Below, piece after piece: positions 1 to 64,000 of a stretch of DNA of 64,000 nt. The notes under the pieces are model-generated. The model searched no databases. It was not told the origin of the DNA and saw nothing but the letters and a program-made list of their open reading frames with translations. The stretch's first letter is position 1. Each line of letters starts with the position of its first letter. Location: assembly GCF_000745975.1 (NCBI RefSeq), contig NZ_JQKJ01000009.1, positions 1 through 64,000 of the forward strand, written 5' to 3'. Made by a program: the position numbers and the translations under genes. This DNA is from Desulfobacter vibrioformis DSM 8776. Lineage in GTDB: Bacteria > Desulfobacterota > Desulfobacteria > Desulfobacterales > Desulfobacteraceae.

Positions 1-361
1 TTTTTTTTCATACTGGAGCAAGCATCCTTTTTATCTATTCGTTAAAAGATGGCCCACTATTTCATGAAAAACACCTCTCTGGAAGATGGGGTTTATAGAG
101 CGCTTACCTATATAATACAATAATGCATGACTTAAAAAATTCAAGCATGGTCCCCTGTGCAATGGAAAAAACGGCAACGATTTTTTAGCCTGGTCAATTT
201 GTCCTGCAATGCAAAAATTTTCAAAATTATTTCCCCTTTTCTGCTTGAATACGACGCCTTCTGGCAAAAAAAGCTTTTTTTCTTATCTCTAAACTGATAA
301 GTTTCGTGAATATTATATTACCGGCCTTCTGCCAGACAGAAATGCATTATCGGAGATCGCA
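1..361. other. AT-rich intergenic region upstream of cyoA
   Basis: No convincing gene is visible on either strand. The open frames are short, low in complexity and have no recognisable domain. The right end must hold the promoter and leader of the quinol oxidase operon. A GGAG ribosome-binding motif lies at about 353-356, just before the cyoA ATG. I see no clear FNR-type or sigma-54-type site. Confidence 0.5.
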
Positions 362-1276
362 ATGGTATCTAACAAGTTCTTTTACCGTCTCAAAGTCTTT
401 CTTTTTTTTATTTTCACGCTCTTGACGACCGGCTGCAGCAAGTTGATTGTGCTCAATTCAAAAGGCCCCATCGGACAGGAGGAAGCTGCTTTAATCTATA
501 TGTCCATTGGTGCCATGTTAATTGTAATTGTTCCGGTCTTTATCATGACCTATCTGTTTGTCAAACGGTACCGGAATTCAAAAAAGGCCGACTACCAGCC
601 CGACTGGGTACACTCCATAAAGGTTGAGATGGTCATATGGCTGGTTCCGGTAATGATTGTCGCTTTTCTTTCCTATCTGGTGTGGGTTAAAACATATGAA
701 CTAGATCCATATAAACCCATTGCCTCTGATAACAACCCATTGAATATACAGGTTGTTTCTCTGGATTGGAACTGGCTGTTTATTTACCCTGATCATAATA
801 TTGCAATGGTGAATGAACTGGTGATCCCGGAAAAAGTTCCCTTAAGCTTCAGCCTGACGTCGGCAACTGTCATGACATCTTTCTTCATCCCCCAGCTGGG
901 AAGTCAGATGTATGCGATGGCGGGAATGAGGACCCGGCTGCATTTGATGGCCAGCGAGACAGGGACCTACGAAGGCCGTAATATCGAGTTCAGCGGAAAA
1001 GGATATGACACCATGCACTTCAAAGTGATTACCAAGACTATTCCGGATTTTGAGGAATGGGCTGCCCGGGCAAGTGAGGATCGCGATCCGCTGGATCTGG
1101 AAACCTACTCGAAATTAAGCCGGCCCAGCACCAACTACCCTGTCACTGTTTTTTCTCCGGTGGCGCCTGAACTTTTTAATCATGTCATGCAATCTTTCAT
1201 GGGCTGGATGGGGGAGCATCAGGACAAGAAACAGATGGACATGGATGACATGGACACCATGAAAAAGGGAAATTAA
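362..1276 (+). CDS. cyoA: Quinol oxidase subunit II (CyoA-type lipoprotein)
   Basis: Subunit II of a bo3-type heme-copper quinol oxidase, anchored in the inner membrane with a periplasmic cupredoxin-like domain. The N-terminus is a lipoprotein signal with an LTTGC lipobox (Cys about residue 25). Two further membrane helices follow at about residues 40-65 and 88-108. The soluble domain has FFIPQLGSQMYAMAGM, typical of CyoA. The CuA copper ligands of cytochrome c oxidases (CxxxC with distal His and Met) are absent where expected, near GRNIEFSGKGYDTMHF. That is the known hallmark of quinol rather than cytochrome c oxidases. The 304-aa length fits CyoA. It is the first gene of an operon, with cyoB two bases after its stop codon. 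The C-terminal tail is rich in Met, Asp and Lys. Confidence 0.93.
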   Translation: MVSNKFFYRLKVFLFFIFTLLTTGCSKLIVLNSKGPIGQEEAALIYMSIGAMLIVIVPVFIMTYLFVKRYRNSKKADYQPDWVHSIKVEMVIWLVPVMIVAFLSYLVWVKTYELDPYKPIASDNNPLNIQVVSLDWNWLFIYPDHNIAMVNELVIPEKVPLSFSLTSATVMTSFFIPQLGSQMYAMAGMRTRLHLMASETGTYEGRNIEFSGKGYDTMHFKVITKTIPDFEEWAARASEDRDPLDLETYSKLSRPSTNYPVTVFSPVAPELFNHVMQSFMGWMGEHQDKKQMDMDDMDTMKKGN

Positions 1277-1278
1277 GT

Positions 1279-3255
1279 ATGTTTGGAAGATTAACCGCTG
1301 AAGCCTTTTACCATGATGCATTGCAGATGAGCGCGGTTTACGGTACGCTTTTCGGAGGCGTTGTTCTTTTTTGCATGATCACATATTTCAAGAAATGGGC
1401 CTGGTTGTGGAAGGAATGGCTGACCAGTGTTGATCATAAAAAAATTGGCATCATGTATACCATCATGGGGCTGGTCATGCTTCTTCGGGGCTTTGCAGAC
1501 GGCATGTTCATGCGTACGCAGCAGGCCATCGCTCTTGGTCAGAACCACGGTTTTTTGACACCGGACCATTTTGCCCAGTTTTTCAGCGCTCATGGAACAA
1601 TGATGCTGCTTTTTGTTCTGATGCCAATTTTCGTCGGGATGATGAACATTATCATTCCCCTTCAGATTGGCGCCCGTGACGTGGCTTTTCCACTACTTAA
1701 CTCCATCAGTTTATGGCTGACATTTACCGCTGTCAGCCTGATCATGATTTCACTGGGTATCGGAGATTTTTCCATTAGCGGCTGGACAGGACTGGCCCCG
1801 CTTTTTGAAAAGACCTATACGCCCGATTCCGGCGTGGATTACTGGATGTGGGCGATACAACTGGGAGGAATCGGCACAACGCTGACAGGGATTAATTTTA
1901 TTGCCACCATCCTCAAAATGCGGGCGCCCGGCATGACCCTGATGCGGATGCCGCTTTTCACCTGGACGGCTTTGACCACCAGCGTTCTGATTGTCCTGGC
2001 TTTTCCCGTCCTCACCGGCGGACTCTTTCTGCTGACGATGGATCGGTATCTGGGGATGCATTTTTTCACCAATGACCTTGGCGGCAACATGATGTTGTGG
2101 ACCAATGTTTTCTGGATGTGGGGACACCCGGAAGTGTATATTCTGGTTTTACCCGCCTTTGGCATCTATTCCGAAGTGGTTGCCACTTTTTCACGCAAAG
2201 GCCTTTTCGGCTATACTTCTCTTGTCTATGCCACCGCCGTCATTATGTTTCTGTCCTTTATTGTCTGGCTGCACCATTTTTTTACAATGGGAAACGCGCC
2301 CAGCGTCAATATCTTTTTTGGCATCACAACGATGATGATCGCTATCCCCACCGGGGTAAAGGTTTTTGACTGGCTGATGACCATGTACAAGGGGCGTATC
2401 ACTTTGAGTGTTCCCATGTACTGGACCATTGGATTTTTTATCCTTTTTGTATTGGGCGGCATGACCGGTGTGCTGATGGCTGTCCCTCCGGCAGATTTTG
2501 TCGTGCATAACAGCCTTTTCCTGGTAGCCCATTTTCATAATGTACTTATCCCCGGAGCGATCTTTGGCTATTTCGCCGGCATTAACTACTGGTTTCCCAA
2601 AGCCTTTGGCTTTAAGCTGGACGAAAAATGGGGCAGACGGTCTTTCTGGGGATGGACGGTCGGTTTTGTCCTGGCTTTCGGTCCGCTTTATGTCTTTGGA
2701 TTTATGGGTATGCCCAGGCGTATCTCCCACTACACCAATCCCCACTGGCAGCCCTGGCTGATCCTGGCCTGGATCGGGATGGCCCTTATCGGGCTTGGCA
2801 TCTTTTCCATGATCATTCAATTTGTCGTCAGCATCATCAATCGCGAGAAACTCAGGGACGAAACCGGAGATCCCTGGGACGGACGGACACTGGAATGGAT
2901 GACGTCTTCCCCCCCGGCGGAGTATAATTTCGCTGTCATCCCTGAAGTTACAGGTCTGGATGCTTTCTGGGAAATGAAAAAAAACCGGACGGTCTCTCCT
3001 GAAGACTTCAAGTATTCCTCCATTGCGATGCCGGCAAACAGGCCCCACGGTTTTGTCATCGGGATGCTGGCCACAACGTTTGGTTTTGCCATGATCTGGT
3101 ATATGTGGTGGCTGGCTGTTGTGAGCCTCATTGGCATCATTGTTGCCGTTATCAGCATCAGCTTCAGCGAACATATTGAATTTATTATTCCTGCTGAAGA
3201 AGTCCAGGAAACAGAAGAAAAATATTTTGAAAAATTGATAAAGGCAAGCGTATGA
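1279..3255 (+). CDS. cyoB: Quinol oxidase subunit I (CyoB-type)
   Basis: Catalytic, proton-pumping subunit carrying the low-spin heme and the heme-CuB centre. Its 658 aa match CyoB, including the extra helices beyond the 12 core ones. Visible ligands are the low-spin heme His in FSAHGTMM, WGHPEVYILVLP (CuB His and the cross-linked Tyr), the HH pair in VWLHHFF, and VAHFHNVLIPG. The quinone-site residues known from E. coli CyoB also look kept: Arg and Asp in RGFADG, and His and Gln in PDHFAQFF. Subunit I is therefore expected to be active. The start follows cyoA directly, with AAAGGGAAA upstream. Its stop codon overlaps the start of cyoC. Confidence 0.95.
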   Translation: MFGRLTAEAFYHDALQMSAVYGTLFGGVVLFCMITYFKKWAWLWKEWLTSVDHKKIGIMYTIMGLVMLLRGFADGMFMRTQQAIALGQNHGFLTPDHFAQFFSAHGTMMLLFVLMPIFVGMMNIIIPLQIGARDVAFPLLNSISLWLTFTAVSLIMISLGIGDFSISGWTGLAPLFEKTYTPDSGVDYWMWAIQLGGIGTTLTGINFIATILKMRAPGMTLMRMPLFTWTALTTSVLIVLAFPVLTGGLFLLTMDRYLGMHFFTNDLGGNMMLWTNVFWMWGHPEVYILVLPAFGIYSEVVATFSRKGLFGYTSLVYATAVIMFLSFIVWLHHFFTMGNAPSVNIFFGITTMMIAIPTGVKVFDWLMTMYKGRITLSVPMYWTIGFFILFVLGGMTGVLMAVPPADFVVHNSLFLVAHFHNVLIPGAIFGYFAGINYWFPKAFGFKLDEKWGRRSFWGWTVGFVLAFGPLYVFGFMGMPRRISHYTNPHWQPWLILAWIGMALIGLGIFSMIIQFVVSIINREKLRDETGDPWDGRTLEWMTSSPPAEYNFAVIPEVTGLDAFWEMKKNRTVSPEDFKYSSIAMPANRPHGFVIGMLATTFGFAMIWYMWWLAVVSLIGIIVAVISISFSEHIEFIIPAEEVQETEEKYFEKLIKASV

Positions 3256-3851
3256 AACACGAAGCAGTAAGCACCCATAGCCCCGAACACCTCAAGAAGG
3301 TTGAGATCAACGCGCTGGGATTCTGGATTTATCTGATGAGTGACCTGGTTATCTTCTCGATCCTTTTTACCACGTTTGTGGTTCTGGGCCATAATTACGC
3401 CGGCAGTGCCGGGCCCGGAGAGCTGTTCAGTCTTCCCTATCTTTTTGTTGAAACCCTGCTGCTTCTCATCAGTTCGGTTGTATACGGAACAGGCATGGTG
3501 GCGCTGCAGGACAATAAAAGCAAAACGGTTTTAAAAGCGCTGGGCATTACATTTCTGCTGGGAGCCGGTTTTGTGCTCATGGAGATTTATGAGTTCTATG
3601 ACCTGATTGCGGCCGGTCATACGCCCCGGCAAAGTGGTTTTCTTTCCGCATTTTTCACCATCGTGGGAACACACGGAGCACACGTCAGTTTCGGCCTTTT
3701 ATGGATGTTGATCATGATGTATCAGGTAAAAACCAGAGGGCTTACATTGGGCGTCTGCTCACGCTTGATGCAGCTCAGCCTCTTCTGGCACTTCCTTGAT
3801 ATTGTATGGGTCGGGGTGTTTACCGTTGTATACCTTGCCGGTGTGGTTTAG
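3252..3851 (+). CDS. cyoC: Quinol oxidase subunit III (CyoC-type)
   Basis: Subunit III of the heme-copper oxidase, a five-helix membrane protein that stabilises the complex. The 199-aa length is normal for CyoC. Family features include the N-terminal LGFWIYLMSDLVIFSILFTTF helix, the MEIYEF motif in the middle, GTHGAHVSFGLLWM, and the C-terminal FWHFLDIVWVGVF helix. The ATG overlaps the end of cyoB by four bases, suggesting translational coupling. cyoD follows after a 12-base gap that contains GAGAGGA. Confidence 0.93.
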   Translation: MKHEAVSTHSPEHLKKVEINALGFWIYLMSDLVIFSILFTTFVVLGHNYAGSAGPGELFSLPYLFVETLLLLISSVVYGTGMVALQDNKSKTVLKALGITFLLGAGFVLMEIYEFYDLIAAGHTPRQSGFLSAFFTIVGTHGAHVSFGLLWMLIMMYQVKTRGLTLGVCSRLMQLSLFWHFLDIVWVGVFTVVYLAGVV

Positions 3852-3863
3852 AGAGAGGATAAA

Positions 3864-4190
3864 ATGGATCGGAATAAAATAAATGACGCATTGGGCCTGG
3901 GGCATCTGAGCACGGCAAAATACATTGTCGGATTTGTCCTGGCTGTAATATTAACTATTGTTTCCTTTGGACTGGCATCCTTTCAGGGGGCAACATCGTA
4001 TGCGCTGCCTGGCCTGTTTATCGCAGCAATTCTGCAAATGCTGGTGCATCTCCACTTTTTCCTGCATTTGGACAGCTCTTCAAAACAGCGCTGGAATCTT
4101 GTTACCCTGGCTTTTTCAATCCTGTTGATATTTATCTTTGTCGGCGGGTCAATATGGGTCATGGCGACTTTGAATTCGCGAATGATGTAG
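3864..4190 (+). CDS. cyoD: Quinol oxidase subunit IV (CyoD-type)
   Basis: Small three-helix subunit of the bo3 oxidase (COX4-type), 108 aa as usual for CyoD. Helices lie at about residues 20-40, 48-68 and 78-100. The segment LQMLVHLHFFLHLD carries the His-rich second helix typical of this family. Ribosome-binding GAGAGGATAAA lies seven bases before the ATG. It sits between cyoC and cyoE in the conserved cyo order. Confidence 0.9.
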   Translation: MDRNKINDALGLGHLSTAKYIVGFVLAVILTIVSFGLASFQGATSYALPGLFIAAILQMLVHLHFFLHLDSSSKQRWNLVTLAFSILLIFIFVGGSIWVMATLNSRMM

Positions 4191-4256
4191 CCGGTCGCCT
4201 ATGTCAGGAATCCCTATTTTTTTTATGACAACTATTTTTTTCTGGGAATCGGGAAG

Positions 4257-5132
4257 ATGAAAGGCCGGAAAACCAGGCTGACCGATTATGTGGAGCTGCT
4301 GAAACCGGGACTTTGTTTTTTTATCGGTTTGTCTGCTGTTCTCGGCCAGGTAACAGCAGATCAGAAGATATCCGGAGCTTCTGCCGGCCTGGGGGGCCTG
4401 GTATTTATTCTGGCCTGCGGCAGTGCGGTCCTGAACAATATCCAGGATCGGGAATATGACTCAAATTTTATCAGAACAGCCTGCCGCAGCCTGCCGCGGA
4501 AGAAACTACCAATTTCTCATGCGGTCTGTTTATCCATACTGTTGATCGTTTTCGGACTGACCGGGCTGGCATTCTTTTATAATTTTCTGGCATTTTTTTT
4601 CGGAAGTTTAGCAGTATTTTCTTATAATGGTCTGTATACGCCTTTAAAAAAATATTCTCTGTCCGCCATCATTCCCGGAAGTCTCACCGGGATGCTGCCA
4701 CCGCTGATCGGCTGGGTCGGGGCAGGGAACGGCTGGATGTTTAAAGAAATTCTTCTGATCATGGGTATTTTCGGTTTATGGCAAATCCCCCATTTTTTTA
4801 TTATCCTTTTGAAGACGCAACATAATATTCAGGGCGCATCAGATAAAAAAAGATACCCCTGTTTTACCAATCAGTTTTCACCCCCTGAAATCAGGCTTCA
4901 GGTATTAATATGGACAAGTCTTTACAGCCTTGCCATTATCCTGTTTCTCATGACAGGCCCTTTCAATAGTCCGGCGTTGTCAGTTTTTACCGGTATCAAT
5001 GCCGTGGCTGTATTCGCTGTTCTGACCGTAATACTCTTCCAAAAACAAAAAACAATACATGCCTTTGCTGCGATAAATTTATCCATGTTTCTTTTTATGG
5101 CTGCGGGTATTGGAGATAAATGTGTCCTTTGA
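4257..5132 (+). CDS. cyoE: Protoheme IX farnesyltransferase (heme O synthase)
   Basis: UbiA-superfamily prenyltransferase that converts heme B to heme O for the quinol oxidase. 291 aa with about nine membrane helices. The first prenyl-diphosphate site reads NNIQDREYDSNFIRT, matching the family NxxxDxxxD pattern followed by RTxxRxLP. The second loop includes YNGLYTPLKKYS and then PGSLTGMLPPLIGW. It is the last cyo gene, 66 bases after cyoD. It probably belongs to the same transcript, although the short gap could hold a weak internal signal. No clear terminator follows before the convergent pseudogene at 5.3 kb. Confidence 0.92.
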   Translation: MKGRKTRLTDYVELLKPGLCFFIGLSAVLGQVTADQKISGASAGLGGLVFILACGSAVLNNIQDREYDSNFIRTACRSLPRKKLPISHAVCLSILLIVFGLTGLAFFYNFLAFFFGSLAVFSYNGLYTPLKKYSLSAIIPGSLTGMLPPLIGWVGAGNGWMFKEILLIMGIFGLWQIPHFFIILLKTQHNIQGASDKKRYPCFTNQFSPPEIRLQVLIWTSLYSLAIILFLMTGPFNSPALSVFTGINAVAVFAVLTVILFQKQKTIHAFAAINLSMFLFMAAGIGDKCVL

Positions 5133-5362
5133 AAATTTTCACCGAAAATCGAAGAAGGACAAAAAGCCTTATCGGCGTTCAGCCGCAGGCAAATGATCTT
5201 GCCCTGGGTTCTCACTCTTTTTTTTTAGTTCATTTTGAAATAACATCGTGTTTCATATTGAATCCTCAACGGGTTTGTCCCCGGGAACAGCCAAGTTTTT
5301 CCGCCAGAAGTGCTGCAGGCCCTTTGACCTCTTTAAGGAGGTCATGGGGCAGTTGGCGGTTT

Positions 5363-7572
5363 TCAGGTTCTCTTCCACCTGGGTGAAAAATGCATTGTTG
5401 TTCCCTCGATCCATGGAAAATTCAAGGGTGTCTGTATCTTCAGGATGCCAGATAAGCACCTCAAGTGGCAGCCCGCACTCACATTGAGCATTTTGACATC
5501 CAGCTGCCGGGTGAAAGCTACCAGCTCCCCCACAAGAAAAAGGCTTTCTTCCATGCGCTCCCAACTCATTTTCTTTGTTTTGGCCACCAGCAGATCATTA
5601 TCCTGTTTCATTCTGAAATGGGCTTTTTCCAGCACCTGGGCCAGAAAGCTCACCCGCCGGGTGCGCCGTCCCGCATCCGTCACCCCGCCGAAAAACCGGA
5701 AATAGATATAGTTATCATTGGGATTGGGGCCCATATAGGCATCAATCATGTTGAAGTGATAGCCCAGGCGCAGACTGATGTTCATATACTCCTTTGACAT
5801 GACCACCAAATTCTGGCCGATGGAGCCGGGCTTTGTCTGGTGGGGAGGATGGGTCCTTGTCAAGCTGGACATGAAACTTTTAAAATCAACGCTCATGGGT
5901 TCGCTGTTCCACATCCCTTCCCGGGTCAACCCTTTCAGAAATGCGTTCAGGGGCACAGAGGTAATCTGCCGGGGCAGCACGGCCCGGGTGCCGGCACCGG
6001 GCGCAAGCCCTTCACCGATGTTAATGAGCATGAGATCCAGCGGGATATCCAGCTTGAGCTTCTGGGCCCTTGACCGCTCATGTTTCAGGTCGTAATAATT
6101 CAGGTTGATCAGCTCCTCCACAGCCTTTTCATGCACAAACCGGGTAATGTCGTGGAAGGTCCGGCAGAAGCGTGGAGAAAACCGTTTGTCCTCGGGGTCC
6201 ACAAAGGTCAACGGCGATATCTTTTTCAATACCCGCTTCAACAGACGGTACTCATAGGTATCGGCAAAGTTGTCATCGGTGAAGACGTAGTAACAAAGCG
6301 CCTGGGCAGAACCGTCGTACACGACTTTGCCCTCGGTATCCAGGGTGATCTCCTGGCCCTGGTGCAGCAGGCTTGTGGCAATGCCTGTGTCCACAAGGGT
6401 CGGCACCCGGAACTCCCTTGCAATGGTGGCCATGTGCCCCGCAGGAGACCCGATGTCCGTGATGATACCGGCGGCATATTTGGCGATCATGGCAAACTTG
6501 GGAGACGCATGCCGGGTGACCAGGATGGCCCCGGGCGGGAAATCATCAAGGTCCTGGCCGTCTTCATACAGAAACACCTTTCCGATGGCAATGCCGTTCT
6601 GGGCCACCATGCCTTCGCCTGAAAATACGATATCGTACTTTTCCTTATCCTGGGGCGTCCTGAAATAGCGTTCCACCATGATGCCGATCTCGGCCAGGCG
6701 GGCGGCCTGTTCTTGGGTGAGGCAGGGTGCGGACTGAAGGGTTTCGGGCACATCTTCCTGGTCCACCCCGCAATGGGGAAGCGGCATCAGGCACTGTTTT
6801 TTATCGCCCACGGTCATGTGAACAATTTTGTGGGGGCTTCGCGCGCCACATCATAGTTGTCAAATATGGCCTGTCCGGAAACAAGGGGGGCGCCCAGTCC
6901 CCAGGTGGCATTGATCTTCATGCGGCTTTTTTCAGGGTGGGCCGGGTCCAGGGTATAAAGGACGCCGGACACCTTTGGCAAGACCATCTCCATGCAGGCC
7001 ACAGCCATGGCCATTTCATGCTCTTCAAATCCGTTGGCATCCCGGTAGGCCATAGCTTCCCGGCTGTAGGCACTGCTCGCCACGGTCTTGTAGCTGTTAT
7101 AAAAAAGATCGGCACTGGTGTTGATGCAACTGGTGTACTGGCCGGCAAAACTGTTTTTTCCGTCCTCACCCACGGCACTGCTTCGCACTGCCAGGCGCAG
7201 TTTTCTTTTCGAGCCCCAGCCTGCCAGTTTTTTCAATGCCTTGTGGATCTCTTTTTTCATCCCCGGCGGTACAGTGGCACCGTCAATGCGCCTCCTGATT
7301 ATCCCGGACGCCTCTTTTGCCGTGATTTGCTTTTCTTTCCACTGGGCCGTAGTGGATTCAATTTCCCGGTCTAAGCCGTTGTAACTCAGAAACCTGTGAA
7401 AAGCCGAGGAGGTGACGGCAAATCCATCCGGCACATTGAGGTCCAGCACATTTTTAAGCTGGGCCAGGTTGGCGTTTTTGGCCCCCACCTGCTCCTCAAG
7501 ATCGGCAGTGACAAAGGCGTGGGCAATGGTGCAGTGCTGGTCCGGCCGCAGGCTGGATTTGCCTTCAAGCAC
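5363..7572 (-). pseudogene. Broken PEP/pyruvate-binding protein (PEP synthase-like)
   Basis: Two consecutive frames together form one protein. The piece at 6814-7572 is a PPDK N-terminal ATP/pyruvate-binding domain (LRLAVRSSAVGEDG, then SFAGQYTS and SGVLYTLDP). The piece at 5363-6817 continues with the rest of that domain and the mobile phosphohistidine domain (DIGSPAGHMATIAREFRVPTLV), then about 300 aa of unknown character. The frames meet at 6817-6825: the first ends APTKLFT-stop, while the next frame reads KIVHMTVGDKKQ across the same bases. This is consistent with loss of one A from an A run. A second lesion follows RTPQD: the stretch that normally ends in a QxRPL motif is missing, and the sequence jumps to KEKYDIVFSGEG. 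The C-terminus may also change frame near 5480. The GTG at 7572 has no well-spaced ribosome-binding site, and the frame is open upstream, which suggests a lost N-terminus. A sequencing error could explain the single-base shift but not the deletion. Confidence 0.75.
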
Positions 7573-8209
7573 CTCCTGTATCCCGGTTAATGGCCGGAAG
7601 GGTATCCGGGATATCGGTGGTCAGACGGATTTTGTTGACCATGAGCTGGTTTCTCACCAGCCCCAGGGTGCCGGAAATGACGTCGGGAATGGTAATCCGT
7701 GACAGACGCGTTTGATCACTGCGCGAAAAATCCAGCAGGTTTTTCACCACATTGCTGGCCCGGGAGGTCTGGGTAATGATGTCCTGGATCATCTCCCGGA
7801 CCTCGGTGCCGGAGAGATCATCAAACGCTTCAAGCAGGCTGTCGGCGGTCAGGGAAATATTGTTCAGCGGATTGTTGATCTCATGGGCAATACCCGATGT
7901 AAAGGTGCCGATGGAGGCAAGTTTCCTGGACTGGACCAGCTGATCCTGTTTTTCATCCAGTTCCCGGACCATCTGGTTGAAACCGGCAATAAGCTGTGAA
8001 ATCTCATCGTGTTTGGAGGCATTCTCCATGATGGTTTTAAACTTGCCTTTGGGAATGCTCCGGGTGGCAAGGGTCACCTGATTCAGGCGCTTGAGCATAC
8101 TTTTGGCTTCAAACAGGAACACAATGGCAATACAAACAGTAAAGATGCTGACAAAAATAAGGCTGGCGATAAATCCTAAAATAATTTTGGTTCGGATGGT
8201 AAAGGGCAT
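7565..8209 (-). pseudogene. Truncated HAMP-HisKA sensor kinase lacking the ATPase domain
   Basis: 214 aa. A membrane helix lies at about residues 8-33, a HAMP-like linker at 34-90, and a HisKA dimerisation domain with the phospho-accepting His in FTSGIAHEINNPLNNISLTA. The protein stops soon after DIPDTLPAINRDTGGA, exactly where a HATPase_c domain (N, G1, F and G2 boxes) should begin, so no ATP-binding site remains. The stop overlaps the PEP/pyruvate-binding reading frame by a few bases. The simplest reading is a deletion that joined a kinase gene to the gene behind it, removing the kinase C-terminus and the neighbour's N-terminus. The transmembrane start has no obvious sensor domain, so N-terminal loss is also possible. 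Confidence 0.72.
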
Positions 8210-8472
8210 ATAAATTTCCTTTTTAAATAGCGTGGCCCCTGTTAAAAATTGGTGGAACCGGCTAATTTACAAAGCATAGACAAAGCATAAATCATACCAT
8301 TCGTTCACCACGAAGGAGATGACGTTTTGTACGCTGATATCTTCGTGAACATCGTGTTCGTCGTGGTAAAAAAGCAAGAATACACATTTATGATCCGTTA
8401 CTTGATTTAGCGCCACGCATGATATAGGTATGGGAAAATCTCAAATATGGTTATTTTATTTTAACGGGATGA
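8210..8472. other. Divergent intergenic region with an imperfect inverted repeat
   Basis: Separates the broken kinase (minus) from the AbrB-family gene (plus). ACCACGAA near 8308-8315 and TTCGTCGTGGT near 8353-8363 form an imperfect palindrome around several TTCGTG repeats. It could form a hairpin or be a short dispersed repeat. No gene is seen. Confidence 0.4.
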
Positions 8473-8988
8473 ATGGTTATGGAAAGATATTTGCTGGTTG
8501 TTGTGGCGGGGACTGTCGGGGGGCTTTTGGCACAACGCTGTCATATTCCCGGTGGAGCCGTTGTCGGGGCCATGTTGTTCTCGGGGATTACGGTTCTGTT
8601 TTTACCCAAGGGGATTGTTCTGCCGTCATCTGTGGGTACTGGCATACAAATCATTTTGGGCATCACCCTTGGGGTCACCGTTGACCGCTCACTTCTGACT
8701 CTGGGGGTCAAGATCTTCCCCCTGGCAATATTAAGCACCATCATTCTTTTGGCGGTGGCTGTGTGCATGGCGTTTCTGGCCAGCAAACTTGGGCTGGTGG
8801 ATTTTGGTACGGCCCTGTTCGGCTTTTCTCCGGGGGGAATGACGGGCATGGCTATTTTAGCCCAATCTGAAAATCATAACGGTTCTTTTGTGGCATTTTT
8901 TCATCTGGTGAGAATATTCACCCTTTTTCTGGTTATTCCGCTGCTCGTAAAGGTGGTCATGTATTTACAGCACAAGGGGTATCTTTAA
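8473..8988 (+). CDS. AbrB-family integral membrane protein (half-length)
   Basis: 171 aa and very hydrophobic, with about five membrane segments. It has two GG-rich signatures of the AbrB duplication family (ammonia monooxygenase-associated, PF05145): GGLLAQRCHIPGGAVVGAML near the start and FGFSPGGMTGMAIL at about residue 115. Family members are usually about 350 aa with a duplicated unit, so this is a single-unit version. The family's function is poorly defined; the name refers to a regulator in one member, and transport is more likely. The ATG is preceded by GGGATGAATGGTT. It is convergent with the Uup-like gene ten bases downstream. Confidence 0.7.
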   Translation: MVMERYLLVVVAGTVGGLLAQRCHIPGGAVVGAMLFSGITVLFLPKGIVLPSSVGTGIQIILGITLGVTVDRSLLTLGVKIFPLAILSTIILLAVAVCMAFLASKLGLVDFGTALFGFSPGGMTGMAILAQSENHNGSFVAFFHLVRIFTLFLVIPLLVKVVMYLQHKGYL

Positions 8989-8998
8989 TCATCAGCGG

Positions 8999-10825
8999 TT
9001 AATTTTTATCAGTTGCCGCTTTTTTTTCTTCTAATTCTTCCCAGCGTGAATAAAGCGATTGGACCAGGGCCTGGGCCTGCTCCAGTTTTTTACAGGTGTC
9101 TGCCAGACGGGCGGGGTCCTGGATGACTTCAGGGCGCTGGACATGTTCAGACAGATCTTCAACATTTTGTTCAGCATCCAGAATTTTTTCTTCTATATGC
9201 GCCAGTTCATATTTGTCTTTAAAGGAAAACAACAGCTTTTTGGCTGGAGTGGGTTTGGGCATCTCCTTTTTGCCTTTTTCCGCCCCGGACCGGTCAGTCT
9301 TGTCCCGGGCAGTCCGGGCCTTGATAATCTGCCTGAAATCCCTGTAAAACTGTGGCGTTTCACTGTTATCCAGATAGAGCATGCGGTGGCAGACCCGGTC
9401 CATGAGATACCGGTCATGGGAAACAATGATCACTGCGCCCTCAAACTCTTTGATGGAGGTTTCCAATACTTCAAGGGAGAGGATGTCAAGATCATTGGTC
9501 GGTTCGTCCAGAAGCAGCAGATCACAGGGCTGCCGCATAATTTCAGCCAGAACGATTCTTGCCTTTTCCCCGCCGGAAAGCCGTCCTACCGGCATGTCCA
9601 GCTGGTCAGGCATGAAAAGAAACCGTTTGGCCCAGGAGACCACATGAATGGGGCGGCCCTTGTAATTTATACTATCTCCGCCGGCCGGATTCAGCGCATC
9701 CCGCAGGGTCATTCCCGGGTCCAGCTGGGTCCGTTCCTGGTGGTAGACGGCTGTTTTTAGGTTTTCCGCCCATTTTACAGTTCCCTGGTCCGGTTCCATG
9801 CGTTGTTCGATCAGGGACAAAAAAGTGGATTTGCCGGATCCGTTGTCCCCGACAATGCCAAGACAAAACCCTGGCCCCAGTTCAAAGGTAATGTTTGAAA
9901 ACAGCATTCTGCCGCCAAAGCTTTTGGTCAGGTTATGCACCCTGAGCAGCTTTCTGGTCTGGCGTCCTGTGCCGGAAAAATCAATGTCCATCCGGGTGGT
10001 CTGCCGGTTTCGGGCCTTGACTTCGGACAGTTCTTTGCGCAGTTCCTCTGCCTGGTCTATCCTGTATTTGGCCTTGGTGGTTCTGGCCTTGGCTCCCTGG
10101 CGCAGCCACTGGTCTTCCCTGCGCATTTTAGATGCCAGGGAGGACTGTTTTTTCTCCTGGGCCTCCAGGTATTTGTCCCGCTCCTGTTCAAATTTGAGGT
10201 AATTGCCTTGTATCTTGAAAACCCCGCCCTGGTAGTATCGGGCAATTTCCATGGTGTGGGAACAGACATTTTCAAGGAATGCCCGGTCATGGGACACGGC
10301 CACAAAAGAAAACCGGGCGGTTAAGAGCAGTTGCTCAAGCCATAAAATGCCGGCAATATCCAGATGGTTGGTGGGCTCATCCAGCAAAAGCAGGTCCGGT
10401 TCCAGGCAAAAGGCCCGGGTGATGGCCAGCCGCTTGCGCCAGCCCCCTGACAGCTCTTTTGTCTTTATGGCGGCATTGGTAAAACCACCTGAGCCTAAGG
10501 CCCGGTTCACTCTCCGGTGGCGCTCTTTTTCCTGCAGATCCAGGGATGACAGACTGTTAAACAAGACCTGCTCAATGGAAAGGTCTGTATCAAATTCATC
10601 TTCCTGGGCAAGATAGACCAGGGAAAGGCCAGCCTGAACACTTATCTCACCTTCGTCCGGGGTGCTAAAGCCACAGATGATTTTTAAAAGGGTGGACTTG
10701 CCCGAACCATTCATCCCGATCAGACCGAGCTTTTCTCCGGGTTTTACATCCAAACTTAAACCTGTGAATAAGGTATCATCACCATATGCCTTGCAAAGTT
10801 CTCTTATCGACACCAAGACAGTCAT
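8999..10825 (-). CDS. uup: ABC-F family ATPase, Uup-like
   Basis: Soluble protein of 608 aa with two ABC ATPase domains and no membrane segments. Walker A motifs are GMNGSGKST and GDNGSGKST. Signatures are LSGGWRKR and LSGGEKAR, each followed by LLLLDEPTN. A charged linker lies between the domains, and the C-terminal 80 residues look like the Uup coiled-coil. ABC-F proteins act on ribosomes or branched nucleic acids rather than as transporters. Uup is linked to DNA repair and ribosome function. Its ATG overlaps the stop of the small membrane protein upstream by one base, so the two are probably co-transcribed. The symbol rests on domain layout and the C-terminal tail. Confidence 0.85.
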   Translation of the reverse strand: MTVLVSIRELCKAYGDDTLFTGLSLDVKPGEKLGLIGMNGSGKSTLLKIICGFSTPDEGEISVQAGLSLVYLAQEDEFDTDLSIEQVLFNSLSSLDLQEKERHRRVNRALGSGGFTNAAIKTKELSGGWRKRLAITRAFCLEPDLLLLDEPTNHLDIAGILWLEQLLLTARFSFVAVSHDRAFLENVCSHTMEIARYYQGGVFKIQGNYLKFEQERDKYLEAQEKKQSSLASKMRREDQWLRQGAKARTTKAKYRIDQAEELRKELSEVKARNRQTTRMDIDFSGTGRQTRKLLRVHNLTKSFGGRMLFSNITFELGPGFCLGIVGDNGSGKSTFLSLIEQRMEPDQGTVKWAENLKTAVYHQERTQLDPGMTLRDALNPAGGDSINYKGRPIHVVSWAKRFLFMPDQLDMPVGRLSGGEKARIVLAEIMRQPCDLLLLDEPTNDLDILSLEVLETSIKEFEGAVIIVSHDRYLMDRVCHRMLYLDNSETPQFYRDFRQIIKARTARDKTDRSGAEKGKKEMPKPTPAKKLLFSFKDKYELAHIEEKILDAEQNVEDLSEHVQRPEVIQDPARLADTCKKLEQAQALVQSLYSRWEELEEKKAATDKN

Positions 10826-11067
10826 CAGGAGTTGTCTCCCTTGGTCTGGGATGGCCTGAGGCGGTATACCCGTATCATTTTAATCATGGCTACCAGGGCC
10901 AGGGTCAGGCTGATCAGAATAATGAAACTTGCGGCAAAAAAAGTCATGATAAAGCTGAAAGGGTCATCTAAGCCATACGCTCCCCGGATAAGGTCAATAC
11001 CGAAAACAAAGAAAAAAAGGGAGATTAAAAGGCATAATACCTGAACGGCCCACCAGAAATATTTCAT
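10825..11067 (-). CDS. Small two-helix membrane protein of unknown function
   Basis: 80 aa. Two hydrophobic helices lie at about residues 5-25 and 38-65, followed by a basic tail (RVYRLRPSQTKGDNS). The start has GGAGATCAA immediately upstream. It directly precedes the Uup-like gene with a one-base overlap, which supports it being real. I recognise no family and do not assign a function. Confidence 0.6.
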   Translation of the reverse strand: MKYFWWAVQVLCLLISLFFFVFGIDLIRGAYGLDDPFSFIMTFFAASFIILISLTLALVAMIKMIRVYRLRPSQTKGDNS

Positions 11068-11283
11068 TTGATCTCCTTACAAATCAAATTTGTTTTACTT
11101 TTATACTGTCCAAAATCAAAGGTTATGTAAACATACAGGTTCTTGTGATTTTCTGCTGGTAAATTTACCTGAAAATGATGAAACGGCTGATGACAGGACA
11201 GGTGACATGGACGGCCTTGCTGAACCAGATCAAAGGACCGGCCATGCAATGAAATTAAAGGCAACGGGGAAGGGATTTCATAA

Positions 11284-11330
11284 AAAAAGGTGTGCCGGAA
11301 TGCAAAAATACTGCATGGGCACACCTTTTT
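11284..11330 (-). terminator. Rho-independent terminator downstream of nhaB
   Basis: AAAAAGGTGTGCC at 11284-11296 and GGCACACCTTTTT at 11318-11330 form a perfect 13-bp stem. A 21-base loop holds a smaller GCA...TGC stem. T runs exist on both strands, so it can end transcription in either direction. It lies 19 bases past the nhaB stop codon. Confidence 0.85.
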
Positions 11331-11348
11331 GTTTTTATTCAACACGCA

Positions 11349-12959
11349 TTATAAGAACAGGTAACAAGAAACAAGACCTGTGATTGACATGGTGATGGTG
11401 TACGGCAAGGCAAGGTAAACCATCCGGCCATAGGAGAGTCTGATGATGGGTGCCAGCGCTGAAGTCAGCAAAAACAGGAAGGCGGCCTGCCCATTTGGCG
11501 TTGCCACACTTGGAATGTTTGTTCCGGTATTAATCGCGACGGCCAGGTGGTCAAAATGCCGGATAACTTCACCTGCTTTGGCAGCGGCCTCCCCTGGCAG
11601 CGAAGCCAGTACGTCAGCCCGGACAAGTGCCGGATCAGTCAGCTTGTCCATCAACTGCTGTCCAGTCATTCCAATATCGGGAATCTGTCCGAGAATCTGG
11701 ACAAAATGCATCTTTGTTTCCGTAATATATACGGTGGCAACAAACACGTTGTCAGAAATCGCGGATAATACCCCATTGGCGATATAGTATGCCCCAAGCT
11801 GGAGATGACCATGAAGACTGAGTACAAAATGCATGATGGGGTGGAAAAGGTGTTGTTCGTGAATAACCGCAACAATAGAGAAAAAGACGACCAGCAGTGC
11901 CGTAAACGGCAAGGCCTCTTTAAACGCTTCACCAAAATGATGTTCTTCGGTAATTCCGTTAAAAGAGGTGAGAAGTATAATGACTGATAATCCGATCAGA
12001 CCCACGGCGGCAAGATGGAAGGCAAGCGCAAGGATCAGCCATATACCTGCCCCGGCCTGCATAATAAGTCTGGCTTTGCCTGAATCCCCACGTTTTTCTT
12101 CCATTTTGACTTCGGTTTCCAGCAGGTGGGAACGGATGTTGCCGGGCATTTCAACGCCATAGCCGAACCAGTGCTTTTTCTCCAGTGTATAACAGGTCAA
12201 AAGCCCAACGATAAGGACGGGGATGGAGACCGGTGCAACTTCCAGAAAGAACTCAACAAAATGCCAGCCCATCTGGTGGCCGATAAGCAGGTTCTGGGGT
12301 TCACCTACCAGGGTACAGACACCGCCTAAAGCGGTACCTACCGCACCATGCATCATCAGGTTACGCAGGAAGGCCCGGAATTGAACCAGGTCTTTTCGTT
12401 CTGCATCTTTGACAGCCTGATCGTTGGTGAGGTCATGGGCTCCGGCACCGTCCTTTCCGGATACATAACGGTGGTAAATATTGTAAAAACCAAAGGCAAC
12501 AGCGATGATGACCGCCGTGACAGTCAACGCATCAAGGAAAGCAGACAAAAAAGCGCCGGCAAAGCAGAAAAGCAAAGAAATAATCACTTTAGACTGCACA
12601 CGCACAAGTATTCGGGTAAAGGTGAACTGCAGAAATTCCTTCATGAAAAAGATGCCTGCAACCATAAACATCAAAAGAAGGATCACCTCAAAGTTGGCCA
12701 GTGCTTCGTGGTAAACGGTTTCCGGTTTGGCCATGCCCAGGATAATGGCTTCAATGGCTAAAAGTCCGCCGGAAGGTAAGGGGTAGCATTTCAGAGCCAT
12801 GGCCAGGGTAAAAATAAATTCGCCGATAAGCACCCAGCCTGTGATAAAAGGGCCGGAAATAACAAGAAGAATGGGGTTGATAATCAGAAACGTTATAATG
12901 GCATATTTATACCATGTGGGGGCATTCCCCAAAAAATTTTTTATAAAGGCGTTGAGCAT
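11349..12959 (-). CDS. nhaB: Na+/H+ antiporter NhaB
   Basis: Integral membrane sodium/proton antiporter of 536 aa with about 12 helices. Family-like segments include [18 protein letters not shown] at the N-terminus, [50 protein letters not shown], and [20 protein letters not shown] near the C-terminus. Length and motifs fit NhaB closely. The start has AGGATCGGATT upstream. It appears monocistronic: a strong terminator follows, and a long leader of about 430 bases separates it from the divergent mprF. An NhaA gene lies at the right end of the window, so this organism has at least two Na+/H+ antiporters. Confidence 0.93.
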
Positions 12960-13117
12960 AATCCGATCCTCACAATTATTAGGAAAAAACAGGTTATAAG
13001 TTTTACTAAATTTTACAGATGTTACAGAAATTGTCTTTTAACATCTCAATTGTAAAAATTCAACATATTATTCAGTGCTGACGCATGAATTTAAGATCAG
13101 TCGATTATTCACAGATG

Positions 13118-13180
13118 ATCTCAGCAATTATAAATTTGACCCGCACACAATTGTGCGGTTCCCACTCTACCGGCTGAGAT
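13118..13180. other. Nested inverted repeat between nhaB and mprF, possible structured leader
   Basis: The 434-base gap between divergent nhaB and mprF holds no gene. It does contain an outer repeat, ATCTCAGC at 13118-13125 with GCTGAGAT at 13173-13180. Inside it is a hairpin, CCGCACA at 13141-13147 with TGTGCGG at 13152-13158 and a four-base loop. On the minus strand it would lie in an nhaB leader of about 160 nt; on the plus strand it is about 210 nt before mprF. This could be a structured RNA, an operator, or a relic of a tRNA-like sequence. I cannot match it to a named riboswitch by eye. Confidence 0.45.
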
Positions 13181-13393
13181 GATTTCACGTCGGTTCGAGG
13201 GGTTCAAGAAATTTTGGTCCGGAATACCAAAACAATGATTCACCTGAAAATATTTTAGACAGCAAAGACGAGGATAATACCCCAATTATTAAAAATTATG
13301 GAATAAACTTAAGCGATTGACTCCTGAAATCAATAAGCGTAAAAAGGATGGGATCAGTATTCCGGCTGAACCAATTTTAAATCACGGTGATTT

Positions 13394-15997
13394 ATGTCCG
13401 ATCAAACTGCCGAACCGCTTTTATCCATTGAAAAACATCCCTGGCTGGACCGCTGGGCACAGTTCTGGAACAGGACTCGGATCTATCTGCAGATTTTTAT
13501 CGTCTTTCTGGTACTGCTGCTGGTCTACCATGAAATAAAAAAACTCAACATTCACATGGTGCAACAGGCCCTGGAAAAATCAGATCCCGTTTCCATTGCC
13601 CTAGGTTTTTTCTTGGCATTCCTGGCTCTGTGCGTCATGGGGCTTTATGATGCCCTGGCATTCCCCGCCGGAGACGAGGGCAGGCTGACATTTAAAAAAC
13701 GATGGGGCATGGGGTCCCTGCTTTTTGCCTGGACAAATTTTGTCTCCATCGGTCCCATTGGCGGTCCGGCCCTGCGCCTGCTGGTATATAGACGGTTTGG
13801 ATTAAAGGGTTCCCAGATTACCAACAGCCTGATTGCACATTACATCGGCATGAACGGTGGGATGGCAGGATGGATGCTTGCGGTCTGGGTGGCTCTGCCG
13901 GGAAAAGCAGACTGTTTTGCTGTTCGCATCGCCCTGGCAGCAGTGGGTTCCGTGGTTTTTACCCATGTGGCGGGCCGGATTGCCGCAGGGGGGCTGAATC
14001 GTTTCTTACACAGACACCTCGCCGTGCCTGTACCTCTGTCCGGCCTTGGTATTGTATCCTTTTTCGACTGGGGGCTGATGCTGGCGGCCTTTTGGCAGTT
14101 CATCCACGCCGTGGGGGTGGACATCCCCGCAGCAGCGGCAGCCCGGACCCTGTTTACCGGGCAGCTGGCCGGGGTGATCAGTATGGTTCCCGGAGGACTG
14201 GGCAGTGCCGATGCCATATGGCTTAAGGGGTTTGATCTGCTGGGGGTGATGCCGGGTGCGGCCGCCGCCGCTATTGTGGTATTTCGTTCAGGTTTTTATT
14301 TTATTCCGTGGCTTGCCGCCCTATCTGTCATGTACGGGGTGACCCTGGCGCACTCAAATCCCCTGCGCATCTGGCAGCGGCGGATTGTTGCCGGGGCCGT
14401 GCTGGTGAATGCCGGGCTTCTGCTGCTGGGCGCTGCCTTGCCTGAAATACCCCCCAGGCTGGCGGTACTGGAAAAGATGGCGCCTCTGGGGATTGTTGAG
14501 GCGTCGCATCTGCTGGCAACGGTGTCGGCGGCGCTGATGATGTTCCTGGTCCGGGGTCTGTGGCGGGGCTACCGTACGGCCTATGTCCTGAGCATGGCGT
14601 TGTTCGCCGCCTCTGCCCTGGCCCATCCGCTCAAGGGCAGCAATTACGGGGAGGCGGTAATTGCCCTGGTACTCATGGCGATGCTGTTCGGGGCCCGTAA
14701 GGCATTTACCCGGCGGGGACGGGTGCCTCTGGCGTGGGAGCCGGCCCTGGCCGTGGGAGTCGCGGTTCTGGCCATTTATCTGGTGGCAGGTCTTACTGCC
14801 TTTGACCGGATTTCCTTTGGCAACGATGTCTGGACAACCTTTGCCTTCCACGCACAGTCCCACCGGTTTTTACGGGCTGCTGCGCTCCTTTGTGTGGTGG
14901 CCATTGTGGTGGTGATCCGGCAGGCCCTGCTCCCGGTTTCGGAATGGATCACCCCGGATCCGGCTGATATCGACCGGGCAGAAGCTTTCTGCCGTCTGCA
15001 TGCGGAGTCCGCCGATGCTCTGCAAATCGGCGGCGGAGACAAGGCTGTCTGGTTCTGGGAGCCCCAGGCCCCAGAGATATCCGGGGTGGTGCTTTACCAG
15101 TGTTTCGCAGACAAACTGGTGGTACACAAGTATCCTGTGCTGACATCCCAAAGCGATCCGGCCCGGCTGCTGGATGATTTCATGGCCTTTGCCCGGGACC
15201 AGGACATGGGCGTGATTTTCTCCATGGTCACAGGTCCCTGGATGGAACACCTGCATGATTTTGGTTACCATTTTATCAAGGTGACCGAAGAGGCCATTGT
15301 ACCGCTCACTGATTTTTCCTTGGAAGGCGGGAAAAACGCAGGCTTCAGGCGTACCCTCCGGGACATGCAAAAGGCAGGCATTTCATTTGAGTTTATGGCA
15401 CCGCCTTTTCCAGGGGGCACCATGGACCAGTTGCGTACGGTGAGCGATGCCTGGCTTAGGTCCAAAGGCGGCCAGGAGATGCAGTTCAGCCCCTGCTATT
15501 TTTCTCCGGAATACATCCTGCGCAACCCCGTGGCCGTGGCCCGGGAAACTTCAGGGCGGATTATCGCTTTTGTCAATGTGCTTTCCACGCGCACCGGAGG
15601 ACCGGCTGCCCTGGATTTCATGCGGTATATTCCAGGTACTGCAAACAATGTCATGGACTTTGTTATCGTCAACACGATGCAGGAGCTGGCCCGGCGCAAA
15701 ATTGTTTCATTCAGCCTGGGCGGCGCACCCATGAGTGATGTGGGGGCCAGACCCCAGGCCCGGGTCACTGAACGGGCCATGCACCTGATTTCAAAACGGG
15801 CTGAAAACAGGTTCAACTTCCAGGGCCTTTTGCAGTACAAAAATAAATTTCATCCCCAGTGGAAGCCGCGTTACCTGGCCTACCCCAAACCCTGGGACTG
15901 GGCATCGGCCCTGGCCGTAAACCTTCGACTGGTTCAGGCCGGGGAGCGGGACGCGCGCCGCCGCATCGCTGCTGCGCGGATGGGGGGAACAAGTTAG
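13394..15997 (+). CDS. mprF: MprF-type bifunctional lysylphosphatidylglycerol synthase/flippase
   Basis: 867 aa. The N-terminal half (about residues 30-530) has 12-14 membrane helices of the YbhN/UPF0104-type flippase, including SIGPIGGPALRLLVYRRFGL and VSMVPGGLGSADAIWLKG-like segments. The C-terminal half (about 540-860) is the cytosolic GNAT-like synthase. It would transfer an aminoacyl group from tRNA to phosphatidylglycerol. Its signatures are FRRTLRDMQKAGISFEF, KGGQEMQFSPCYFSPEYI, and FSLGGAPMSDV near the end. Both halves look complete. Such lipids reduce the negative charge of the membrane and protect against cationic peptides. Substrate (Lys or Ala) cannot be told by eye. It stands alone on the plus strand. 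Confidence 0.9.
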   Translation: MSDQTAEPLLSIEKHPWLDRWAQFWNRTRIYLQIFIVFLVLLLVYHEIKKLNIHMVQQALEKSDPVSIALGFFLAFLALCVMGLYDALAFPAGDEGRLTFKKRWGMGSLLFAWTNFVSIGPIGGPALRLLVYRRFGLKGSQITNSLIAHYIGMNGGMAGWMLAVWVALPGKADCFAVRIALAAVGSVVFTHVAGRIAAGGLNRFLHRHLAVPVPLSGLGIVSFFDWGLMLAAFWQFIHAVGVDIPAAAAARTLFTGQLAGVISMVPGGLGSADAIWLKGFDLLGVMPGAAAAAIVVFRSGFYFIPWLAALSVMYGVTLAHSNPLRIWQRRIVAGAVLVNAGLLLLGAALPEIPPRLAVLEKMAPLGIVEASHLLATVSAALMMFLVRGLWRGYRTAYVLSMALFAASALAHPLKGSNYGEAVIALVLMAMLFGARKAFTRRGRVPLAWEPALAVGVAVLAIYLVAGLTAFDRISFGNDVWTTFAFHAQSHRFLRAAALLCVVAIVVVIRQALLPVSEWITPDPADIDRAEAFCRLHAESADALQIGGGDKAVWFWEPQAPEISGVVLYQCFADKLVVHKYPVLTSQSDPARLLDDFMAFARDQDMGVIFSMVTGPWMEHLHDFGYHFIKVTEEAIVPLTDFSLEGGKNAGFRRTLRDMQKAGISFEFMAPPFPGGTMDQLRTVSDAWLRSKGGQEMQFSPCYFSPEYILRNPVAVARETSGRIIAFVNVLSTRTGGPAALDFMRYIPGTANNVMDFVIVNTMQELARRKIVSFSLGGAPMSDVGARPQARVTERAMHLISKRAENRFNFQGLLQYKNKFHPQWKPRYLAYPKPWDWASALAVNLRLVQAGERDARRRIAAARMGGTS

Positions 15998-16163
15998 GAC
16001 GCGCAGTTCGGTTCTATCCCCGGGAAAGCGGGCATCTGTAAATTGGGTTTCGCCATTTTAATAATTTGAAAATGTGCCCAGATGGGTTATAGTCCTGTCC
16101 TACCTATGAATGATATTAATTTTACGGGTTATTTCCCCTTAAGAAAATAAAAGGCGTGGTTTT

Positions 16164-17312
16164 ATGGATTTTAACCCCTGTATGAAACACCAGGTGGTCA
16201 GGAAAACGGTGCGGGAGTTTGCTGAAAACGAGATTGGCCCCCATGCCGCAAGCCTGGACAGGGAAGGGCGCTTCCCAACTGAAATTATTGAAAAGATGGG
16301 GCCTTTGAATTACTTTGGCCTCCAGGTGCCGCCGTCTTTAGGCGGTGCCGGTCTTGACACCATTTCCTATGCCATTGTGATTGAGGAATTATCCAGGGTG
16401 TGCGCGGCTCTCGGGCTTTGCGTGTCTGTTCACAACAGCGTGGGCCTGTATCCCATTTTAAGGTTTGGTACGGATGAACAAATTGCCCGTTTTGTCCCGG
16501 ACATGGCCGCAGGAAAACATATCGGTGCATTCTGCCTGACCGAAGCCAATGCCGGTTCCGATGCCGGCGGCGTGGAAACCACGGCAGCAAAGACCGAAGA
16601 AGGATACACCATTAACGGCACCAAGATTTTTGTCACCAACGGCGGGGTCTGTGATGTGGTTCTGGTATTTGCCGTGGATGCGGGCGGCAAGGAACAGTCC
16701 CGGCCCAATGTCTTTATTGTGGAAAAGACGTGTCCCGGATTCAGTGTGGGTGAAATAGAGGATTTATGCGGCATGCGGGCCAATCCGGTCTCGTCCCTGT
16801 TTTTTGAGGACTGCCGGATCCCTGAAACCAATCTTCTGGGCAAACCGGGTCAGGGCCTGAAAATCGGTTTGACTGCCCTGGATACCGGCCGCATCGGTAT
16901 TGCGGCCCAGGCTTTAGGTATTGCCCAGGCCGCATTTGAAGCGGCATTGAGTTATGCCAAGGAGCGCCAGCAGTTCAATAGTCCGTTGACAAAATTTCAA
17001 ACCATCCAGAACTATCTGGCAGATATGGCCACGTCCATTGAATCGTCGCGCATGCTTCTGTACCGGGCCGCTGCCGCTAAGGACAAGGGCGGTGATTTCG
17101 GGGCCCAGGCCGCCATGGCCAAACTTTCCTGCAGTGCCACAGCACGCACGGTAACGGATCTGGCCGTCCAGATCCACGGCGGATACGGATACTCCAGGGA
17201 ATATGATGTGGAACGCTATTTCAGGGAAGCCAAGGTCACCCAGATCTACGAAGGCACCAGTGAAGTGCAGAAGATGGTCATCGCAAGGCATCTGATTACC
17301 CGGCCCAGTTAA
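16164..17312 (+). CDS. Acyl-CoA dehydrogenase
   Basis: FAD-dependent acyl-CoA dehydrogenase, 382 aa, the normal length. The N-terminal helical domain is followed by the middle beta domain with AFCLTEANAGSDAGG (flavin and substrate contact). The C-terminal helical domain has QIHGGYGYSREYDVERYFREAK and QIYEGTSEVQKMV. The Glu in YEGTSEVQ is at the usual catalytic-base position of short-chain and related enzymes. etfB starts 17 bases after its stop, so electrons presumably pass directly to the adjacent ETF. Substrate chain length is not determinable. Confidence 0.93.
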   Translation: MDFNPCMKHQVVRKTVREFAENEIGPHAASLDREGRFPTEIIEKMGPLNYFGLQVPPSLGGAGLDTISYAIVIEELSRVCAALGLCVSVHNSVGLYPILRFGTDEQIARFVPDMAAGKHIGAFCLTEANAGSDAGGVETTAAKTEEGYTINGTKIFVTNGGVCDVVLVFAVDAGGKEQSRPNVFIVEKTCPGFSVGEIEDLCGMRANPVSSLFFEDCRIPETNLLGKPGQGLKIGLTALDTGRIGIAAQALGIAQAAFEAALSYAKERQQFNSPLTKFQTIQNYLADMATSIESSRMLLYRAAAAKDKGGDFGAQAAMAKLSCSATARTVTDLAVQIHGGYGYSREYDVERYFREAKVTQIYEGTSEVQKMVIARHLITRPS

Positions 17313-17329
17313 GGAACAAAACAAAAGAT

Positions 17330-18175
17330 ATGGAAAACAACACACTTGATATCATTGTATGCATCAAACAGGTGCCCATGGTGTCCGAACTGCCCTGGAA
17401 TTCCAAAACCGGCACCCTGAAACGGGAGCTTGCCCAGGGCATGATGGATCCGGCCTCACGCCTTGCCCTTGAAGCCGGGCTTCGCCTGCAAAGGGCAGGG
17501 CAGTCCCAGGATCGCCGGATCCGGGTGACCGCACTGACCATGGGACCGCCCATGGCCGAGGAGGTGCTTCACCAGGCCGTGTCCCTGGGTGCAGACCACG
17601 GGATCCTGCTCACGGACCGGAAAATGGCCGGGGCCGACACCAATCTGACCTCTTTTATCCTTGGCCGGTATATAAGGATGTTTAAGCCTGATACCGGTCT
17701 TGTGCTGTGCGGGGCCCAGACCAGTGACAGTGAGACGGCCCAGGTCGGTCCCCAGTTGGCCTGTGAATTGGATTTTCCGGCCATTGGCTGGGCATCGGAT
17801 ATCCGGCTGACCCAAAACGCACTGGTCGTCACCCGGCTGGTGGATGATTTTATGGAAACACTGGAGATGGATCTACCGGGTCTTGTCACCATAGATCTGG
17901 GCGCATTTGTTCCCCGTTATGCAGGACTTGCCGGCGTGGCCCAGGCCTTTGCCTCGCCCAAAATTGACGTTGTGGATGCCGATGACCTGGAACTGGACAG
18001 GAATTTCAATGCCCTTGAGGATTCGCCCACCCGTATTCTGGATGTGTTTTCGCCGGCCACCCAAAAGGAGAGCCGGGTACTCAAAGGGGCGGCTAAAACC
18101 GTTGTGGACCAGTTGTTTGCAGATTATGGAAAAATTATCAGTTCAGCCATGGGCAAGGATTTAAAAAAGAAGTGA
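17330..18175 (+). CDS. etfB: Electron transfer flavoprotein beta subunit
   Basis: 281 aa, typical for EtfB. N-terminal IIVCIKQVPMVSELPWN is the usual family start. The middle contains GADTNLTSFILGRYIRMFKPD and GAQTSDSETAQVGPQLA, which form the nucleotide-binding region. It pairs with EtfA to carry electrons from acyl-CoA dehydrogenases to the quinone pool or ferredoxin. The stop overlaps the start of etfA, indicating coupling. I could not tell by eye whether this ETF is of the bifurcating type. Confidence 0.92.
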   Translation: MENNTLDIIVCIKQVPMVSELPWNSKTGTLKRELAQGMMDPASRLALEAGLRLQRAGQSQDRRIRVTALTMGPPMAEEVLHQAVSLGADHGILLTDRKMAGADTNLTSFILGRYIRMFKPDTGLVLCGAQTSDSETAQVGPQLACELDFPAIGWASDIRLTQNALVVTRLVDDFMETLEMDLPGLVTIDLGAFVPRYAGLAGVAQAFASPKIDVVDADDLELDRNFNALEDSPTRILDVFSPATQKESRVLKGAAKTVVDQLFADYGKIISSAMGKDLKKK

Positions 18176-19191
18176 GTGCGCAAATGTCAAAAAATTCAAC
18201 CGGCAAGGATATCTGGGTGCTTGGGGATTATCGCAACTATTTTAAAAACCGGGTCACGCTTCAGATTCTGGCAAGGGCCAGGGCCCTTGCGGCGCAGACG
18301 GGTGGTCAGGTCTGCGGCGTGGTTTTTGGCCATGATGTGGATGAGTATGCCAGAGAATATATCGCCCATGGTGCGGACCGGGTTTATGTGATTGATCATC
18401 CAAGGCTTAAATCCTATGGCCTTGAAACCTTTACCAACCTTTTGACCCGGCTGGCCCGGGATATGAAACCGGATATCATTCTGATCGGGGCCACCCGGTT
18501 CGGCCAGGAAGTGGCACCCCGGGTGGCAAAACAGCTGAACACCGGGCTGACCGCCGACTGCATTGATCTTGATATAGACGACAAAGGACTGCTTGTCCAG
18601 ATTGCACCCTCCTTTGGGGGGAACCTCATTGCCCGGATACTCACGCCAAAAGCCCGGCCTCAGATGGCCACGGTGCGGCCCGGCACCTTCCATGAACTGC
18701 CCCATGATAATACGGCCCAGGGTGAGGTGGTCACCCTGGATCTGCCCGAAGATCTGCCGTCCGAGCGGGTCCGCTGTACCCATTCGGAATACCGGCCTGC
18801 CAAAGCCCTGGGCATTGAAAAGGCGGATATTGTGATCACCGGCGGCAGGGGGATGGGCTCCAAGGGCAAATTTAAAAAATTGTTTGACCTGGCAGGTCTG
18901 CTCAATGCCGAGGTCGGGGCTACCCGACCTGTTGTCCATGCCGGGTGGGTGGGCCACGAAGCCCTGGTGGGCCAGGCCGGCAAGCATATCCGGCCCAAAG
19001 TACTGTTCTCCTTTGGCATCTCCGGGGCCATCCAGCACACGGCTGCGCTTATGGATGCTGATTTCATTGTGGCTGTGAACAAAAATCCCAATGCCACCAT
19101 GATGAAACTTGCGGATGTCGCCATTGTCGCCGATGCCAACCAGGTTTGCTCCGGGATTATCCGGGCACTGAAAGAGAAGATAAGGGACTGA
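18172..19191 (+). CDS. etfA: Electron transfer flavoprotein alpha subunit
   Basis: 339 aa. The N-terminal adenosine-binding domain is followed by the conserved FAD domain: GGRGMGSKGKFKKLFDLAGLL, ATRPVVHAGW, GKHIRPKVLFSFGISGAIQHTA split across the region, and FIVAVNKNPNATMMKLADVAIVAD. These match the EtfA signature well. The GTG at 18172 overlaps the etfB stop (GTGA). An ATG four codons on (18184) is the alternative start. It completes a three-gene acyl-CoA dehydrogenase/ETF operon. Confidence 0.92.
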   Translation: MSAQMSKNSTGKDIWVLGDYRNYFKNRVTLQILARARALAAQTGGQVCGVVFGHDVDEYAREYIAHGADRVYVIDHPRLKSYGLETFTNLLTRLARDMKPDIILIGATRFGQEVAPRVAKQLNTGLTADCIDLDIDDKGLLVQIAPSFGGNLIARILTPKARPQMATVRPGTFHELPHDNTAQGEVVTLDLPEDLPSERVRCTHSEYRPAKALGIEKADIVITGGRGMGSKGKFKKLFDLAGLLNAEVGATRPVVHAGWVGHEALVGQAGKHIRPKVLFSFGISGAIQHTAALMDADFIVAVNKNPNATMMKLADVAIVADANQVCSGIIRALKEKIRD

Positions 19192-19233
19192 TGCCTTCAC
19201 AGGCAGATATGGGGAGTGAGCTGACAAAACCTG

Positions 19234-19434
19234 CCTCTTGAACAGGGCAAGATCGCAGCAAAAATGGCACAAAAGATTATTGAGCAGGATGTCCGAGCTG
19301 GTACAATTCCCATCCAGATCACCGGTCAGTACGTGGTTTCCATACGAAAATCAGCTCTTGACAGAAGGCGTCTGACTCTGCCAACAATATATGAGGCCTT
19401 TGGCCGGACCACAGCCAATTTTTATGAGGATTGA
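19234..19434 (+). pseudogene. C-terminal remnant of an ABC-type substrate-binding protein
   Basis: An open frame of about 66 codons, starting mid-protein with PLEQGKIAAKMAQKIIEQD and ending LTLPTIYEAFGRTTANFYED-stop. It resembles the end of ABC_sub_bind-type solute-binding proteins: GKIAAKMA...Q pattern, then a strand, then LDRRRLTLP. No start codon or signal peptide belongs to it, and the upstream DNA is the etfA 3' end. It looks like what remains after a deletion. The complete gene would have preceded the RsbW-like gene directly downstream. Confidence 0.5.
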
Positions 19435-19446
19435 GCATAACATAAC

Positions 19447-19845
19447 ATGAAACAGAAAACATTCTTACCCAGTATTGAAGCGGTTCATGCCATTCAGGAA
19501 TATGTATCCTCCCATCTGCCACAAAATTTTCGGAACCGTGATACAGTTAGTCGGGTTGAACTTGTGATAGAAGAGGTGGTTATCAATATTATCAATTATG
19601 CCTTTCGCGATGAAGATAACGGCACTATCACAGTTGGCATAGAGGAAAAAAACGGAAGTTTGGAAGTGGAAATCCGGGACAACGGTGCTGCCTTTGATCC
19701 GCTTTTATCAGAGGAACCAGATCTAAAAGCCCCGATTGAAGAACGGGAAGTGGGGGGACTTGGGATATTTTTTGTCAAAAGTCTGTGCAAGGATGTCACC
19801 TACGCAAGAGAGGCAGGCAATAATGTGCTTCGCCTGATTTTATAA
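19447..19845 (+). CDS. RsbW/SpoIIAB-like serine kinase (anti-sigma factor-type ATPase)
   Basis: 132 aa with a GHKL ATPase fold of the HATPase_c_2 type. The N box reads VELVIEEVVINIINYAF, followed by the D box EIRDNGAAFDP and a G box with GGLGIFFVKSLCKDVTY. The size is right for stand-alone RsbW-like anti-sigma regulators, which phosphorylate STAS-domain partners. No STAS partner lies next to it; a SpoIIAA-like protein at 29.7 kb is too far to be linked with confidence. The neighbouring transporter relic suggests a once larger signalling operon. Confidence 0.8.
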   Translation: MKQKTFLPSIEAVHAIQEYVSSHLPQNFRNRDTVSRVELVIEEVVINIINYAFRDEDNGTITVGIEEKNGSLEVEIRDNGAAFDPLLSEEPDLKAPIEEREVGGLGIFFVKSLCKDVTYAREAGNNVLRLIL

Positions 19846-19851
19846 TTCTAA

Positions 19852-20142
19852 ATGAAAAACAATACATTTAAAATCCAACCCGTTGATGATGGCAACAAAA
19901 AATTAAAACTGTCGCCGTTTGGCCGGCTGTTCCGATTTTTTGCCTCATGGTTTGGATTTACCGGCCTTTATGCAGCTTTTTCGGTCTGTCCTTTCTGCGG
20001 GCAGCAGGGATGCCCTGTGGGTATGGCATCGGCAGGTACGGTGGGAGCATTTTGTGCCTTGTGCCTCCAGGACTGGAGACGGCTTTTTGCATATATCAAA
20101 AATCGTTTCATGGCATTGCGTAATCCTAAGAACAAACAATGA
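19852..20142 (+). CDS. Small cysteine-rich protein, unknown function
   Basis: 96 aa, six bases after the RsbW-like gene. The middle contains CPFCGQQGCPVGMASAGTVG followed by CALCLQDW. This arrangement of five cysteines (CxxC, C, CxxC) could bind a metal, or the first part could span the membrane (FFASWFGFTGLYAAF is hydrophobic). The tail is basic. I do not recognise a family. Spacing and coding character favour a real gene co-transcribed with its neighbour. Confidence 0.6.
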   Translation: MKNNTFKIQPVDDGNKKLKLSPFGRLFRFFASWFGFTGLYAAFSVCPFCGQQGCPVGMASAGTVGAFCALCLQDWRRLFAYIKNRFMALRNPKNKQ

Positions 20143-20181
20143 AACTGAATCTTAACTTTGCTCCGGCAGCTTAATACCTCT

Positions 20182-22191
20182 TTACGAGGAAGGTTTTGTA
20201 TCTACCGGTATTGAATCTTTATACCTGGCTGCGATGGATTTGATTGTATTTTCTATGGCAAAAAATCCATCTACCAATCTGGGATCAAACATGGTTTCTC
20301 TGCCCTCAAGGATAATGTTCATGGCTTTGTCATGGGAAAAGGCCCGTTTATAGCATCGTTCACTAATCAGAGCATCATAAACATCACAAATGGCCATGAT
20401 TCTGCCGCAAAGCGGAATCTTTTCGCCACAAAGACCGTCCGGGTAACCCCTGCCGTCCCATCTCTCATGGTGCGAGCCGGCAATCTGCGCCCCCATGATT
20501 AAAAAATAATTATCCTGGTTATCCCGCCTGGTTTTTTGAAGCGTATCTCTTCCAAGAGAAGAATGGGTTTTCATAATTTCAAATTCTTCATCGGTCAGTT
20601 TGCCGGGCTTTAATAATATCCTGTCCGGGATGCCGATTTTGCCGATATCATGGAGCGGTGAAGCGTGGTAAAGCGTCTCAATATAATCATCCGTCAAAAT
20701 ATCTGGAAATAATCCGGACTGTTTTAAATGAACCGCCAATGCCCTTGTATAATTTTGGGTTCGCACCACATGCTGCGCGGTTTCCGGGTCGCGTGTTTCA
20801 ACAAGGCTGACAATGGTTTTTATGGTAATTTGCTGGGCTTGGGCCAATTTTTTAAACCAGACAAAAGATGCTTTTCTGGCACCTGTAAAACGCATAAAAG
20901 AGGTATAAACAAATGTAAAAATCGTTAAAATGAGAGGCAGTATAGGAGAAATAAACACGGATATTTTAATAAAACAGAACAAACTTGATATCAGCAAAAT
21001 GCTGCCCCAGGCCAAGGTTCCTGTTAAAAGAACCAAGGGCGAGGATGAAAAAAAAAGCAAAAGCATCATGAGAATGCCGGTGAAAATACAGACCCCGGAA
21101 ACAAAAGCATTGGACCAGATGGGTATAATCACCTGACTCTTTTCATAAATACTGCTTAATATGGCTGCATGTATTTCTAACCCTGAATAGCTTGAGTCAA
21201 AAACAGTATGATGGATGTCATTTAAACCGGTAGCAGAAGACCCTATAAAAATAATTTTACCCTGAATATCGGCCGGGGAATAATGCTGGTTTAGAATATC
21301 AGCGGCAGAGATAAATTTATGGGCTCTGCCCGGACCGTTGAATTTTATGTGGATATATCCGTCCCGGGTTATTGGGATTCTGTATTGATCTGCTTTTATA
21401 TAAAGCCCGAAAAAATTTTTTAATATTTCCACCTCCTTAATATTGTGGGCGCTTAAAAAGGTCGAAATGGATAAATTCGTAAACGTCTGGTCTTTAAATG
21501 AGATCAAAAGAGGCGTAGATCTTAACAGACCATCCATATCAGATTGACTGTTCAGGAATCCGGTATGCTTGAGCGAATTTTCAATTTGAGGGGTGTTGGT
21601 CAGGACTCCTTCAGCCTGATTGACGTTTAATCGCCCTGATTTATCAACAATATCAAAGGGTACACGTAAAGGGGACGGTTTTTTGTTGAAATGATCAAAA
21701 TAAAAATAATTGGCACCCACGATATCAGCCTGTCTGAGAATATGCGCCAGGTATAAATCGTTATCCTGCATTTCAGGCGGAACCCCTGTAAATCCAAGGT
21801 TAAGAGCGAAATCCTTCCGGAATTGCAATTGAATATTTTTAAGTGAACTCCGGTCCGGTTCAGGAAACAGTATATCAAGCCCCATAGCGGCAGGTTGATT
21901 GTCGGACAATTCTTTTACAAGCTTAGCTATTAAATATCTGGGCCATGGCCACTGTCCGACTGCTGATAAGCTGATTTCATCAATATCGACAATGGTGACC
22001 TGGCTTGATGCATTTCCCGTTGCGGTTCCCTGGATCAAACGGTCATAAAATAAATTATCAGCCTGTTTAAATATGGGGCTCTGGGTATACGATCCAAAAC
22101 ACAGCACCAGTGTTATGAATAAAACAACCGTAAATTGCCACCATTTTGATGTACTGTTTCGCAAAGAGCTTTCAAAGTCTTCTGCTTTCAA
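20182..22191 (-). CDS. CHASE2-domain HD-GYP phosphodiesterase
   Basis: 669 aa. One N-terminal helix (about 18-36) is followed by a periplasmic CHASE2 sensor (about 45-330) that includes VTIVDIDEISLSAVGQWPWPR. Three membrane helices lie at about 345-425, then a cytoplasmic HD-GYP domain at about 470-640. The HD-GYP metal and signature motifs are intact: HDIGKIGIPDRILLKPG and HHERWDGRGYPDGL. The expected role is hydrolysis of cyclic-di-GMP in response to an envelope signal. The OmpA-like and FecR-like genes lie just upstream on the same strand, a common arrangement with CHASE2 proteins. A quality check is that all core HD-GYP residues are present. Confidence 0.88.
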   Translation of the reverse strand: MKAEDFESSLRNSTSKWWQFTVVLFITLVLCFGSYTQSPIFKQADNLFYDRLIQGTATGNASSQVTIVDIDEISLSAVGQWPWPRYLIAKLVKELSDNQPAAMGLDILFPEPDRSSLKNIQLQFRKDFALNLGFTGVPPEMQDNDLYLAHILRQADIVGANYFYFDHFNKKPSPLRVPFDIVDKSGRLNVNQAEGVLTNTPQIENSLKHTGFLNSQSDMDGLLRSTPLLISFKDQTFTNLSISTFLSAHNIKEVEILKNFFGLYIKADQYRIPITRDGYIHIKFNGPGRAHKFISAADILNQHYSPADIQGKIIFIGSSATGLNDIHHTVFDSSYSGLEIHAAILSSIYEKSQVIIPIWSNAFVSGVCIFTGILMMLLLFFSSSPLVLLTGTLAWGSILLISSLFCFIKISVFISPILPLILTIFTFVYTSFMRFTGARKASFVWFKKLAQAQQITIKTIVSLVETRDPETAQHVVRTQNYTRALAVHLKQSGLFPDILTDDYIETLYHASPLHDIGKIGIPDRILLKPGKLTDEEFEIMKTHSSLGRDTLQKTRRDNQDNYFLIMGAQIAGSHHERWDGRGYPDGLCGEKIPLCGRIMAICDVYDALISERCYKRAFSHDKAMNIILEGRETMFDPRLVDGFFAIENTIKSIAARYKDSIPVDTKPSS

Positions 22192-22215
22192 AAATAGAAC
22201 TCCGCGTCTCCGCGT

Positions 22216-22806
22216 CTACTTGACCATTATTTCAACTCTTCGATTTTTTTCTTCTGATACATTGTCACCCGTAATCACTAGCGGATCATTTTCACCGTGG
22301 GAGGTAACAGAAATATTTTTCAAATTGATATTTGCATCTTTTATAATTTTTTCAACGACTTTGGCCCGGTCCAAAGCCAGGTTATAGTTATAATCGGCAT
22401 CACCCTTGGAATCAGAATGACCAATAATACTGACCTCAGAGGGTTCCCGCTCTTCAGCCAACTTAAGTACATCATCAATCAATGCGGCAGACTCAGGACG
22501 CAGCCGATCCGAGCCAAATTCAAAATAAAGAAGAATAGATACAGGTTTTAAGGGCTCCGCCTGAAAAAGCGTTTTGTATTCATCCTGAACTTTGCTCTTT
22601 TCCATTGTTTTTGAATCAATCCTTGATTCTGCACTGCTGACCTTTGCACAGCTATACGGTTTTTCCAGGGTTATGGAATACGTATTATTTTTAACGATTA
22701 CAGCGCTGTTTTTATTATCCTGATCCGGCAAAAGGATTACAGTAGTTTTCGCACCACAGGAAAGAAGAAAAAGAGTTCCTGCAAAAAAAAGAATGTAGCG
22801 AATCAT
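22216..22806 (-). CDS. OmpA-family lipoprotein
   Basis: 196 aa. The lipoprotein signal ends LLSCGAK (Cys about residue 17). The C-terminal domain (about 95-195) is OmpA-like and peptidoglycan-binding: FEFGSDRLRPESAALIDDV, then IIGHSDSKGDADYNYNLALD and ENDPLVITGDNVSEEKNRRVEI. The middle has no recognisable motif. It lies between the FecR-like and CHASE2 genes, all on the minus strand with short gaps. It probably anchors or senses the envelope for that signalling unit. Confidence 0.85.
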   Translation of the reverse strand: MIRYILFFAGTLFLLSCGAKTTVILLPDQDNKNSAVIVKNNTYSITLEKPYSCAKVSSAESRIDSKTMEKSKVQDEYKTLFQAEPLKPVSILLYFEFGSDRLRPESAALIDDVLKLAEEREPSEVSIIGHSDSKGDADYNYNLALDRAKVVEKIIKDANINLKNISVTSHGENDPLVITGDNVSEEKNRRVEIMVK

Positions 22807-22819
22807 TTCATTTTCCTTT

Positions 22820-23260
22820 TTAATCTACCTGAATGATAAAATGCGTTCCCCTGGTACCGACAATCGCATTTGGTGTCGCTAAAGAGACTTTATCCGGGGC
22901 AAGTTTTCCAATTCTGCCTGAATTATATATTGCTTTTCCCTTTTTAAGATAAAAGTCAAAGGCATATTCATTAGCTTCAGGTTCAAATATATAATCCTTA
23001 ACGTTACATTCCGTATTCTGGTCTACGGCCATAGTTGTACCGTCCGTAAATATAATTCCAGCTGAACTGTCAGCTTTTGTCATTAAGACGTCTGATTTAA
23101 GAATCGAGTCCCCTTCAGCAGCAGCAATGACCGTTTCTCCCCGTTTGATCGAAACATCGCCGGAAACCTTTTTGAAAAAAGCAACCTTTCCATCTTGAGC
23201 AAACGCAGTTGCATAAAATCCAACCATAACAACCAGAGCAATCTTTATAAGATTTTTCAT
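22820..23260 (-). CDS. FecR-domain periplasmic protein
   Basis: The start chosen is the internal ATG giving MKNLIKIALVVMVGFYATAFA, a clean signal peptide. The longer open frame to 23320 adds 20 residues of no character. The mature protein of about 125 aa has a FecR-type beta domain: VSGDVSIKRGETVIAAAEGD, IIFTDGTTMAVDQNTE and LATPNAIVGTRGTHFIIQ. The pattern AxVGTRGTxF is typical of FecR proteins that accompany CHASE2 or OmpA genes. It heads a three-gene minus-strand operon. Confidence 0.85.
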   Translation of the reverse strand: MKNLIKIALVVMVGFYATAFAQDGKVAFFKKVSGDVSIKRGETVIAAAEGDSILKSDVLMTKADSSAGIIFTDGTTMAVDQNTECNVKDYIFEPEANEYAFDFYLKKGKAIYNSGRIGKLAPDKVSLATPNAIVGTRGTHFIIQVD

Positions 23261-23690
23261 GAACTCCCCATACAGATTTAATTCAAAATTGATTAATATT
23301 TTTACAGTTGTTATTTTCAAAATGCAATTTTTAAATTCAGATTTAATGAAATGTAGGCCTTGATAATCCTTTGGGCCAATTTTGATTATCGAATCATGAA
23401 TATGGGTAGCCAGATTCCGTCCTCAGGACAGAGTGTCAGCTTTTTTGCAGCCCTGATTTTGTTGACGGTGTCCGGCTACGGATTTGGAAAAATAGTTATT
23501 GGCAACGACCAGGGTCTGTTCATTCATGGTAAAAATAAAGTTCAGCCGGTAGGGTGGGCACACTTTTTGTGCCCATCGTCGGAGGATATGCTGGGCACCG
23601 CACAATTGTATGCTGGTCAAATTTATAATTTCTGGCAGTGGATTTGGGGATTGACAAGCAGGAATAATTCCATTAGAAAAAGGACTCTAA
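23261..23690. other. Gene-poor stretch with a GTGGGCAC hairpin repeat
   Basis: No gene is convincing. TGGGCAC at 23555-23561 and GTGCCCA at 23569-23575 form a perfect 7-bp hairpin in a GGGTGGGCACA...TGTGCCCATC context. This looks like a short dispersed extragenic repeat. The left part must hold the promoter of the FecR-OmpA-CHASE2 operon, and the right part the promoter of tRNA-Leu. Confidence 0.45.
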
Positions 23691-23777
23691 GCCGGAGTGG
23701 TGGAATTGGTAGACGCAGAGGACTCAAAATCCTCCGGGCGCAAGCCCTTGCGAGTTCAAGTCTCGCCTCCGGTACCA
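23691..23777 (+). tRNA. tRNA-Leu (anticodon CAA)
   Basis: 87 bases with a class II (long variable arm) cloverleaf. The acceptor GCCGGAG pairs with CTCCGGT, followed by A and an encoded CCA. The D arm has TGGTGGAATTGGTAGACGC. The anticodon stem GAGGA/TCCTC encloses CTCAAAA with CAA at the wobble-to-third positions. The variable arm is CGGGCGCAAGCCCTTG, and the T arm has GAGTTCAAGTCTC. A broken integrase points at its 3' end, making it the probable island attachment site. Confidence 0.96.
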
Positions 23778-23800
23778 CGAATATCAAGGCTTTCAGCGTT

Positions 23801-24584
23801 TCAGCTGGAAGCCTTTTTATTTTGGATTTGGGTCACTGTGCCCGAAACTGTGCCCAACTGGTTTTTCAGATAATCTTCCTGTTTTTTGGCCGCTACCATC
23901 AGATCATCTTCACTGACAATGTTGTAACGCTCAAAAACAGCTCTGGTTTTATGACCTGAAATCATCATGGCTACTCTTTCCGGGATGCCTGATCTGACCA
24001 TGTTTCTGACAGCGGTTCTTCGAAGATCATGGAAAATGCGACCAGGGACACCAGCTGCTTCACAAGCAGTTTTCCAGGCCTTCCGAAAATCTTTTATCGG
24101 ACCGGTCCCTGGTCTATTCGGAAAAACGTTTGGGATAATCTTCTCTTCCCCCTTTTGGAGTTGCCGCTGGGCATTAAAAATTCCCATAAGCTCATCATCC
24201 AGGTAAATAGTGCGGCCTTCTTTGTTTTTAGTTGTGCCTATTTCCAGGCACACTACCCTTTTTTCCAAATCTACATTAGACCATTTCAGCCCGGTGATTT
24301 CAGAAACCCTCCAGCCGGATTTATATCCAAAAGTTACAAACCCTTTCAGATATTCAGGCAGGCAGGATTTAAGTGCCAGAAACTCATCGTGCTCAAAGAA
24401 ACCCTTCCGAACATTGTTTTCTTCCAGCATTGATATATGCGGAACCTTGTCAACAATCGGTGGTGTCTGTTGTGCTCCCAGATTCAACATGCGTTTCAAG
24501 GCTGCCAATTCCCGATTGACCGTTGCGTTTGATGCGCCTTCATCAAGACGGTATTCAATGAATTTATTGATTCTCGGGGTTGTG
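23801..24584 (-). pseudogene. Tyrosine recombinase (integrase), 5' end cut off by a MITE
   Basis: The catalytic half of a phage/island integrase. The frame runs from TTPRINKFIEYRLDEG at the MITE edge through NATVNRELAALKRM (core-binding domain) to the catalytic domain. The active-site residues look intact: Arg in GWRVSEITGL, HDLRRT, SGHKT and the Tyr in FERYNIVSEDD. About 150-180 N-terminal residues are missing; the frame meets the 153-bp element at 24585 with no start codon of its own. Its 3' end lies 24 bases from tRNA-Leu, the usual arrangement for islands integrated at tRNA 3' ends. Activity is unlikely. Confidence 0.85.
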
Positions 24585-24737
24585 GGTGCTCACCCGCTAA
24601 TACTTTGATTATGATTTTGGTCATTCGAATTCTCTGAATTTCCATGAAAAACAGAGGGTGAAAGCAACGGACTTATCTATTCCAACCATCTGAAATAATA
24701 AGTTAATTCTAAATCAAAGTATTAGCGGGTGAGCACC
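24585..24737. mobile_element. MITE copy 1 (153 bp, perfect 26-bp TIRs)
   Basis: A non-coding element of 153 bp. Its first 26 bases, beginning GGTGCTCACCCGCTAATACT, are exactly reverse-complemented at its end. It differs from the copy at 31025-31177 at a single base (T at 24689, C at 31129). It separates the broken integrase from a transposase scrap. Its flanks (GGGTTGTG left, GACCATTC right) are not duplicated, so a deletion or recombination has altered at least one side. The mobilising transposase is not in the window. Confidence 0.92.
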
Positions 24738-24972
24738 GACCATTCCGCTGATGAGTGAAATATTGAGCTACACCAAGGGAGATACCGGTAATGATAAACA
24801 GGATTGCGAACTCAAGGCGTTTTACCGGTTGGCCCCTCGTTTGAAGAAGGCATTTCCAGCTCTAAAAATCATGGTGCTTTTGGATGGGCTTTATGCAAAG
24901 GGGCCTGTGGCAGAGATTTGCCGCAAAAACAAATGGCAATTCATGATCGTAACCCCGCGTGCGGCTGGTTAA
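24738..24972 (+). pseudogene. Internal fragment of an IS transposase
   Basis: An open frame begins at the MITE edge (PTIPLMSEILSYTKGDTG) and continues NDKQDCELKAFYRLA and KIMVLLDGLYAKGPVAEICR to WQFMIV, then runs into unrelated sequence and stops. The pattern of YTKGDTxNDKQDCE and DGLY resembles the middle of a DDE-type transposase with a conserved Asp-rich core. I cannot name the IS family. Both ends of the gene are missing. The in-frame run across the MITE border shows that the element interrupted or replaced the 5' part. Confidence 0.6.
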
Positions 24973-24993
24973 TTCCCGGACTTTGTCCTTGGC

Positions 24994-25046
24994 AATCTGG
25001 GGACACCTTACTTAATTTCCCGAATTATGTATGATGTCCCCAGATT
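24994..25046. repeat. 53-bp palindromic repeat (TCTGGGGACA type)
   Basis: AATCTGGGGACA at 24994-25005 and TGTCCCCAGATT at 25035-25046 are perfect 12-bp inverted arms around a short AT-rich centre. Palindromes with this core are often found beside REP-associated Y1 (IS200-like) transposases. No such transposase is visible here, so this would be a solitary copy. Confidence 0.6.
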
Positions 25047-25390
25047 CACACATGGGAGATCTCCTGGGGTAAACACATGTCTTTCGGTACGTGAATTCCG
25101 GGTTTACGGACATACCCTGTAATGGATAGAGGACTTTGCCTTGTGTGGCAGGTTCGTCCCGGTATGCACGCCTTATACCCGATTCCTGTACGTCATTCCG
25201 TACTTTCGTGGTACCTTGCCTCAACAAAGCGGCTTCCTCTCGAAGCACCGTCACCGGTACTCCGTTGCACTACCACCACACCCTTCTCCTCCATCTGGCT
25301 GGGTCTAAGACTTGCCAAATGTATTGAAATTCTATACATTTGACGCACATGTTTAACAACATGTGCCGTGCCCGGCACACCACAAAACGC
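25047..25390 (-). other. Structured non-coding element, possible group II intron remnant
   Basis: The stretch has no convincing gene but strong secondary-structure potential. CAAATGTAT at 25316-25324 pairs perfectly with ATACATTTG at 25334-25342. GCACATGTT at 25345-25353 pairs perfectly with AACATGTGC at 25358-25366. On the minus strand it then contains runs such as GGTACCACGAAAGTACGG and CCCCAGGAGATCTCCC that look like RNA stems. The layout resembles the 5' domain of a bacterial group II intron, but no reverse transcriptase is present. This identity is a guess. Confidence 0.3.
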
Positions 25391-25395
25391 TGGAA

Positions 25396-25488
25396 AGGGA
25401 CCAGGCTTACTGCGCGGCCTTTCGGAAGTGCCTGGTTCAGGAAAATTTAAACTTTTGGGGAGTTTTTGGGTTTAAAAGCCTGGCCCCT
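25396..25488. repeat. Short palindromic element (AGGGACCAGGCTT arms)
   Basis: AGGGACCAGGCTT at 25396-25408 and AAGCCTGGCCCCT at 25476-25488 form 13-bp inverted arms with one mismatch around 67 bases. It lies between the structured element and the CNNM gene. It is probably another miniature or REP-like insertion in this eroded island. The longer upstream reading frame of the CNNM gene crosses it, which is why I prefer a later start for that gene. Confidence 0.45.
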
Positions 25489-25531
25489 CAGCTCCCCGTT
25501 CGGTCACGCAATATGGAAACTCACAATTCCT

Positions 25532-26770
25532 ATGAGATTGTCATTAAAATGGTTGAGCTGGACTTCAGCCCCCGTATTGTTACTGGCGTTGGCTAGCTCG
25601 GCTCATGCCCTTGGCGTAGAAGGCTCACAGGAAAGAAGCTTTGAATATATGAGCGCTGATGGTCTGCTGTTGATTATCTATGTTCTGCTGGCATTGGTCT
25701 TTTCGTTTCTCTGTTCAGTGGCGGAATCGGTACTCTTAAGCATTACGCCTTCATATATCGAAGTGCAGAAAGAAAAGCGGCCTAAGCATGCGGCGCTTTT
25801 GAAACGGCTGAGACAAGATAATGTGGACCGATCACTTGCGGCCATTTTGACGCTAAACACGATAGCGCATACGGTTGGCGCGATCGGCGCTGGGGCCAAA
25901 GCGACAGTCGTATTTGGCAGCGCATGGTTTGGCCTATTTTCGGCTGTCATGACGCTTTTGATCCTTTTTCTTTCTGAAATCGTTCCTAAAACCATAGGAG
26001 CCGTCTACTGGTCCAAACTCGCAGGACCAATTTCAATTTTTGTAAGCACTCTGATTGTGGTTCTTTATCCAATTGTATGGATTTCGGAAAGAACAACCAG
26101 GTCTATTTCGCGTGGAAAGGACCTGAACATTTTCACCAAAGATGAATTTATCGCCATGGCATCAGTCGGTGTAAAGACCGGAGAAATTGGCAGCAAGGAA
26201 TCAAAGATTATTCAAAACCTACTTCGATTCGAGTCACTAAAAGTAGCCGATATCATGACGCCGCGCACTGTAATTTCTGCGCTCCCCGAGGACATGAAAA
26301 TAATCGATTCATTGAAGCAAGTGGTTCAAGCGCCCTTCTCGCGCCTCCCCGTTTACAAGACGAATATCGACGATATAACAGGTTTTGTTCTTAAAGATGA
26401 TGTTTTAATCCTGACTGCTCAGAAGCGAGGAGATGGTCAATTAAAGACACTGAAACGTGAAATACTTCCGGTTCCGGAATCGGTATCGTTGACCTCTTTA
26501 TTGGAACGTTTTCTTAAGGACCGTAAGCATATTGCCATAGTCGTTAATGAACATGGGGGGACGGACGGACTTGTGACTTTAGAAGATTTAATTGAAACTC
26601 TTATGGGTATGGAAATCATGGATGAAACAGACAATGTTGAAGACATGCGGGCTCTGGCACGGAAGCAATGGATGGAACGGGCCAAAACCATGGGCCTTGT
26701 ATATGATATCTTTGAACAAAGAGTTGCCGAACATGCAAATTCAGCGGACCCAAAAGGGCCGGGCCGCTGA
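25532..26770 (+). CDS. CNNM/CBS-domain membrane protein (hemolysin/CorC-related)
   Basis: From the chosen ATG the protein is 412 aa and starts MRLSLKWLSWTSAPVLLLAL, a likely signal peptide ending ASSAHA. The frame is open to 25466, but those codons overlap a palindromic repeat. A CNNM (DUF21) domain with about four helices follows (SFLCSVAESVLLSITPSYIE, LNTIAHTVGAIGAGA, LFLSEIVPKTIGAVYW). A CBS pair follows at about residues 245-370 (VADIMTPRTVISALPED, VVNEHGGTDGLVTLEDLIETLMG). There is no C-terminal CorC_HlyC domain. The likely role is divalent-cation transport or its regulation. Being intact inside an eroded island, it may be cargo or ancestral. Confidence 0.85.
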   Translation: MRLSLKWLSWTSAPVLLLALASSAHALGVEGSQERSFEYMSADGLLLIIYVLLALVFSFLCSVAESVLLSITPSYIEVQKEKRPKHAALLKRLRQDNVDRSLAAILTLNTIAHTVGAIGAGAKATVVFGSAWFGLFSAVMTLLILFLSEIVPKTIGAVYWSKLAGPISIFVSTLIVVLYPIVWISERTTRSISRGKDLNIFTKDEFIAMASVGVKTGEIGSKESKIIQNLLRFESLKVADIMTPRTVISALPEDMKIIDSLKQVVQAPFSRLPVYKTNIDDITGFVLKDDVLILTAQKRGDGQLKTLKREILPVPESVSLTSLLERFLKDRKHIAIVVNEHGGTDGLVTLEDLIETLMGMEIMDETDNVEDMRALARKQWMERAKTMGLVYDIFEQRVAEHANSADPKGPGR

Positions 26771-26779
26771 TTAAATTGT

Positions 26780-27063
26780 TCTGGCCATAACGGATTTGGG
26801 GGTACGTGCCTGTAACCTCCCAATGATGCCGATGTCAGCAAGTTTTGGAGCCAGTTTTCATGATAGCTGGATTTGTTTAGCCACTCTGCCGGACTTTTCA
26901 ATCCATCGTGATTTTTTATCGTTTTTGGGTTGCATGGAGCAAAATTGTGGATAAGCGCTATTGAATGTTGTTTTGAAATGATCCTGAGCGAGGATAGATA
27001 CCATGATTGCTTTCTCTTTGTATATGCAACCTTGAACAGTTCAATCGGAAATTCTTTTGGCAA
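26780..27063 (-). pseudogene. C-terminal fragment resembling an IS transposase
   Basis: On the minus strand an open frame reads SIALIHNFAPCNPKTIKNHD, then LKSPAEWLNKSSYHENWLQN and LLTSASLGGYRHVPPNPLWPE. The pattern HNF...NP...SPAE.LN...YH.NWL.NLL.SASLGG is one I associate with the end of certain bacterial transposases. No catalytic region is present, and the frame continues antisense into the CNNM gene. Support is by pattern memory only, so confidence is modest. The rest of the 26.8-27.3 kb gap shows no gene. Confidence 0.4.
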
Positions 27064-27309
27064 ACGCTATACGAAATAAAGATATACCAACGAGGCATCT
27101 GCCATGTATTTGGGTTGATTAAATCCGGATTTAAGGATATTGAATTTAGCAATACATTTAATTTTACTAAAAATGTCCAGACGCAGATGAGCATTCCTTT
27201 TCAGGAGATCACCAAGTGTTTGAGCGTACGGGTTCGCAACAGACCGGCAATTTTGAATCAAAAGTTGAACATGAAATGAACACAGCCTAAGCGGAATCAC
27301 AGGAGGGAT

Positions 27310-28182
27310 ATGAAATTGATCAAACATCTGCTCGTTATCTGTATGGTTGTACTGCTGTCGTACGGGACAGTGATTTATTCGGTAAATGCCGGGGTTGAAG
27401 GCGTTTATATGACCACCTTCAACCAGATGATTTTGCAGATGGAGAAAGACCGGGTGATCGGATCCTTCACCTACAAGAACGGAAAGATCAATGGTGTTCT
27501 TCAGGGCAACACCCTGATCGGCACATGGATACATTCCCATGCAAAAGGAGGTCTGGAATTTGCCTTTACCCCGGATTTTTCCTCATTCACCGGTAAGTGG
27601 GGCTACAATGACGCCGCTCTTACAAAAAAATGGAATGGTGAAAAGACCCGGTCTGTTATTCCTTTAAAACAGAGAATACATGCGATCTCTCCATCGGCAG
27701 TTCCTCCGGAACCTGCAAAAAAGTCGGCTGAGCCTAAACAAACATTGCCCAAGATTGAGCCGGTTGTAACAGAGAGGCGCGAGGACGACTATTTAACGCC
27801 GGGCCAGTCTGTTATGTATGGCGTCCTTGAGGTGGCCCTGCTCAGCCTGAAACGGACAGATGACTATATCAACGGGCCGGACAAGGGGCACTTTTATGCC
27901 GTTCTCCGGTTCAGGGTCAAAAATACGGGCAATGAGGAGACCTCTGCCCGTATCTATTCCGATCTTCAGTGGCGGAATCCTAAGAACGGTATAAGAGAGG
28001 GGTATAGAAGAACCACGGGAGTCAAACTGCATTCGACCGGGAAATACAAACTCTTACCGGGGACTGAAGGAGAATTTGAAGAGGTGTATATGTTTCCGGA
28101 TCACACCCTTGACATCCAGTTTCACCTCTTAAAAGGGTATAATCCCAAGGAGGTGGCCCGCTGGCGGTTACCGATTCAATAG
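27310..28182 (+). CDS. Secreted protein with C-terminal DUF4352-like domain, unknown function
   Basis: 290 aa with a signal peptide (about residues 1-27, ending VNAG). Residues 28-105 form a small beta-rich domain (GVYMTTFNQMILQMEKDRV, GVLQGNTLIGTW, FTGKWGYND), similar in style to lipocalin-like or glycine-rich sheet domains. A Pro/Lys/Glu linker (about 120-150) leads to a C-terminal domain (GHFYAVLRFRVKNTGNEETS...LLPGTEGEFEEVYMFPD). That pattern is typical of DUF4352-type immunoglobulin-like proteins. AGGAGGGATATG is an excellent ribosome-binding site. Probably exported to the periplasm or surface. Confidence 0.7.
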   Translation: MKLIKHLLVICMVVLLSYGTVIYSVNAGVEGVYMTTFNQMILQMEKDRVIGSFTYKNGKINGVLQGNTLIGTWIHSHAKGGLEFAFTPDFSSFTGKWGYNDAALTKKWNGEKTRSVIPLKQRIHAISPSAVPPEPAKKSAEPKQTLPKIEPVVTERREDDYLTPGQSVMYGVLEVALLSLKRTDDYINGPDKGHFYAVLRFRVKNTGNEETSARIYSDLQWRNPKNGIREGYRRTTGVKLHSTGKYKLLPGTEGEFEEVYMFPDHTLDIQFHLLKGYNPKEVARWRLPIQ

Positions 28183-28319
28183 CGGATTGTCCTCCTGTCC
28201 ACATCCGCCAGCCATGAGCCAATAAAGGCCTGATACGCCTCTAACGTATCTTGGACAGCGCCTTCATAAATCTGTCTGCCGAGTTCAACCGAAGCAAAGT
28301 GGTGTGGTTGAGTAAACAT
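28176..28319 (-). CDS. Possible small protein or gene fragment
   Basis: About 47 codons from an ATG at 28319: MFTQPHHFASVELGRQIYEG, then AVQDTLEAYQAFIGSWLADVDRR and stop. The frame is open further upstream to a GTG at 28373. Composition looks coding, but there is no good ribosome-binding site and the end overlaps the plus-strand gene by seven bases. It may be the end of a lost gene. I do not recognise it. Confidence 0.3.
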   Translation of the reverse strand: MFTQPHHFASVELGRQIYEGAVQDTLEAYQAFIGSWLADVDRRTIRY

Positions 28320-28743
28320 GGATATTTTTTCTACGCAGGCTTTTAGGCGTTTACTTTGTCTATTATTGGTCACCTCTGGCCTGAATTCTCAAAACACAAT
28401 ATATATGGGTGACCATCTCAGTCGCAAATTACATTTAATAGAACATAAACCTTTTTTTGAGAATCAGCATCAGCCTGGGACCTATGATAATATTTTTCCA
28501 CCGCCCATCGTCCAAATCCTTCATTTAAGCCCCTTTTTAGGCCGATATATTGTGGTCATTTTTGAGACGGATATGGGTATGATATTACTTTAACTGATTT
28601 TAAATATTGATTTTTTTTGCCCTGTGACTCAAAAAAAGATTTAATTTAGACGGTGCTGGACGATGACTTTTATAAAACTGTTTCATTGATGAAACAGTTC
28701 ACAGAAATTCCTGACGCAGATAAGGCTACCTCTGGGAGCACTT
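28320..28743. other. Gene-poor stretch in the island
   Basis: No supported gene on either strand. Open frames here have no domain-like pattern or good start site. The sequence is AT-rich with T runs near 28600. TTTCATTGATGAAA near 28680 is a small palindrome. Confidence 0.4.
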
Positions 28744-28784
28744 GAAAAAGTAACAAGGCCCAGCCATCGAAAAGACTGAGCCCC
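28744..28784 (-). terminator. Probable terminator after the YjfB-like gene
   Basis: On the minus strand GGCTCAG pairs with CTGGGCC (28757-28763 with 28776-28782, one G-U pair) and is followed within a few bases by TTGTTACTTTTTC. It lies about 40 bases downstream of the YjfB-like stop codon. Confidence 0.4.
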
Positions 28785-28825
28785 GATAAAGCTGTATTTA
28801 AGTCAGGGTTAATTGTAAATAAAAA

Positions 28826-29029
28826 TTAGGCTATGATATCAACAATCGTACCTTTACCTGTGAAGGTTGAAAGATCCGGTGCCTGCTTAACTGCAGGGTT
28901 TTCGGTGCTAAGAGACTGGCTTTCGGTATTGGGGATTTGCTGAACGAGATTGAGCATGAGATTGGGCACCTCTATCGCTTTGTTCATAGCATAGATTGAT
29001 GCGCCTATATTTGTCTCATTAATGTTCAT
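28826..29029 (-). CDS. YjfB-family putative motility protein
   Basis: 67 aa. The N-terminal helix (NINETNIGASIYAMNKAIEV) and the ending TGKGTIVDIIA fit the small YjfB (putative motility protein, PF14070) family. Members lie near flagellar genes in many bacteria, but their molecular role is unknown. No flagellar genes are in this window. It is probably transcribed alone, with a hairpin downstream. Family assignment is by pattern and size. Confidence 0.6.
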   Translation of the reverse strand: MNINETNIGASIYAMNKAIEVPNLMLNLVQQIPNTESQSLSTENPAVKQAPDLSTFTGKGTIVDIIA

Positions 29030-29199
29030 AATACATTTTTAATGTGGTTGTTATATGAAAGTCTGTCTAACATGCACAGATCTTTCAACTTTCGTTGTGG
29101 GCCGAACCACGGTCAAAGACCAAGGACGGCCCGTGGCCGTTATATGGAAACCAGTCTCCAGAAACATAATTGTAAAAAAGATACCAGCGAATGTCCAGA

Positions 29200-29436
29200 T
29201 CAACTTGATCCTAACCCACTGAAATACTTCCGTTCAAAATAGGTCCCTGTTTTAGGATCAAGTATAGCATCCCTCTCATGGATAAGCCTGGAACACCCAT
29301 CGGTCCACGGACCACAAGCCAGGACTACAGTATCTCCTAAATTGAATTTCTGATGGCATGCTTCACACCCTTTTGCGTTGTAGGTGTTGAGAATATTCAA
29401 ATCTACGATATATTTTTTATCTGGGCTGAATTCCAT
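29200..29436 (-). CDS. Small zinc-binding-type protein, unknown function
   Basis: 78 aa with a strong ribosome-binding site (AAGGAGATAAAT before the ATG). The core GCEACHQKFNLGDTVVLACG, followed by a third and fourth Cys/His pair (DGCSRLIHERD), suggests a treble-clef or RING/LIM-like zinc site. It ends with YFERKYFSGLGSS. Context gives no function. It could bind protein or nucleic acid. Confidence 0.65.
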   Translation of the reverse strand: MEFSPDKKYIVDLNILNTYNAKGCEACHQKFNLGDTVVLACGPWTDGCSRLIHERDAILDPKTGTYFERKYFSGLGSS

Positions 29437-29735
29437 ATTTATCTCCTTCGGGCACCGCTGCTTAAGGAAGGCTTGAAAGATAAACAGCTGCTACCCTTGT
29501 TGTTTGCATTGTGTTTCCTTTTATTCCGGGAAACCCTAATTATTAAAATAAGGATCTGGGAAGAACTTTCAATGACCACACCGAAACAAACCCTGAAATA
29601 TAGGGGGAATATTTTAGAATTGGTTTTGGAAATCTGATTTTTCATACACAATATTGTGTTTGCTTTTAGCAGATATCGTGTATGATAAAAGTAGGTTAAT
29701 ACCAATCAAAAAACATTAAAAATAGGATTATCGAT

Positions 29736-30101
29736 ATGATAGAAATGATAGATATTGGCATGGACGATGCCATTGCTTATCGAATAGAAGGCAAAATCAC
29801 AGAAGAAGAAATGAAAACGATTCTTGCTATTTTCAGAAAAAAAATCAAGAAGAATGAAAAACTGATAATTTATCAGGAAGTGATAAGTATCGGTGGAGCA
29901 GAGTTCGATGCAATGATAGAAAAATTTAAGTTCTTTCTCGCATTTGGACTTTCCCATTTTAGCAGGATTGCCGTTGTCACGCATAAAAAATGGATTCATA
30001 AACTTGTGGATCTGGAGGGTAAACTTTTTAAAAGCGTAGAAATGAGAGGGTTTCCAAAAGAAGACAAGGACCACGCGATTGAGTTTTTGAAAAACGGTTA
30101 A
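29736..30101 (+). CDS. SpoIIAA-like (STAS-type) protein
   Basis: 121 aa resembling the SpoIIAA-like family (PF11964), a STAS-fold variant often found alone. It begins with a sheet (IDIGMDDAIAYRIEGKITEEE), has EEMKTILAIFRKKIKKNEKL, and ends RIAVVTHKKWIHKLVDLEG then RGFPKEDKDHAIEFL. An inverted repeat, CATACAC near 29643 with GTGTATG near 29679, lies in the promoter region. Function is uncertain; the family has been linked to lipid binding and regulation. Confidence 0.7.
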   Translation: MIEMIDIGMDDAIAYRIEGKITEEEMKTILAIFRKKIKKNEKLIIYQEVISIGGAEFDAMIEKFKFFLAFGLSHFSRIAVVTHKKWIHKLVDLEGKLFKSVEMRGFPKEDKDHAIEFLKNG

Positions 30102-30131
30102 AATCCATTAAACAAGCAGGGTAACAGCAAA

Positions 30132-30440
30132 ATGCTGTGTGCTTTACAACAGATAACCCACTACAGCCTACATTTGGTTTTTCCAGGACTGATTGCCTGG
30201 GTATTTTTTAGAGAAGATTGGAAAAAGGCATGGTTAATAATGCTTGCAACGATGCTTGTAGATTTAGACCATTTAATAGCTGACCCGATATTTGATCCGA
30301 CAAGATGTGGTATAGGGTTCCATCCTTTACATTCTTACTATGCAATTTCTGTTTATTTTTTGCTCTTTTTCTTTTCCAGGACAAAAACGATCAAAATATC
30401 GTCGATTGGGTTGCTTTTTCATATGTTCACGGATTATTAA
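30132..30440 (+). CDS. DUF6122-like small membrane protein, probably truncated
   Basis: 102 aa with about three membrane helices. HYSLHLVFPGLIAWVFFRED, WLIMLATMLVDLDHLIADPI and DPTRCGIGFHPLHSYYA match the pattern I recall for DUF6122-type proteins. The DLDH and HPLHS motifs suggest metal or lipid contact. It ends HMFTDY-TAA, but the next codons in frame read DCLWMRF before another stop at 30468. This looks like a recent nonsense change removing the last nine residues. Functional impact is unknown. Confidence 0.6.
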   Translation: MLCALQQITHYSLHLVFPGLIAWVFFREDWKKAWLIMLATMLVDLDHLIADPIFDPTRCGIGFHPLHSYYAISVYFLLFFFSRTKTIKISSIGLLFHMFTDY

Positions 30441-31016
30441 GATTGTCTTTGGATGAGGTTTACAATTTAAATGCTTAGTTACTTGATTTGCGAGAAGAGT
30501 ACAAGAATCGGTTGAAGAATAGTGTTGATGTGGCCCTGCAGGAAAGAACTGATTAGGGCAGATCAGTGGCAATTAACGGGTTGAGTCGACGCTTTTTTAT
30601 AGAGGGAATTTCCGGCTATAAATTTTCATCGATCGCCTTTATAACTGAATCAACCAAACCGGCCATATCAGAAGAGGTATCTATAATAAGGGTACTGCAT
30701 ATATTCGACAGCATAAGGTTTAACCCTTTATCTTCTGAAATTCTGAAATCTGTACGAACCCCAATAATCGGGGTCTTTATCGCATATGCATAACCCAGTT
30801 CAACACTGGTGCCTGAATCTGCATCGGGGCCATCTAAAACGGCCACCACTATATCCGCCTCATCCACCATCTTAAGACAATCTTCAGAAATCAATTTCAT
30901 GCCGTTCTCCAAAGACAGGAATTTGGCGGCTCTTTCTTGTGGCAAGATCACTTTAACGTCTTTCATTCTGGACTCAATCGTTTGAGCAAATAGAATGTTA
31001 AATTCCCTCTCAGCCA

Positions 31017-31024
31017 AGCTGAAT
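31017..31024. repeat. 8-bp target-site duplication (left), AGCTGAAT
   Basis: AGCTGAAT directly left of MITE copy 2, repeated at 31178-31185 directly right of it. In the uninterrupted gene this sequence occurs once. It defines the insertion point and the 8-bp stagger of the responsible transposase. Confidence 0.93.
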
Positions 31025-31177
31025 GGTGCTCACCCGCTAATACTTTGATTATGATTTTGGTCATTCGAATTCTCTGAATTTCCATGAAAAACAGAGGGTG
31101 AAAGCAACGGACTTATCTATTCCAACCACCTGAAATAATAAGTTAATTCTAAATCAAAGTATTAGCGGGTGAGCACC
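31025..31177. mobile_element. MITE copy 2 (153 bp) with intact target duplication
   Basis: Same element as 24585-24737 with one substitution. Perfect 26-bp terminal inverted repeats starting GGTGCTCACCC. It has no reading frame. It is flanked by AGCTGAAT on both sides and inserted in the deoxyribosyltransferase gene, proving that this family has moved as a discrete unit. The near identity of the copies means the movement is recent in evolutionary terms. Confidence 0.95.
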
Positions 31178-31185
31178 AGCTGAAT
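31178..31185. repeat. 8-bp target-site duplication (right), AGCTGAAT
   Basis: Right-hand copy of the duplicated target that flanks MITE copy 2. Confidence 0.93.
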
Positions 31186-31247
31186 AAGGGTCCCGCTAAA
31201 TAAATTTTTTTCACTTGGCAGTCTCCTCCTCTTTTTAATGAACTTGA

Positions 31248-31469
31248 GGATTTAATTTTCCTCCCACCGAGAAGTACATCAATAAAATGGATACCAACGT
31301 GGCAGGTGATAGTTGCGCCTACGATCGAATGATCATCACGAACTCAAAGAATGCTCATTTCACAGGTGACGCTGGCGTTTTCCGATTCGATGAAATCCAT
31401 GAACTGGATTGTGAGCCCAAAAAAGTGTCAGATCATTACCCAATTTATGGAGTGTTTCGAATCAATTAG
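31248..31469 (+). pseudogene. C-terminal fragment of an endonuclease/exonuclease/phosphatase-family protein
   Basis: An open frame after a TGA at 31245 reads PPTEKYINKMDTNVAG, SCAYDRMIITN, FTGDAGVFRFDEIHEL and KKVSDHYPIYGVFRIN-stop. The SDHYP motif near the end is the catalytic Asp-His of the EEP (DNase I-like) fold. YDRMI with the upstream DTN is also typical. Only about 70 residues remain of a protein that should be 250 or more. The rest has been lost, probably in the same rearrangements that affected this island. Confidence 0.6.
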
Positions 31470-31709
31470 CACCCCAGAAAATTACAAAAAACTCTAACCA
31501 CTCTGGTATTTTGTAATCTGCCTTTATGGTTTCAACAAACGGGGAGATGGTAAAATGCTTCCTGTCGATGGGTATCATAAAAAAAAATAGGTTAATGACA
31601 TTGTTTTTGTGCATATTTATGATTAAGTTTATTCTAACAGTTATGAGTTGGCCTGGATTATCAGAATTAGGGCTCAACTCTCAACGAAATATAAATAGGA
31701 GAGACTTAA

Positions 31710-32021
31710 ATGATAAATGTGACCAAGCCGGCCCAGGAACAGGTCAAACTTTACTTTGACGGCAAAGAAATTACGCCCATCAGAATTTTTCTCAATAGCG
31801 CCGGATGCGGCGGCCCAAGCCTTGCTATGGCTTTGGACGAGAAAAAAGAGACAGATGCCGTGTTTACCTTTGATGATGTGGAATACATCATGGATAAGGA
31901 TCTGCTGGAAAAAGCAGGTCCCGTGGATGTTGATTTTGAAGGTACGGGTTTCCGCCTTGAATCCAGCCTGGAACCGCCAGCCGGATGTACGGGATGCGGC
32001 GGCGGGACATGCTGTAGTTAG
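31710..32021 (+). CDS. HesB/IscA-like protein with a cysteine-rich tail
   Basis: 103 aa, preceded by AGGAGAGACTTAA. MINVTKPAQEQVKLYFDGKE and RIFLNSAGCGGPSLAMALDE fit the A-type iron-sulfur carrier fold. The tail CTGCGGGTCCS holds four cysteines, more than in standard IscA, as in a HesB-like subgroup found in anaerobes. Possible roles are Fe-S cluster transfer or metal binding. It stands alone. It may mark the right border of the island, as it is intact and has better base composition than its left neighbours. Confidence 0.7.
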   Translation: MINVTKPAQEQVKLYFDGKEITPIRIFLNSAGCGGPSLAMALDEKKETDAVFTFDDVEYIMDKDLLEKAGPVDVDFEGTGFRLESSLEPPAGCTGCGGGTCCS

Positions 32022-32156
32022 TGTTTGAAAGTTTGATTTTTTTTTCAGGCTTAGAGGCTTAGGACCGCAGACCAAATAAACCGAGCAGAAATTGTGCCAA
32101 AGGGCAAGTCATTTCGTTTAATTTATAAAATTTGCGGGCCTAAGCTGTAATCCGGT

Positions 32157-33104
32157 TCATATATGGCTTATGGCCTTATACTGTGCCGCTTCAATTGCAG
32201 ACGCATGTATTTGCCCGTCCATGGACTTCACCCTCTGGTCATGCAAGACCCGGATCATGCCGTCGGCAAGCCCCTGCATGGGGACATGGATTTTTTCGCA
32301 TCGTCCCCAGATCATGGCTTTAATATAGATCCGTGCTCCCGGGATAATAACGTCTGCCCGGTCAGGTTTTAAATTAAAGCGTTTCATCCGTTCTTCCAGC
32401 GCATAATCAGCCAGTTCATCCCGGATTTTTTTTATTTTTTTCCGGCTCACCCATGTCCCGGGACGGCCCTTGGCCAGCTTAAACAGCTTGTTGATATTTC
32501 CGCCGCTGCCAATGGCCTCCACAGGCTCGCGTCCCCGGGTAATTTTTTTCAACCAGGATTTCATCAGATCCCAGTCCTGCTGCCGGGCCCGGTTGTTGAG
32601 CAAACGAATGGTGCCCAGGTTAAAGGAACGGCTGGCCTGGACCCTGCCGTCACAGAACAACGTGATTTCCGTACTGCCGCCACCCACATCCACAAATAAA
32701 GCTGCTTTTTCCGATGAGGTCATTATTTTGTGACGGTTCTGGAAAAGATACCGGGCCTCCTGCCTGCCGTTGATAATTTCGATGTCTATACCGGCCTGTT
32801 CCCTGATTCTGCGGCATACCTGCCGGCCGTTTCCGGCGGACCTCATGGCTGAAGTGGCACAGGCCTTGACCGCCACGGGCTGGTATGCATCAATGAGCTT
32901 GGCAAACCCCTCCATGGTTTTTGTCAGTTTGCAGGCCCGTTCATCCGAGATCATGCCTCGTAAAAAGGCGTCTTCACCCAAGCGGATGGGCATGCGCATC
33001 CAGGAAATTTTTTTCACCCGGAGTCCGAACTCTTCTTCCGATACCATGGCTAAAAGCAGGCGGACAGCATTGGAGCCGATGTCGATGGCGGCGTATTTTG
33101 TCAT
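32157..33104 (-). CDS. Ppx/GppA-family phosphatase
   Basis: Start set at the ATG giving MTKYAAIDIGSNAVRLLLA; the frame is open seven codons further, to 33125. Actin-like fold of the exopolyphosphatase/pppGpp phosphatase family: phosphate 1 motif AIDIGSNAVRLL, phosphate 2 motif LFVDVGGGSTEITLF, and EAIGSGGNINKLFKLAKG. At about 315 aa it contains domains I and II but not the C-terminal HD-type domain of E. coli Ppx. It may hydrolyse polyphosphate or pppGpp. It is divergent from the RHH-CHAD-ParA-CYTH genes, which share a polyphosphate theme. Confidence 0.88.
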   Translation of the reverse strand: MTKYAAIDIGSNAVRLLLAMVSEEEFGLRVKKISWMRMPIRLGEDAFLRGMISDERACKLTKTMEGFAKLIDAYQPVAVKACATSAMRSAGNGRQVCRRIREQAGIDIEIINGRQEARYLFQNRHKIMTSSEKAALFVDVGGGSTEITLFCDGRVQASRSFNLGTIRLLNNRARQQDWDLMKSWLKKITRGREPVEAIGSGGNINKLFKLAKGRPGTWVSRKKIKKIRDELADYALEERMKRFNLKPDRADVIIPGARIYIKAMIWGRCEKIHVPMQGLADGMIRVLHDQRVKSMDGQIHASAIEAAQYKAISHI

Positions 33105-33183
33105 TGAATCCATAATGGTTGACATCTTAATTTGATGACGTCATTATATCAAGGCATGAAACAAAGATTAACAAGGATCTAAC

Positions 33184-33345
33184 ATGGTAAAAACCAAAAA
33201 GGTGAATACGTCTCTGCGGCTTGATAAAAAAGTGCTCAAGGAGCTTAAAATCCTGGCCATTGAAAAAGAGACCAGCGTTCAGGCCATTATTGAAAAATTG
33301 ATCCATGAATATATTGAAAAGAACAAGGAAAAATCAGAACAATGA
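33184..33345 (+). CDS. Small ribbon-helix-helix (RHH/CopG-type) protein
   Basis: 53 aa. KTKKVNTSLRLDKKVLKELK gives the basic strand (TSLRL) and first helix, then ETSVQAIIEKLIHEYIEKNK the second helix. This is a typical RHH DNA-binding dimer with little else. AAGGATCTAAC precedes the ATG. Its stop overlaps the start of the CHAD gene (ATGA), so the two are coupled. It could be a repressor of this operon or the DNA-binding partner of the ParA protein encoded two genes downstream. Confidence 0.75.
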   Translation: MVKTKKVNTSLRLDKKVLKELKILAIEKETSVQAIIEKLIHEYIEKNKEKSEQ

Positions 33346-34907
33346 ATCTTCCATCCCCGCAAACGTTTATGCTGCCGGCCGGTATCCATGTCAAAAAGAT
33401 AAATGCCACACTCAAAGATGCCAATATGACCCTGGCAGGCAATGCATGTGAGCCCGAAGAGGGAACTGTTCTGGATACCTTTGATGCGGCGGTTTACAAT
33501 TCAGGTGCCCTTTTAATCCAGACTGAATCCGATCTGCTCAGGCTCTGCTGGTCAGGTGAGGTAACGTCCCAGGCTGCACCGGAATCTGAATGGCAATTTG
33601 CCCGGGATCTTCCCCGGGGCCCTGTCAGGGACCAGCTTCTGGATCTGTCTTCTTTACGGGCGTTTACGCCGGCAGGGAGGGTGACCATTATCCGGGATAT
33701 ATTAAGTCTTCTGGATGATGAGCAAAAAACCTGCTGCCGCATTGAATCGGTCACTTTGAGCCGTGGAAAAAATATCTGGTCCTGGCTTCGGACCCGTCCC
33801 ATGCGCGGTTACAGCGACAGCCATACGCTGATCTGCGGTATTTTGAAAAAAGTGGAAAAACCAGGGCTTCCGGCAGAAGTGCTTAAGCTCAGGATTTCGG
33901 ATTACACATCCAAACCGGATATTCACCTGTCTGAAAACGCCCCTGCCAGGACAAGCCTTTGTACCATTGTTCAGACCTTTTTACAGGTAACACGCCGCAA
34001 CGAACCCGGACTGATTGACGATATTGACACCGAGTTTCTTCACCACTGGCGGGTCAGCCTGCGCAAGGTGCGTTCCGTGCTTACCCTGTTCAAAGGCGTG
34101 GTGGCCACCGAAACCCTTGACCAGTTGAAACAGGACTTCAGGGATATTATGCAGGATACCAACCTGATGCGGGACAGGGATGTTTATTTTTTATCCAGGG
34201 ACGATTATTTCGCCCTGGTTCCCCCCAAGGCTCATCCGGGCCTTGGGATCCTTTTTGAACTGCTGCAACGGGACCGGGATGAGGCCTTTGAAAAGGTTAA
34301 GGCCATGCTTAAGTCCAAGGCCTACAAACAACAAATAAAATCCATTCAGAAGTTATTTGAGAATCCCAAGGCCTTGCCCAAAGGCCCCCAGGCCGATGCC
34401 CCGTCAAAAATTTTTGCCGCGAACCTTGTTTTGAAACGATATAAAAAGGTGTGCAGGCTTGCCGGAAATATCACCGATAAAACCCCGGATGAGACCATCC
34501 ATGAACTGCGCATCCAGTGCAAAAAGCTGCGCTACCTGATTGAATCGGCCCAGCCCTTATTTGACGACAACCAGGTCAAAAGCCTGCTGAAAACCCTTAA
34601 AGGGCTGCAGGAGCATCTGGGAAGTTTCAATGACCAGTCTGTCCAGCAGGCCACCCTGGCCGAGTGTCTTGACCGTTATCCGGGCACCGGACCCGATGCC
34701 AAGGCCCTGGCCGAAAGCATCGGGGCGTTGACAGCCATGCTTTACCGCAAACAGCTGGAAGAGCGCCGGATGATTATTGAAAACCTGTCCCGGTTTTACA
34801 GCCCGGATACACAGGGTGCGTTTAATGCCCTGTTTGATTTAAAACACATTGCGGCAAACCCGAAACCTGAAACCGATGAACAAGACAAAACCCAGGTTGA
34901 CTCATAG
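33342..34907 (+). CDS. CHAD-domain protein with a degenerate CYTH-like N-terminus
   Basis: 521 aa. Residues about 30-200 resemble a worn CYTH triphosphate-tunnel domain (DTFDAAVYNSGALLIQTE), lacking the usual ExExK start. Residues about 205-500 are a CHAD domain with its two helical repeats. The conserved polyphosphate-contact patterns are HHWRVSLRKVRSVLTLF and HELRIQCKKLRYLIES, the His/Arg/Lys pattern being intact. CHAD domains are known to bind polyphosphate and to localise to its granules. It overlaps the RHH gene upstream and is followed by ParA after 14 bases. Confidence 0.85.
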   Translation: MNLPSPQTFMLPAGIHVKKINATLKDANMTLAGNACEPEEGTVLDTFDAAVYNSGALLIQTESDLLRLCWSGEVTSQAAPESEWQFARDLPRGPVRDQLLDLSSLRAFTPAGRVTIIRDILSLLDDEQKTCCRIESVTLSRGKNIWSWLRTRPMRGYSDSHTLICGILKKVEKPGLPAEVLKLRISDYTSKPDIHLSENAPARTSLCTIVQTFLQVTRRNEPGLIDDIDTEFLHHWRVSLRKVRSVLTLFKGVVATETLDQLKQDFRDIMQDTNLMRDRDVYFLSRDDYFALVPPKAHPGLGILFELLQRDRDEAFEKVKAMLKSKAYKQQIKSIQKLFENPKALPKGPQADAPSKIFAANLVLKRYKKVCRLAGNITDKTPDETIHELRIQCKKLRYLIESAQPLFDDNQVKSLLKTLKGLQEHLGSFNDQSVQQATLAECLDRYPGTGPDAKALAESIGALTAMLYRKQLEERRMIIENLSRFYSPDTQGAFNALFDLKHIAANPKPETDEQDKTQVDS

Positions 34908-34921
34908 GGAGATATTGATTG

Positions 34922-35656
34922 ATGAAACTTATTGCCTGTTATTCCAACAAAGGCGGTGTGGGAAAAACCGCTGCCTCGGTCAACCTGGCATATGCCAGTG
35001 CATTAAGCGGCAACCGGACACTTTTGTGCGACCTTGATCCCCAGGGGGCCTCAGGGTTTTATTTCCGTGTGAAGCCGTCCGAAAAACTGAAAAATACAAC
35101 CTTTTTTGAAGATACCAAAAAGTTCACTGATTCCATCAGAGAAAGTGATTTTCACAATCTGGATCTTTTGCCCGCCAACATAAGTTTCAGGGATTTTGAT
35201 ATTTTTCTGTCCCGGATGAAAAAAAGCCGCTCCCGGCTGAACAAGGCGCTGAAGCCGGTTGATGGCGAATATGACATTGTTCTTCTGGACTGCCCCCCCA
35301 ATATCTCCCTGCTTTCGGAAAATGTGTTCAAGGTGGCAGACCGTATTGTGGTGCCTGTGATCCCCACCACATTGTCCCAGAGGACCCTTGAACAACTGTA
35401 TGATTTTTTCAAAAAACAGGGCTATAAATCATCCAAGATCTTCCCGTTTTTTTCCATGGTCCAGCAGAGCAAATCCCTGCACCTTCAAATCATGGAGGAG
35501 ATACGGGCAGGGAATAAACAGGTAATGGAGACCTGGATTCCCTTTTCCACCCATATTGAGCGCATGGGGGTCCACAGGGCACCGGCCCTGGCCTATGCCG
35601 AAAAAGAGGCGGCAGTGGCCGCCTATTCACAATTGTGGCAGGAAGTTCAAAATTAA
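34922..35656 (+). CDS. ParA/MinD-family ATPase
   Basis: 244 aa. The start is the ATG with GGGAGATATTG upstream; a TTG three bases earlier is less likely. The deviant Walker A KGGVGKTAASVNLAYA is at the N-terminus. The signature DLDPQGAS, Walker B IVLLDCPPN and RIVVPVIPTTLSQRTLEQL follow. It is a stand-alone ParA, not the chromosomal Soj: there is no ParB, no origin genes and no parS-like repeat nearby. Such orphan ParAs position cargo such as carboxysomes or chemoreceptors on the nucleoid. The neighbours suggest polyphosphate granules as cargo, which is inference. Confidence 0.88.
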   Translation: MKLIACYSNKGGVGKTAASVNLAYASALSGNRTLLCDLDPQGASGFYFRVKPSEKLKNTTFFEDTKKFTDSIRESDFHNLDLLPANISFRDFDIFLSRMKKSRSRLNKALKPVDGEYDIVLLDCPPNISLLSENVFKVADRIVVPVIPTTLSQRTLEQLYDFFKKQGYKSSKIFPFFSMVQQSKSLHLQIMEEIRAGNKQVMETWIPFSTHIERMGVHRAPALAYAEKEAAVAAYSQLWQEVQN

Positions 35657-35670
35657 GGAAACAGCGTACA

Positions 35671-36138
35671 ATGAAAGAAATAGAACGAAAGTTCCTGCTG
35701 ACAAAGATGCCGGAAATCGCCTTGCAGTCCACCACCTGTATCCGGCAGGGCTATATTTCCAAATCCCGGGATTCCGTTGAGATCAGGCTTCGCCAGAAAG
35801 GCGATGCATTTCTCATGACCTTTAAACGGGGCCAGGGCCTTGTGCGGGATGAAGCGGAAATCAGGATTAATGAAGCGGATTTTAATTATCTGTGGCCGTG
35901 GACCCAGGGGCGTCAGGTGGAAAAACAACGGTCCCAAGCCACCCTTGAAAACGGCCTTATCGTCGAGATTGATGCATTTTCAGGCGCGCTGGCAGGTCTT
36001 TTTCTGTGCGAGGTGGAATTTTGTGACCCAGCCCAGGCCAGGGCGTTTGTTCCGCCCCAATGGTTTGGGGCGGATGTGACTGAAGACAGCCGGTATAAAA
36101 ATAAAAGCCTTGCCGAAAACGGGATTCCCGAAAATTAA
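35671..36138 (+). CDS. CYTH-domain triphosphate-tunnel protein
   Basis: 155 aa from the chosen ATG (MKEIERKFLLTKMPE); the frame is open 12 codons further back. The ExExK signature is EIERKF. Other CYTH strands are IRQGYISKS, EIRLRQKGDAFLMTFKRGQG, and EAEIRINEADFNYLW then CEVEFCDP. These line a tunnel that binds triphosphates and metal, as in short inorganic triphosphatases or adenylate cyclases. Context (CHAD, Ppx) supports a tri- or polyphosphate substrate. It ends the operon 15 bases before a convergent reductase gene. Confidence 0.88.
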   Translation: MKEIERKFLLTKMPEIALQSTTCIRQGYISKSRDSVEIRLRQKGDAFLMTFKRGQGLVRDEAEIRINEADFNYLWPWTQGRQVEKQRSQATLENGLIVEIDAFSGALAGLFLCEVEFCDPAQARAFVPPQWFGADVTEDSRYKNKSLAENGIPEN

Positions 36139-36153
36139 GCCCCAAAGCTAAAC

Positions 36154-36720
36154 CTAAATTTGCCCCGTGAGTTTACGGGCAAATTCACACGCCTGGTTTT
36201 TTACGGAATCATCCATCTGATCCGGGGTTGAACATCCCCCCACAAACAGTTCTGCGGCATTGACCGATTTATGGTATTTCTGCATCCTGCCGAATGCGGT
36301 GAATGCTTCTGCAGCATTATTGTCAAAAGGCCCGGCACCTGTCATCAAAAGCCCCTGGCGCTGGCCTTCCACAAGAGAGATATGTTCAGGTGCAGTGGCA
36401 TACAGACTGTAAGTGCGGTCGATCACGGATTTAAGCTGGGCGTTCACGCCCCAGAAATATAAGGGGGAGGAAAAGACAACAGCCTGGGACTTAATCATTT
36501 TTTCCATGATTTCAGGCATATCATCCGTTTGGATACACCCAGGGGCATCCATTGTCTGTTTGCATTTTGCACAGCCCATACACCCTTTAAGATTTTTTGA
36601 ATGCAGGTAAACGGTTTCCAGATCATGGCCAAGACGGATGAGTTCCTCTTTTACCCATTCCAGCACCTTTGCCGTGTTGCCATTTTTTTTGGCGCCTCCC
36701 TGCAGCAGCAGTATTTTCAT
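36154..36720 (-). CDS. NAD(P)H-dependent FMN reductase / flavodoxin-fold iron-sulfur flavoprotein
   Basis: 188 aa with a flavodoxin-like fold: N-terminal KILLLQGGAKKNGNTAKVLEW (FMN phosphate site), then CMGCAKCKQTMDAPGC at about residue 47. The compact cysteine motif (CxxCxxC...C) is the cluster-binding site of iron-sulfur flavoproteins. VVFSSPLYFWGVNAQLKSVID follows, typical of the FMN_red family. The likely role is electron transfer or multimeric flavin reductase in anaerobic redox. It is convergent with the CYTH gene. Confidence 0.85.
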   Translation of the reverse strand: MKILLLQGGAKKNGNTAKVLEWVKEELIRLGHDLETVYLHSKNLKGCMGCAKCKQTMDAPGCIQTDDMPEIMEKMIKSQAVVFSSPLYFWGVNAQLKSVIDRTYSLYATAPEHISLVEGQRQGLLMTGAGPFDNNAAEAFTAFGRMQKYHKSVNAAELFVGGCSTPDQMDDSVKNQACEFARKLTGQI

Positions 36721-37003
36721 TTGTATCTCCTTATTTGTGGACGGACATTCGGTATTGTTTTCGTATCACAAATTAGATCAATAACAGAACTTGTCAATTC
36801 CAATCTTAAAAATTTGGCAGGACAAAGGATTTGAAAAATAGGTCTAAAAGAATTATTATAATCAGCAATATTGTTTTTTAGCCTTTCCCTTCTCATTCCT
36901 GTACAGGGAAAATCACCAAGGAGTAAAAAGGCTTCCAACATACCGAAAATTAAGTCATCGTTCATCATTTTATTATGCCATACAGATAACACAAGGGGCG
37001 TCC

Positions 37004-38704
37004 ATGAAAACTGATGTAACATTAAAAATTGCAGGCGCGGCAGGGCAGGGCATTCAAACCATTGGAGACCTGCTCTCCGAAGTGTGTCACCAAAGCGGTT
37101 TGTTTATCTTCTCTGTGGATGATTTTGAATCAAGGGTCAGGGGGGGGCACAATTTTAACCTGCTGCGGATCAGCGACAAGGAACTTGCCGCTCCCGGCAA
37201 CAGGCTTGATATCCTTGTCTGCATTAACGAGAACGCCTATGATTTGCATAAAGAAGAGTTGCGATCCGGCGGCATTGCCATTGTCAACGCAGAGAAACCC
37301 GGGACAAGAAATAAGACACGCTTTGAAATCCCTTTGAAAAAATTGGCAGAAGAGGCCGGCAATAAAATTACAGCCAATACAGTGGCCGCCGGTGCGGTGC
37401 TGGCCATTCTCGGCACACCCTTCACTCTGCTGGCCGATGTTTTAAAAAATCGGTTTGCCGCCAAGGGCGAGAAAATCGCGACCCTGAATGTAGCAGCGGC
37501 AAAAAAAGGCTTTGATGCAGCCAAAGACTTAAGCCGGAACACCGGGTTTACATGGGAGGCGAAAAAGAGCCACAATATTGTTCTCAGCGGGGCCCAGGCC
37601 GCAGCCTTAGGCGCACTGGCCGCAGACTGCCGGTTTTTCCCTTTTTACCCCATGAGCCCGGCCACAGGTGTGATCTCCAATGTGATTCCCTATACTGAAA
37701 AACTTTGCGTTGTTGTTGAACAGGCAGAAGATGAGATTGCCGCTGTTATGATGGCCATTGGCGCCTCCTTTGCCGGTGTCCGCGCCATGACCGCAACCTC
37801 GGGCGGCGGCTTTTGTCTCATGACAGAAGGGTTAGGGCTTGCAGCGATGACGGAAACGCCGCTGGTGATCGTCAATGCCCAGCGTCCGGGGCCTGCCACA
37901 GGGCTGCCCACCAGGACCGGCCAGGCAGATCTGCTTTTTTCTATCCATGCCTCCCAGGATGAATTCCCCCGGTTTGTTTTTGCACCGGGAACCCCTGTTG
38001 AGACCTATGAGACCATGAAGCGGGCCTTTCACCTGGCAGAAAAGTACCAGGTCCCGGCCATTGTGCTTCTTGACCAGTTTCTGGCCAACTCCAGGGTGAC
38101 GGAAAAAAACAGTCTCACGGTGGCACCTGACATTGAACGCTTTTATGAACAAAACAACTCTGGAAATGACGACACCCCCTATTTGCGGTATGCCCTGGCA
38201 CAAGACGGTGTCTCTCCACAAAGACTGCCCTGTTCGGGCCCGGGACTTGTCCGGGTCACAGGTAATGAACATGACCCCGAAGGACACATCAGTGAAAATG
38301 CCGCAAACAAAATTGCCATGACCCAAAAGCGGGCTGCAAAGCTGCCTGCCATGATCAAAGAGATGGACCCGCCGCTTCTGGTGAACCCAACGGCCCGGGT
38401 GTTGCTCGTGGGATGGGGATCAACACGGGGAAATATTCTGGAAGCTGTTGAGCGGCTGGGGGACCAAAGCATGGAGATCGGGGCTGTCCTGTTCAAAGAC
38501 CTGTGGCCCATGGACCGTAAAGCGATTGGGAAGGTGCTGGATAATAAGCAGCTGATCATGGTGGAGCAAAATGAATCCAGCCAGTTGGGACGCCTGCTTG
38601 CCCAGGAAGCCGGCATCGTCTCTTTTGACACCATCCTCAAATATGACGGCAGACCTTTTTTCCCGGATTATATTGTTCAAAAGGCAAAGGAGCTTGTGAA
38701 ATAA
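37004..38704 (+). CDS. korA: 2-oxoacid:ferredoxin oxidoreductase, fused gamma-alpha subunit
   Basis: 566 aa. The N-terminal gamma domain (about 1-185) has AGAAGQGIQTIGDLLSEV and FESRVRGGHNFNLLRIS. The alpha (pyrimidine-binding) domain (about 190-540) includes FFPFYPMSPATGVISNVIP, VEQAEDEIAAVMMAIGASFAG, MTATSGGGFCLMTEGLGLA and NAQRPGPATGLPTRTGQADLL. Such fused subunits occur in KorAB-type enzymes, which make or oxidise 2-oxoglutarate or a related 2-oxoacid with ferredoxin. The beta subunit gene overlaps its stop. The ATG at 37004 has GGGGCGTCC upstream, a weak ribosome-binding site. Confidence 0.9.
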   Translation: MKTDVTLKIAGAAGQGIQTIGDLLSEVCHQSGLFIFSVDDFESRVRGGHNFNLLRISDKELAAPGNRLDILVCINENAYDLHKEELRSGGIAIVNAEKPGTRNKTRFEIPLKKLAEEAGNKITANTVAAGAVLAILGTPFTLLADVLKNRFAAKGEKIATLNVAAAKKGFDAAKDLSRNTGFTWEAKKSHNIVLSGAQAAALGALAADCRFFPFYPMSPATGVISNVIPYTEKLCVVVEQAEDEIAAVMMAIGASFAGVRAMTATSGGGFCLMTEGLGLAAMTETPLVIVNAQRPGPATGLPTRTGQADLLFSIHASQDEFPRFVFAPGTPVETYETMKRAFHLAEKYQVPAIVLLDQFLANSRVTEKNSLTVAPDIERFYEQNNSGNDDTPYLRYALAQDGVSPQRLPCSGPGLVRVTGNEHDPEGHISENAANKIAMTQKRAAKLPAMIKEMDPPLLVNPTARVLLVGWGSTRGNILEAVERLGDQSMEIGAVLFKDLWPMDRKAIGKVLDNKQLIMVEQNESSQLGRLLAQEAGIVSFDTILKYDGRPFFPDYIVQKAKELVK

Positions 38705-39561
38705 TGATTACCTCAAAAGAGTTTAACTGCAATTATGAAAATAAATGGTGCCCGGGATGCGGTAATTTCCAGATCCTTGCCGCTATGAAAAATGCCTTTG
38801 CCCAACAGCAGATTCCGCCTGAAAAGCTCACACTGATTTCAGGTATCGGCCAGGCCGGAAAAACACCGCATTTTCTCAAATGCAATATGTTCCATGGGCT
38901 TCACGGCAGAGCGCTTCCCCTTGCAACCGGGACAAAGATTGCCAATAACGATCTTACGGTTGTCGTAAACTGCGGGGATGGCGACTGCTATGGCGAAGGC
39001 GGCAATCACTTTCTTGCGGCAATCAGGCGAAATATCGATATGACGCTTCTGGTGCACAATAACCAGATTTACGGGCTGACCAAGGGCCAGGCATCTCCCA
39101 CGTCAAGCCTGGGGATGGTCACAAAACTGCAGAACAGCGGTACCCCCTCATCTCAATTTTCCGCCCTGGTCATTGCGCTGGCTGCCGGGGCCGGATTTGT
39201 GGCACGGGGGCTGTCGGCAGAGTCCGGGCATTTAACGGAACTGATCGTCAAAGCCATGAACTACAAAGGCTTTGCTTTGGTGGACATTTTACAGCCCTGT
39301 GTGTCCTTTAATAAAATAAACACCTTAAGCTGGTATAAGGAGCGGGCTTACAAACTGGCAGATACGGATCATGACCCCCGGGATCTTGCAAAGGCGTTTA
39401 ATCTGGCCCAGGAGTGGGAAAAAAGCCTTCCTTTAGGCGTGTTGTATGAGGCGGCCGGCACACCATTCCACGAACGGGTTCCCAATCTTAAGGCCAACGC
39501 CCTTGCCTCACATAATTATGACAGCAAACTTTTAACAGACGTGCTTTTACAAAACCTATAG
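38704..39561 (+). CDS. korB: 2-oxoacid:ferredoxin oxidoreductase, beta subunit (TPP-binding)
   Basis: 285 aa, the TPP-binding subunit. KWCPGCGNFQILAAMKNAF at the start carries the CxxC cluster ligands. TPP motif GDGDCYGEGGNHFLAAIRRN then VHNNQIYGLTKGQASPTSS. VDILQPCVSFNK near the C-terminus holds a further Cys ligand. It has no ferredoxin-like domain of its own, so an external ferredoxin must accept electrons. Translationally coupled to the alpha subunit (TAATGA). Confidence 0.9.
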   Translation: MITSKEFNCNYENKWCPGCGNFQILAAMKNAFAQQQIPPEKLTLISGIGQAGKTPHFLKCNMFHGLHGRALPLATGTKIANNDLTVVVNCGDGDCYGEGGNHFLAAIRRNIDMTLLVHNNQIYGLTKGQASPTSSLGMVTKLQNSGTPSSQFSALVIALAAGAGFVARGLSAESGHLTELIVKAMNYKGFALVDILQPCVSFNKINTLSWYKERAYKLADTDHDPRDLAKAFNLAQEWEKSLPLGVLYEAAGTPFHERVPNLKANALASHNYDSKLLTDVLLQNL

Positions 39562-39583
39562 TAAAACAGGAGACATCATTTAT

Positions 39584-40735
39584 ATGACTATCTGGCAATG
39601 CACCATGTGTTCTACGACCATGGACCAGGAAGAACTGCCTGGGCAGTGCAGCTTTTGCGGGGCTGACAATCGCGTTATTCTTGATCAGGAAATAGTTCCC
39701 CAAACCCTTGAAGCGGTCCGGGACAGGGCAAGGAAAAACCTCAAAGGATTTTGTGCGGCCTACCCCGCCTGTGACGGCAACTTTGATAAAATCTGCCAGA
39801 AAGAGGCCTATGGCAAACCCATTGGATTCGGAGGTGCCGGTGCAGGCTTTTCCTTCCGGGCAAATGTTGCGGCCCTTGAGGCTGTGCGCCTGAAATTGCG
39901 GGTGGTGGGAGAACATACCGAACCTGATACCGCCTGCTCATTTTTAGGCACAAAACTTGATTTTCCGGTCATGGGTGCTTCCACGGCAGGTGCCGAGCGC
40001 TACGGCAATGCCATAAAAGAAGAAGATTTCTGCAGGGCCGTGATCCGGGGCTGTAAAGAGGCCGGCACCATGGGCTGGCGGGGAGATACGTTTTTTTATA
40101 CCCCCGATGATAACCCGGCGCTTCGGGCCATAAAAAAAGAAGGTGTGCCAGCCGTTCCCATCTTTAAACCCAGGTCCCAGGATGTGCTCAAACAGCTCAT
40201 CCACACGGCCGAAGAGCTGGGATGTCCTGCGGTTGGTGTGGATCTTGACGGATGCGGGTCCACCATTATGGCCCTGCATAACCAGCCGGTATTCCGCAAA
40301 AGCGTAAAGGATATCAAAGAGCTGGTCCAGGCCACTTCTTTACCCTTTATTGCCAAAGGAATTATGACGGTGGAGGATGCCCTGAGCTGTGCGGATGCCG
40401 GGGTCAAGGTGGTCAGTGTCTCAAATCACGGCGGCCGGGTCCTTGATGCAACGCCCGGGACGGCAGAAGTGCTGCCGGATATTGCCAAACACCTGAAAGG
40501 CCGGATCATCATCACTGCAGACGGTGGGGTCAGGACCGGCTATGACGTGCTCAAGATGCTGGCACTGGGTGCGGACTTTGTTCTTCTTGGCAGGGATGTG
40601 ATCCGGGCGGCCGTGGGTGCAGGTTCCCTGGGCGTCAGAATACACATGGAACATATTCAAAAAATATTGAAAAAAGCCATGTTCATGACCGGGGTCAGCA
40701 CCATCTCCGATATTGATTCATCCATACTGTACTGA
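39584..40735 (+). CDS. FMN-dependent alpha-hydroxy-acid-oxidase-like enzyme with rubredoxin-like N-terminus
   Basis: 383 aa. The N-terminal 30 residues form a small rubredoxin-type knuckle (WQCTMCSTTM...GQCSFCGAD, two CxxC pairs). The rest is an FMN TIM barrel of the alpha-hydroxy-acid dehydrogenase type: FPVMGASTAGAERYG, PFIAKGIMTVEDALSCADAG, VSNHGGRVLDATPG (catalytic His and FMN), ITADGGVRTGYDVLKMLALGADFVLLGRD. It lies 22 bases after korB, probably in the same operon. It may oxidise a 2-hydroxy acid to the 2-oxoacid substrate of the adjacent ferredoxin enzyme, passing electrons through the knuckle. This is inference. Confidence 0.82.
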   Translation: MTIWQCTMCSTTMDQEELPGQCSFCGADNRVILDQEIVPQTLEAVRDRARKNLKGFCAAYPACDGNFDKICQKEAYGKPIGFGGAGAGFSFRANVAALEAVRLKLRVVGEHTEPDTACSFLGTKLDFPVMGASTAGAERYGNAIKEEDFCRAVIRGCKEAGTMGWRGDTFFYTPDDNPALRAIKKEGVPAVPIFKPRSQDVLKQLIHTAEELGCPAVGVDLDGCGSTIMALHNQPVFRKSVKDIKELVQATSLPFIAKGIMTVEDALSCADAGVKVVSVSNHGGRVLDATPGTAEVLPDIAKHLKGRIIITADGGVRTGYDVLKMLALGADFVLLGRDVIRAAVGAGSLGVRIHMEHIQKILKKAMFMTGVSTISDIDSSILY

Positions 40736-40782
40736 TCAAAATTACCATTTATTTCAGGCCCTTTGGACGGTAATCGTATTAA

Positions 40783-41967
40783 TTAATCCGAACGAAGGGC
40801 CAGGATGGGGCTGAGCCTGGCTGCCTGCCTGGCCGGATAAATGCCGAAAAAGACGCCTACGGCCACGGCCACGGCAACCCCCAGGCCAATGGAGTTGTAG
40901 GACACGGCAAACTGCCATTTGGCATAGTAGGAGATGATCCACGAGGCCCCAACGCCGATGGCGATCCCCATGAAGCCCCCAACGATGCAGAGCAGGACAG
41001 ACTCCACCAGGAACTGGAAGAGGATATCCCCTTCCCTGGCACCCAGTGCCCGGCGGATGCCGATCTCCTTGGTCCGCTCTGCCACCGAGACCAGCATGAC
41101 GTTCATGACCCCGATGCCGCCGACCACAAGGGAGATGGACCCGATGGTCCCCAGAAGCAGGGTGAACAGCTTCATCTGCTTCTGCATCTGGGCGATCAGT
41201 TCCTCGGCGGTTCTCACTTTCATGCCATTCAAGTTCTGCTGGGACAGATAGGCGTTCACCTCGGATTCGATCTGATCCCGGGCCGCATTGTCCCTGGACC
41301 GGGCAATGATATTTCGGATGGCAGCTTCCCTGTCCAGGCGCTGCAGGGTGGAAAGGGGAAGCATGATCCCCTCGTTAATTTCATAGGGACGCATTCCGCC
41401 CATGGGCGCTTCCCTGATTTTTCCGATGATGGTCATCTGCTTTTCTTTAAAAAAAATCCGGGTCCCCACAGGATCATACACCCCCTGGGCAGCCAGTTTA
41501 TCCGCGACCTTCTGTCCGATGACGCAGTAAAACATGTGCCGGTCCAGTTCATGGATAAATCGGCCCGAATCAATATTCAGCTTGTTGATGGTTAAAAAGG
41601 AGGGCGTCACGCCCAGGGCTGGGATATTATCCTTTTTCCCCTTGAATTTAAACTGGGCATAGGTAGACGCATAGGGTGAAGCAACCCTGATGGATGGGCA
41701 ATGGCCAGGGATGGCCATGGCCGTTTGAATATTCAGTTTTTTGTTTTTTTTTGAATTGTCGGCGGAAAACTCCTCTGAAATGGTGATCACATCTGTGCCC
41801 ATCTCCATGAACTGCCGCAGGGCCTCCTTCTGGACGATGGAGCCCACGGAAACCATGGCAATGACAGATCCGATCCCCACCACAATGCCGATCAATGCCA
41901 GGATGGACCGCTGCTTGGCCGAGACCAGGCTGTTGACCGCTTCAATGATATTGGGTTTAATGATCAT
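40783..41967 (-). CDS. MacB-type ABC transporter permease
   Basis: 394 aa. The N-terminal helix and periplasmic MacB_PCD domain are followed by three C-terminal FtsX-type helices. IVVGIGSVIAMVSVGSIVQKE, QMKLFTLLLGTIGSISLVVGGIGVMNVMLVSVAERTKEIGIRRALG (split) and VGVFFGIYPARQAARLSPI mark the family. The ATPase is a separate gene upstream that overlaps its start. It is last in a minus-strand TolC-adaptor-ATPase-permease operon, a full tripartite exporter. Cargo is unknown. Confidence 0.88.
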   Translation of the reverse strand: MIIKPNIIEAVNSLVSAKQRSILALIGIVVGIGSVIAMVSVGSIVQKEALRQFMEMGTDVITISEEFSADNSKKNKKLNIQTAMAIPGHCPSIRVASPYASTYAQFKFKGKKDNIPALGVTPSFLTINKLNIDSGRFIHELDRHMFYCVIGQKVADKLAAQGVYDPVGTRIFFKEKQMTIIGKIREAPMGGMRPYEINEGIMLPLSTLQRLDREAAIRNIIARSRDNAARDQIESEVNAYLSQQNLNGMKVRTAEELIAQMQKQMKLFTLLLGTIGSISLVVGGIGVMNVMLVSVAERTKEIGIRRALGAREGDILFQFLVESVLLCIVGGFMGIAIGVGASWIISYYAKWQFAVSYNSIGLGVAVAVAVGVFFGIYPARQAARLSPILALRSD

Positions 41968-42637
41968 GGATCACTCCGTCGTGCATTCTGACAAAGCTGC
42001 TGCACTGCCTGGCAATGGCCATGTCATGGGTAATGACAAAAATAGTAATTCCTTCTTCCCTGTTCAGGCGGATAAATAGATCCATGATTTCCTGCCCGAC
42101 CCTGGTGTCCAGGGCGCCTGTGGGCTCGTCAGCCAGGATGATGGCAGGGTTTCCCACCAGGGCCCGGGCAATGGCCACCCGCTGCTGCTGGCCCCCGGAA
42201 AGTTCCGTGGGCCGGTGGTGTTCCCGCTCCAGCATCCCCACCTTTTCAAGGACCGCCCTGGCAGCCTGGTGCCGCTCTTTTTCCCCCACCCCCCGGTAAA
42301 CCAGGGGCAGGGCGACATTCTGGAGGGCGGTCAGCTTGGTCAACAGGTTGAACTGCTGAAACACAAATCCGATCTGACGGTTCCGGATCTCGGACAGATC
42401 CTTGTCATTCATGGCGGCCACAGCTTTGCCGTTCAGGGTATAGGTCCCTGAGGTGGGCTGGTCCAAAAGCCCGATGATGTTCATGAGGGTGGATTTGCCG
42501 CAGCCGGACTGGCCGACGATGGCCATGAGCTGGCCCTGGCCGATGGTCAGGCTGGCCCCTTTGAGTACCTCCACCGTGACCGGCCCCATCTGAAAAGACT
42601 TATGGATATTTTCAAGCTGAATCATGACTTGCCTCAC
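41957..42637 (-). CDS. MacB/LolD-type ABC transporter ATPase
   Basis: 226 aa. The Walker A VGQSGCGKST, Q-loop GFVFQQFNLL, signature LSGGQQQRVAIARAL and Walker B IILADEPTGALD are all intact. Size fits the stand-alone ATPase of a MacB-like exporter. The stop overlaps the permease start (11 bases), and the start overlaps the adaptor stop (4 bases), so all are translationally coupled. Confidence 0.92.
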   Translation of the reverse strand: MRQVMIQLENIHKSFQMGPVTVEVLKGASLTIGQGQLMAIVGQSGCGKSTLMNIIGLLDQPTSGTYTLNGKAVAAMNDKDLSEIRNRQIGFVFQQFNLLTKLTALQNVALPLVYRGVGEKERHQAARAVLEKVGMLEREHHRPTELSGGQQQRVAIARALVGNPAIILADEPTGALDTRVGQEIMDLFIRLNREEGITIFVITHDMAIARQCSSFVRMHDGVIHDH

Positions 42638-44517
42638 ATGACAGGCGGCGGACCACTGCCGCCGCCGGCGGGGCCGGGACTATGGCCCGATGAAGAGTTC
42701 TTACGGCCTTCATCAGCAGGCATCACAGATTCAGGAAGGCTGGGCCCTCCAAGCACGATCTGATCTCCCGGTTCCAGTCCGCTCAGGATCTCCACTGAAT
42801 CCAGGGTGGTCATGCCGGTGGTAACCTGCACCTTTTCAGGGATTTGACTTCCCTGCCGGATCACCTGAACGAACTTTTCATTTTTCCGGATCATTACCCC
42901 GTCCAGGGGCACCATCAGGGCTTTGGGATTTTCATAGACAATGATGGAAAGATTGGCGGACATGCCCAGGCGGATTCTTTTTTTCTGGTCCCCGGTCAGG
43001 CGGTCAATGGCGATGCCCACATCAAACATGGGGCCTTCCATTCCCTGGGACACGGCATTGGATGAAATCTGCCGCACCCGGCCGGTCATGGGGATATCTG
43101 AAAAGGCATCTCCGGTCACATTGACCTTCATGCCGAAATCAATTTTCCCGATATCGATCTCGTCCACCCGGGCTTTGACCGACAGGCCGTCCAGGTTCCC
43201 GATGCTGACCAGAATATCTCCCTGGTTAACTGAAACACCGGCCTCCACCCGTTTTTTTCCGCTGCCGCCCTCCATACCGCCGTCATTCCCGCCTGTGGGC
43301 ATGATGATGATACCGGACACTGGTGCGTAAACCACGGTGTTTTTTAATTTTTGTTCGACTTCATCCAGACTGGTCCTGGCATTGGCCAGCTCCATTCTGG
43401 AAATGTTCTTGTTCTCGGGACTGGCCTTTTCCATGACCGCGTCCAGAGACTCCCTGGCAGCAGTGAGATCCATTTGCTGATTTTCGTAATCAGACTCGGC
43501 CGATTCAAATTCCGATCTTGAAATGATTCCCTTTTCAAAGAGCAGCCGGCTCTCCTCCAATTTACGTTGGGCCGCATCCAGGCTGTTCTTGGCCTTGGTA
43601 AAAGAGCGCCTGGATGAAGAGACCTCTGAGCTCCTGTCCCATTGCTGGAGCTGCCGAAAGTTCTGCATGGCCTTGATATAGGCGGATTTTGCATCCCTGA
43701 AGGATTTCTCCAGCTGGGCGGTATCCATGGAAAAGAGTCTGGCCCCTTTTTCCACCTTCTGGTCATAAACAAAAAACCGTTGCTTTATCTTCCCGTCATA
43801 GGGGGCCACCACATTTATCTCCTCCAGCGGGGCCACATGGCCTGACAGGGATATGGAGGCGTTCAGGGGCTGCACCCTTACCGGAACCCTGTTCATGACC
43901 TGATCCACAGTTCCGGGCCCTGTTTTTTCCCCTGAAAAATAGGCCGTGGGCATAAGGTTCTGCTGCCAGAGGTAATATCCCATGCCGCCAAATCCCAAAA
44001 CCACGGCCAGGGTAACAAAAAGCCGGATCACCTGAACCTTTTTCAGGGCCGACTTGAGTTTCTTATTGGTCTCTTCCGCGTCAATAAAAGCGTCCCTGAG
44101 CTTGAGGTTAAGTTCTTTCTCCTTTTCCCGGCTTTGGGTGATTTCCGTGATATCATTGATCACCACCACCACGCCGGCGCTTTCGCTTTCCCCCTCTTTT
44201 TCCGGCCGGAGATAGGAGGTGGACAGCGAAAGAATCCGCTCCTGTCCGTCGGGCCGCTTAAAGGCTGTGGTTTCGGTCCGGCCCACCGCCGTGTCGTAAA
44301 CCGCATCCAGGATGACCTGGCAGAACTGGTCGTTTTCCTCCATCTCCATCATGAAGACCTGGCCAAAGGGCTTGTCCCTGACCTCTTCAGGACTCAGTCC
44401 CAGGATATCCCCGGCCAGGTCGTTGAACATGGTGACTGTGCCCTTGGGGCTGAGGGCCATGACCCCCTCGTTCATACTTTCGATAATGCGCTGGTAAAAG
44501 ATTATTTTCCCGGCCAT
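42634..44517 (-). CDS. PAS-domain fused periplasmic efflux adaptor (MacA/HlyD-type)
   Basis: 627 aa, about 230 longer than a normal MacA. Residues about 1-120 are a cytoplasmic PAS domain with PAC tail (IIESMNEGVMALSPKGTVTMFN, LGLSPEEVRDKPF, GVVVVINDITEITQSREKE). A coiled coil (about 120-160) leads to one membrane helix (about 163-183, IRLFVTLAVVLGFGGMGYYL). The adaptor follows: lipoyl half (PLEEINVVAPYDGKIKQRFF), long hairpin coiled coil (about 265-390), NTVVYAPVSGIIIMP, and beta-barrel with VNVTGDAFSDIPMTGRV. The C-terminus is Gly/Pro rich. PAS domains normally sense signals, so the exporter might be gated from the cytoplasm. It overlaps the TolC gene upstream by 16 bases. Confidence 0.87.
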   Translation of the reverse strand: MAGKIIFYQRIIESMNEGVMALSPKGTVTMFNDLAGDILGLSPEEVRDKPFGQVFMMEMEENDQFCQVILDAVYDTAVGRTETTAFKRPDGQERILSLSTSYLRPEKEGESESAGVVVVINDITEITQSREKEKELNLKLRDAFIDAEETNKKLKSALKKVQVIRLFVTLAVVLGFGGMGYYLWQQNLMPTAYFSGEKTGPGTVDQVMNRVPVRVQPLNASISLSGHVAPLEEINVVAPYDGKIKQRFFVYDQKVEKGARLFSMDTAQLEKSFRDAKSAYIKAMQNFRQLQQWDRSSEVSSSRRSFTKAKNSLDAAQRKLEESRLLFEKGIISRSEFESAESDYENQQMDLTAARESLDAVMEKASPENKNISRMELANARTSLDEVEQKLKNTVVYAPVSGIIIMPTGGNDGGMEGGSGKKRVEAGVSVNQGDILVSIGNLDGLSVKARVDEIDIGKIDFGMKVNVTGDAFSDIPMTGRVRQISSNAVSQGMEGPMFDVGIAIDRLTGDQKKRIRLGMSANLSIIVYENPKALMVPLDGVMIRKNEKFVQVIRQGSQIPEKVQVTTGMTTLDSVEILSGLEPGDQIVLGGPSLPESVMPADEGRKNSSSGHSPGPAGGGSGPPPVM

Positions 44518-45986
44518 TGATCATTTTCCTTATTGTAATCCACTTTCCAGGTGTCTGTGGTGGTGGCCAGAAAGTTGTCCAGGCTGGTTAAGGCATTAAG
44601 ATAGTCCACTTTGGCCAGCTGCTGTTCGGACAACTCCCTGGCCCGGACTGCCATGCCCACCTGTTTCAGGCGCGTCTCCACCTCCCGGACCGCATCCTTG
44701 AGATCCAGCCGGATATCCCGCTCCGTATCTGCCAGGGATAGCCTGGCCCTGGTCAGGGTGGCTCTGGCCGAGAGCAGGGCCTGTTCAAGACTGAGCCTTG
44801 ACGTGCCGTGGATGGGGACGTTCAAGGCAAGCCCGGCTGACCAGGTGCCGTCGTCGGTATTGGCCGCATCCCGGTTGTTGGTATCGGTGAAGGTGTAATC
44901 CCCGGTAAAATCCAGCTGCCATTGCATATTGTTCTCGGCCACGGCCAGGCCGATCTCTGCCAGCCGGACGTCATGCCTGGCACTGAGGTAATCCAGGCGG
45001 TTCCGGAACGCAATTTCAAGGCAGGTTTCCATATCCGGATGGACAGGGGAAAAATCCGTCTCTTCAATCACTTTTATCCGGGTGTCCCGGTCCAGGTTCA
45101 GGACCTTGAGCAGGGCGATCCGGTAACTGTCCAGGCTGTTCAAGGTATTTTCATAGGAGAGTTCCTGGTTGGCCAGGTCAGATTCGTTCTGGATCAGTTC
45201 ATTGGCTGCCAGACGCCCCATGGCAATCAACAGTTTATTGGTCTCAAGGTTGGCCCTGGAACGCGCCACAGATGCCTTAGAGATCTCCACCTGCCTGATA
45301 GCCTGGGCATAGGATCTAAACGCTGAAATCGTGGAATTCACCACAGCGGCGATATTATCTCTCAGGGCCAGAAAATTTTCCTGCTCTGCCAGCCTTGCTG
45401 AAACCAGCGAATAAGTTGCCACTTCTTTGCCGAATCCCTTGAGCAGGGGCTGGGTAAAGCTTGCCGTCCAGGTATTGGACCCGCTGTAGGTCTCCTTGCC
45501 GCCGCTGGTGTTGCCCAGGTTGTCTGTCCGGTTCCAGGAAAAGCGCATGTTTCCGCCGTATTCAAAGTTTTTGTCCATATGAATACCTGAACTATGGCTG
45601 TAAGAAATGCTGTCGGCACTTCCCTGTTCTCCCTCGGTTCTGGTTCTGCTCCCCGAGGCGGAAGGACCTGAGGTCAGATTGAAATCAGGATCAAACTCGG
45701 CTTCAGCCACCCTGAGGCTGAATTTATCCAGAACCCGGGTGATATAGGCACGCTTCACGTCCCGGTTGGACCGGAGGGCCACGGCAATGGCCTCGGCGAT
45801 ATTCATCTCCATGGCATCTGCTTCGGTTTTATTTGGTTTCCCGCCTGCCATACCCTGGGCCGGGCAAAAAAAAAGGACCAGAATCCCCGAGAGCAGCAAG
45901 CACGAAATTCGTTGGCCCAGCCACCCCCGCAGCCCCAACCTAATCATGACACGGATTCCTTTGAAAAAGTTTCTTTTTCCTAGCAT
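44502..45986 (-). CDS. TolC-family outer membrane channel
   Basis: 494 aa. A signal sequence (about residues 20-45, after a basic start) is followed by two repeats of the OEP/TolC fold: AEAIAVALRSNRDVKRAYI and ETCLEIAFRNRLDYLSARHDVRLAEIGLAVAENN. Long helical stretches and RARLSLADTERDIRLDLKDAVREVETR fit the tunnel helices. It is first in the four-gene exporter operon and supplies the outer membrane exit. The internal ATG near 45950 (MIRLGLRG...) is an alternative start. Confidence 0.88.
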   Translation of the reverse strand: MLGKRNFFKGIRVMIRLGLRGWLGQRISCLLLSGILVLFFCPAQGMAGGKPNKTEADAMEMNIAEAIAVALRSNRDVKRAYITRVLDKFSLRVAEAEFDPDFNLTSGPSASGSRTRTEGEQGSADSISYSHSSGIHMDKNFEYGGNMRFSWNRTDNLGNTSGGKETYSGSNTWTASFTQPLLKGFGKEVATYSLVSARLAEQENFLALRDNIAAVVNSTISAFRSYAQAIRQVEISKASVARSRANLETNKLLIAMGRLAANELIQNESDLANQELSYENTLNSLDSYRIALLKVLNLDRDTRIKVIEETDFSPVHPDMETCLEIAFRNRLDYLSARHDVRLAEIGLAVAENNMQWQLDFTGDYTFTDTNNRDAANTDDGTWSAGLALNVPIHGTSRLSLEQALLSARATLTRARLSLADTERDIRLDLKDAVREVETRLKQVGMAVRARELSEQQLAKVDYLNALTSLDNFLATTTDTWKVDYNKENDQWPGK

Positions 45987-46278
45987 CTGTAAGTCTTAAG
46001 TCCTTGTTCCCAACCCCCAGTTATTTTTATGGACTCCCTATATACTTCTCAGTAAAGTCCTTTAATTAAGATAGTAATACGCTTTGTGTCAAGAAAACTA
46101 TCGAAGGTTTAAAAGTCATACGGCCTGGATTTGTCATCTATGTTTTATCATGATACAACACATAGCCTGTGCAAGTGAATTGGCTTGGAACTTTGATCCG
46201 GGGTAACCGGGCGCAGAATATGGAAAAACGCAAAGTTCAGTTTTCCTGATCCCATATCTTTATTTTAAAGGATTGAAC
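45987..46278. other. Divergent promoter region of the exporter operon and the epimerase
   Basis: 292 bases without a gene. It must contain the promoters of the minus-strand tolC-like operon and the plus-strand epimerase. AAAGGATTGAAC before the ATG at 46279 is the epimerase ribosome-binding site. No operator is clear. Confidence 0.45.
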
Positions 46279-47283
46279 ATGAACATATTAATCACCGGTG
46301 CTGCCGGGTTTATAGGGGCATCGCTTTCTTTACGGTTGTTGAATGACGGTCACCGTGTATGGGGAATTGATAATCTTAATGATTATTATGATGTGAACCT
46401 GAAAAAAGACCGGCTGGCACGTTTGTCCGGGTATCCGGATTTCAAATTTATTTTTTTGGACATAGCGGACCGGCCCAACATGGTCAAACTATTCGAGGAA
46501 AATGCCTTTGACTGCGTGGTGAACCTGGCGGCCCAGGCAGGGGTGCGGTACAGCCTTGAAAATCCGGCCTCCTATGTGGAATCCAATCTAGTGGGGTTTG
46601 GCAATATTCTTGAAGGCTGCCGCCATGGCGGGGTCAAGCATCTTGTGTTTGCGTCCTCAAGCTCGGTGTATGGCTTGAATACCCACATGCCTTTTTCGGT
46701 CCGCCATAATGTGGATCACCCGGTCAGCCTGTATGCGGCTTCCAAAAAAGCCAATGAGCTCATGGCCCATTCTTACAGCTACCTGTATCATCTGCCGGTA
46801 ACAGGGTTGCGGTTTTTTACGGTATACGGGCCTTGGGGCAGACCTGACATGGCATTGTTTCTTTTCACCAAAGCCATTTTAGCTGACGAGCCCATAAAGG
46901 TGTTTAACAATGGAGAGATGCAACGGGATTTTACCTATATTGATGATATTGTGGAAGGGGTTGTGCGGGTGATAAACAATATCCCTGGGCCTGATCCTGC
47001 ATGGAGCGGCAAAAGTCCGCTTCCTTCAAGCTCCTGTGTGCCGTACAGGATTTACAATATAGGTAATAACGAACCTGTGCCGTTGATGGATTTTGTCCAT
47101 GCCATTGAAGAGGCCTTGGGCAAAAAAGCAAAAATTGACTATCAGCCTATGCAGGCAGGCGATGTGCCCGCCACCTGGGCTGATGTTGATGATCTTGTTG
47201 CCGCCACCGGGTTTAAGCCTGAAACGTCTGTAAAACAGGGGATACAGAATTTTGTGGACTGGTATAAGGAATACTATGCCTGA
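46279..47283 (+). CDS. NAD-dependent sugar epimerase (UDP-glucuronate 4-epimerase-like)
   Basis: 334 aa from the ATG; a TTG two codons earlier is possible. Rossmann motif [33 protein letters not shown], the SSSSVYG Ser and the catalytic YAASKKANE (YxxxK). [23 protein letters not shown] is typical of UDP-GlcA 4-epimerases (CapI/GAE type). It would act with the UDP-glucose dehydrogenase at 51.8 kb: UDP-Glc to UDP-GlcA to UDP-GalA for surface polysaccharide. It stands alone, followed by a terminator hairpin. Confidence 0.87.
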
Positions 47284-47397
47284 AAGGGTGCCCCGTAGTT
47301 TTGACTGCGGGGCTACTTTTCTTAAGACCGCCGGATTACGATTTCATATAGATTCAGGGAAAAGGCCTGTACAAGCCCTGCTGATACAGTCATGGGT
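47280..47397. repeat. Degenerate copy of the pepN 3' region with hairpin
   Basis: Bases 47280-47353 repeat 48148-48235: the GCCCCGTAGTTTTGACTGCG hairpin, AAGACCGCCGGATTAC and CGATTTCATATAGATTC, with a 17-base deletion. Bases from about 47354 then match the interior of pepN near 49014-49057 (AAAAGGCCTGTACAAGCCC and GTCATGGG). So this is a shrunken duplicate of pepN pieces on the far side of the BrnTA genes. The hairpin (47288-47320) followed by T runs can terminate the epimerase transcript. A run of ten G follows at 47408-47417. Confidence 0.8.
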
Positions 47398-47421
47398 CTG
47401 CCAGTCTGGGGGGGGGGCTAA

Positions 47422-47724
47422 TCATACAGGTGTTTTACCTAACTCTTCCCGGATAACCTTCCGTAACATACTCTCAAGGCTCGGTTGATCCGTTTGATCT
47501 TCAGCAATAATCTTTTTCAAACTCTCATTGATAAGGGTCTGGTATCCCTTTTTCCCGGCTTTTGATTTGAAATAACCAATTACCCCAGCATCCAGCATAA
47601 TGGTAATCCGCTGCTTTTTCTCAACAGGCTTAAAACCCTGACGAAAAACAGCCCTGTCAAAATCAGCCTGGGTAACTTCCGGGTATTCATCCATAGAGGT
47701 TTGAAAAATAGAGTTTTTGTTCAT
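47422..47724 (-). CDS. brnA: BrnA-type antitoxin
   Basis: 100 aa. RITIMLDAGVIGYFKSKAGK and GYQTLINESLKKIIAED give the ribbon-helix-helix-like BrnA fold (strand, then two helices). The N-terminal VTQADFDRAVFRQG matches the family leader. It overlaps the upstream toxin gene by 38 bases, the usual toxin-first order of brnTA. It should bind BrnT and repress the operon. A second ATG at 47694 is possible. Confidence 0.85.
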   Translation of the reverse strand: MNKNSIFQTSMDEYPEVTQADFDRAVFRQGFKPVEKKQRITIMLDAGVIGYFKSKAGKKGYQTLINESLKKIIAEDQTDQPSLESMLRKVIREELGKTPV

Positions 47725-47962
47725 TTTGGGTCGCCTTTCTCATGGATATAATTCTTATTTCATCGGTGTTTTCAGTATGGACGATCACCACAACGCTGTC
47801 CAATAAACCGATGGTTACAAACCGTTGTTCACCATAATCCATTCGGGTGTCTTCAAAGGTGAAGGTGGCCCCGGCAAAAACTATGTGGGCTTGGGCGAAA
47901 TCAAGGCCAGCGTGTTTAGCTATGTTGCTTTGCCGTTTATTTTCGTCCCAAATGATTTTCAT
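47687..47962 (-). CDS. brnT: BrnT-type ribonuclease toxin
   Basis: 91 aa. IIWDENKRQSNIAKHAGLDF, the segment DTRMDYGEQRFVTIGLLDS and EIRIISMRKATQNEQKLYF match the RelE-like BrnT toxin closely (WDExKxxxNxxKHG start, RIISxRxAxxxE end). An active toxin would cleave mRNA. The pair is on the minus strand between two copies of the pepN 3' region, suggesting it arrived as a unit. Confidence 0.88.
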   Translation of the reverse strand: MKIIWDENKRQSNIAKHAGLDFAQAHIVFAGATFTFEDTRMDYGEQRFVTIGLLDSVVVIVHTENTDEIRIISMRKATQNEQKLYFSNLYG

Positions 47963-48003
47963 GATTTAATTATATACATATATTTATGCATATACAAATC
48001 CCT
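47963..48003 (-). promoter_or_regulatory. Likely autoregulated promoter/operator of brnTA
   Basis: Immediately upstream of the brnT ATG on the minus strand the sequence reads TATATGCATAAATATATGTA followed by TATAATTAAATC. It has a near palindrome (TATATGCATA with ATATGTATATA) around a TATAAT-like -10 box. This suits repression by the BrnTA complex. Visual assignment only. Confidence 0.45.
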
Positions 48004-48154
48004 TATTCAGTCACTGCATAATTCCACAACGCCCGAAATATTCTGAATGCTTGGTTTACCTGAGCCGGGGATCTCTGACTTACTGCTGTAAAAACTTTCT
48101 TGATATTTTGCTTTTGCCTGAGCTGCTTTTGTTGTCTCTCTCGATCCTGAAAGG

Positions 48155-48190
48155 GTAGCCCCGTAGTTTTGACTGCGGGGCTACTTTTTT
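48155..48190 (-). terminator. Bidirectional terminator after pepN
   Basis: GTAGCCCCGTAG at 48155-48166 pairs with CTGCGGGGCTAC at 48173-48184 (one G-U pair, 6-base loop). TTTTTT follows on the plus strand, and A/T residues on the minus strand side are weaker. It lies just past the pepN stop codon, and its copy lies after the epimerase at 47288. Confidence 0.75.
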
Positions 48191-48202
48191 AAGACCGCCG
48201 GA

Positions 48203-50809
48203 TTACTCTAACGCCCGGGATACGATTTCATATAGATTCCTGGATAACTCTTTTTGTCCCGCCATGGTTTCAAGTTGCTTTTTCATCATAACTTGCCTGC
48301 TCTGATCATAACGTTTCCATAAATTGAAGCATGCGCAAAGCCGTGCGGCTGTCTGGTGGTTGATTTTATCCAACGCCAGAATCCGTTCAGCCACAAATGC
48401 ATAGCCCTGGCCGTCAGCCCTGTGAAAATTCATGGGATTATTCATGGCAAAGGCGAATATGAGCGCCCGGACCTTGTTGGGGTTGGCCATGGTAAAATCT
48501 TTATGTACTGTCAGTTTTTTTACCTGGTCCAAGGTGTCATTAAGACTGGACTGGGCCTGGACAGAAAACCATTTATCGATAACCAGGGTCCGGGCCTTCC
48601 ATTTGTCATAAAAAGCGTGACATGCCTTCTCACGCATTTCAGGATTTTTGTGGCTCAGGATTTTGAAGGCGGCAAATTCATCTGTCATGTTGCCGGCGCT
48701 TTCAAACTGTTTTTGCACAAGATCCTGGATATCTTTATCAGACAGGCAGCCAAGATAGGAAAGGCAAAGGTTTTTAAGGCTCCTGTCCGCCATGGCCGCA
48801 CCTGAAATATCAGCGGGGGGGGCGGACCGGCAGATGTCATATACGGTTTTAAATTGTGATGCCAGTTTTTCCGCCAGGGTTTGTTTCAAAAAGGTCCTTG
48901 CCTGGTGAATGGCCTCAACATCAATGATTTCAAAATGATCCTTTATTTCCGTTTCCAGGGGCAGGGCAAGGGTCTTGGAAAGAAACGCCCTGTCTTTTTC
49001 CTTGTCTTCCAGGGCCAGAGAAAAGGCCTGTACAAGCCCGGCTGATACCGTCATGGGGCCGCCGGTCCGGACGGCAGTCACCAGATTTTTTATCTCATTG
49101 ATGAACAGGGTCTGGGCCGCACGCCACTGGTTAAAGGGATCGGTATCCCGGGCCATGAGAAAGGCAAGGTCCTGATCTGAAAAATCCGTGGTCAGACGGA
49201 CGGGTGCAGTAAATTCCCTGAATACGGAAGGGTAGATGTCAGCGGATATATTTTCAAATCTAAAGGTGTGGATTTCCTTTGTCAGCTCATACAGAAGGTC
49301 TTGTTTGACCGTTTCCCCGGTCCTGTTGATCAAAGAGATCCGAACGGGGATGTGAAAGGGTTTTTTCTCGGATTGATTCCTGTCCGGGGATGTGGCCTGG
49401 GTAAAGGTCAAGGACAGGGTGCCGGTAGTTTCATCATATTGACGGGTCATGGATACTTCCGGTGTACCGGACTGGGTGTACCACAGGAAAAACTGGTCCA
49501 GGCTGCGGCCGGATACCTTTTCCATGACATCAACAAAATCCTCAAGGGTGACGGCCATGCCGTCAAATTTTTCAAAATACAGATCCATACCCTTTCTGAA
49601 CAGGTCCTGTCCTAGAAGCTGATAGATCATGCGGATCACTTCTGCACCTTTTTCATACACGGTCATGGTGTAAAAGTTATCCATTTTGATATATGAGTCC
49701 GGCCGTACCGGGTGGGTCATGGGGCCGCTGTCTTCGGGAAACTGTGCCGCCATAAGGTTTTTTACATCACTGATGCGCTTTACCGGGCGTGAATTCATGT
49801 CCGATGAAAATTCCTGGTCCCGGAAAACGGTGAGTCCTTCCTTGAGGCTGAGCTGGAACCAGTTTTTCAGGGTGATCCGGTTGCCGGTCCAGTTGTGGAA
49901 GTATTCGTGGGCAATAACGCCCTGGATGCCCATGAAATCATCGTCCGTAGCTGTTTGCGGGTCTGCCAGCACATATTTGGCGTTAAATATGTTCAGCCCT
50001 TTATTTTCCATGGCCCCGGCATTAAAATCATTGATGGCCACGATCTGGTACAGGTCCAGATCATATTCCCGGCCAAACCGGTTTTCATCCCATGCCATGG
50101 CCTGTTTCAGGGAGGTCATGGCATGGCTGCAAAGGGCGATATTCTCTTTTTCAGAATAGATGTTTAAGGTCACATGCCTGCCTGATGCGGTTGTGAACTG
50201 GTCCTCTAATACGGCAAGATCTCCTGCCACCAGGGCAAAGAGATAGCAGGGCTTTTTAAAAGGATCTTCCCAGACAACAAAGTGGCGGTTGTTGTCAAGG
50301 TCACCGGATTTTACAGGGTTGCCGTTGGATAACAGCACAGGATACCGGGTTTTGTCCGCCACAATGGTGCAGGAAAAAGGCGCCATCACGTCGGGCCGGT
50401 CAGGGTAGGGCGTGATATTGCGGAATCCCTGGGCCTCACACTGGGTGCATAAAATGCTGCCCGAACGGTATAATCCTTCTAACGCGGTATTTTCATCCGG
50501 TTTAAGAATGTTTGTGATTTCAAGCTCAAAAACATCCGGGGTGGCTGCAAGGGTAAATGTTTCATCATCGCTTTGGTATTCACCGGGCAAAAGCACCATG
50601 TCACCGGCAACCACGGAAACAATGTCAAAAATTCCCTTGTTCAATACCAGAGGCGTTGTTTCATCTGCCCTGGCCGGATCTTTTCTCATTTTAAGTTTGG
50701 ATATCACCCGGGTGTGGTCATCCCGGATGTCAAAGATCAGGTCAACATGGTCGACAATGAATTCAAAGGGCCGGTAGTCTTTTAAATATATTTTTTTGTG
50801 TTCATTCAT
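48203..50809 (-). CDS. pepN: Aminopeptidase N (M1 family)
   Basis: 868 aa from MNEHKKIYLKDYRPFEF; the frame is open 13 codons earlier. The exopeptidase motif GAMENKGLNIFN and zinc site HEYFHNWTGNRIT with the distal Glu (LKEGLTVFRDQEF) are intact. NFYTMTVYEKGAEVIRMIYQLLG and FFLWYTQSGTPEVSM are also as in gammaproteobacterial-type PepN (DUF3458 domain). The helical C-terminal domain is complete. A cytosolic enzyme removing N-terminal residues from peptides. It stands alone. Confidence 0.93.
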   Translation of the reverse strand: MNEHKKIYLKDYRPFEFIVDHVDLIFDIRDDHTRVISKLKMRKDPARADETTPLVLNKGIFDIVSVVAGDMVLLPGEYQSDDETFTLAATPDVFELEITNILKPDENTALEGLYRSGSILCTQCEAQGFRNITPYPDRPDVMAPFSCTIVADKTRYPVLLSNGNPVKSGDLDNNRHFVVWEDPFKKPCYLFALVAGDLAVLEDQFTTASGRHVTLNIYSEKENIALCSHAMTSLKQAMAWDENRFGREYDLDLYQIVAINDFNAGAMENKGLNIFNAKYVLADPQTATDDDFMGIQGVIAHEYFHNWTGNRITLKNWFQLSLKEGLTVFRDQEFSSDMNSRPVKRISDVKNLMAAQFPEDSGPMTHPVRPDSYIKMDNFYTMTVYEKGAEVIRMIYQLLGQDLFRKGMDLYFEKFDGMAVTLEDFVDVMEKVSGRSLDQFFLWYTQSGTPEVSMTRQYDETTGTLSLTFTQATSPDRNQSEKKPFHIPVRISLINRTGETVKQDLLYELTKEIHTFRFENISADIYPSVFREFTAPVRLTTDFSDQDLAFLMARDTDPFNQWRAAQTLFINEIKNLVTAVRTGGPMTVSAGLVQAFSLALEDKEKDRAFLSKTLALPLETEIKDHFEIIDVEAIHQARTFLKQTLAEKLASQFKTVYDICRSAPPADISGAAMADRSLKNLCLSYLGCLSDKDIQDLVQKQFESAGNMTDEFAAFKILSHKNPEMREKACHAFYDKWKARTLVIDKWFSVQAQSSLNDTLDQVKKLTVHKDFTMANPNKVRALIFAFAMNNPMNFHRADGQGYAFVAERILALDKINHQTAARLCACFNLWKRYDQSRQVMMKKQLETMAGQKELSRNLYEIVSRALE

Positions 50810-50870
50810 AATGACAATTAAAATACAACCGGCCCGCAGCCTTGTCAATTAAGGCCTGTTAATATACTGG

Positions 50871-51527
50871 TTATATCAGGGCCAATACCTCAGTTACTAA
50901 TTTTTCAATTCCGATTGCGACATCTTTAATATTGGGTCCAAGCATATATGCCGGCGTTGACACAATTTTTTTATCCCGGTCTATATGTATCTGATCAACA
51001 GCGCATGTCACATGTTTGCCGCCCATTTTTTCGATCAAATCTGCGGTTTCCTGGTCATTTCCAATGGTGACTTCAGGATGTTTATCCGCAATTGCCTTGG
51101 TCAATGTCGCCGGCGCAATACAAATGGCACCAACAGGCTTTTGGCTGTTAATCATGTCAGTTATTATCCGCTGAACCTCCGGGTGAACCTGGGCCTGGAT
51201 ATTATTAATCGCAAAATCACTTAAATTTTTGGCTGCACCAAAACCACCGGGTATGATGATGGCATCCATATCGCTTGCCTGAACATCTTTTAAGTCCTTA
51301 ATCTCCCCCCGGGCAATCCGTGCAGATTCTACCAGTACATTTCTTTTCTCGGAAGTTTCTGTCCCGGATAAATGGTCAATTACATGATATTGTTCCATGT
51401 TCGGTGCCATACAAATAATTTCTGCATTGGCTTGATCCAAAAACAGCATTGTTAATACAGCTTCATGAACTTCAGAACCATCGTATACGCCACACCCTGC
51501 TAATAATACGCCTACTTTTTTGCTCAT
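50871..51527 (-). CDS. elbB: ElbB-like (DJ-1/PfpI superfamily) glyoxalase-type protein
   Basis: 218 aa from MSKKVGVLLAGCGVYDG, with GGGGGGATATGTT upstream as ribosome-binding site; the frame is open five codons further. VDEVH-type start, EVHEAVLTMLFLDQANAE, IIPGGFGAAKNLSDFA and GAICIAPATLTKAI (nucleophile-elbow Cys in the IC-IAP segment) match ElbB. ElbB is a DJ-1-fold protein with glyoxalase activity, originally linked to isoprenoid synthesis. Length and motifs agree well. Confidence 0.9.
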   Translation of the reverse strand: MSKKVGVLLAGCGVYDGSEVHEAVLTMLFLDQANAEIICMAPNMEQYHVIDHLSGTETSEKRNVLVESARIARGEIKDLKDVQASDMDAIIIPGGFGAAKNLSDFAINNIQAQVHPEVQRIITDMINSQKPVGAICIAPATLTKAIADKHPEVTIGNDQETADLIEKMGGKHVTCAVDQIHIDRDKKIVSTPAYMLGPNIKDVAIGIEKLVTEVLALI

Positions 51528-51817
51528 AACATATCCCCCCAATTTAAATTGTAGTCTTTTTGATTAATTCTGTTAAAAATTACGATGTCATCCGGAAACA
51601 AATGCGAACAAGTATTATGTAGTTATTTTCTACATAACGCCGAAAATATCACTTCTGATTTTCCCTATCAGAAAGAAATTGAGTTGACAAGCAATTTATG
51701 AAGAGGTTATGAACTTTTCTAATGGGATAACATACGGATTATTGAGTTAATCAGCTTGTCCAGGGCCGCAAACGATTAGCTTCGGCTTGGCAATAAATGA
51801 AAGGTAGCACGAACTAA

Positions 51818-53152
51818 ATGAAATTAACGATTATCGGAACCGGATATGTGGGCCTTGTCACGGGTGCATGTTTTTCTGAAATGGGAAGTCATGTGACGTG
51901 TGTGGACATTGACCGGGAAAAAATAGATAATTTGAAAAAAGGGATTCTTCCCATTTACGAACCAGGCCTTGAATCCATAGTCCTTAACAATTTTAAAGAA
52001 GGTACCCTTGAATTCACCACCAGCCTGGCCCAGGCCGCAAAGGATTGCAATGTGTTTTTCATTGCCGTGGGCACCCCGCCGGGGCCGGACGGCTCTGCTG
52101 ATCTGCGCTATGTGATGGAAGTGGCCCGGCAGATCGGTTCCGTTATTGAAGATTACGCCGTGATTGTGGATAAATCTACGGTGCCCGTGGGAACAGCTGA
52201 CAAGGTCAAGGCGCAGATCAGCAAAGCACTTGAAGCCCGGGGCGCAGCCATTGAATTCGATGTGGTATCAAATCCCGAATTTCTTAAAGAAGGGGCGGCT
52301 GTTATTGATTTTCTCAAGCCGGACCGGATTATTGTGGGCGCGGATTCCGACCGGGCTGCAAAGTTGATGCGCAGGCTGTATGCGCCTTTTTCAAGAAACC
52401 GGGACAAAATGTTATTCATGAATGTCAAAGATGCTGAAATGACAAAATATGCGGCCAACGCCATGCTGGCCACAAAGATTTCATTCATGAATGAGATATC
52501 CAATATGTGCGAGCGGTTGGGCGTGGATGTGGAGAACGTGCGCAAGGGGATTGGTTCAGACTCCCGCATCGGGTATTCATTTATCTATCCCGGTTGCGGA
52601 TACGGCGGGTCGTGTTTTCCCAAGGATGTCAAGGCCCTTGTGAAAACCGGTAAGGATGCAGGTTTCGCGCCTTCTCTTCTGGAATCGGTGGAGGCAAGGA
52701 ACAACCTGCAGAAACAGGTGCTTGGAGACAAGGTGATCCGCAGGTTCGGACAGGATTTGACCGGCAGGACATTCGGCATCTGGGGCCTGGCCTTTAAGCC
52801 CGGCACCGATGATATGCGCGAAGCGTCTTCCCGGGTATTGATTAAAACCCTTGTGGACGCAGGCGCCCGGATTAATGTATATGACCCTGTGGCCATGAAC
52901 CAGGCCAGAAAGGAGATTCCGGCCCAGGAGCAGGAAAAGATCAGTTTTGCCCAAGACCAGTATTCGGCCCTGGACAGTGCAGATGCCTGTATTCTGGTTA
53001 CAGAGTGGAAGGCTTTCAGGCAGCCGGATTTTAAAAAAATGGCATCTCTGATGAAAGAACCGATAATCTTTGACGGCAGAAACCAGTATGATCCTGGCGA
53101 AATAAAAGAAGCCGGGTTTGAGTATCACGGTATAGGACGGGAACTGGGATAG
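51818..53152 (+). CDS. ugd: UDP-glucose 6-dehydrogenase
   Basis: 444 aa. N-terminal IIGTGYVGLVTGACFSEMG (NAD site), IAVGTPPGPDGSADL, DKSTVPVGTAD and FLKEGAAVIDFLKPDRIIVG. The catalytic Cys is in YPGCGYGGSCFPKDVKAL. The C-terminal domain has WGLAFKPGTDDMREASS. It makes UDP-glucuronate, the substrate of the epimerase at 46.3 kb. The start has AAAGGTAGC upstream. Confidence 0.95.
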   Translation: MKLTIIGTGYVGLVTGACFSEMGSHVTCVDIDREKIDNLKKGILPIYEPGLESIVLNNFKEGTLEFTTSLAQAAKDCNVFFIAVGTPPGPDGSADLRYVMEVARQIGSVIEDYAVIVDKSTVPVGTADKVKAQISKALEARGAAIEFDVVSNPEFLKEGAAVIDFLKPDRIIVGADSDRAAKLMRRLYAPFSRNRDKMLFMNVKDAEMTKYAANAMLATKISFMNEISNMCERLGVDVENVRKGIGSDSRIGYSFIYPGCGYGGSCFPKDVKALVKTGKDAGFAPSLLESVEARNNLQKQVLGDKVIRRFGQDLTGRTFGIWGLAFKPGTDDMREASSRVLIKTLVDAGARINVYDPVAMNQARKEIPAQEQEKISFAQDQYSALDSADACILVTEWKAFRQPDFKKMASLMKEPIIFDGRNQYDPGEIKEAGFEYHGIGRELG

Positions 53153-53204
53153 TGCCATCAAATAGCCTTATCTTAATAAAAATTCACAGCAAAAGGAGAT
53201 ATTC

Positions 53205-54122
53205 ATGCGACTGGTGACCCGATCCGACTTTGACGGCCTTGGCTGTGCAGCCATTCTCAAAGAAAAAGGAATTATTGATGACATTAAATTTGTCCATCCC
53301 AAAGATATTCAGGACGGTAAAATTGAAGTAACTTGCGACGATATTCTGTCAAACATTCCTTTCGTGCCCGGTTGCGGTATCTGGTTTGATCACCACACAA
53401 GCGAACAGGAACGCAAGGCATTCGGCAACTTTGAAGGGGAGTGCGATCCTTTGGCACCAAGTGCCGCCCGGGTTGTTTACGAGTACTATGGCGGGCTGGA
53501 AAATTTTAAGAACAAGCACCTTGATGACCTGATTCATGCCGTTGATAAAGCAGATTCTGCCCAGTTTACAAAAGAGGAAATTCTCAATCCCGAGGGCTGG
53601 GTCCTTTTGTCTTTTATCATGGATCCCCGCACCGGCCTCGGGCGTTACAAGGATTATCGCATCAGCAACTACGCTTTGATGATGGATATGATTGATTACT
53701 GCCGCACCAAGACGGCTCAGGAGATCCTTGGGCTTCCGGATATCAAGGAACGTACCGTGCGGTATTTTGAACAGGACAAACTATTCCGTAAGATGCTCCT
53801 TGACAAAAGCCGCATGAAAGGCAATGTCGTGGTCCTTGACTTACGGGAACAGGATGAAATCTACACAGGCAACCGGTTCCTTTTATACAGCCTGTTTCCC
53901 GAGGCAAATATCTCCATGCAGATTATGTGGGGCTTCCAGCGCCAGAATATTGTCATCACCTGTGGTTACAGCATTCTCAACAACACCGCCACAGCCGATG
54001 TGGGATCTTTGATGCTTAAACATGGCGGCGGCGGCCACAGGCGTGTGGGAACCTGCCAGGTGCCCATTGATAGGGCAGACGATATTATCAAGGAAATTTT
54101 TGAAGAACTGAATATGAGGTAA
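53205..54122 (+). CDS. DHH-family phosphoesterase
   Basis: 305 aa. The DHH domain has RSDFDGLGCAAIL (motif I) and WFDHHTSEQ (motif III DHH). The C-terminal DHHA1-type domain ends GGGGHRRVGTCQVP. Such proteins are exopolyphosphatase-like, cyclic-dinucleotide or nanoRNA phosphodiesterases. Size and the absence of membrane segments suggest a soluble NrnA-like or exopolyphosphatase-like enzyme. AAAAGGAGATATTC gives a strong ribosome-binding site. A terminator follows directly. Confidence 0.87.
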   Translation: MRLVTRSDFDGLGCAAILKEKGIIDDIKFVHPKDIQDGKIEVTCDDILSNIPFVPGCGIWFDHHTSEQERKAFGNFEGECDPLAPSAARVVYEYYGGLENFKNKHLDDLIHAVDKADSAQFTKEEILNPEGWVLLSFIMDPRTGLGRYKDYRISNYALMMDMIDYCRTKTAQEILGLPDIKERTVRYFEQDKLFRKMLLDKSRMKGNVVVLDLREQDEIYTGNRFLLYSLFPEANISMQIMWGFQRQNIVITCGYSILNNTATADVGSLMLKHGGGGHRRVGTCQVPIDRADDIIKEIFEELNMR

Positions 54123-54147
54123 GCTGATCACACTTATAGCAAGACCC

Positions 54148-54187
54148 TTAGGGCCCGGCCTGATTTCAGGCAGGGCCTTAAATTTTT
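54148..54187 (+). terminator. Terminator after the DHH gene
   Basis: TAGGGCCCGGCCTGA pairs imperfectly with TCAGGCAGGGCCTTA around a TT loop (54149-54180) and runs into AAATTTTT. It lies about 25 bases past the stop. Confidence 0.75.
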
Positions 54188-54757
54188 CACATCATGTAAT
54201 TTCAACCGCCAGTTACAGCCGTTTATTCTAAAATGAAAATGTATAAAAAATATACAATGTAAAATTTGCATTTGTGTCGTTCGTTTGATGTTTATTTTTC
54301 CTTAACTACTTAATATTATATTGTTTTTTTACAAAACATTCTTTTGTAATATCTATAAAAACAAAAAGCGTATGTGTTGATATTTTACAATTAACGGCAC
54401 CATTCATGGCAAACTGTGTAAAAAACATACATTTGTGAGATGTCATATGGCAATGCACACATTATCTTTTTTAGACAGAATCATAACAGTTTCATAAAAA
54501 AAATTTATTGAATTATAAAATCAGTTGATTAAATATTAAAATGACTTTCTGGCATGAATATCGCATAGTTCGCATAGTTATTGATTTCGTATTTCAAATC
54601 GTGTGGTTCATAATCCAACTGCACCGGTGTTGAGTTGATATACCAGTTCAAGGAAGAAATTAAAAAGGGAGTATAAAGAACGTACAACACAACATGTGTG
54701 TTTATGCCGTGTCGTTGGCGGTTGTTCCTATATTAATAATTTAAAAGAGAGGCGTTT
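54188..54757. other. Long AT-rich leader before the SET-domain operon
   Basis: 570 bases, more AT-rich than either side, with no gene on either strand. It contains many short A/T runs that could be bent DNA, a candidate sigma-54 promoter (next entry), and tandem CGCATAGTT repeats at 54562-54579. Such a leader suits binding of an enhancer protein upstream of a sigma-54 promoter. Confidence 0.5.
54550..54565 (+). promoter_or_regulatory. Candidate sigma-54 promoter
   Basis: TGGCATGAATATCGCA has the invariant GG (54551-54552) and GC (54563-54564) with the required ten bases between, close to TGGCAC-N5-TTGC. The -12 half (TCGCA) is weaker than consensus. It is about 190 bases before the SET gene, oriented towards it. 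A sigma-54 activator gene ends the cluster, which makes the site plausible but not proven. Confidence 0.4.
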
Positions 54758-55234
54758 ATGATTTACCCCAATGAATATGAGCTTGAAGCGGGCAGAAATT
54801 ATCCGCGCAACAAAGATTTTACGGTTAACCATTGTGAAACAAAAGGCTGCGGCATTTATGTAAAACGAAATTTTAAAAAAGGGGAGATGGTGGCAAGGAT
54901 GGCCGGGATCACCGTGCCGTATATTCTTCAGCACACCCTTCAGATCAGCCCCTTTCTCCATCTTTATGACCCACACTTTACAGGGCTTTTGCTGCACTCG
55001 TGTGATCCGCTTGTCTCCCTGGATATGAATACGCTTGAAATATGGGCATTGCAGGATATTCAGAAAGGTGAGGCCCTGACAATGGATTATGCCCAGACAG
55101 AGGACAAATTATTTAAACAGTTTCCCTGTTCATGTGGTGCGATCAACTGCCGCAAGTGGGTGACCGGCCGAAAAGAATCGATCAATGAAGCAGGCCGGCA
55201 ATACCTTCTCGAGCTGGAAAGGAAGTGTGGATGA
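54758..55234 (+). CDS. SET-domain protein (lysine methyltransferase-like)
   Basis: 158 aa, a compact SET domain. KGCGIYVKRNFKKGEMVARM is the SAM-binding GxG strand. LLLHSCDPLVSLDM stands for the NHSCxPN motif (Asn replaced by Leu). GEALTMDYAQTEDKLF holds the catalytic Tyr region, and CSCGAINCRKWVTG is a post-SET cysteine cluster. The fold is therefore complete but slightly unusual. SET proteins are uncommon in bacteria. It heads an operon: its stop overlaps the next ATG. The target may be a protein lysine or a small amine related to the following enzymes. AAGAGAGGCG precedes the ATG. Confidence 0.85.
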   Translation: MIYPNEYELEAGRNYPRNKDFTVNHCETKGCGIYVKRNFKKGEMVARMAGITVPYILQHTLQISPFLHLYDPHFTGLLLHSCDPLVSLDMNTLEIWALQDIQKGEALTMDYAQTEDKLFKQFPCSCGAINCRKWVTGRKESINEAGRQYLLELERKCG

Positions 55235-56451
55235 AGCCACAAAACAAGCGTTTGTGGTGGGAAAGACAGGATTTGTGTTACCAGGACGGGGTGTTGTTCT
55301 TTGCCGGAAAACCAGTGACTGATTTAATCCGCACAACCGGCACGCCGGCTTTCTTTTACAATGGAAGGCGGATGTTGCAAAATATCGGTCGGCTGCATAA
55401 GGCATTAGATCATGCGTTAGACCAACCGGGCGCCCATAAAATTTTTTATGCCATAAAAGCCAACCGGTTTGCCCCTGTGCTGACATACATTAAAAACGGG
55501 GCAAAATGCGGCGTGGATGTCTGTTCTCCCTGCGAATTGTTACATGCTTTTTCCTGCGGTTTCAATTGCAATGACATTTCATATACAGCCCACGCCATGA
55601 CAGATGATGAACTCAAGCTGTTGGCCGACAATCCGGATGTGGCTTTAAACTGCGACTCCTTGAGCACGATCCGGCGATTGGCCAGGTTCTGTTCCCACCG
55701 GAAAATCGGCATCCGTGTCAACCCGGCCATGGGGATTGGCTATAAAGATAATGAAACCCTGAAATACAGCGGCGATAAAACCACCAAGTTCGGCATTTAC
55801 AAGGAACAGTTTGACGATGCATTACAGCTTGCTGAAAAAAACAATTTTATCGTGGATACCATTCATTTCCATACCGGATGCGGATATTTGAACAATCAGT
55901 TATCCTTGTTCAATGAGATCTTACATGCAACACACTGGTTTTTAGATCAGGTGAAAGATCTGGCTTTCGTTAATCTTGGCGGGGGCCTGGGTGTTCCCCA
56001 TGATATGGATGACGCGCAATTGGATCTGGATGCCTGGGCATCGGTTATCAATTCCCATTTCGGCGGCAAAGGCATCACTGTCTGTGTTGAACCCGGGGAT
56101 TATATTGCCAAAGACAGTGGCATTCTGGTTTTAGAGGTGAACACTGTCGAGAAAAAGCGCAACACTGATTTTGTCAGTGTGAACGGTGGATTTAACCTGG
56201 CCATTGAACCGGCGTTTTATGGGCTGCCCTGCGAGCCTGTTGTACTGACGCAAAAAACGGACAAAATGAAACCTGTGACGATTGTAGGCAATATCAACGA
56301 GGCCCTGGATGTATGGAAAAACAATTTTTCCATGCCGGATCAGATTAAAGAGAAAGATCCGCTTGTTTTTATCAATGCCGGTGGATATGCCTCATCCATG
56401 ATGTCCGATCATTGTATGCGGGGACAGGTATCGGAAAATTTACTGGTATAA
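55231..56451 (+). CDS. Fold-type III PLP enzyme (diaminopimelate/ornithine decarboxylase-like)
   Basis: 406 aa from the ATG overlapping the SET stop (ATGA); the frame is open two codons earlier. The PLP lysine lies in KIFYAIKANRFAPVL. HFHTGCGYLNN and NLGGGLGVPHD bind the phosphate, and VCVEPGDYIAKDSGIL is the Arg/Glu strand of the family. The C-terminal IFINAGGYASSMM-like segment is normal. The segment that usually reads GPxCxxxD reads VGNINEALDVW, so the acid Cys of decarboxylases is Asn here while the Asp is kept. It may decarboxylate an unusual amino acid or act without decarboxylation. Confidence 0.85.
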   Translation: MKPQNKRLWWERQDLCYQDGVLFFAGKPVTDLIRTTGTPAFFYNGRRMLQNIGRLHKALDHALDQPGAHKIFYAIKANRFAPVLTYIKNGAKCGVDVCSPCELLHAFSCGFNCNDISYTAHAMTDDELKLLADNPDVALNCDSLSTIRRLARFCSHRKIGIRVNPAMGIGYKDNETLKYSGDKTTKFGIYKEQFDDALQLAEKNNFIVDTIHFHTGCGYLNNQLSLFNEILHATHWFLDQVKDLAFVNLGGGLGVPHDMDDAQLDLDAWASVINSHFGGKGITVCVEPGDYIAKDSGILVLEVNTVEKKRNTDFVSVNGGFNLAIEPAFYGLPCEPVVLTQKTDKMKPVTIVGNINEALDVWKNNFSMPDQIKEKDPLVFINAGGYASSMMSDHCMRGQVSENLLV

Positions 56452-56460
56452 AAGGCGATT

Positions 56461-57852
56461 ATGAATTTGAAAGCAAAACGTATACATTGTGCGGCTAAAG
56501 AGGCGACGCTTGCTGAAATAGATAAAAAACACATTATCCATCCGTGGTCGGATTTAGGCAGTGATGCCCGGTCCATGATCATTGAATCCGGTAAAGGGAT
56601 TCATGTGTTTGACAATGAAGGCAACCAATATATTGATTCGATCTCAGGCATGTGGTGTGTGAATCTGGGGTACGCAAATGAAGAGATGGCAGAAGCTATT
56701 GCCGACCAGTGTATTCGCCTGGTTTATTATACCCCCTTCGGGGCCATGGCAAGCCCGCCGTCCATCGAACTTGCACATCAACTGAGCCAGTTAACCCCTG
56801 GGGATCTTAATCATTTTCAATTTACAACCAGCGGGTCAACGGCGGTTGAATCCGCAATCCGGTTTGTTCATTACTATTTTAACTGCCTGGACCAGCCCGA
56901 AAAAAAACATATTATTTATCGTGAAAATGCCTATCACGGCAGTACCTATTTAAGTGCCTCGCTGAACGGCAAAAAATGCGACCGAAGCTACTTTCATTAC
57001 ATCACCGATATTGTCCACGCCATCCCTGATCCCAATCCGTATAAAAGAGAGCCAGGCATGAGTGTTGAAGATTTCTGCGATCTTCGGGTCCGTGAACTTG
57101 AAGAAAAGATTTTAGCGCTCGGGCCGGACAAAGCCGCATGTTTTATTGCCGAACCCGTCATGGGGTCAGGCGGCGTGATTGTTCCGCCGCCAGGGTATCA
57201 TAAAAGAACCTTGGATATCTGCAGAAAATATGACGTGCTGTATATCTCAGACGAAGTGGTCACAGCATTCGGGCGTCTGGGGCACCATTTCGCCTCTGAA
57301 GATGTTTTCGATATTGTTCCGGATATCATTACCGTGGCCAAGGGGATCTCTTCGGGGTATCAGCCTTTGGGGGCTGCCATCATATCCGAAAAGCTGATGA
57401 ATCGTATCAGCGGAGCATCGGCAAGGCAGAATTCATATTACACAAACGGATTTACCTATTCCGGGCATCCGGTGGCCTGCGCTGCGGCCCTGAAATATCT
57501 TGAAATCATGGACCGGGACAACATCAATGAACATGTCCGGGAAGTTGGCCCCTATTTCATGCAACGCCTGGCGGAACTCAAGTCGTTTCCCATTGTCGGC
57601 GATGTCAGAGGCCTTTGTTTAATGGCGTGTGTGGAATGTGTGGTGTCAGACGATGAGGACGAAAACATCGCTGTTGCGCAACGCGTGGATGAATTTTGCC
57701 AGGAAAAAGGGCTCATTGTCCGGCCCTATGAAAATTTATGCATATTATCTCCGCCGTTAATTATCGATAAATCCGGCATTGATCAGATTGTGGATATTTT
57801 AAGGGACAGTATTATCGCGACAATGGATGAAATAAACAAGGAGGCCAGGTGA
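56461..57852 (+). CDS. Class III aminotransferase
   Basis: 463 aa. SISGMWCVNLGYANEEMAEA, TTSGSTAVESAIRF, YRENAYHGSTYLSASLNG, ISDEVVTAFGRLGHHFA (PLP Asp) and ITVAKGISSGYQPLGAAI (PLP Lys) give a complete omega-aminotransferase. The family moves terminal amino groups of diamines or beta/gamma amino acids to pyruvate or 2-oxoglutarate. The natural substrate is probably the product of the PLP enzyme upstream. Stop and next start overlap (TGATGG). Confidence 0.92.
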   Translation: MNLKAKRIHCAAKEATLAEIDKKHIIHPWSDLGSDARSMIIESGKGIHVFDNEGNQYIDSISGMWCVNLGYANEEMAEAIADQCIRLVYYTPFGAMASPPSIELAHQLSQLTPGDLNHFQFTTSGSTAVESAIRFVHYYFNCLDQPEKKHIIYRENAYHGSTYLSASLNGKKCDRSYFHYITDIVHAIPDPNPYKREPGMSVEDFCDLRVRELEEKILALGPDKAACFIAEPVMGSGGVIVPPPGYHKRTLDICRKYDVLYISDEVVTAFGRLGHHFASEDVFDIVPDIITVAKGISSGYQPLGAAIISEKLMNRISGASARQNSYYTNGFTYSGHPVACAAALKYLEIMDRDNINEHVREVGPYFMQRLAELKSFPIVGDVRGLCLMACVECVVSDDEDENIAVAQRVDEFCQEKGLIVRPYENLCILSPPLIIDKSGIDQIVDILRDSIIATMDEINKEAR

Positions 57853-59261
57853 TGGAAAAAATAGAGACCCATCTTTTAATAAATGGAAATATCGTGGATG
57901 GGGAAGCGGAAAAAACATCTCTTTTCAGTCCGGAAAATAACGAATTTATAGTTGATGTGCCATGTGCGACCACAGCCCAGGTCGATCTGGCGGTGGATGC
58001 CGCCAATGCAGCGTTTCCGGCTTGGAAAAGAAAATCATTTGCTGACAGGGCCACGGTTTTATATAAATTTGCCGATCGCATTGATGAAAAAGCACAACTT
58101 TTGGCAAAACTTGAATCTCTGAACTGCGGTAAACCCTTTCAGCGAATGCTGGAAGATGAAATGCCGGCCATTTCCGATCATTTCAGGTTTTTTGCAGGCG
58201 CCTGCCGCTGCATGTCCGGCAGTGCCGCAGGTGAATATCTTGAAGGCTTCACCAGCATGATCCGCAGGGATCCGGTGGGCGTGGTGGGCCAGATCGCCCC
58301 CTGGAACTATCCTTTGATGATGGCGGCCTGGAAAATTGCCCCGGCCCTGGCCGCCGGAAATACGGTGGTATTCAAGCCGTCCGAATGCACACCCCTGACC
58401 ATGCTTGGGTTGGTGGAAGATATCAAGGAGCTGTTTCCTGCCGGTGTACTTAATATTGTAACGGGTAAAGGCAGTGTTATCGGAAAACACATTGCCGGGC
58501 ATGAAAAAATCCAGATGGTTTCAGTGACCGGTTCCGTCAATACCGGTAAACAGGTGCTGGCCTCTGCCACATCCAATGTAAAGCGCACCCATTTGGAGCT
58601 AGGGGGTAAGGCCCCGGTCATTGCATTTGATGATTGTGATATCGATGATCTGGTGGAAAATATGACATTGTGGGGATATTACAATGCAGGGCAGGATTGT
58701 ACTGCAGCCTGTCGCTTGTATGTTCAGGACAAGATCTACCCGGAAGTGGTTGAAAAGCTGACTGCAGCCGTTAAAAGCATTGACGTCAATGATATCGGGC
58801 CGTTAATTTCTGCAGAACAACGGGAGATTGTCAGCAGCTTTGTTGAGCGTGCCAAAAAGGTTCCGCATTTGAAAATTGTTGCCGGCGGCAATAAAATTGA
58901 CCGCGGATATTTCTATGAACCCACCCTGATCATTGATGCCCGTCAGGATGACGAAGTGGTTCAGGAGGAGATTTTCGGGCCGGTGGTTTCCGTCACCCGG
59001 TTCAACGATGCTGATCAGGCCATTGAATGGGCCAATGATTGCAAATATGGCCTGGCATCCTCAATCTGGACCAGGGATATCGAAAAAGCGCACAGGGTAT
59101 CATCCATGCTTCAGTTTGGTGTGACATGGATTAATACATATTTTATGTATGCATCCGAGATGCCCCATGGTGGATTTAAAATGTCCGGATACGGCAAGGA
59201 TCTTTCAATGTACGGACTGGAAGATTACACGGTTGTCCGGCATATTATGGTGAAAATGTAA
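57852..59261 (+). CDS. Aldehyde dehydrogenase (aminoaldehyde/betaine-aldehyde type)
   Basis: 469 aa; the frame also offers a GTG one codon earlier. GQIAPWNYPLMMAAWKIAPA, NTVVFKPSECTPLT, VTGSVNTGKQVLA, HLELGGKAPVI (Glu) and NAGQDCTAACRLYV (catalytic Cys) are intact. The Cys context and MSGYGKDLSMYGLEDYTVVRH ending match aminoaldehyde dehydrogenases such as gamma-aminobutyraldehyde dehydrogenase. It would oxidise the aldehyde formed by the aminotransferase to an omega-amino acid. It ends the enzymatic part of the operon. Confidence 0.92.
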   Translation: MEKIETHLLINGNIVDGEAEKTSLFSPENNEFIVDVPCATTAQVDLAVDAANAAFPAWKRKSFADRATVLYKFADRIDEKAQLLAKLESLNCGKPFQRMLEDEMPAISDHFRFFAGACRCMSGSAAGEYLEGFTSMIRRDPVGVVGQIAPWNYPLMMAAWKIAPALAAGNTVVFKPSECTPLTMLGLVEDIKELFPAGVLNIVTGKGSVIGKHIAGHEKIQMVSVTGSVNTGKQVLASATSNVKRTHLELGGKAPVIAFDDCDIDDLVENMTLWGYYNAGQDCTAACRLYVQDKIYPEVVEKLTAAVKSIDVNDIGPLISAEQREIVSSFVERAKKVPHLKIVAGGNKIDRGYFYEPTLIIDARQDDEVVQEEIFGPVVSVTRFNDADQAIEWANDCKYGLASSIWTRDIEKAHRVSSMLQFGVTWINTYFMYASEMPHGGFKMSGYGKDLSMYGLEDYTVVRHIMVKM

Positions 59262-59273
59262 AACCCCCCATTT

Positions 59274-59328
59274 TAAAAGATAAAAACAGATGGATATATG
59301 CGGTTATTCATCTGCTTTTATGCTTTTC
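59274..59328 (+). terminator. Terminator after the SET-ALDH operon
   Basis: AAAAG, ATAAAAACAGATG on the left and CATCTGCTTTTATGCTTTT on the right form an imperfect stem of about 17 pairs with a 16-base loop, ending in T runs. It separates the enzyme genes from the regulator. Confidence 0.6.
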
Positions 59329-59512
59329 AAAGGTGTGTGCAGTTTATGCACATGCCTTGTTTTTTATCCCCTTGAAATCTCGATTAATTAATGGTAGTTC
59401 ATAAGAAATTTGTCGGAACATTCTTAGGAAACGAGTTCAATTTTGTGCATATCTTTTACAATCTGTTGGTTTTTTACCCGCTGGGCAACCTTGACAAAAG
59501 TGCTGGAATCCA

Positions 59513-60901
59513 ATGGATAACCCAGACGACCCCATCCGCGTTCTGTGTGTGGATAAGGGTAAACTGCTCGCAGACCAGGTCAAGGAAGTATTTAATGAAG
59601 ACCAGGTCACCATCGACTTTGAAAGAAGTCTTGAAACTGTTGTGGACCGGTTTGAAAAAGAGCGGTTTGATCTGATGCTCTTTTCCGGATCCATGGCCAG
59701 GAATCAGCAGTCAGACGCCTTGGATATCCTGGAACTGATCTCAGCCAAATGTCCCCAGACCCAGATTTTGCTGTTCATGCCACCAGGCGCCCTGAAGTTT
59801 GCCAATCTTGGGCTGCGGGCCGGGGCCTATCACTATTCCACCCTGCCCATCAGCAACGAGGAACTCAAGTTGCTCATGGGGTCCGCCATTCAGGCCCAAC
59901 CCCAATTGGGGCCCAATATGCTTTTAAAGTCCGAGGCAGAGAAAACAACCTTTGAAAGCATGGTCGGCAGATCCTCGGTGATGCAGAAGACCTACCGGCA
60001 GATCCGTCAGGCCGCAGCCACAGATATTCCCGTCCTGATTTCAGGCGAAACCGGTACGGGCAAAGAATTGGTGGCCCAGGCAATTCATGAACTGAGCACC
60101 AGGGCCCAGGCCCCTTGCATTCCGGTCCATATTGCTTCCCTTCCCCAGGATCTGGTGGCCAGCGAGCTGTTCGGACATGTAGCCGGCGCCTTTACCGGGG
60201 CCTCCAGGCTGAGGAAAGGGTGTTTTGAACAAGCAGAGGGAGGAACCGTATTTCTGGACGAGATCGGTACCATTGATCAGAGGATGCAGGTCAGCCTGCT
60301 CAGGCTTTTAGAGACCAGTGAATTTTCCAGGATCGGCAGTCAGGAGAGCCGGAAAGCCAATGCCCGGGTGATTGCCGCCACCAATTCAAACCTTGAAGAT
60401 GAGGTCCGGCTGGGCAACTTCAGACAGGATCTGTATTACAGACTGGATGTCCTGAGCATTGAAATGCCGCCTCTGCGGGAACGCAACGGCGACATCCCCC
60501 TGCTGGTGAGCCACTTTATCAAACAGGCCTGCGACGGTTTCAAGAAAAATATCCGGGGCATGTCTTCGGATTTTATCAACTGCGTTGAGGCCTATCCCTG
60601 GCCGGGCAACGTCAGGGAACTGAAAAACGCCATCCAGAGTGCGGTTATCTCTGCCACAGAAGATGTTCTCAGGACCGGCAACCTGCCCGGCCGGGTCAGC
60701 CAGAACCAGGACCGGGAGACCCGGATGACCATCCGTGTGGGGATGACGCTGGCCCAGGTAGAAAAAGAATTGATTATCCGGACCCTGGACCACACCGGAG
60801 GAAACCGGTCCCGGACCAGCGAGATCCTGGGCATTTCCCGGCGGTCTTTGTATAATAAAATGGACCGTTACGGGCTGAGCATGAAATTTCCAAAAATATA
60901 A
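59513..60901 (+). CDS. Sigma-54-dependent activator with degenerate receiver domain
   Basis: 462 aa. Residues about 8-125 have a receiver fold ([20 protein letters not shown]) but not the phosphorylation site. The usual Asp pair reads VDK, the phospho-Asp position reads LMLFSGSMA, and the KP motif reads TLPIS. The AAA+ domain (about 150-385) is complete: Walker [18 protein letters not shown], the GAFTGA loop for sigma-54 contact, Walker [12 protein letters not shown], and arginine finger region [19 protein letters not shown] Fis-type HTH ends the protein ([26 protein letters not shown]). It probably activates the adjacent operon without phosphorylation. Confidence 0.9.
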
Positions 60902-60989
60902 CACTGCAATGTCATTCATGTTATATTGAGGGTAACGAACTGAATTATTCGGGTTAAAAATTATTATTTATCCATCAGGAGGCAAGTTT

Positions 60990-61889
60990 ATGAAAGCAAT
61001 GATAACAGGTGGAACCGGATTTGTAGGAACACATTTGACCAAGACTTTGCTTGATTCAGGTTGGGATGTGACCATCACCGGGAGGTCTCAAAACAGCATC
61101 TATTCAGGTAAAAAAGGGTTTACTCAGCTTGTCTGTGATACCACGGTTAAAGGAGACTGGCAGTCTGAAGTTTCCCATATGGATGTGATTATCAACCTTG
61201 CCGGGAAAAATATCTTCACGCTTTGGAATAAAGAGAAGAAAAAGGATATTTTAGAAAGCCGGGTTCTTACAACCCAGAACCTTGTTGAAGGTATGAAAGA
61301 CGGCGCCGTTAAAGTATTTTTAAGCACTTCGGCCTCGGGATATTACGGTGACCGGGGCAACGAGATTCTCACGGAATCAACGTCTAAGGGTGAGGGGTTT
61401 TTATCCGATGTCTGTGACGCCTGGGAAACTGAAGCGTTAAAGGCCCGGCAGTTTGATGTGCGCACCGTGCTTATGCGTTTCGGTATGATTCTGGGAAAAG
61501 ACGGGGGGGCTTTTAAAATGATGAAAACGCCGTTCAAACTCGGATTGGGCGGAAACCTGGGCAGCGGTCAGCACTGGATGGCCTGGATGCATATTCACGA
61601 TCTTGTTGAGGCGGTCCTTTTTTTGATCAATCATGATCAGGCATCGGGAATCATTAACTTCTCTGCGCCCCATGCCGTTCAAAACAAAAATTTTACCAAA
61701 GCTGTTTCACGGGCCTTGGGGCGTCCGGCATTTTTTCATGCGCCGGGATTCATACTCCGTCTGATCATGGGGGAGCTGGGTGATGTCCTGCTGGGCAGTC
61801 AGCGCATGGCGTCCGGTGAACTCGAACGGTTGGGATTTAAGTTTACCTATGCGGATATTGATTCGGCTATCGGTGATCTTGTTCGATAA
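60990..61889 (+). CDS. TIGR01777-type SDR epimerase (SDR39U1-like)
   Basis: 299 aa. Extended short-chain dehydrogenase: N-terminal MITGGTGFVGTHLTKTLLDS, DVIINLAGKNIF, FLSTSASGYYGDRGNEILTE (YYG with catalytic Tyr context), and the C-terminal DUF1731 segment HAPGFILRLIMGELGDVLLGSQRM. Typical of TIGR01777 proteins of unknown substrate. The VOC gene follows after 14 bases, so they probably form an operon. Confidence 0.9.
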   Translation: MKAMITGGTGFVGTHLTKTLLDSGWDVTITGRSQNSIYSGKKGFTQLVCDTTVKGDWQSEVSHMDVIINLAGKNIFTLWNKEKKKDILESRVLTTQNLVEGMKDGAVKVFLSTSASGYYGDRGNEILTESTSKGEGFLSDVCDAWETEALKARQFDVRTVLMRFGMILGKDGGAFKMMKTPFKLGLGGNLGSGQHWMAWMHIHDLVEAVLFLINHDQASGIINFSAPHAVQNKNFTKAVSRALGRPAFFHAPGFILRLIMGELGDVLLGSQRMASGELERLGFKFTYADIDSAIGDLVR

Positions 61890-61903
61890 CAGGAGGCTGC
61901 AAC

Positions 61904-62446
61904 GTGATTTACAAAGGAATCCATCATATTGCTCTGATCACCGATGACATGGACAAAACCATTCGTTTCTGGAGAGATCTTCTGGAAATGAGGATGCTGG
62001 CAGCCACAGGTGACGGCCGGAACAGGCAATATTATTTTGAAATTTGCGAAAATGCTATCGTGTCCTTTTTTGAATGGCCCGAAGCCATGAATCCCGATGA
62101 AAAGCTTCATGGCGAGCCGACAAAAAAGCCTCTGGCTTTTGATCATGTAGCCATCGGTGTGGAGAATGATGAGGCGCTTAAAGAAATGAAAAACCTGCTG
62201 GAATCTGCTGGGTTCTGGGTCTCTCCTGTGGTAGACCACGGGTTTATTCATTCCATCTACTCCTTTGACCCGAACAACATACCCATTGAATTTACCACGG
62301 AGGTCAAAGGACGCAGCCTAAGGGAGATCCCTCGTATGAGTGACCGCAATATAAGTGATATTGCCCGGGAAGGTCATGGGCCGCAACCAGGGAAAAGGCC
62401 GGCCCCCCAACCCGGGAAGCCTAAAAGAGGGCAACCCACGGGCTAG
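61904..62446 (+). CDS. VOC-superfamily (glyoxalase/dioxygenase-like) protein
   Basis: 180 aa with one VOC domain (about 1-130): GIHHIALITDDMDKTIRFWRD, YYFEICENAIVSFFEWP, FDHVAIGVENDEALKE and SIYSFDPNNIPIEFT. His and Glu at the usual metal positions are visible (HH near the start, IEFT at the end). The C-terminal 40 residues are Pro/Gly/Lys rich and outside the fold. Reaction unknown. The stop overlaps the downstream terminator hairpin. Confidence 0.85.
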   Translation: MIYKGIHHIALITDDMDKTIRFWRDLLEMRMLAATGDGRNRQYYFEICENAIVSFFEWPEAMNPDEKLHGEPTKKPLAFDHVAIGVENDEALKEMKNLLESAGFWVSPVVDHGFIHSIYSFDPNNIPIEFTTEVKGRSLREIPRMSDRNISDIAREGHGPQPGKRPAPQPGKPKRGQPTG

Positions 62447-62455
62447 CCCTCTTTT
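62423..62455. terminator. Bidirectional terminator between convergent genes
   Basis: AAAAGAGGGC at 62423-62432 pairs perfectly with GCCCTCTTTT at 62446-62455 around a 13-base loop. It serves the plus-strand VOC gene and the minus-strand rubredoxin-DUF2231 gene. Confidence 0.85.
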
Positions 62456-62484
62456 ACACAATTCTTCTGTTTTTAACAGGCCGT

Positions 62485-63183
62485 TCAATCCTTAAAAACC
62501 AGCTTCCCGCCAATGTGGCCAGCCACACCGGCTGCAGCAAGCATCAGAATATTGATCACAACAAATACCCAGGCCCCGGATGATTCCAGTACACCGGGAT
62601 CAACCAGGTACCAGATCATTGAGGCGATGCAGCAGGTTGTGGTTACGGCGGCCGCACCGATTTTTACTTTAAAAATGGTTGTCAGGGCCTGGTTATATTT
62701 TTTTTTCCATTCCAGGACACCTGTCATTGCAACCACGGGCAGAGAAATGAGAACGAACACCTGGTTGATAAACCCGGCCTTTGCCAGTATAGGCGATCCG
62801 GAAATCCACGAGAGTATAAACAGGATTGCGGCCACAGGAATGACCCCGTTGGGCATGTGTACCGTCATCGGATGAGCATGATGTTTGACCGACAACTCAG
62901 CCGCTTTTTCCATGTAGACCGCCACGCGGCCCTCTTTTTTCAAGGGTGGCGCCCCGGGCGTCTCAGTATCGTTTGCGGCCTTGTTTTCAGCGGCAGCCTC
63001 TTTTTCCGGGGCTGTTGTTTTTTTCTCGTCTACCTCTGGGGCTTCAGCAGCGGGTGCTTCACTAACTGTCTCATCTTCAAGAAGTACAAACTTGCTTCCG
63101 GAAACACCGCACACCGGACATTTTTCAGGGGGTTCGTCTCCTGTATGAATGTATTTACATACAGTGCATTGCCATTGTTTCAT
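62485..63183 (-). CDS. Rubredoxin-domain fused DUF2231-like membrane protein
   Basis: 232 aa. The N-terminus is a rubredoxin-type iron knuckle (WQCTVCKYIHTGDEPPEKCP with VCG following). A Glu/Ala-rich low-complexity linker occupies about residues 38-90. Four membrane helices follow (about 110-230), including HHAHPMTVHMPNGVIPVAAI, the DUF2231-type start with conserved His residues that may bind heme. A membrane electron-transfer role is likely but inferred. The linker length and charge suggest a flexible tether. The ATG is well placed. Confidence 0.78.
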   Translation of the reverse strand: MKQWQCTVCKYIHTGDEPPEKCPVCGVSGSKFVLLEDETVSEAPAAEAPEVDEKKTTAPEKEAAAENKAANDTETPGAPPLKKEGRVAVYMEKAAELSVKHHAHPMTVHMPNGVIPVAAILFILSWISGSPILAKAGFINQVFVLISLPVVAMTGVLEWKKKYNQALTTIFKVKIGAAAVTTTCCIASMIWYLVDPGVLESSGAWVFVVINILMLAAAGVAGHIGGKLVFKD

Positions 63184-63484
63184 AGATTCGATCCTTTGTA
63201 TTATTCTTTCTGGGCATCATTACATTTCAGCATACCTGTGTTGCAATTTCGCATATTCCATGCCGGTATAGCAAGCTTAAATTGATGTACAAATTGGGTT
63301 TGACCGGATTTTGCAAGCTGACTTCAGACGATGAAAACACAATATGTTGATTTGAATTTTAAGAATGATCCAACCCAAAGTTTAAATGGAAACATTTGCG
63401 AATCATTTTGAATAGTGGTAAATGTTTTTCCATTGATATTCTATTAATATTATAGCGAGTTGGATATTTTTATAAGGCATGCAT
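63184..63484. other. Divergent intergenic region before nhaA
   Basis: 301 bases, AT-rich near 63300-63480, no gene. It holds the promoters of the rubredoxin-DUF2231 gene and nhaA. AAGGCATGCAT before the ATG is the likely nhaA ribosome-binding site. No structure like the nested repeat near nhaB is seen here. Confidence 0.45.
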
Positions 63485-64000
63485 ATGCAGAATAATCGAG
63501 AATCAATAATTATTTCTTTTTTAAAGTTAGAATCCACTGGAGGGATACTGCTTTTTTGCTCAGCAGTGCTTGCCATAGTGATCTCAAATTCATTTCTTGA
63601 GCCATATTACAAACTTTTTATTTCGACACCTGTAGAAATAAGAATCGGCCCACTGGAAATTGCAAAGCCCTTACTGCTTTGGATCAATGACGGATTGATG
63701 GCAATATTCTTTTTTTTGGTTGGTCTTGAACTAAAACGTGAGTTACTCGAGGGTGAGCTTTCAGAAAAAAGAAAAATAATATTACCCGGAATCGGTGCTG
63801 TCGGAGGTATGGTAATTCCAGCATTAATATATCTGTTTTTTAATGCTGATGATCCTGTTGCGGTTAAGGGTTGGGCAATCCCTTCAGCAACGGATATTGC
63901 ATTCGCGTTGGGTGTGTTAACATTACTTAATTCTCGCGTCCCTTCTTCCATGAAAATTTTCCTGACCTCTTTGGCCATTTTTGATGATATTGGCGCGATA
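63485..64000 (+). CDS. nhaA: Na+/H+ antiporter NhaA (partial, cut by window end)
   Basis: 172 residues visible. [40 protein letters not shown] and [16 protein letters not shown] are standard NhaA segments, followed by [20 protein letters not shown] and [14 protein letters not shown]. The last contains the paired Asp residues (IFDDIG) essential for Na+/H+ exchange. The gene continues past 64000. A second antiporter beside NhaB at 11.3 kb. Confidence 0.93.

Follow-up and report, generated by a model that had tools for sequence, protein, structure and literature searches.

A predicted BurB-type route from methionine to DMSP in an operon of the sulfate reducer Desulfobacter vibrioformis

Four packed genes of Desulfobacter vibrioformis DSM 8776, a sulfate reducer, very probably serve de novo synthesis of DMSP from methionine by the methionine-methylation route, under the control of an adjacent sigma-54-dependent activator and with DMSP as a solute. 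DMSP (dimethylsulfoniopropionate) is a sulfur compound described mostly from marine algae and aerobic bacteria. We observed the gene order, homology, motifs, conserved sites and co-occurrence; from these we predict each reaction, the end product, its use as a solute and the binding of the palindromes by the activator.

Gene layout and predicted pathway

The genes lie in a stretch of 64,000 nucleotides, here called the window (contig NZ_JQKJ01000009.1). Open reading frames and Pfam matches found the four packed genes and the sigma-54 activator where an earlier, sequence-only reading had placed them.

54758..55234, + strand: SET-domain protein, BurB-type, 158 aa, predicted methionine S-methyltransferase (Pfam, phmmer, model)
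55231..56451, + strand: fold-III PLP decarboxylase, BurI-type, predicted S-methylmethionine decarboxylase (Pfam, NCBIfam, motifs)
56461..57852, + strand: class-III aminotransferase, BurD-like, predicted DMSP-amine aminotransferase (Pfam, NCBIfam, identities)
57852..59261, + strand: aldehyde dehydrogenase (ALDH) of the aminobutyraldehyde/betaine aldehyde type, BurE-like, predicted DMSP-aldehyde dehydrogenase (Pfam, NCBIfam, identities)
59513..60901, + strand: sigma-54-dependent activator, predicted operon-specific regulator (Pfam, co-occurrence, receiver alignment)

The SET stop and the decarboxylase start overlap by 4 bases (ATGA), 9 bases separate the decarboxylase stop from the aminotransferase start, and the aminotransferase and ALDH genes overlap by 1 base (TGATG). 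All Pfam matches of the four proteins exceed their cut-offs (SET 30.3 bits against 22.4, Orn_Arg_deC_N 102, Orn_DAP_Arg_deC 48, Aminotran_3 279 and Aldedh 519). Among the eight related regions fetched (L013-L020), all six that span the operon carry the four genes in the same order with 75-93% identity; L015 reaches a contig end after the SET and decarboxylase genes, and L020 has these two genes only. The overlaps and the conserved order support the view that the four genes form one transcription unit, and the SET gene, whose separation from the other three in relatives would have spoken against that unit, is kept beside them. BurB-type SET proteins were also found in Desulfobacter, Desulfobacula, Desulfosarcina, Desulfatibacillum, Desulfopila, Desulforhopalus and Thiorhodococcus. 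The operon leader (54123-54757, 635 bp) has a GC content of 31.5% versus 48.1% for the window. Riboswitch searches of 54000-59600 gave two Rfam matches, both far under their gathering scores, and plain scans gave 3 sigma-70-like sites (3.8 expected) and 2 terminator-like sites (0.3 expected), the latter both short or A/T-rich.

In the proposed pathway, the SET protein would use SAM to methylate free methionine on its sulfur, and the PLP enzyme would decarboxylate the resulting S-methylmethionine to DMSP-amine; the aminotransferase would convert this to DMSP-aldehyde and the ALDH would oxidize the aldehyde to DMSP, most likely retained as a compatible solute. The sequence-only reading had put a methylation first, then decarboxylation, transamination and oxidation, and the enzyme classes match BurB-BurI-BurD-BurE in that order. 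Its remark that it knew of no described pathway with this gene set is not supported, since the set corresponds to the methionine-methylation route to DMSP (PMC7496086, PMC12542666); by homology, all four genes would belong to a characterised pathway.

Assignment of the four enzymes

Sequence and model comparisons predict that the SET protein is a methionine S-methyltransferase. Its best PDB relative is BurB (phmmer E 2.3e-44; next about 2e-10), a SET-domain methionine S-methyltransferase from Burkholderia thailandensis that converts methionine and SAM to S-methylmethionine (PMC12542666, PMC7496086). The AlphaFold model (pLDDT 92) aligns with BurB-SMM-SAM at TM 0.94 and 47% identity over the model alignment, and with histone methyltransferases at TM 0.53-0.66 among the 50 matches listed. 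Among the matches listed, protein-lysine SET methyltransferases are not its closest relatives, by sequence or by fold. We then compared the active-site residues named for BurB in PMC12542666. His72, Thr73, His93 and Tyr124 are retained as H59, T60, H80 and Y111, and H59, H80 and Y111 are invariant in 36 aligned rows. Altered SAM-contact side chains are Arg42 to Lys, Arg133 to Lys and His138 to Ser, and further changes are Ser88 to Thr and Ala44 to Cys; Arg70, Val130 and Met132, said to act via the main chain (PMC12542666), are Leu, Lys and Phe. No NCBIfam family matched the SET protein at E 0.001, and NCBIfam offers no specific name for it. Eight genomes whose SET locus showed no decarboxylase were searched for a BurI-type enzyme, which was absent from five (3 Pandoraea and 2 Pseudomonas) and present in two Burkholderia; in the eighth, the genome of SET locus L045, the sole match has 26% identity and is DAP-decarboxylase-like. 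Because SET relatives occur without a BurI-type decarboxylase, a SET protein of this type is by itself no proof of the pathway.

The decarboxylase belongs with the DAP-decarboxylase-like fold-III enzymes, shows the motifs found in enzymes at the BurI position, and is predicted from its sequence to act on S-methylmethionine. It shares EPGD and GNINEALD with its counterparts in two Burkholderia bur-like regions, to which it is 51% and 50% identical, the comparison being with proteins of B. ubonensis and B. multivorans and not with assayed BurI itself. A DAP-decarboxylase-like control carries EPGR and GPICETGD instead, and EPGR occurs in none of the 55 rows of the decarboxylase alignment. Assignment as diaminopimelate decarboxylase (LysA) was rejected on these motifs and on the score against the NCBIfam LysA model TIGR01048 (200 bits, below the cut-off of 298).

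As expected for BurD and BurE, a class-III aminotransferase and an ALDH adjoin the SET and decarboxylase genes, and they are 54-58% and 50-52% identical, respectively, to their counterparts in three bur-like loci (L055, L086 and L100). Their NCBIfam names leave the substrate unfixed; from homology, a DMSP-amine aminotransferase and a DMSP-aldehyde dehydrogenase are predicted. These two steps are not strictly diagnostic, since malleicyprol is still produced when burD or burE is mutated in B. thailandensis (PMC7496086). At E <= 1e-100 the aminotransferase was found in none of 14 genomes with SET and decarboxylase only; a control search recovered it from all 8 genomes in which the aminotransferase is linked, and once more from neither of the 2 genomes that were repeated. 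An aldehyde ferredoxin oxidoreductase takes the place of the ALDH in related operons L030 and L032.

Activator, palindromes and supply genes

The activator has Sigma54_activat (220) and HTH_8 (62) matches over the Pfam cut-off and a Response_reg match below it (25.8 against 30.2). GAFTGA is present in the AAA+ domain of all ten aligned activator rows, and none of the ten has Asp at the position that we take, from the receiver motif, to be that of the phospho-acceptor. The activator occurs in exactly 6 of the 19 genomes of the host genus, the same six that carry the SET gene, and in the sole SET-positive genome among 26 of a second genus. The co-occurrence within the host genus may reflect one clade. 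The idea of a chance neighbour was dropped in view of the co-occurrence and the shared palindromes. The candidate sites are as follows.

54240..54256, no strand: palindrome 1 (TGTR-N9-YACA), candidate activator-binding site (motif comparison across leaders)
54373..54389, no strand: palindrome 2, 133 bp after palindrome 1 (motif comparison across leaders)
54415..54431, no strand: palindrome 3, 42 bp after palindrome 2 (motif comparison across leaders)
54550..54565, + strand: candidate -24/-12 (sigma-54) promoter, 208 bp before the SET start (conservation, shuffles)
59336..59352, no strand: palindrome before the activator gene (motif search)
59444..59460, no strand: second palindrome before the activator gene (motif search)

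The 17-bp palindrome is concentrated in leaders, where 48 of its 52 matches fall (operon, homocysteine genes and activator; eleven sequences), and the 42-bp-spaced pair of palindromes 2 and 3 occurs once in the whole genome. Palindromes were not found in L034-L038, which have the decarboxylase-SET order, though L036 and L038 have a related activator. A plain scan of the window gave 65 sigma-54 consensus matches versus 78 expected, so that a promoter cannot be claimed from the consensus scan. The candidate element is kept in five of six host-genus leaders, within diverged leader sequence, and outscores shuffles of the leader (P = 0.002); no convincing -24/-12 element precedes the activator gene. 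The proposal of a sigma-54 module with its own activator is supported. We infer from the sites that the activator, without the usual phospho-Asp, would bind the TGTR-N9-YACA palindromes upstream of the -24/-12 promoter and regulate the operon.

Genes for homocysteine and SAM synthesis are linked to the operon in relatives. In 7 of 10 loci with SET, decarboxylase and aminotransferase genes, metK lies upstream. An HcyBio and NIL/4Fe-4S pair adjoins the operon in L029 and L036, and also in all five other SET-positive genomes of the host genus. A second HcyBio copy is present in 5 of 6 SET-positive and 0 of 13 SET-negative genomes of this genus, and this second pair is preceded by the same palindromes as the operon. 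The window genome has a single HcyBio copy, the one found in all 19 host-genus genomes, and neither metK nor HcyBio lies beside its operon (48-64 kb of the window); the supply coupling is thus seen in relatives only. There, the same sites before the HcyBio and NIL/ferredoxin pair or metK would let sulfide-derived methionine and SAM feed the pathway. It seems reasonably probable that strictly anaerobic sulfate reducers turn their waste sulfide into DMSP by means of a dedicated regulon with a pseudo-receiver activator and spaced palindromes, which would comprise the second homocysteine pair (in other genera SAM synthetase), BurB-type S-methylation, decarboxylation, transamination and, as the last step, oxidation by ALDH or aldehyde ferredoxin oxidoreductase.

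Alternative readings and relation to known systems

The sequence-only reading had suggested that the methyl group might go to lysine, cadaverine, putrescine or a neighbouring protein. A SET protein acting on lysine, ornithine, a diamine or a neighbouring enzyme, with a methylated amino acid such as valerobetaine or butyrobetaine as end product, would fit the best-known role of SET proteins as lysine methyltransferases, the ornithine/lysine decarboxylases in the decarboxylase's family, the aminobutyraldehyde dehydrogenase subfamily of the ALDH and the likeness of the aminotransferase to polyamine aminotransferases. BurB is far nearer than any lysine methyltransferase in both sequence and fold, the decarboxylase has BurI-position motifs, and the linked genes in relatives are for homocysteine and SAM synthesis. 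We consider this explanation very improbable, and lysine or diamine methylation was rejected on the closeness to BurB and the decarboxylase motifs. The broader proposal of a small-molecule methyltransferase with a methylated, osmolyte-like product is supported.

DMSP might instead be incorporated into a larger secondary metabolite, as happens in the bur pathway of Burkholderia, where the best-known BurB acts (PMC7496086). This too is very improbable: 2600-aa frames adjoin SET in three bur-like loci, whereas none of the open frames listed for the ten loci L029-L038 exceeds 893 aa, and by our reading no genes of polyketide/NRPS size surround the operon (48-64 kb of the window). It is most improbable that the pathway mainly turns over S-methylmethionine to buffer SAM and methionine rather than producing net DMSP. 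Plants do cycle S-methylmethionine to regulate SAM and Met (PMC9135737), and in L105 the SET-decarboxylase pair has a homocysteine S-methyltransferase gene upstream of it, with the same cluster in L065; these two loci belong to a separate 39-row clade, no such enzyme was recognised beside the window operon, and decarboxylation, transamination and oxidation would consume S-methylmethionine irreversibly. DMSP synthesis with a solute role is the reading we prefer.

The chemistry is already described for the bur route; what is new is the setting in sulfate reducers. BurB was reported exclusively in B. thailandensis, with burB in a narrow range of taxa (June 2026 review, PMC13360808), and burB only in some Burkholderia (2022 paper, PMC9135737). 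In a 2025 study of anoxic saltmarsh sediment, dsyB was the sole synthesis gene detected, and the main text does not mention burB; the authors treated novel synthesis genes in such sediment as an open possibility, and Desulfosarcinaceae were among the bacteria present (PMC12596276). We found no report of DMSP-synthesis genes in sulfate reducers in the open-licence literature, mainly titles and abstract openings. BurB-type operons suggest that part of the DMSP in oxygen-free sediments may be produced on the spot; if so, these sediments hold producers invisible to dsyB and mmtN surveys. Some carriers among the sulfate reducers are strains with culture-collection numbers, which makes DMSP production by them directly testable. 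SET-positive collection strains include Desulfatibacillum alkenivorans DSM 16219, Desulforhopalus vacuolatus DSM 9700, Desulfobulbus rhabdoformis DSM 8777 and Thiorhodococcus minor DSM 11518. The operon also offers a regulator with readable sites, a marker missed by present family models, and a predicted second setting for a SET-domain enzyme acting on a small-molecule substrate.

Compared with BurB-BurI-BurD-BurE of B. thailandensis (PMC7496086, PMC12542666), the window operon has the same four classes of enzyme, predicted to act in the same sequence, but it is free-standing with SET first, has no polyketide genes seen nearby, and belongs to an anaerobic sulfate reducer with a sigma-54 activator and palindromes; its relatives add homocysteine and SAM synthesis genes, and the ALDH is swapped in the two operons noted above. 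The methylation pathway of Streptomyces mobaraensis and of bacteria with MmtN (PMC9135737, PMC12542666) has the same intermediates, S-methylmethionine, DMSP-amine and DMSP-aldehyde, on the way to DMSP. MmtN is a different methyltransferase, reported to lack significant similarity to BurB (PMC12542666), and the two papers disagree on the relationship of the first S. mobaraensis enzyme. The activator shares the GAFTGA AAA+ domain of NtrC-type phosphorylated response regulators, without the receiver phospho-Asp. The two families of Desulfovibrio homocysteine synthesis, HcyBio/DUF39 and NIL-ferredoxin (PMC5764234), are those that adjoin the operon in relatives from Desulfobacter and Desulfobacula; in contrast to the Desulfovibrio system, the HcyBio that goes with the SET operon in 5 of 6 SET-positive host-genus genomes is a second copy with palindromes before it.

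Relation of the operon to the bur pathway

The four genes and the adjacent sigma-54 activator gene lie where the sequence-only reading had placed them, with 4-base and 1-base stop-start overlaps and one 9-base gap. Pfam assigns SET, two-domain ornithine/DAP/arginine decarboxylase, class-III aminotransferase and aldehyde dehydrogenase (ALDH) families to their products, and sigma-54 activator with a Fis-type helix-turn-helix to the regulator. The SET protein is single-copy, with only its self-match at E 0.001 in its own genome (4.47 Mb, 86 contigs). Its closest solved structure is BurB (9l4t and 9l4v; phmmer E 2.3e-44, residues 2-152), and histone methyltransferases come next at about 2e-10. A structure model built from the window protein and 35 relatives (mean pLDDT 92) has BurB-SMM-SAM as its top Foldseek match (TM 0.94, rmsd 1.4, 47% identity), and the non-BurB rows, 47 of the best 50 matches, reach TM 0.53-0.66. 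Passages of PMC12542666 and PMC7496086 describe BurB as a methionine S-methyltransferase with a SET domain, which catalyzes the first step of DMSP synthesis in Burkholderia thailandensis. Among the residues named in those passages of PMC12542666, His72, Thr73, His93 and Tyr124 are common to both proteins, and His72, His93 and Tyr124 (H59, H80 and Y111 in the window protein) are invariant in the 36 aligned rows. The window protein differs from BurB at Arg42 (Lys), Arg133 (Lys), His138 (Ser) and Ser88 (Thr), and further residues named there as main-chain contacts are not the same; the BurB S88A variant is reported in the same passages to retain >60% activity.

The window decarboxylase does not reach the lysA cut-off (200 bits vs 298) and carries EPGD for EPGR and GNINEALD for GPICETGD of DAP decarboxylases. 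In related enzymes, these positions contact PLP or the substrate. We aligned it with 54 SET-linked decarboxylases (59 were collected and short ones dropped); D, E or T stands at the R position of EPGR in 55/55, and GNINE is found in 53, with GHINE in one and a gap in one. In B. ubonensis and B. multivorans, decarboxylases encoded roughly 18 kb away from SET (51% and 50% identity, respectively, to the window enzyme) share these motifs; EPGR and GPICETGD are present in the DAP-decarboxylase-like control (L111). In a study of Spartina (PMC11464771), the DAP decarboxylase was, among three candidates, nearest to BurI and SMMDC.

The aminotransferase scores above the cut-off of NF005447 (722 bits vs 618) and the ALDH above that of NF010000, an aminobutyraldehyde dehydrogenase subfamily (740 bits vs 615), names that leave their substrates unfixed. 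The genome holds five further aminotransferase matches, each 29-39% identical. Among related loci, an aldehyde ferredoxin oxidoreductase occupies the place of the ALDH in two (L030:11469-13199 and L032:11070-12800), and no ALDH was found in the stretch examined of L038. The aminotransferase frame of Desulfosarcina cetonica JCM 12296 (L031:9690-11025) is broken into three pieces, which could be a sequencing error or a broken gene.

Distribution and gene order of SET relatives

At E 0.001, 9 of the 86 family genomes match the SET protein, seven strongly and two weakly; the strong matches are in its own genome, five more of the 19 Desulfobacter genomes and 1/26 of a second genus. A phylum-wide draw gave 3/395 genomes, own genome counted. 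Scanning 84,980 species genomes yielded 108 relatives, the best 80 of which were analyzed. Among these 80, the order SET-decarboxylase-aminotransferase is found in five loci (L029-L033), decarboxylase-SET-aminotransferase in five (L034-L038) and SET-decarboxylase without aminotransferase in 49 (L028 among these ending at a contig end), so that a decarboxylase is present in 59/80. Three loci are bur-like, and in the remaining 18 (14 Pseudomonas, three Pandoraea and one alphaproteobacterial MAG) no decarboxylase was found in the stretch examined. These BurB relatives without a BurI-type decarboxylase include one in Pseudomonas (L058), with genes nearby for a carbonic anhydrase, a short-chain fatty acid transporter and a 386-aa protein lacking any Pfam match, and one in Pandoraea (L052) adjoining a Cys/Met-metabolism PLP enzyme.

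In the tree, the window falls in a seven-row group (99/93) of Desulfobacter, Desulfobacula, Desulfosarcina, Desulfococcaceae, Desulfobacteraceae and Desulfatibacillum rows. A separate group (100/100, branch 0.67) comprises 39 SET-decarboxylase-only rows, with Desulfobulbus, a cable bacterium (Electrothrix) and marine gammaproteobacterial MAGs, carrying SET and a BurI-type decarboxylase only (e.g., L054, L062, L074, L093 and L105). None of 14 SET-decarboxylase-only genomes searched, some outside this clade, had the aminotransferase. The product of the clade may be DMSP-amine or another compound. Desulfobulbus rhabdoformis DSM 8777 carries both a decarboxylase-SET-aminotransferase-ALDH operon (L035) and a SET-decarboxylase pair of the 39-row type (L047); their presence together in one strain makes it probable that each type has a function of its own.

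Methionine supply genes and regulation

Of the 10 loci L029-L038, seven (L029-L033, L036 and L038) have an upstream SAM synthetase gene (metK), assigned by reading its sequence alone. HcyBio and NIL/4Fe-4S genes, of a kind whose products are required for homocysteine synthesis in Desulfovibrio according to PMC5764234, adjoin the operon in L029, there between metK and the operon, and in L036, and lie upstream of SET in all five other SET-carrying Desulfobacter genomes (L013-L017). HcyBio is present in 19/19 genomes of the genus, and a second copy occurs in 5/6 with SET vs 0/13 without, the exception being the window's own genome. There the gene preceding the leader (53205-54122) has no Pfam or NCBIfam match and is DHH-like by inspection; because it is not the HcyBio/NIL pair that occupies this place in the other SET-carrying genomes of the genus, the operon has moved or lost its neighbors. 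An MTHFR gene adjoins the operon in L038, and L105 has a homocysteine S-methyltransferase gene upstream of its SET-decarboxylase pair. In L013, unrelated sequence, transposase-like by inspection, lies between NIL and SET (8103-9528).

TGTR-N9-YACA palindromes occur in the window as follows:
54240, before the SET gene
54373, before the SET gene
54415, before the SET gene
59336, before the activator gene
59444, before the activator gene
51618, one further match

The triplet before SET recurs in L015-L017, spaced by 134 and 42; at this place two palindromes are present in L014 and none in L013, but all of L013-L017 have a triplet before HcyBio. The pattern was derived from the genus leaders, and only afterwards were L029-L033 inspected, in which 10/11 matches are in the leader that separates the activator gene from metK or otherwise precedes metK, with spacings 135 and 42 recurring in L030. 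No matches were found in L034-L038. In the window and ten loci, leaders hold 48/52 matches while making up 10.9 of 229.6 kb, with leader bounds chosen after the sites were known; composition shuffles of the leaders (n = 300) gave a mean of 0.9 and a maximum of 4. The 42-bp pair is found once in the whole genome, at the SET operon (reversed-pattern control, 0). Downstream of the palindromes before SET, a candidate -24/-12 element is found in 5/6 genus leaders (missing in L013), as also before HcyBio (5/5, L013-L017) and metK (5/5, L029-L033). The closest palindrome lies 112-135 bp away from this element before SET, 176 bp away in L029 and 344 bp away in L031.

At E 1e-100, relatives of the activator are found in the same 6 of 19 Desulfobacter genomes as SET, a coincidence with a chance of 1 in 27,132 for independent genomes, which these are not. 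In the second genus, the one genome of 26 with a relative is the one with SET (3.5 kb upstream, opposite strand). GAFTGA is kept in 10/10 aligned activators, and 0/10 have Asp at the assigned phospho-acceptor place of the receiver; for the latter reason, switching by a ligand, or by control of the activator's amount, is more likely than by a kinase.

Comparison with known systems

Judged by homology, the enzyme set would end at DMSP, for which a solute role, one among several known, can be proposed. In the open-licence literature we found no description of this host group or the free-standing operon, nor of the regulator, the variant enzyme at the last step or a connection with SAM synthesis and sulfide-based homocysteine synthesis. 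The sequence-only reading knew of no described pathway with this gene set; its predicted chemistry matches the bur pathway of B. thailandensis, from methionine through S-methylmethionine (SMM), DMSP-amine and DMSP-aldehyde to DMSP, and the pathway is thus of a known kind.
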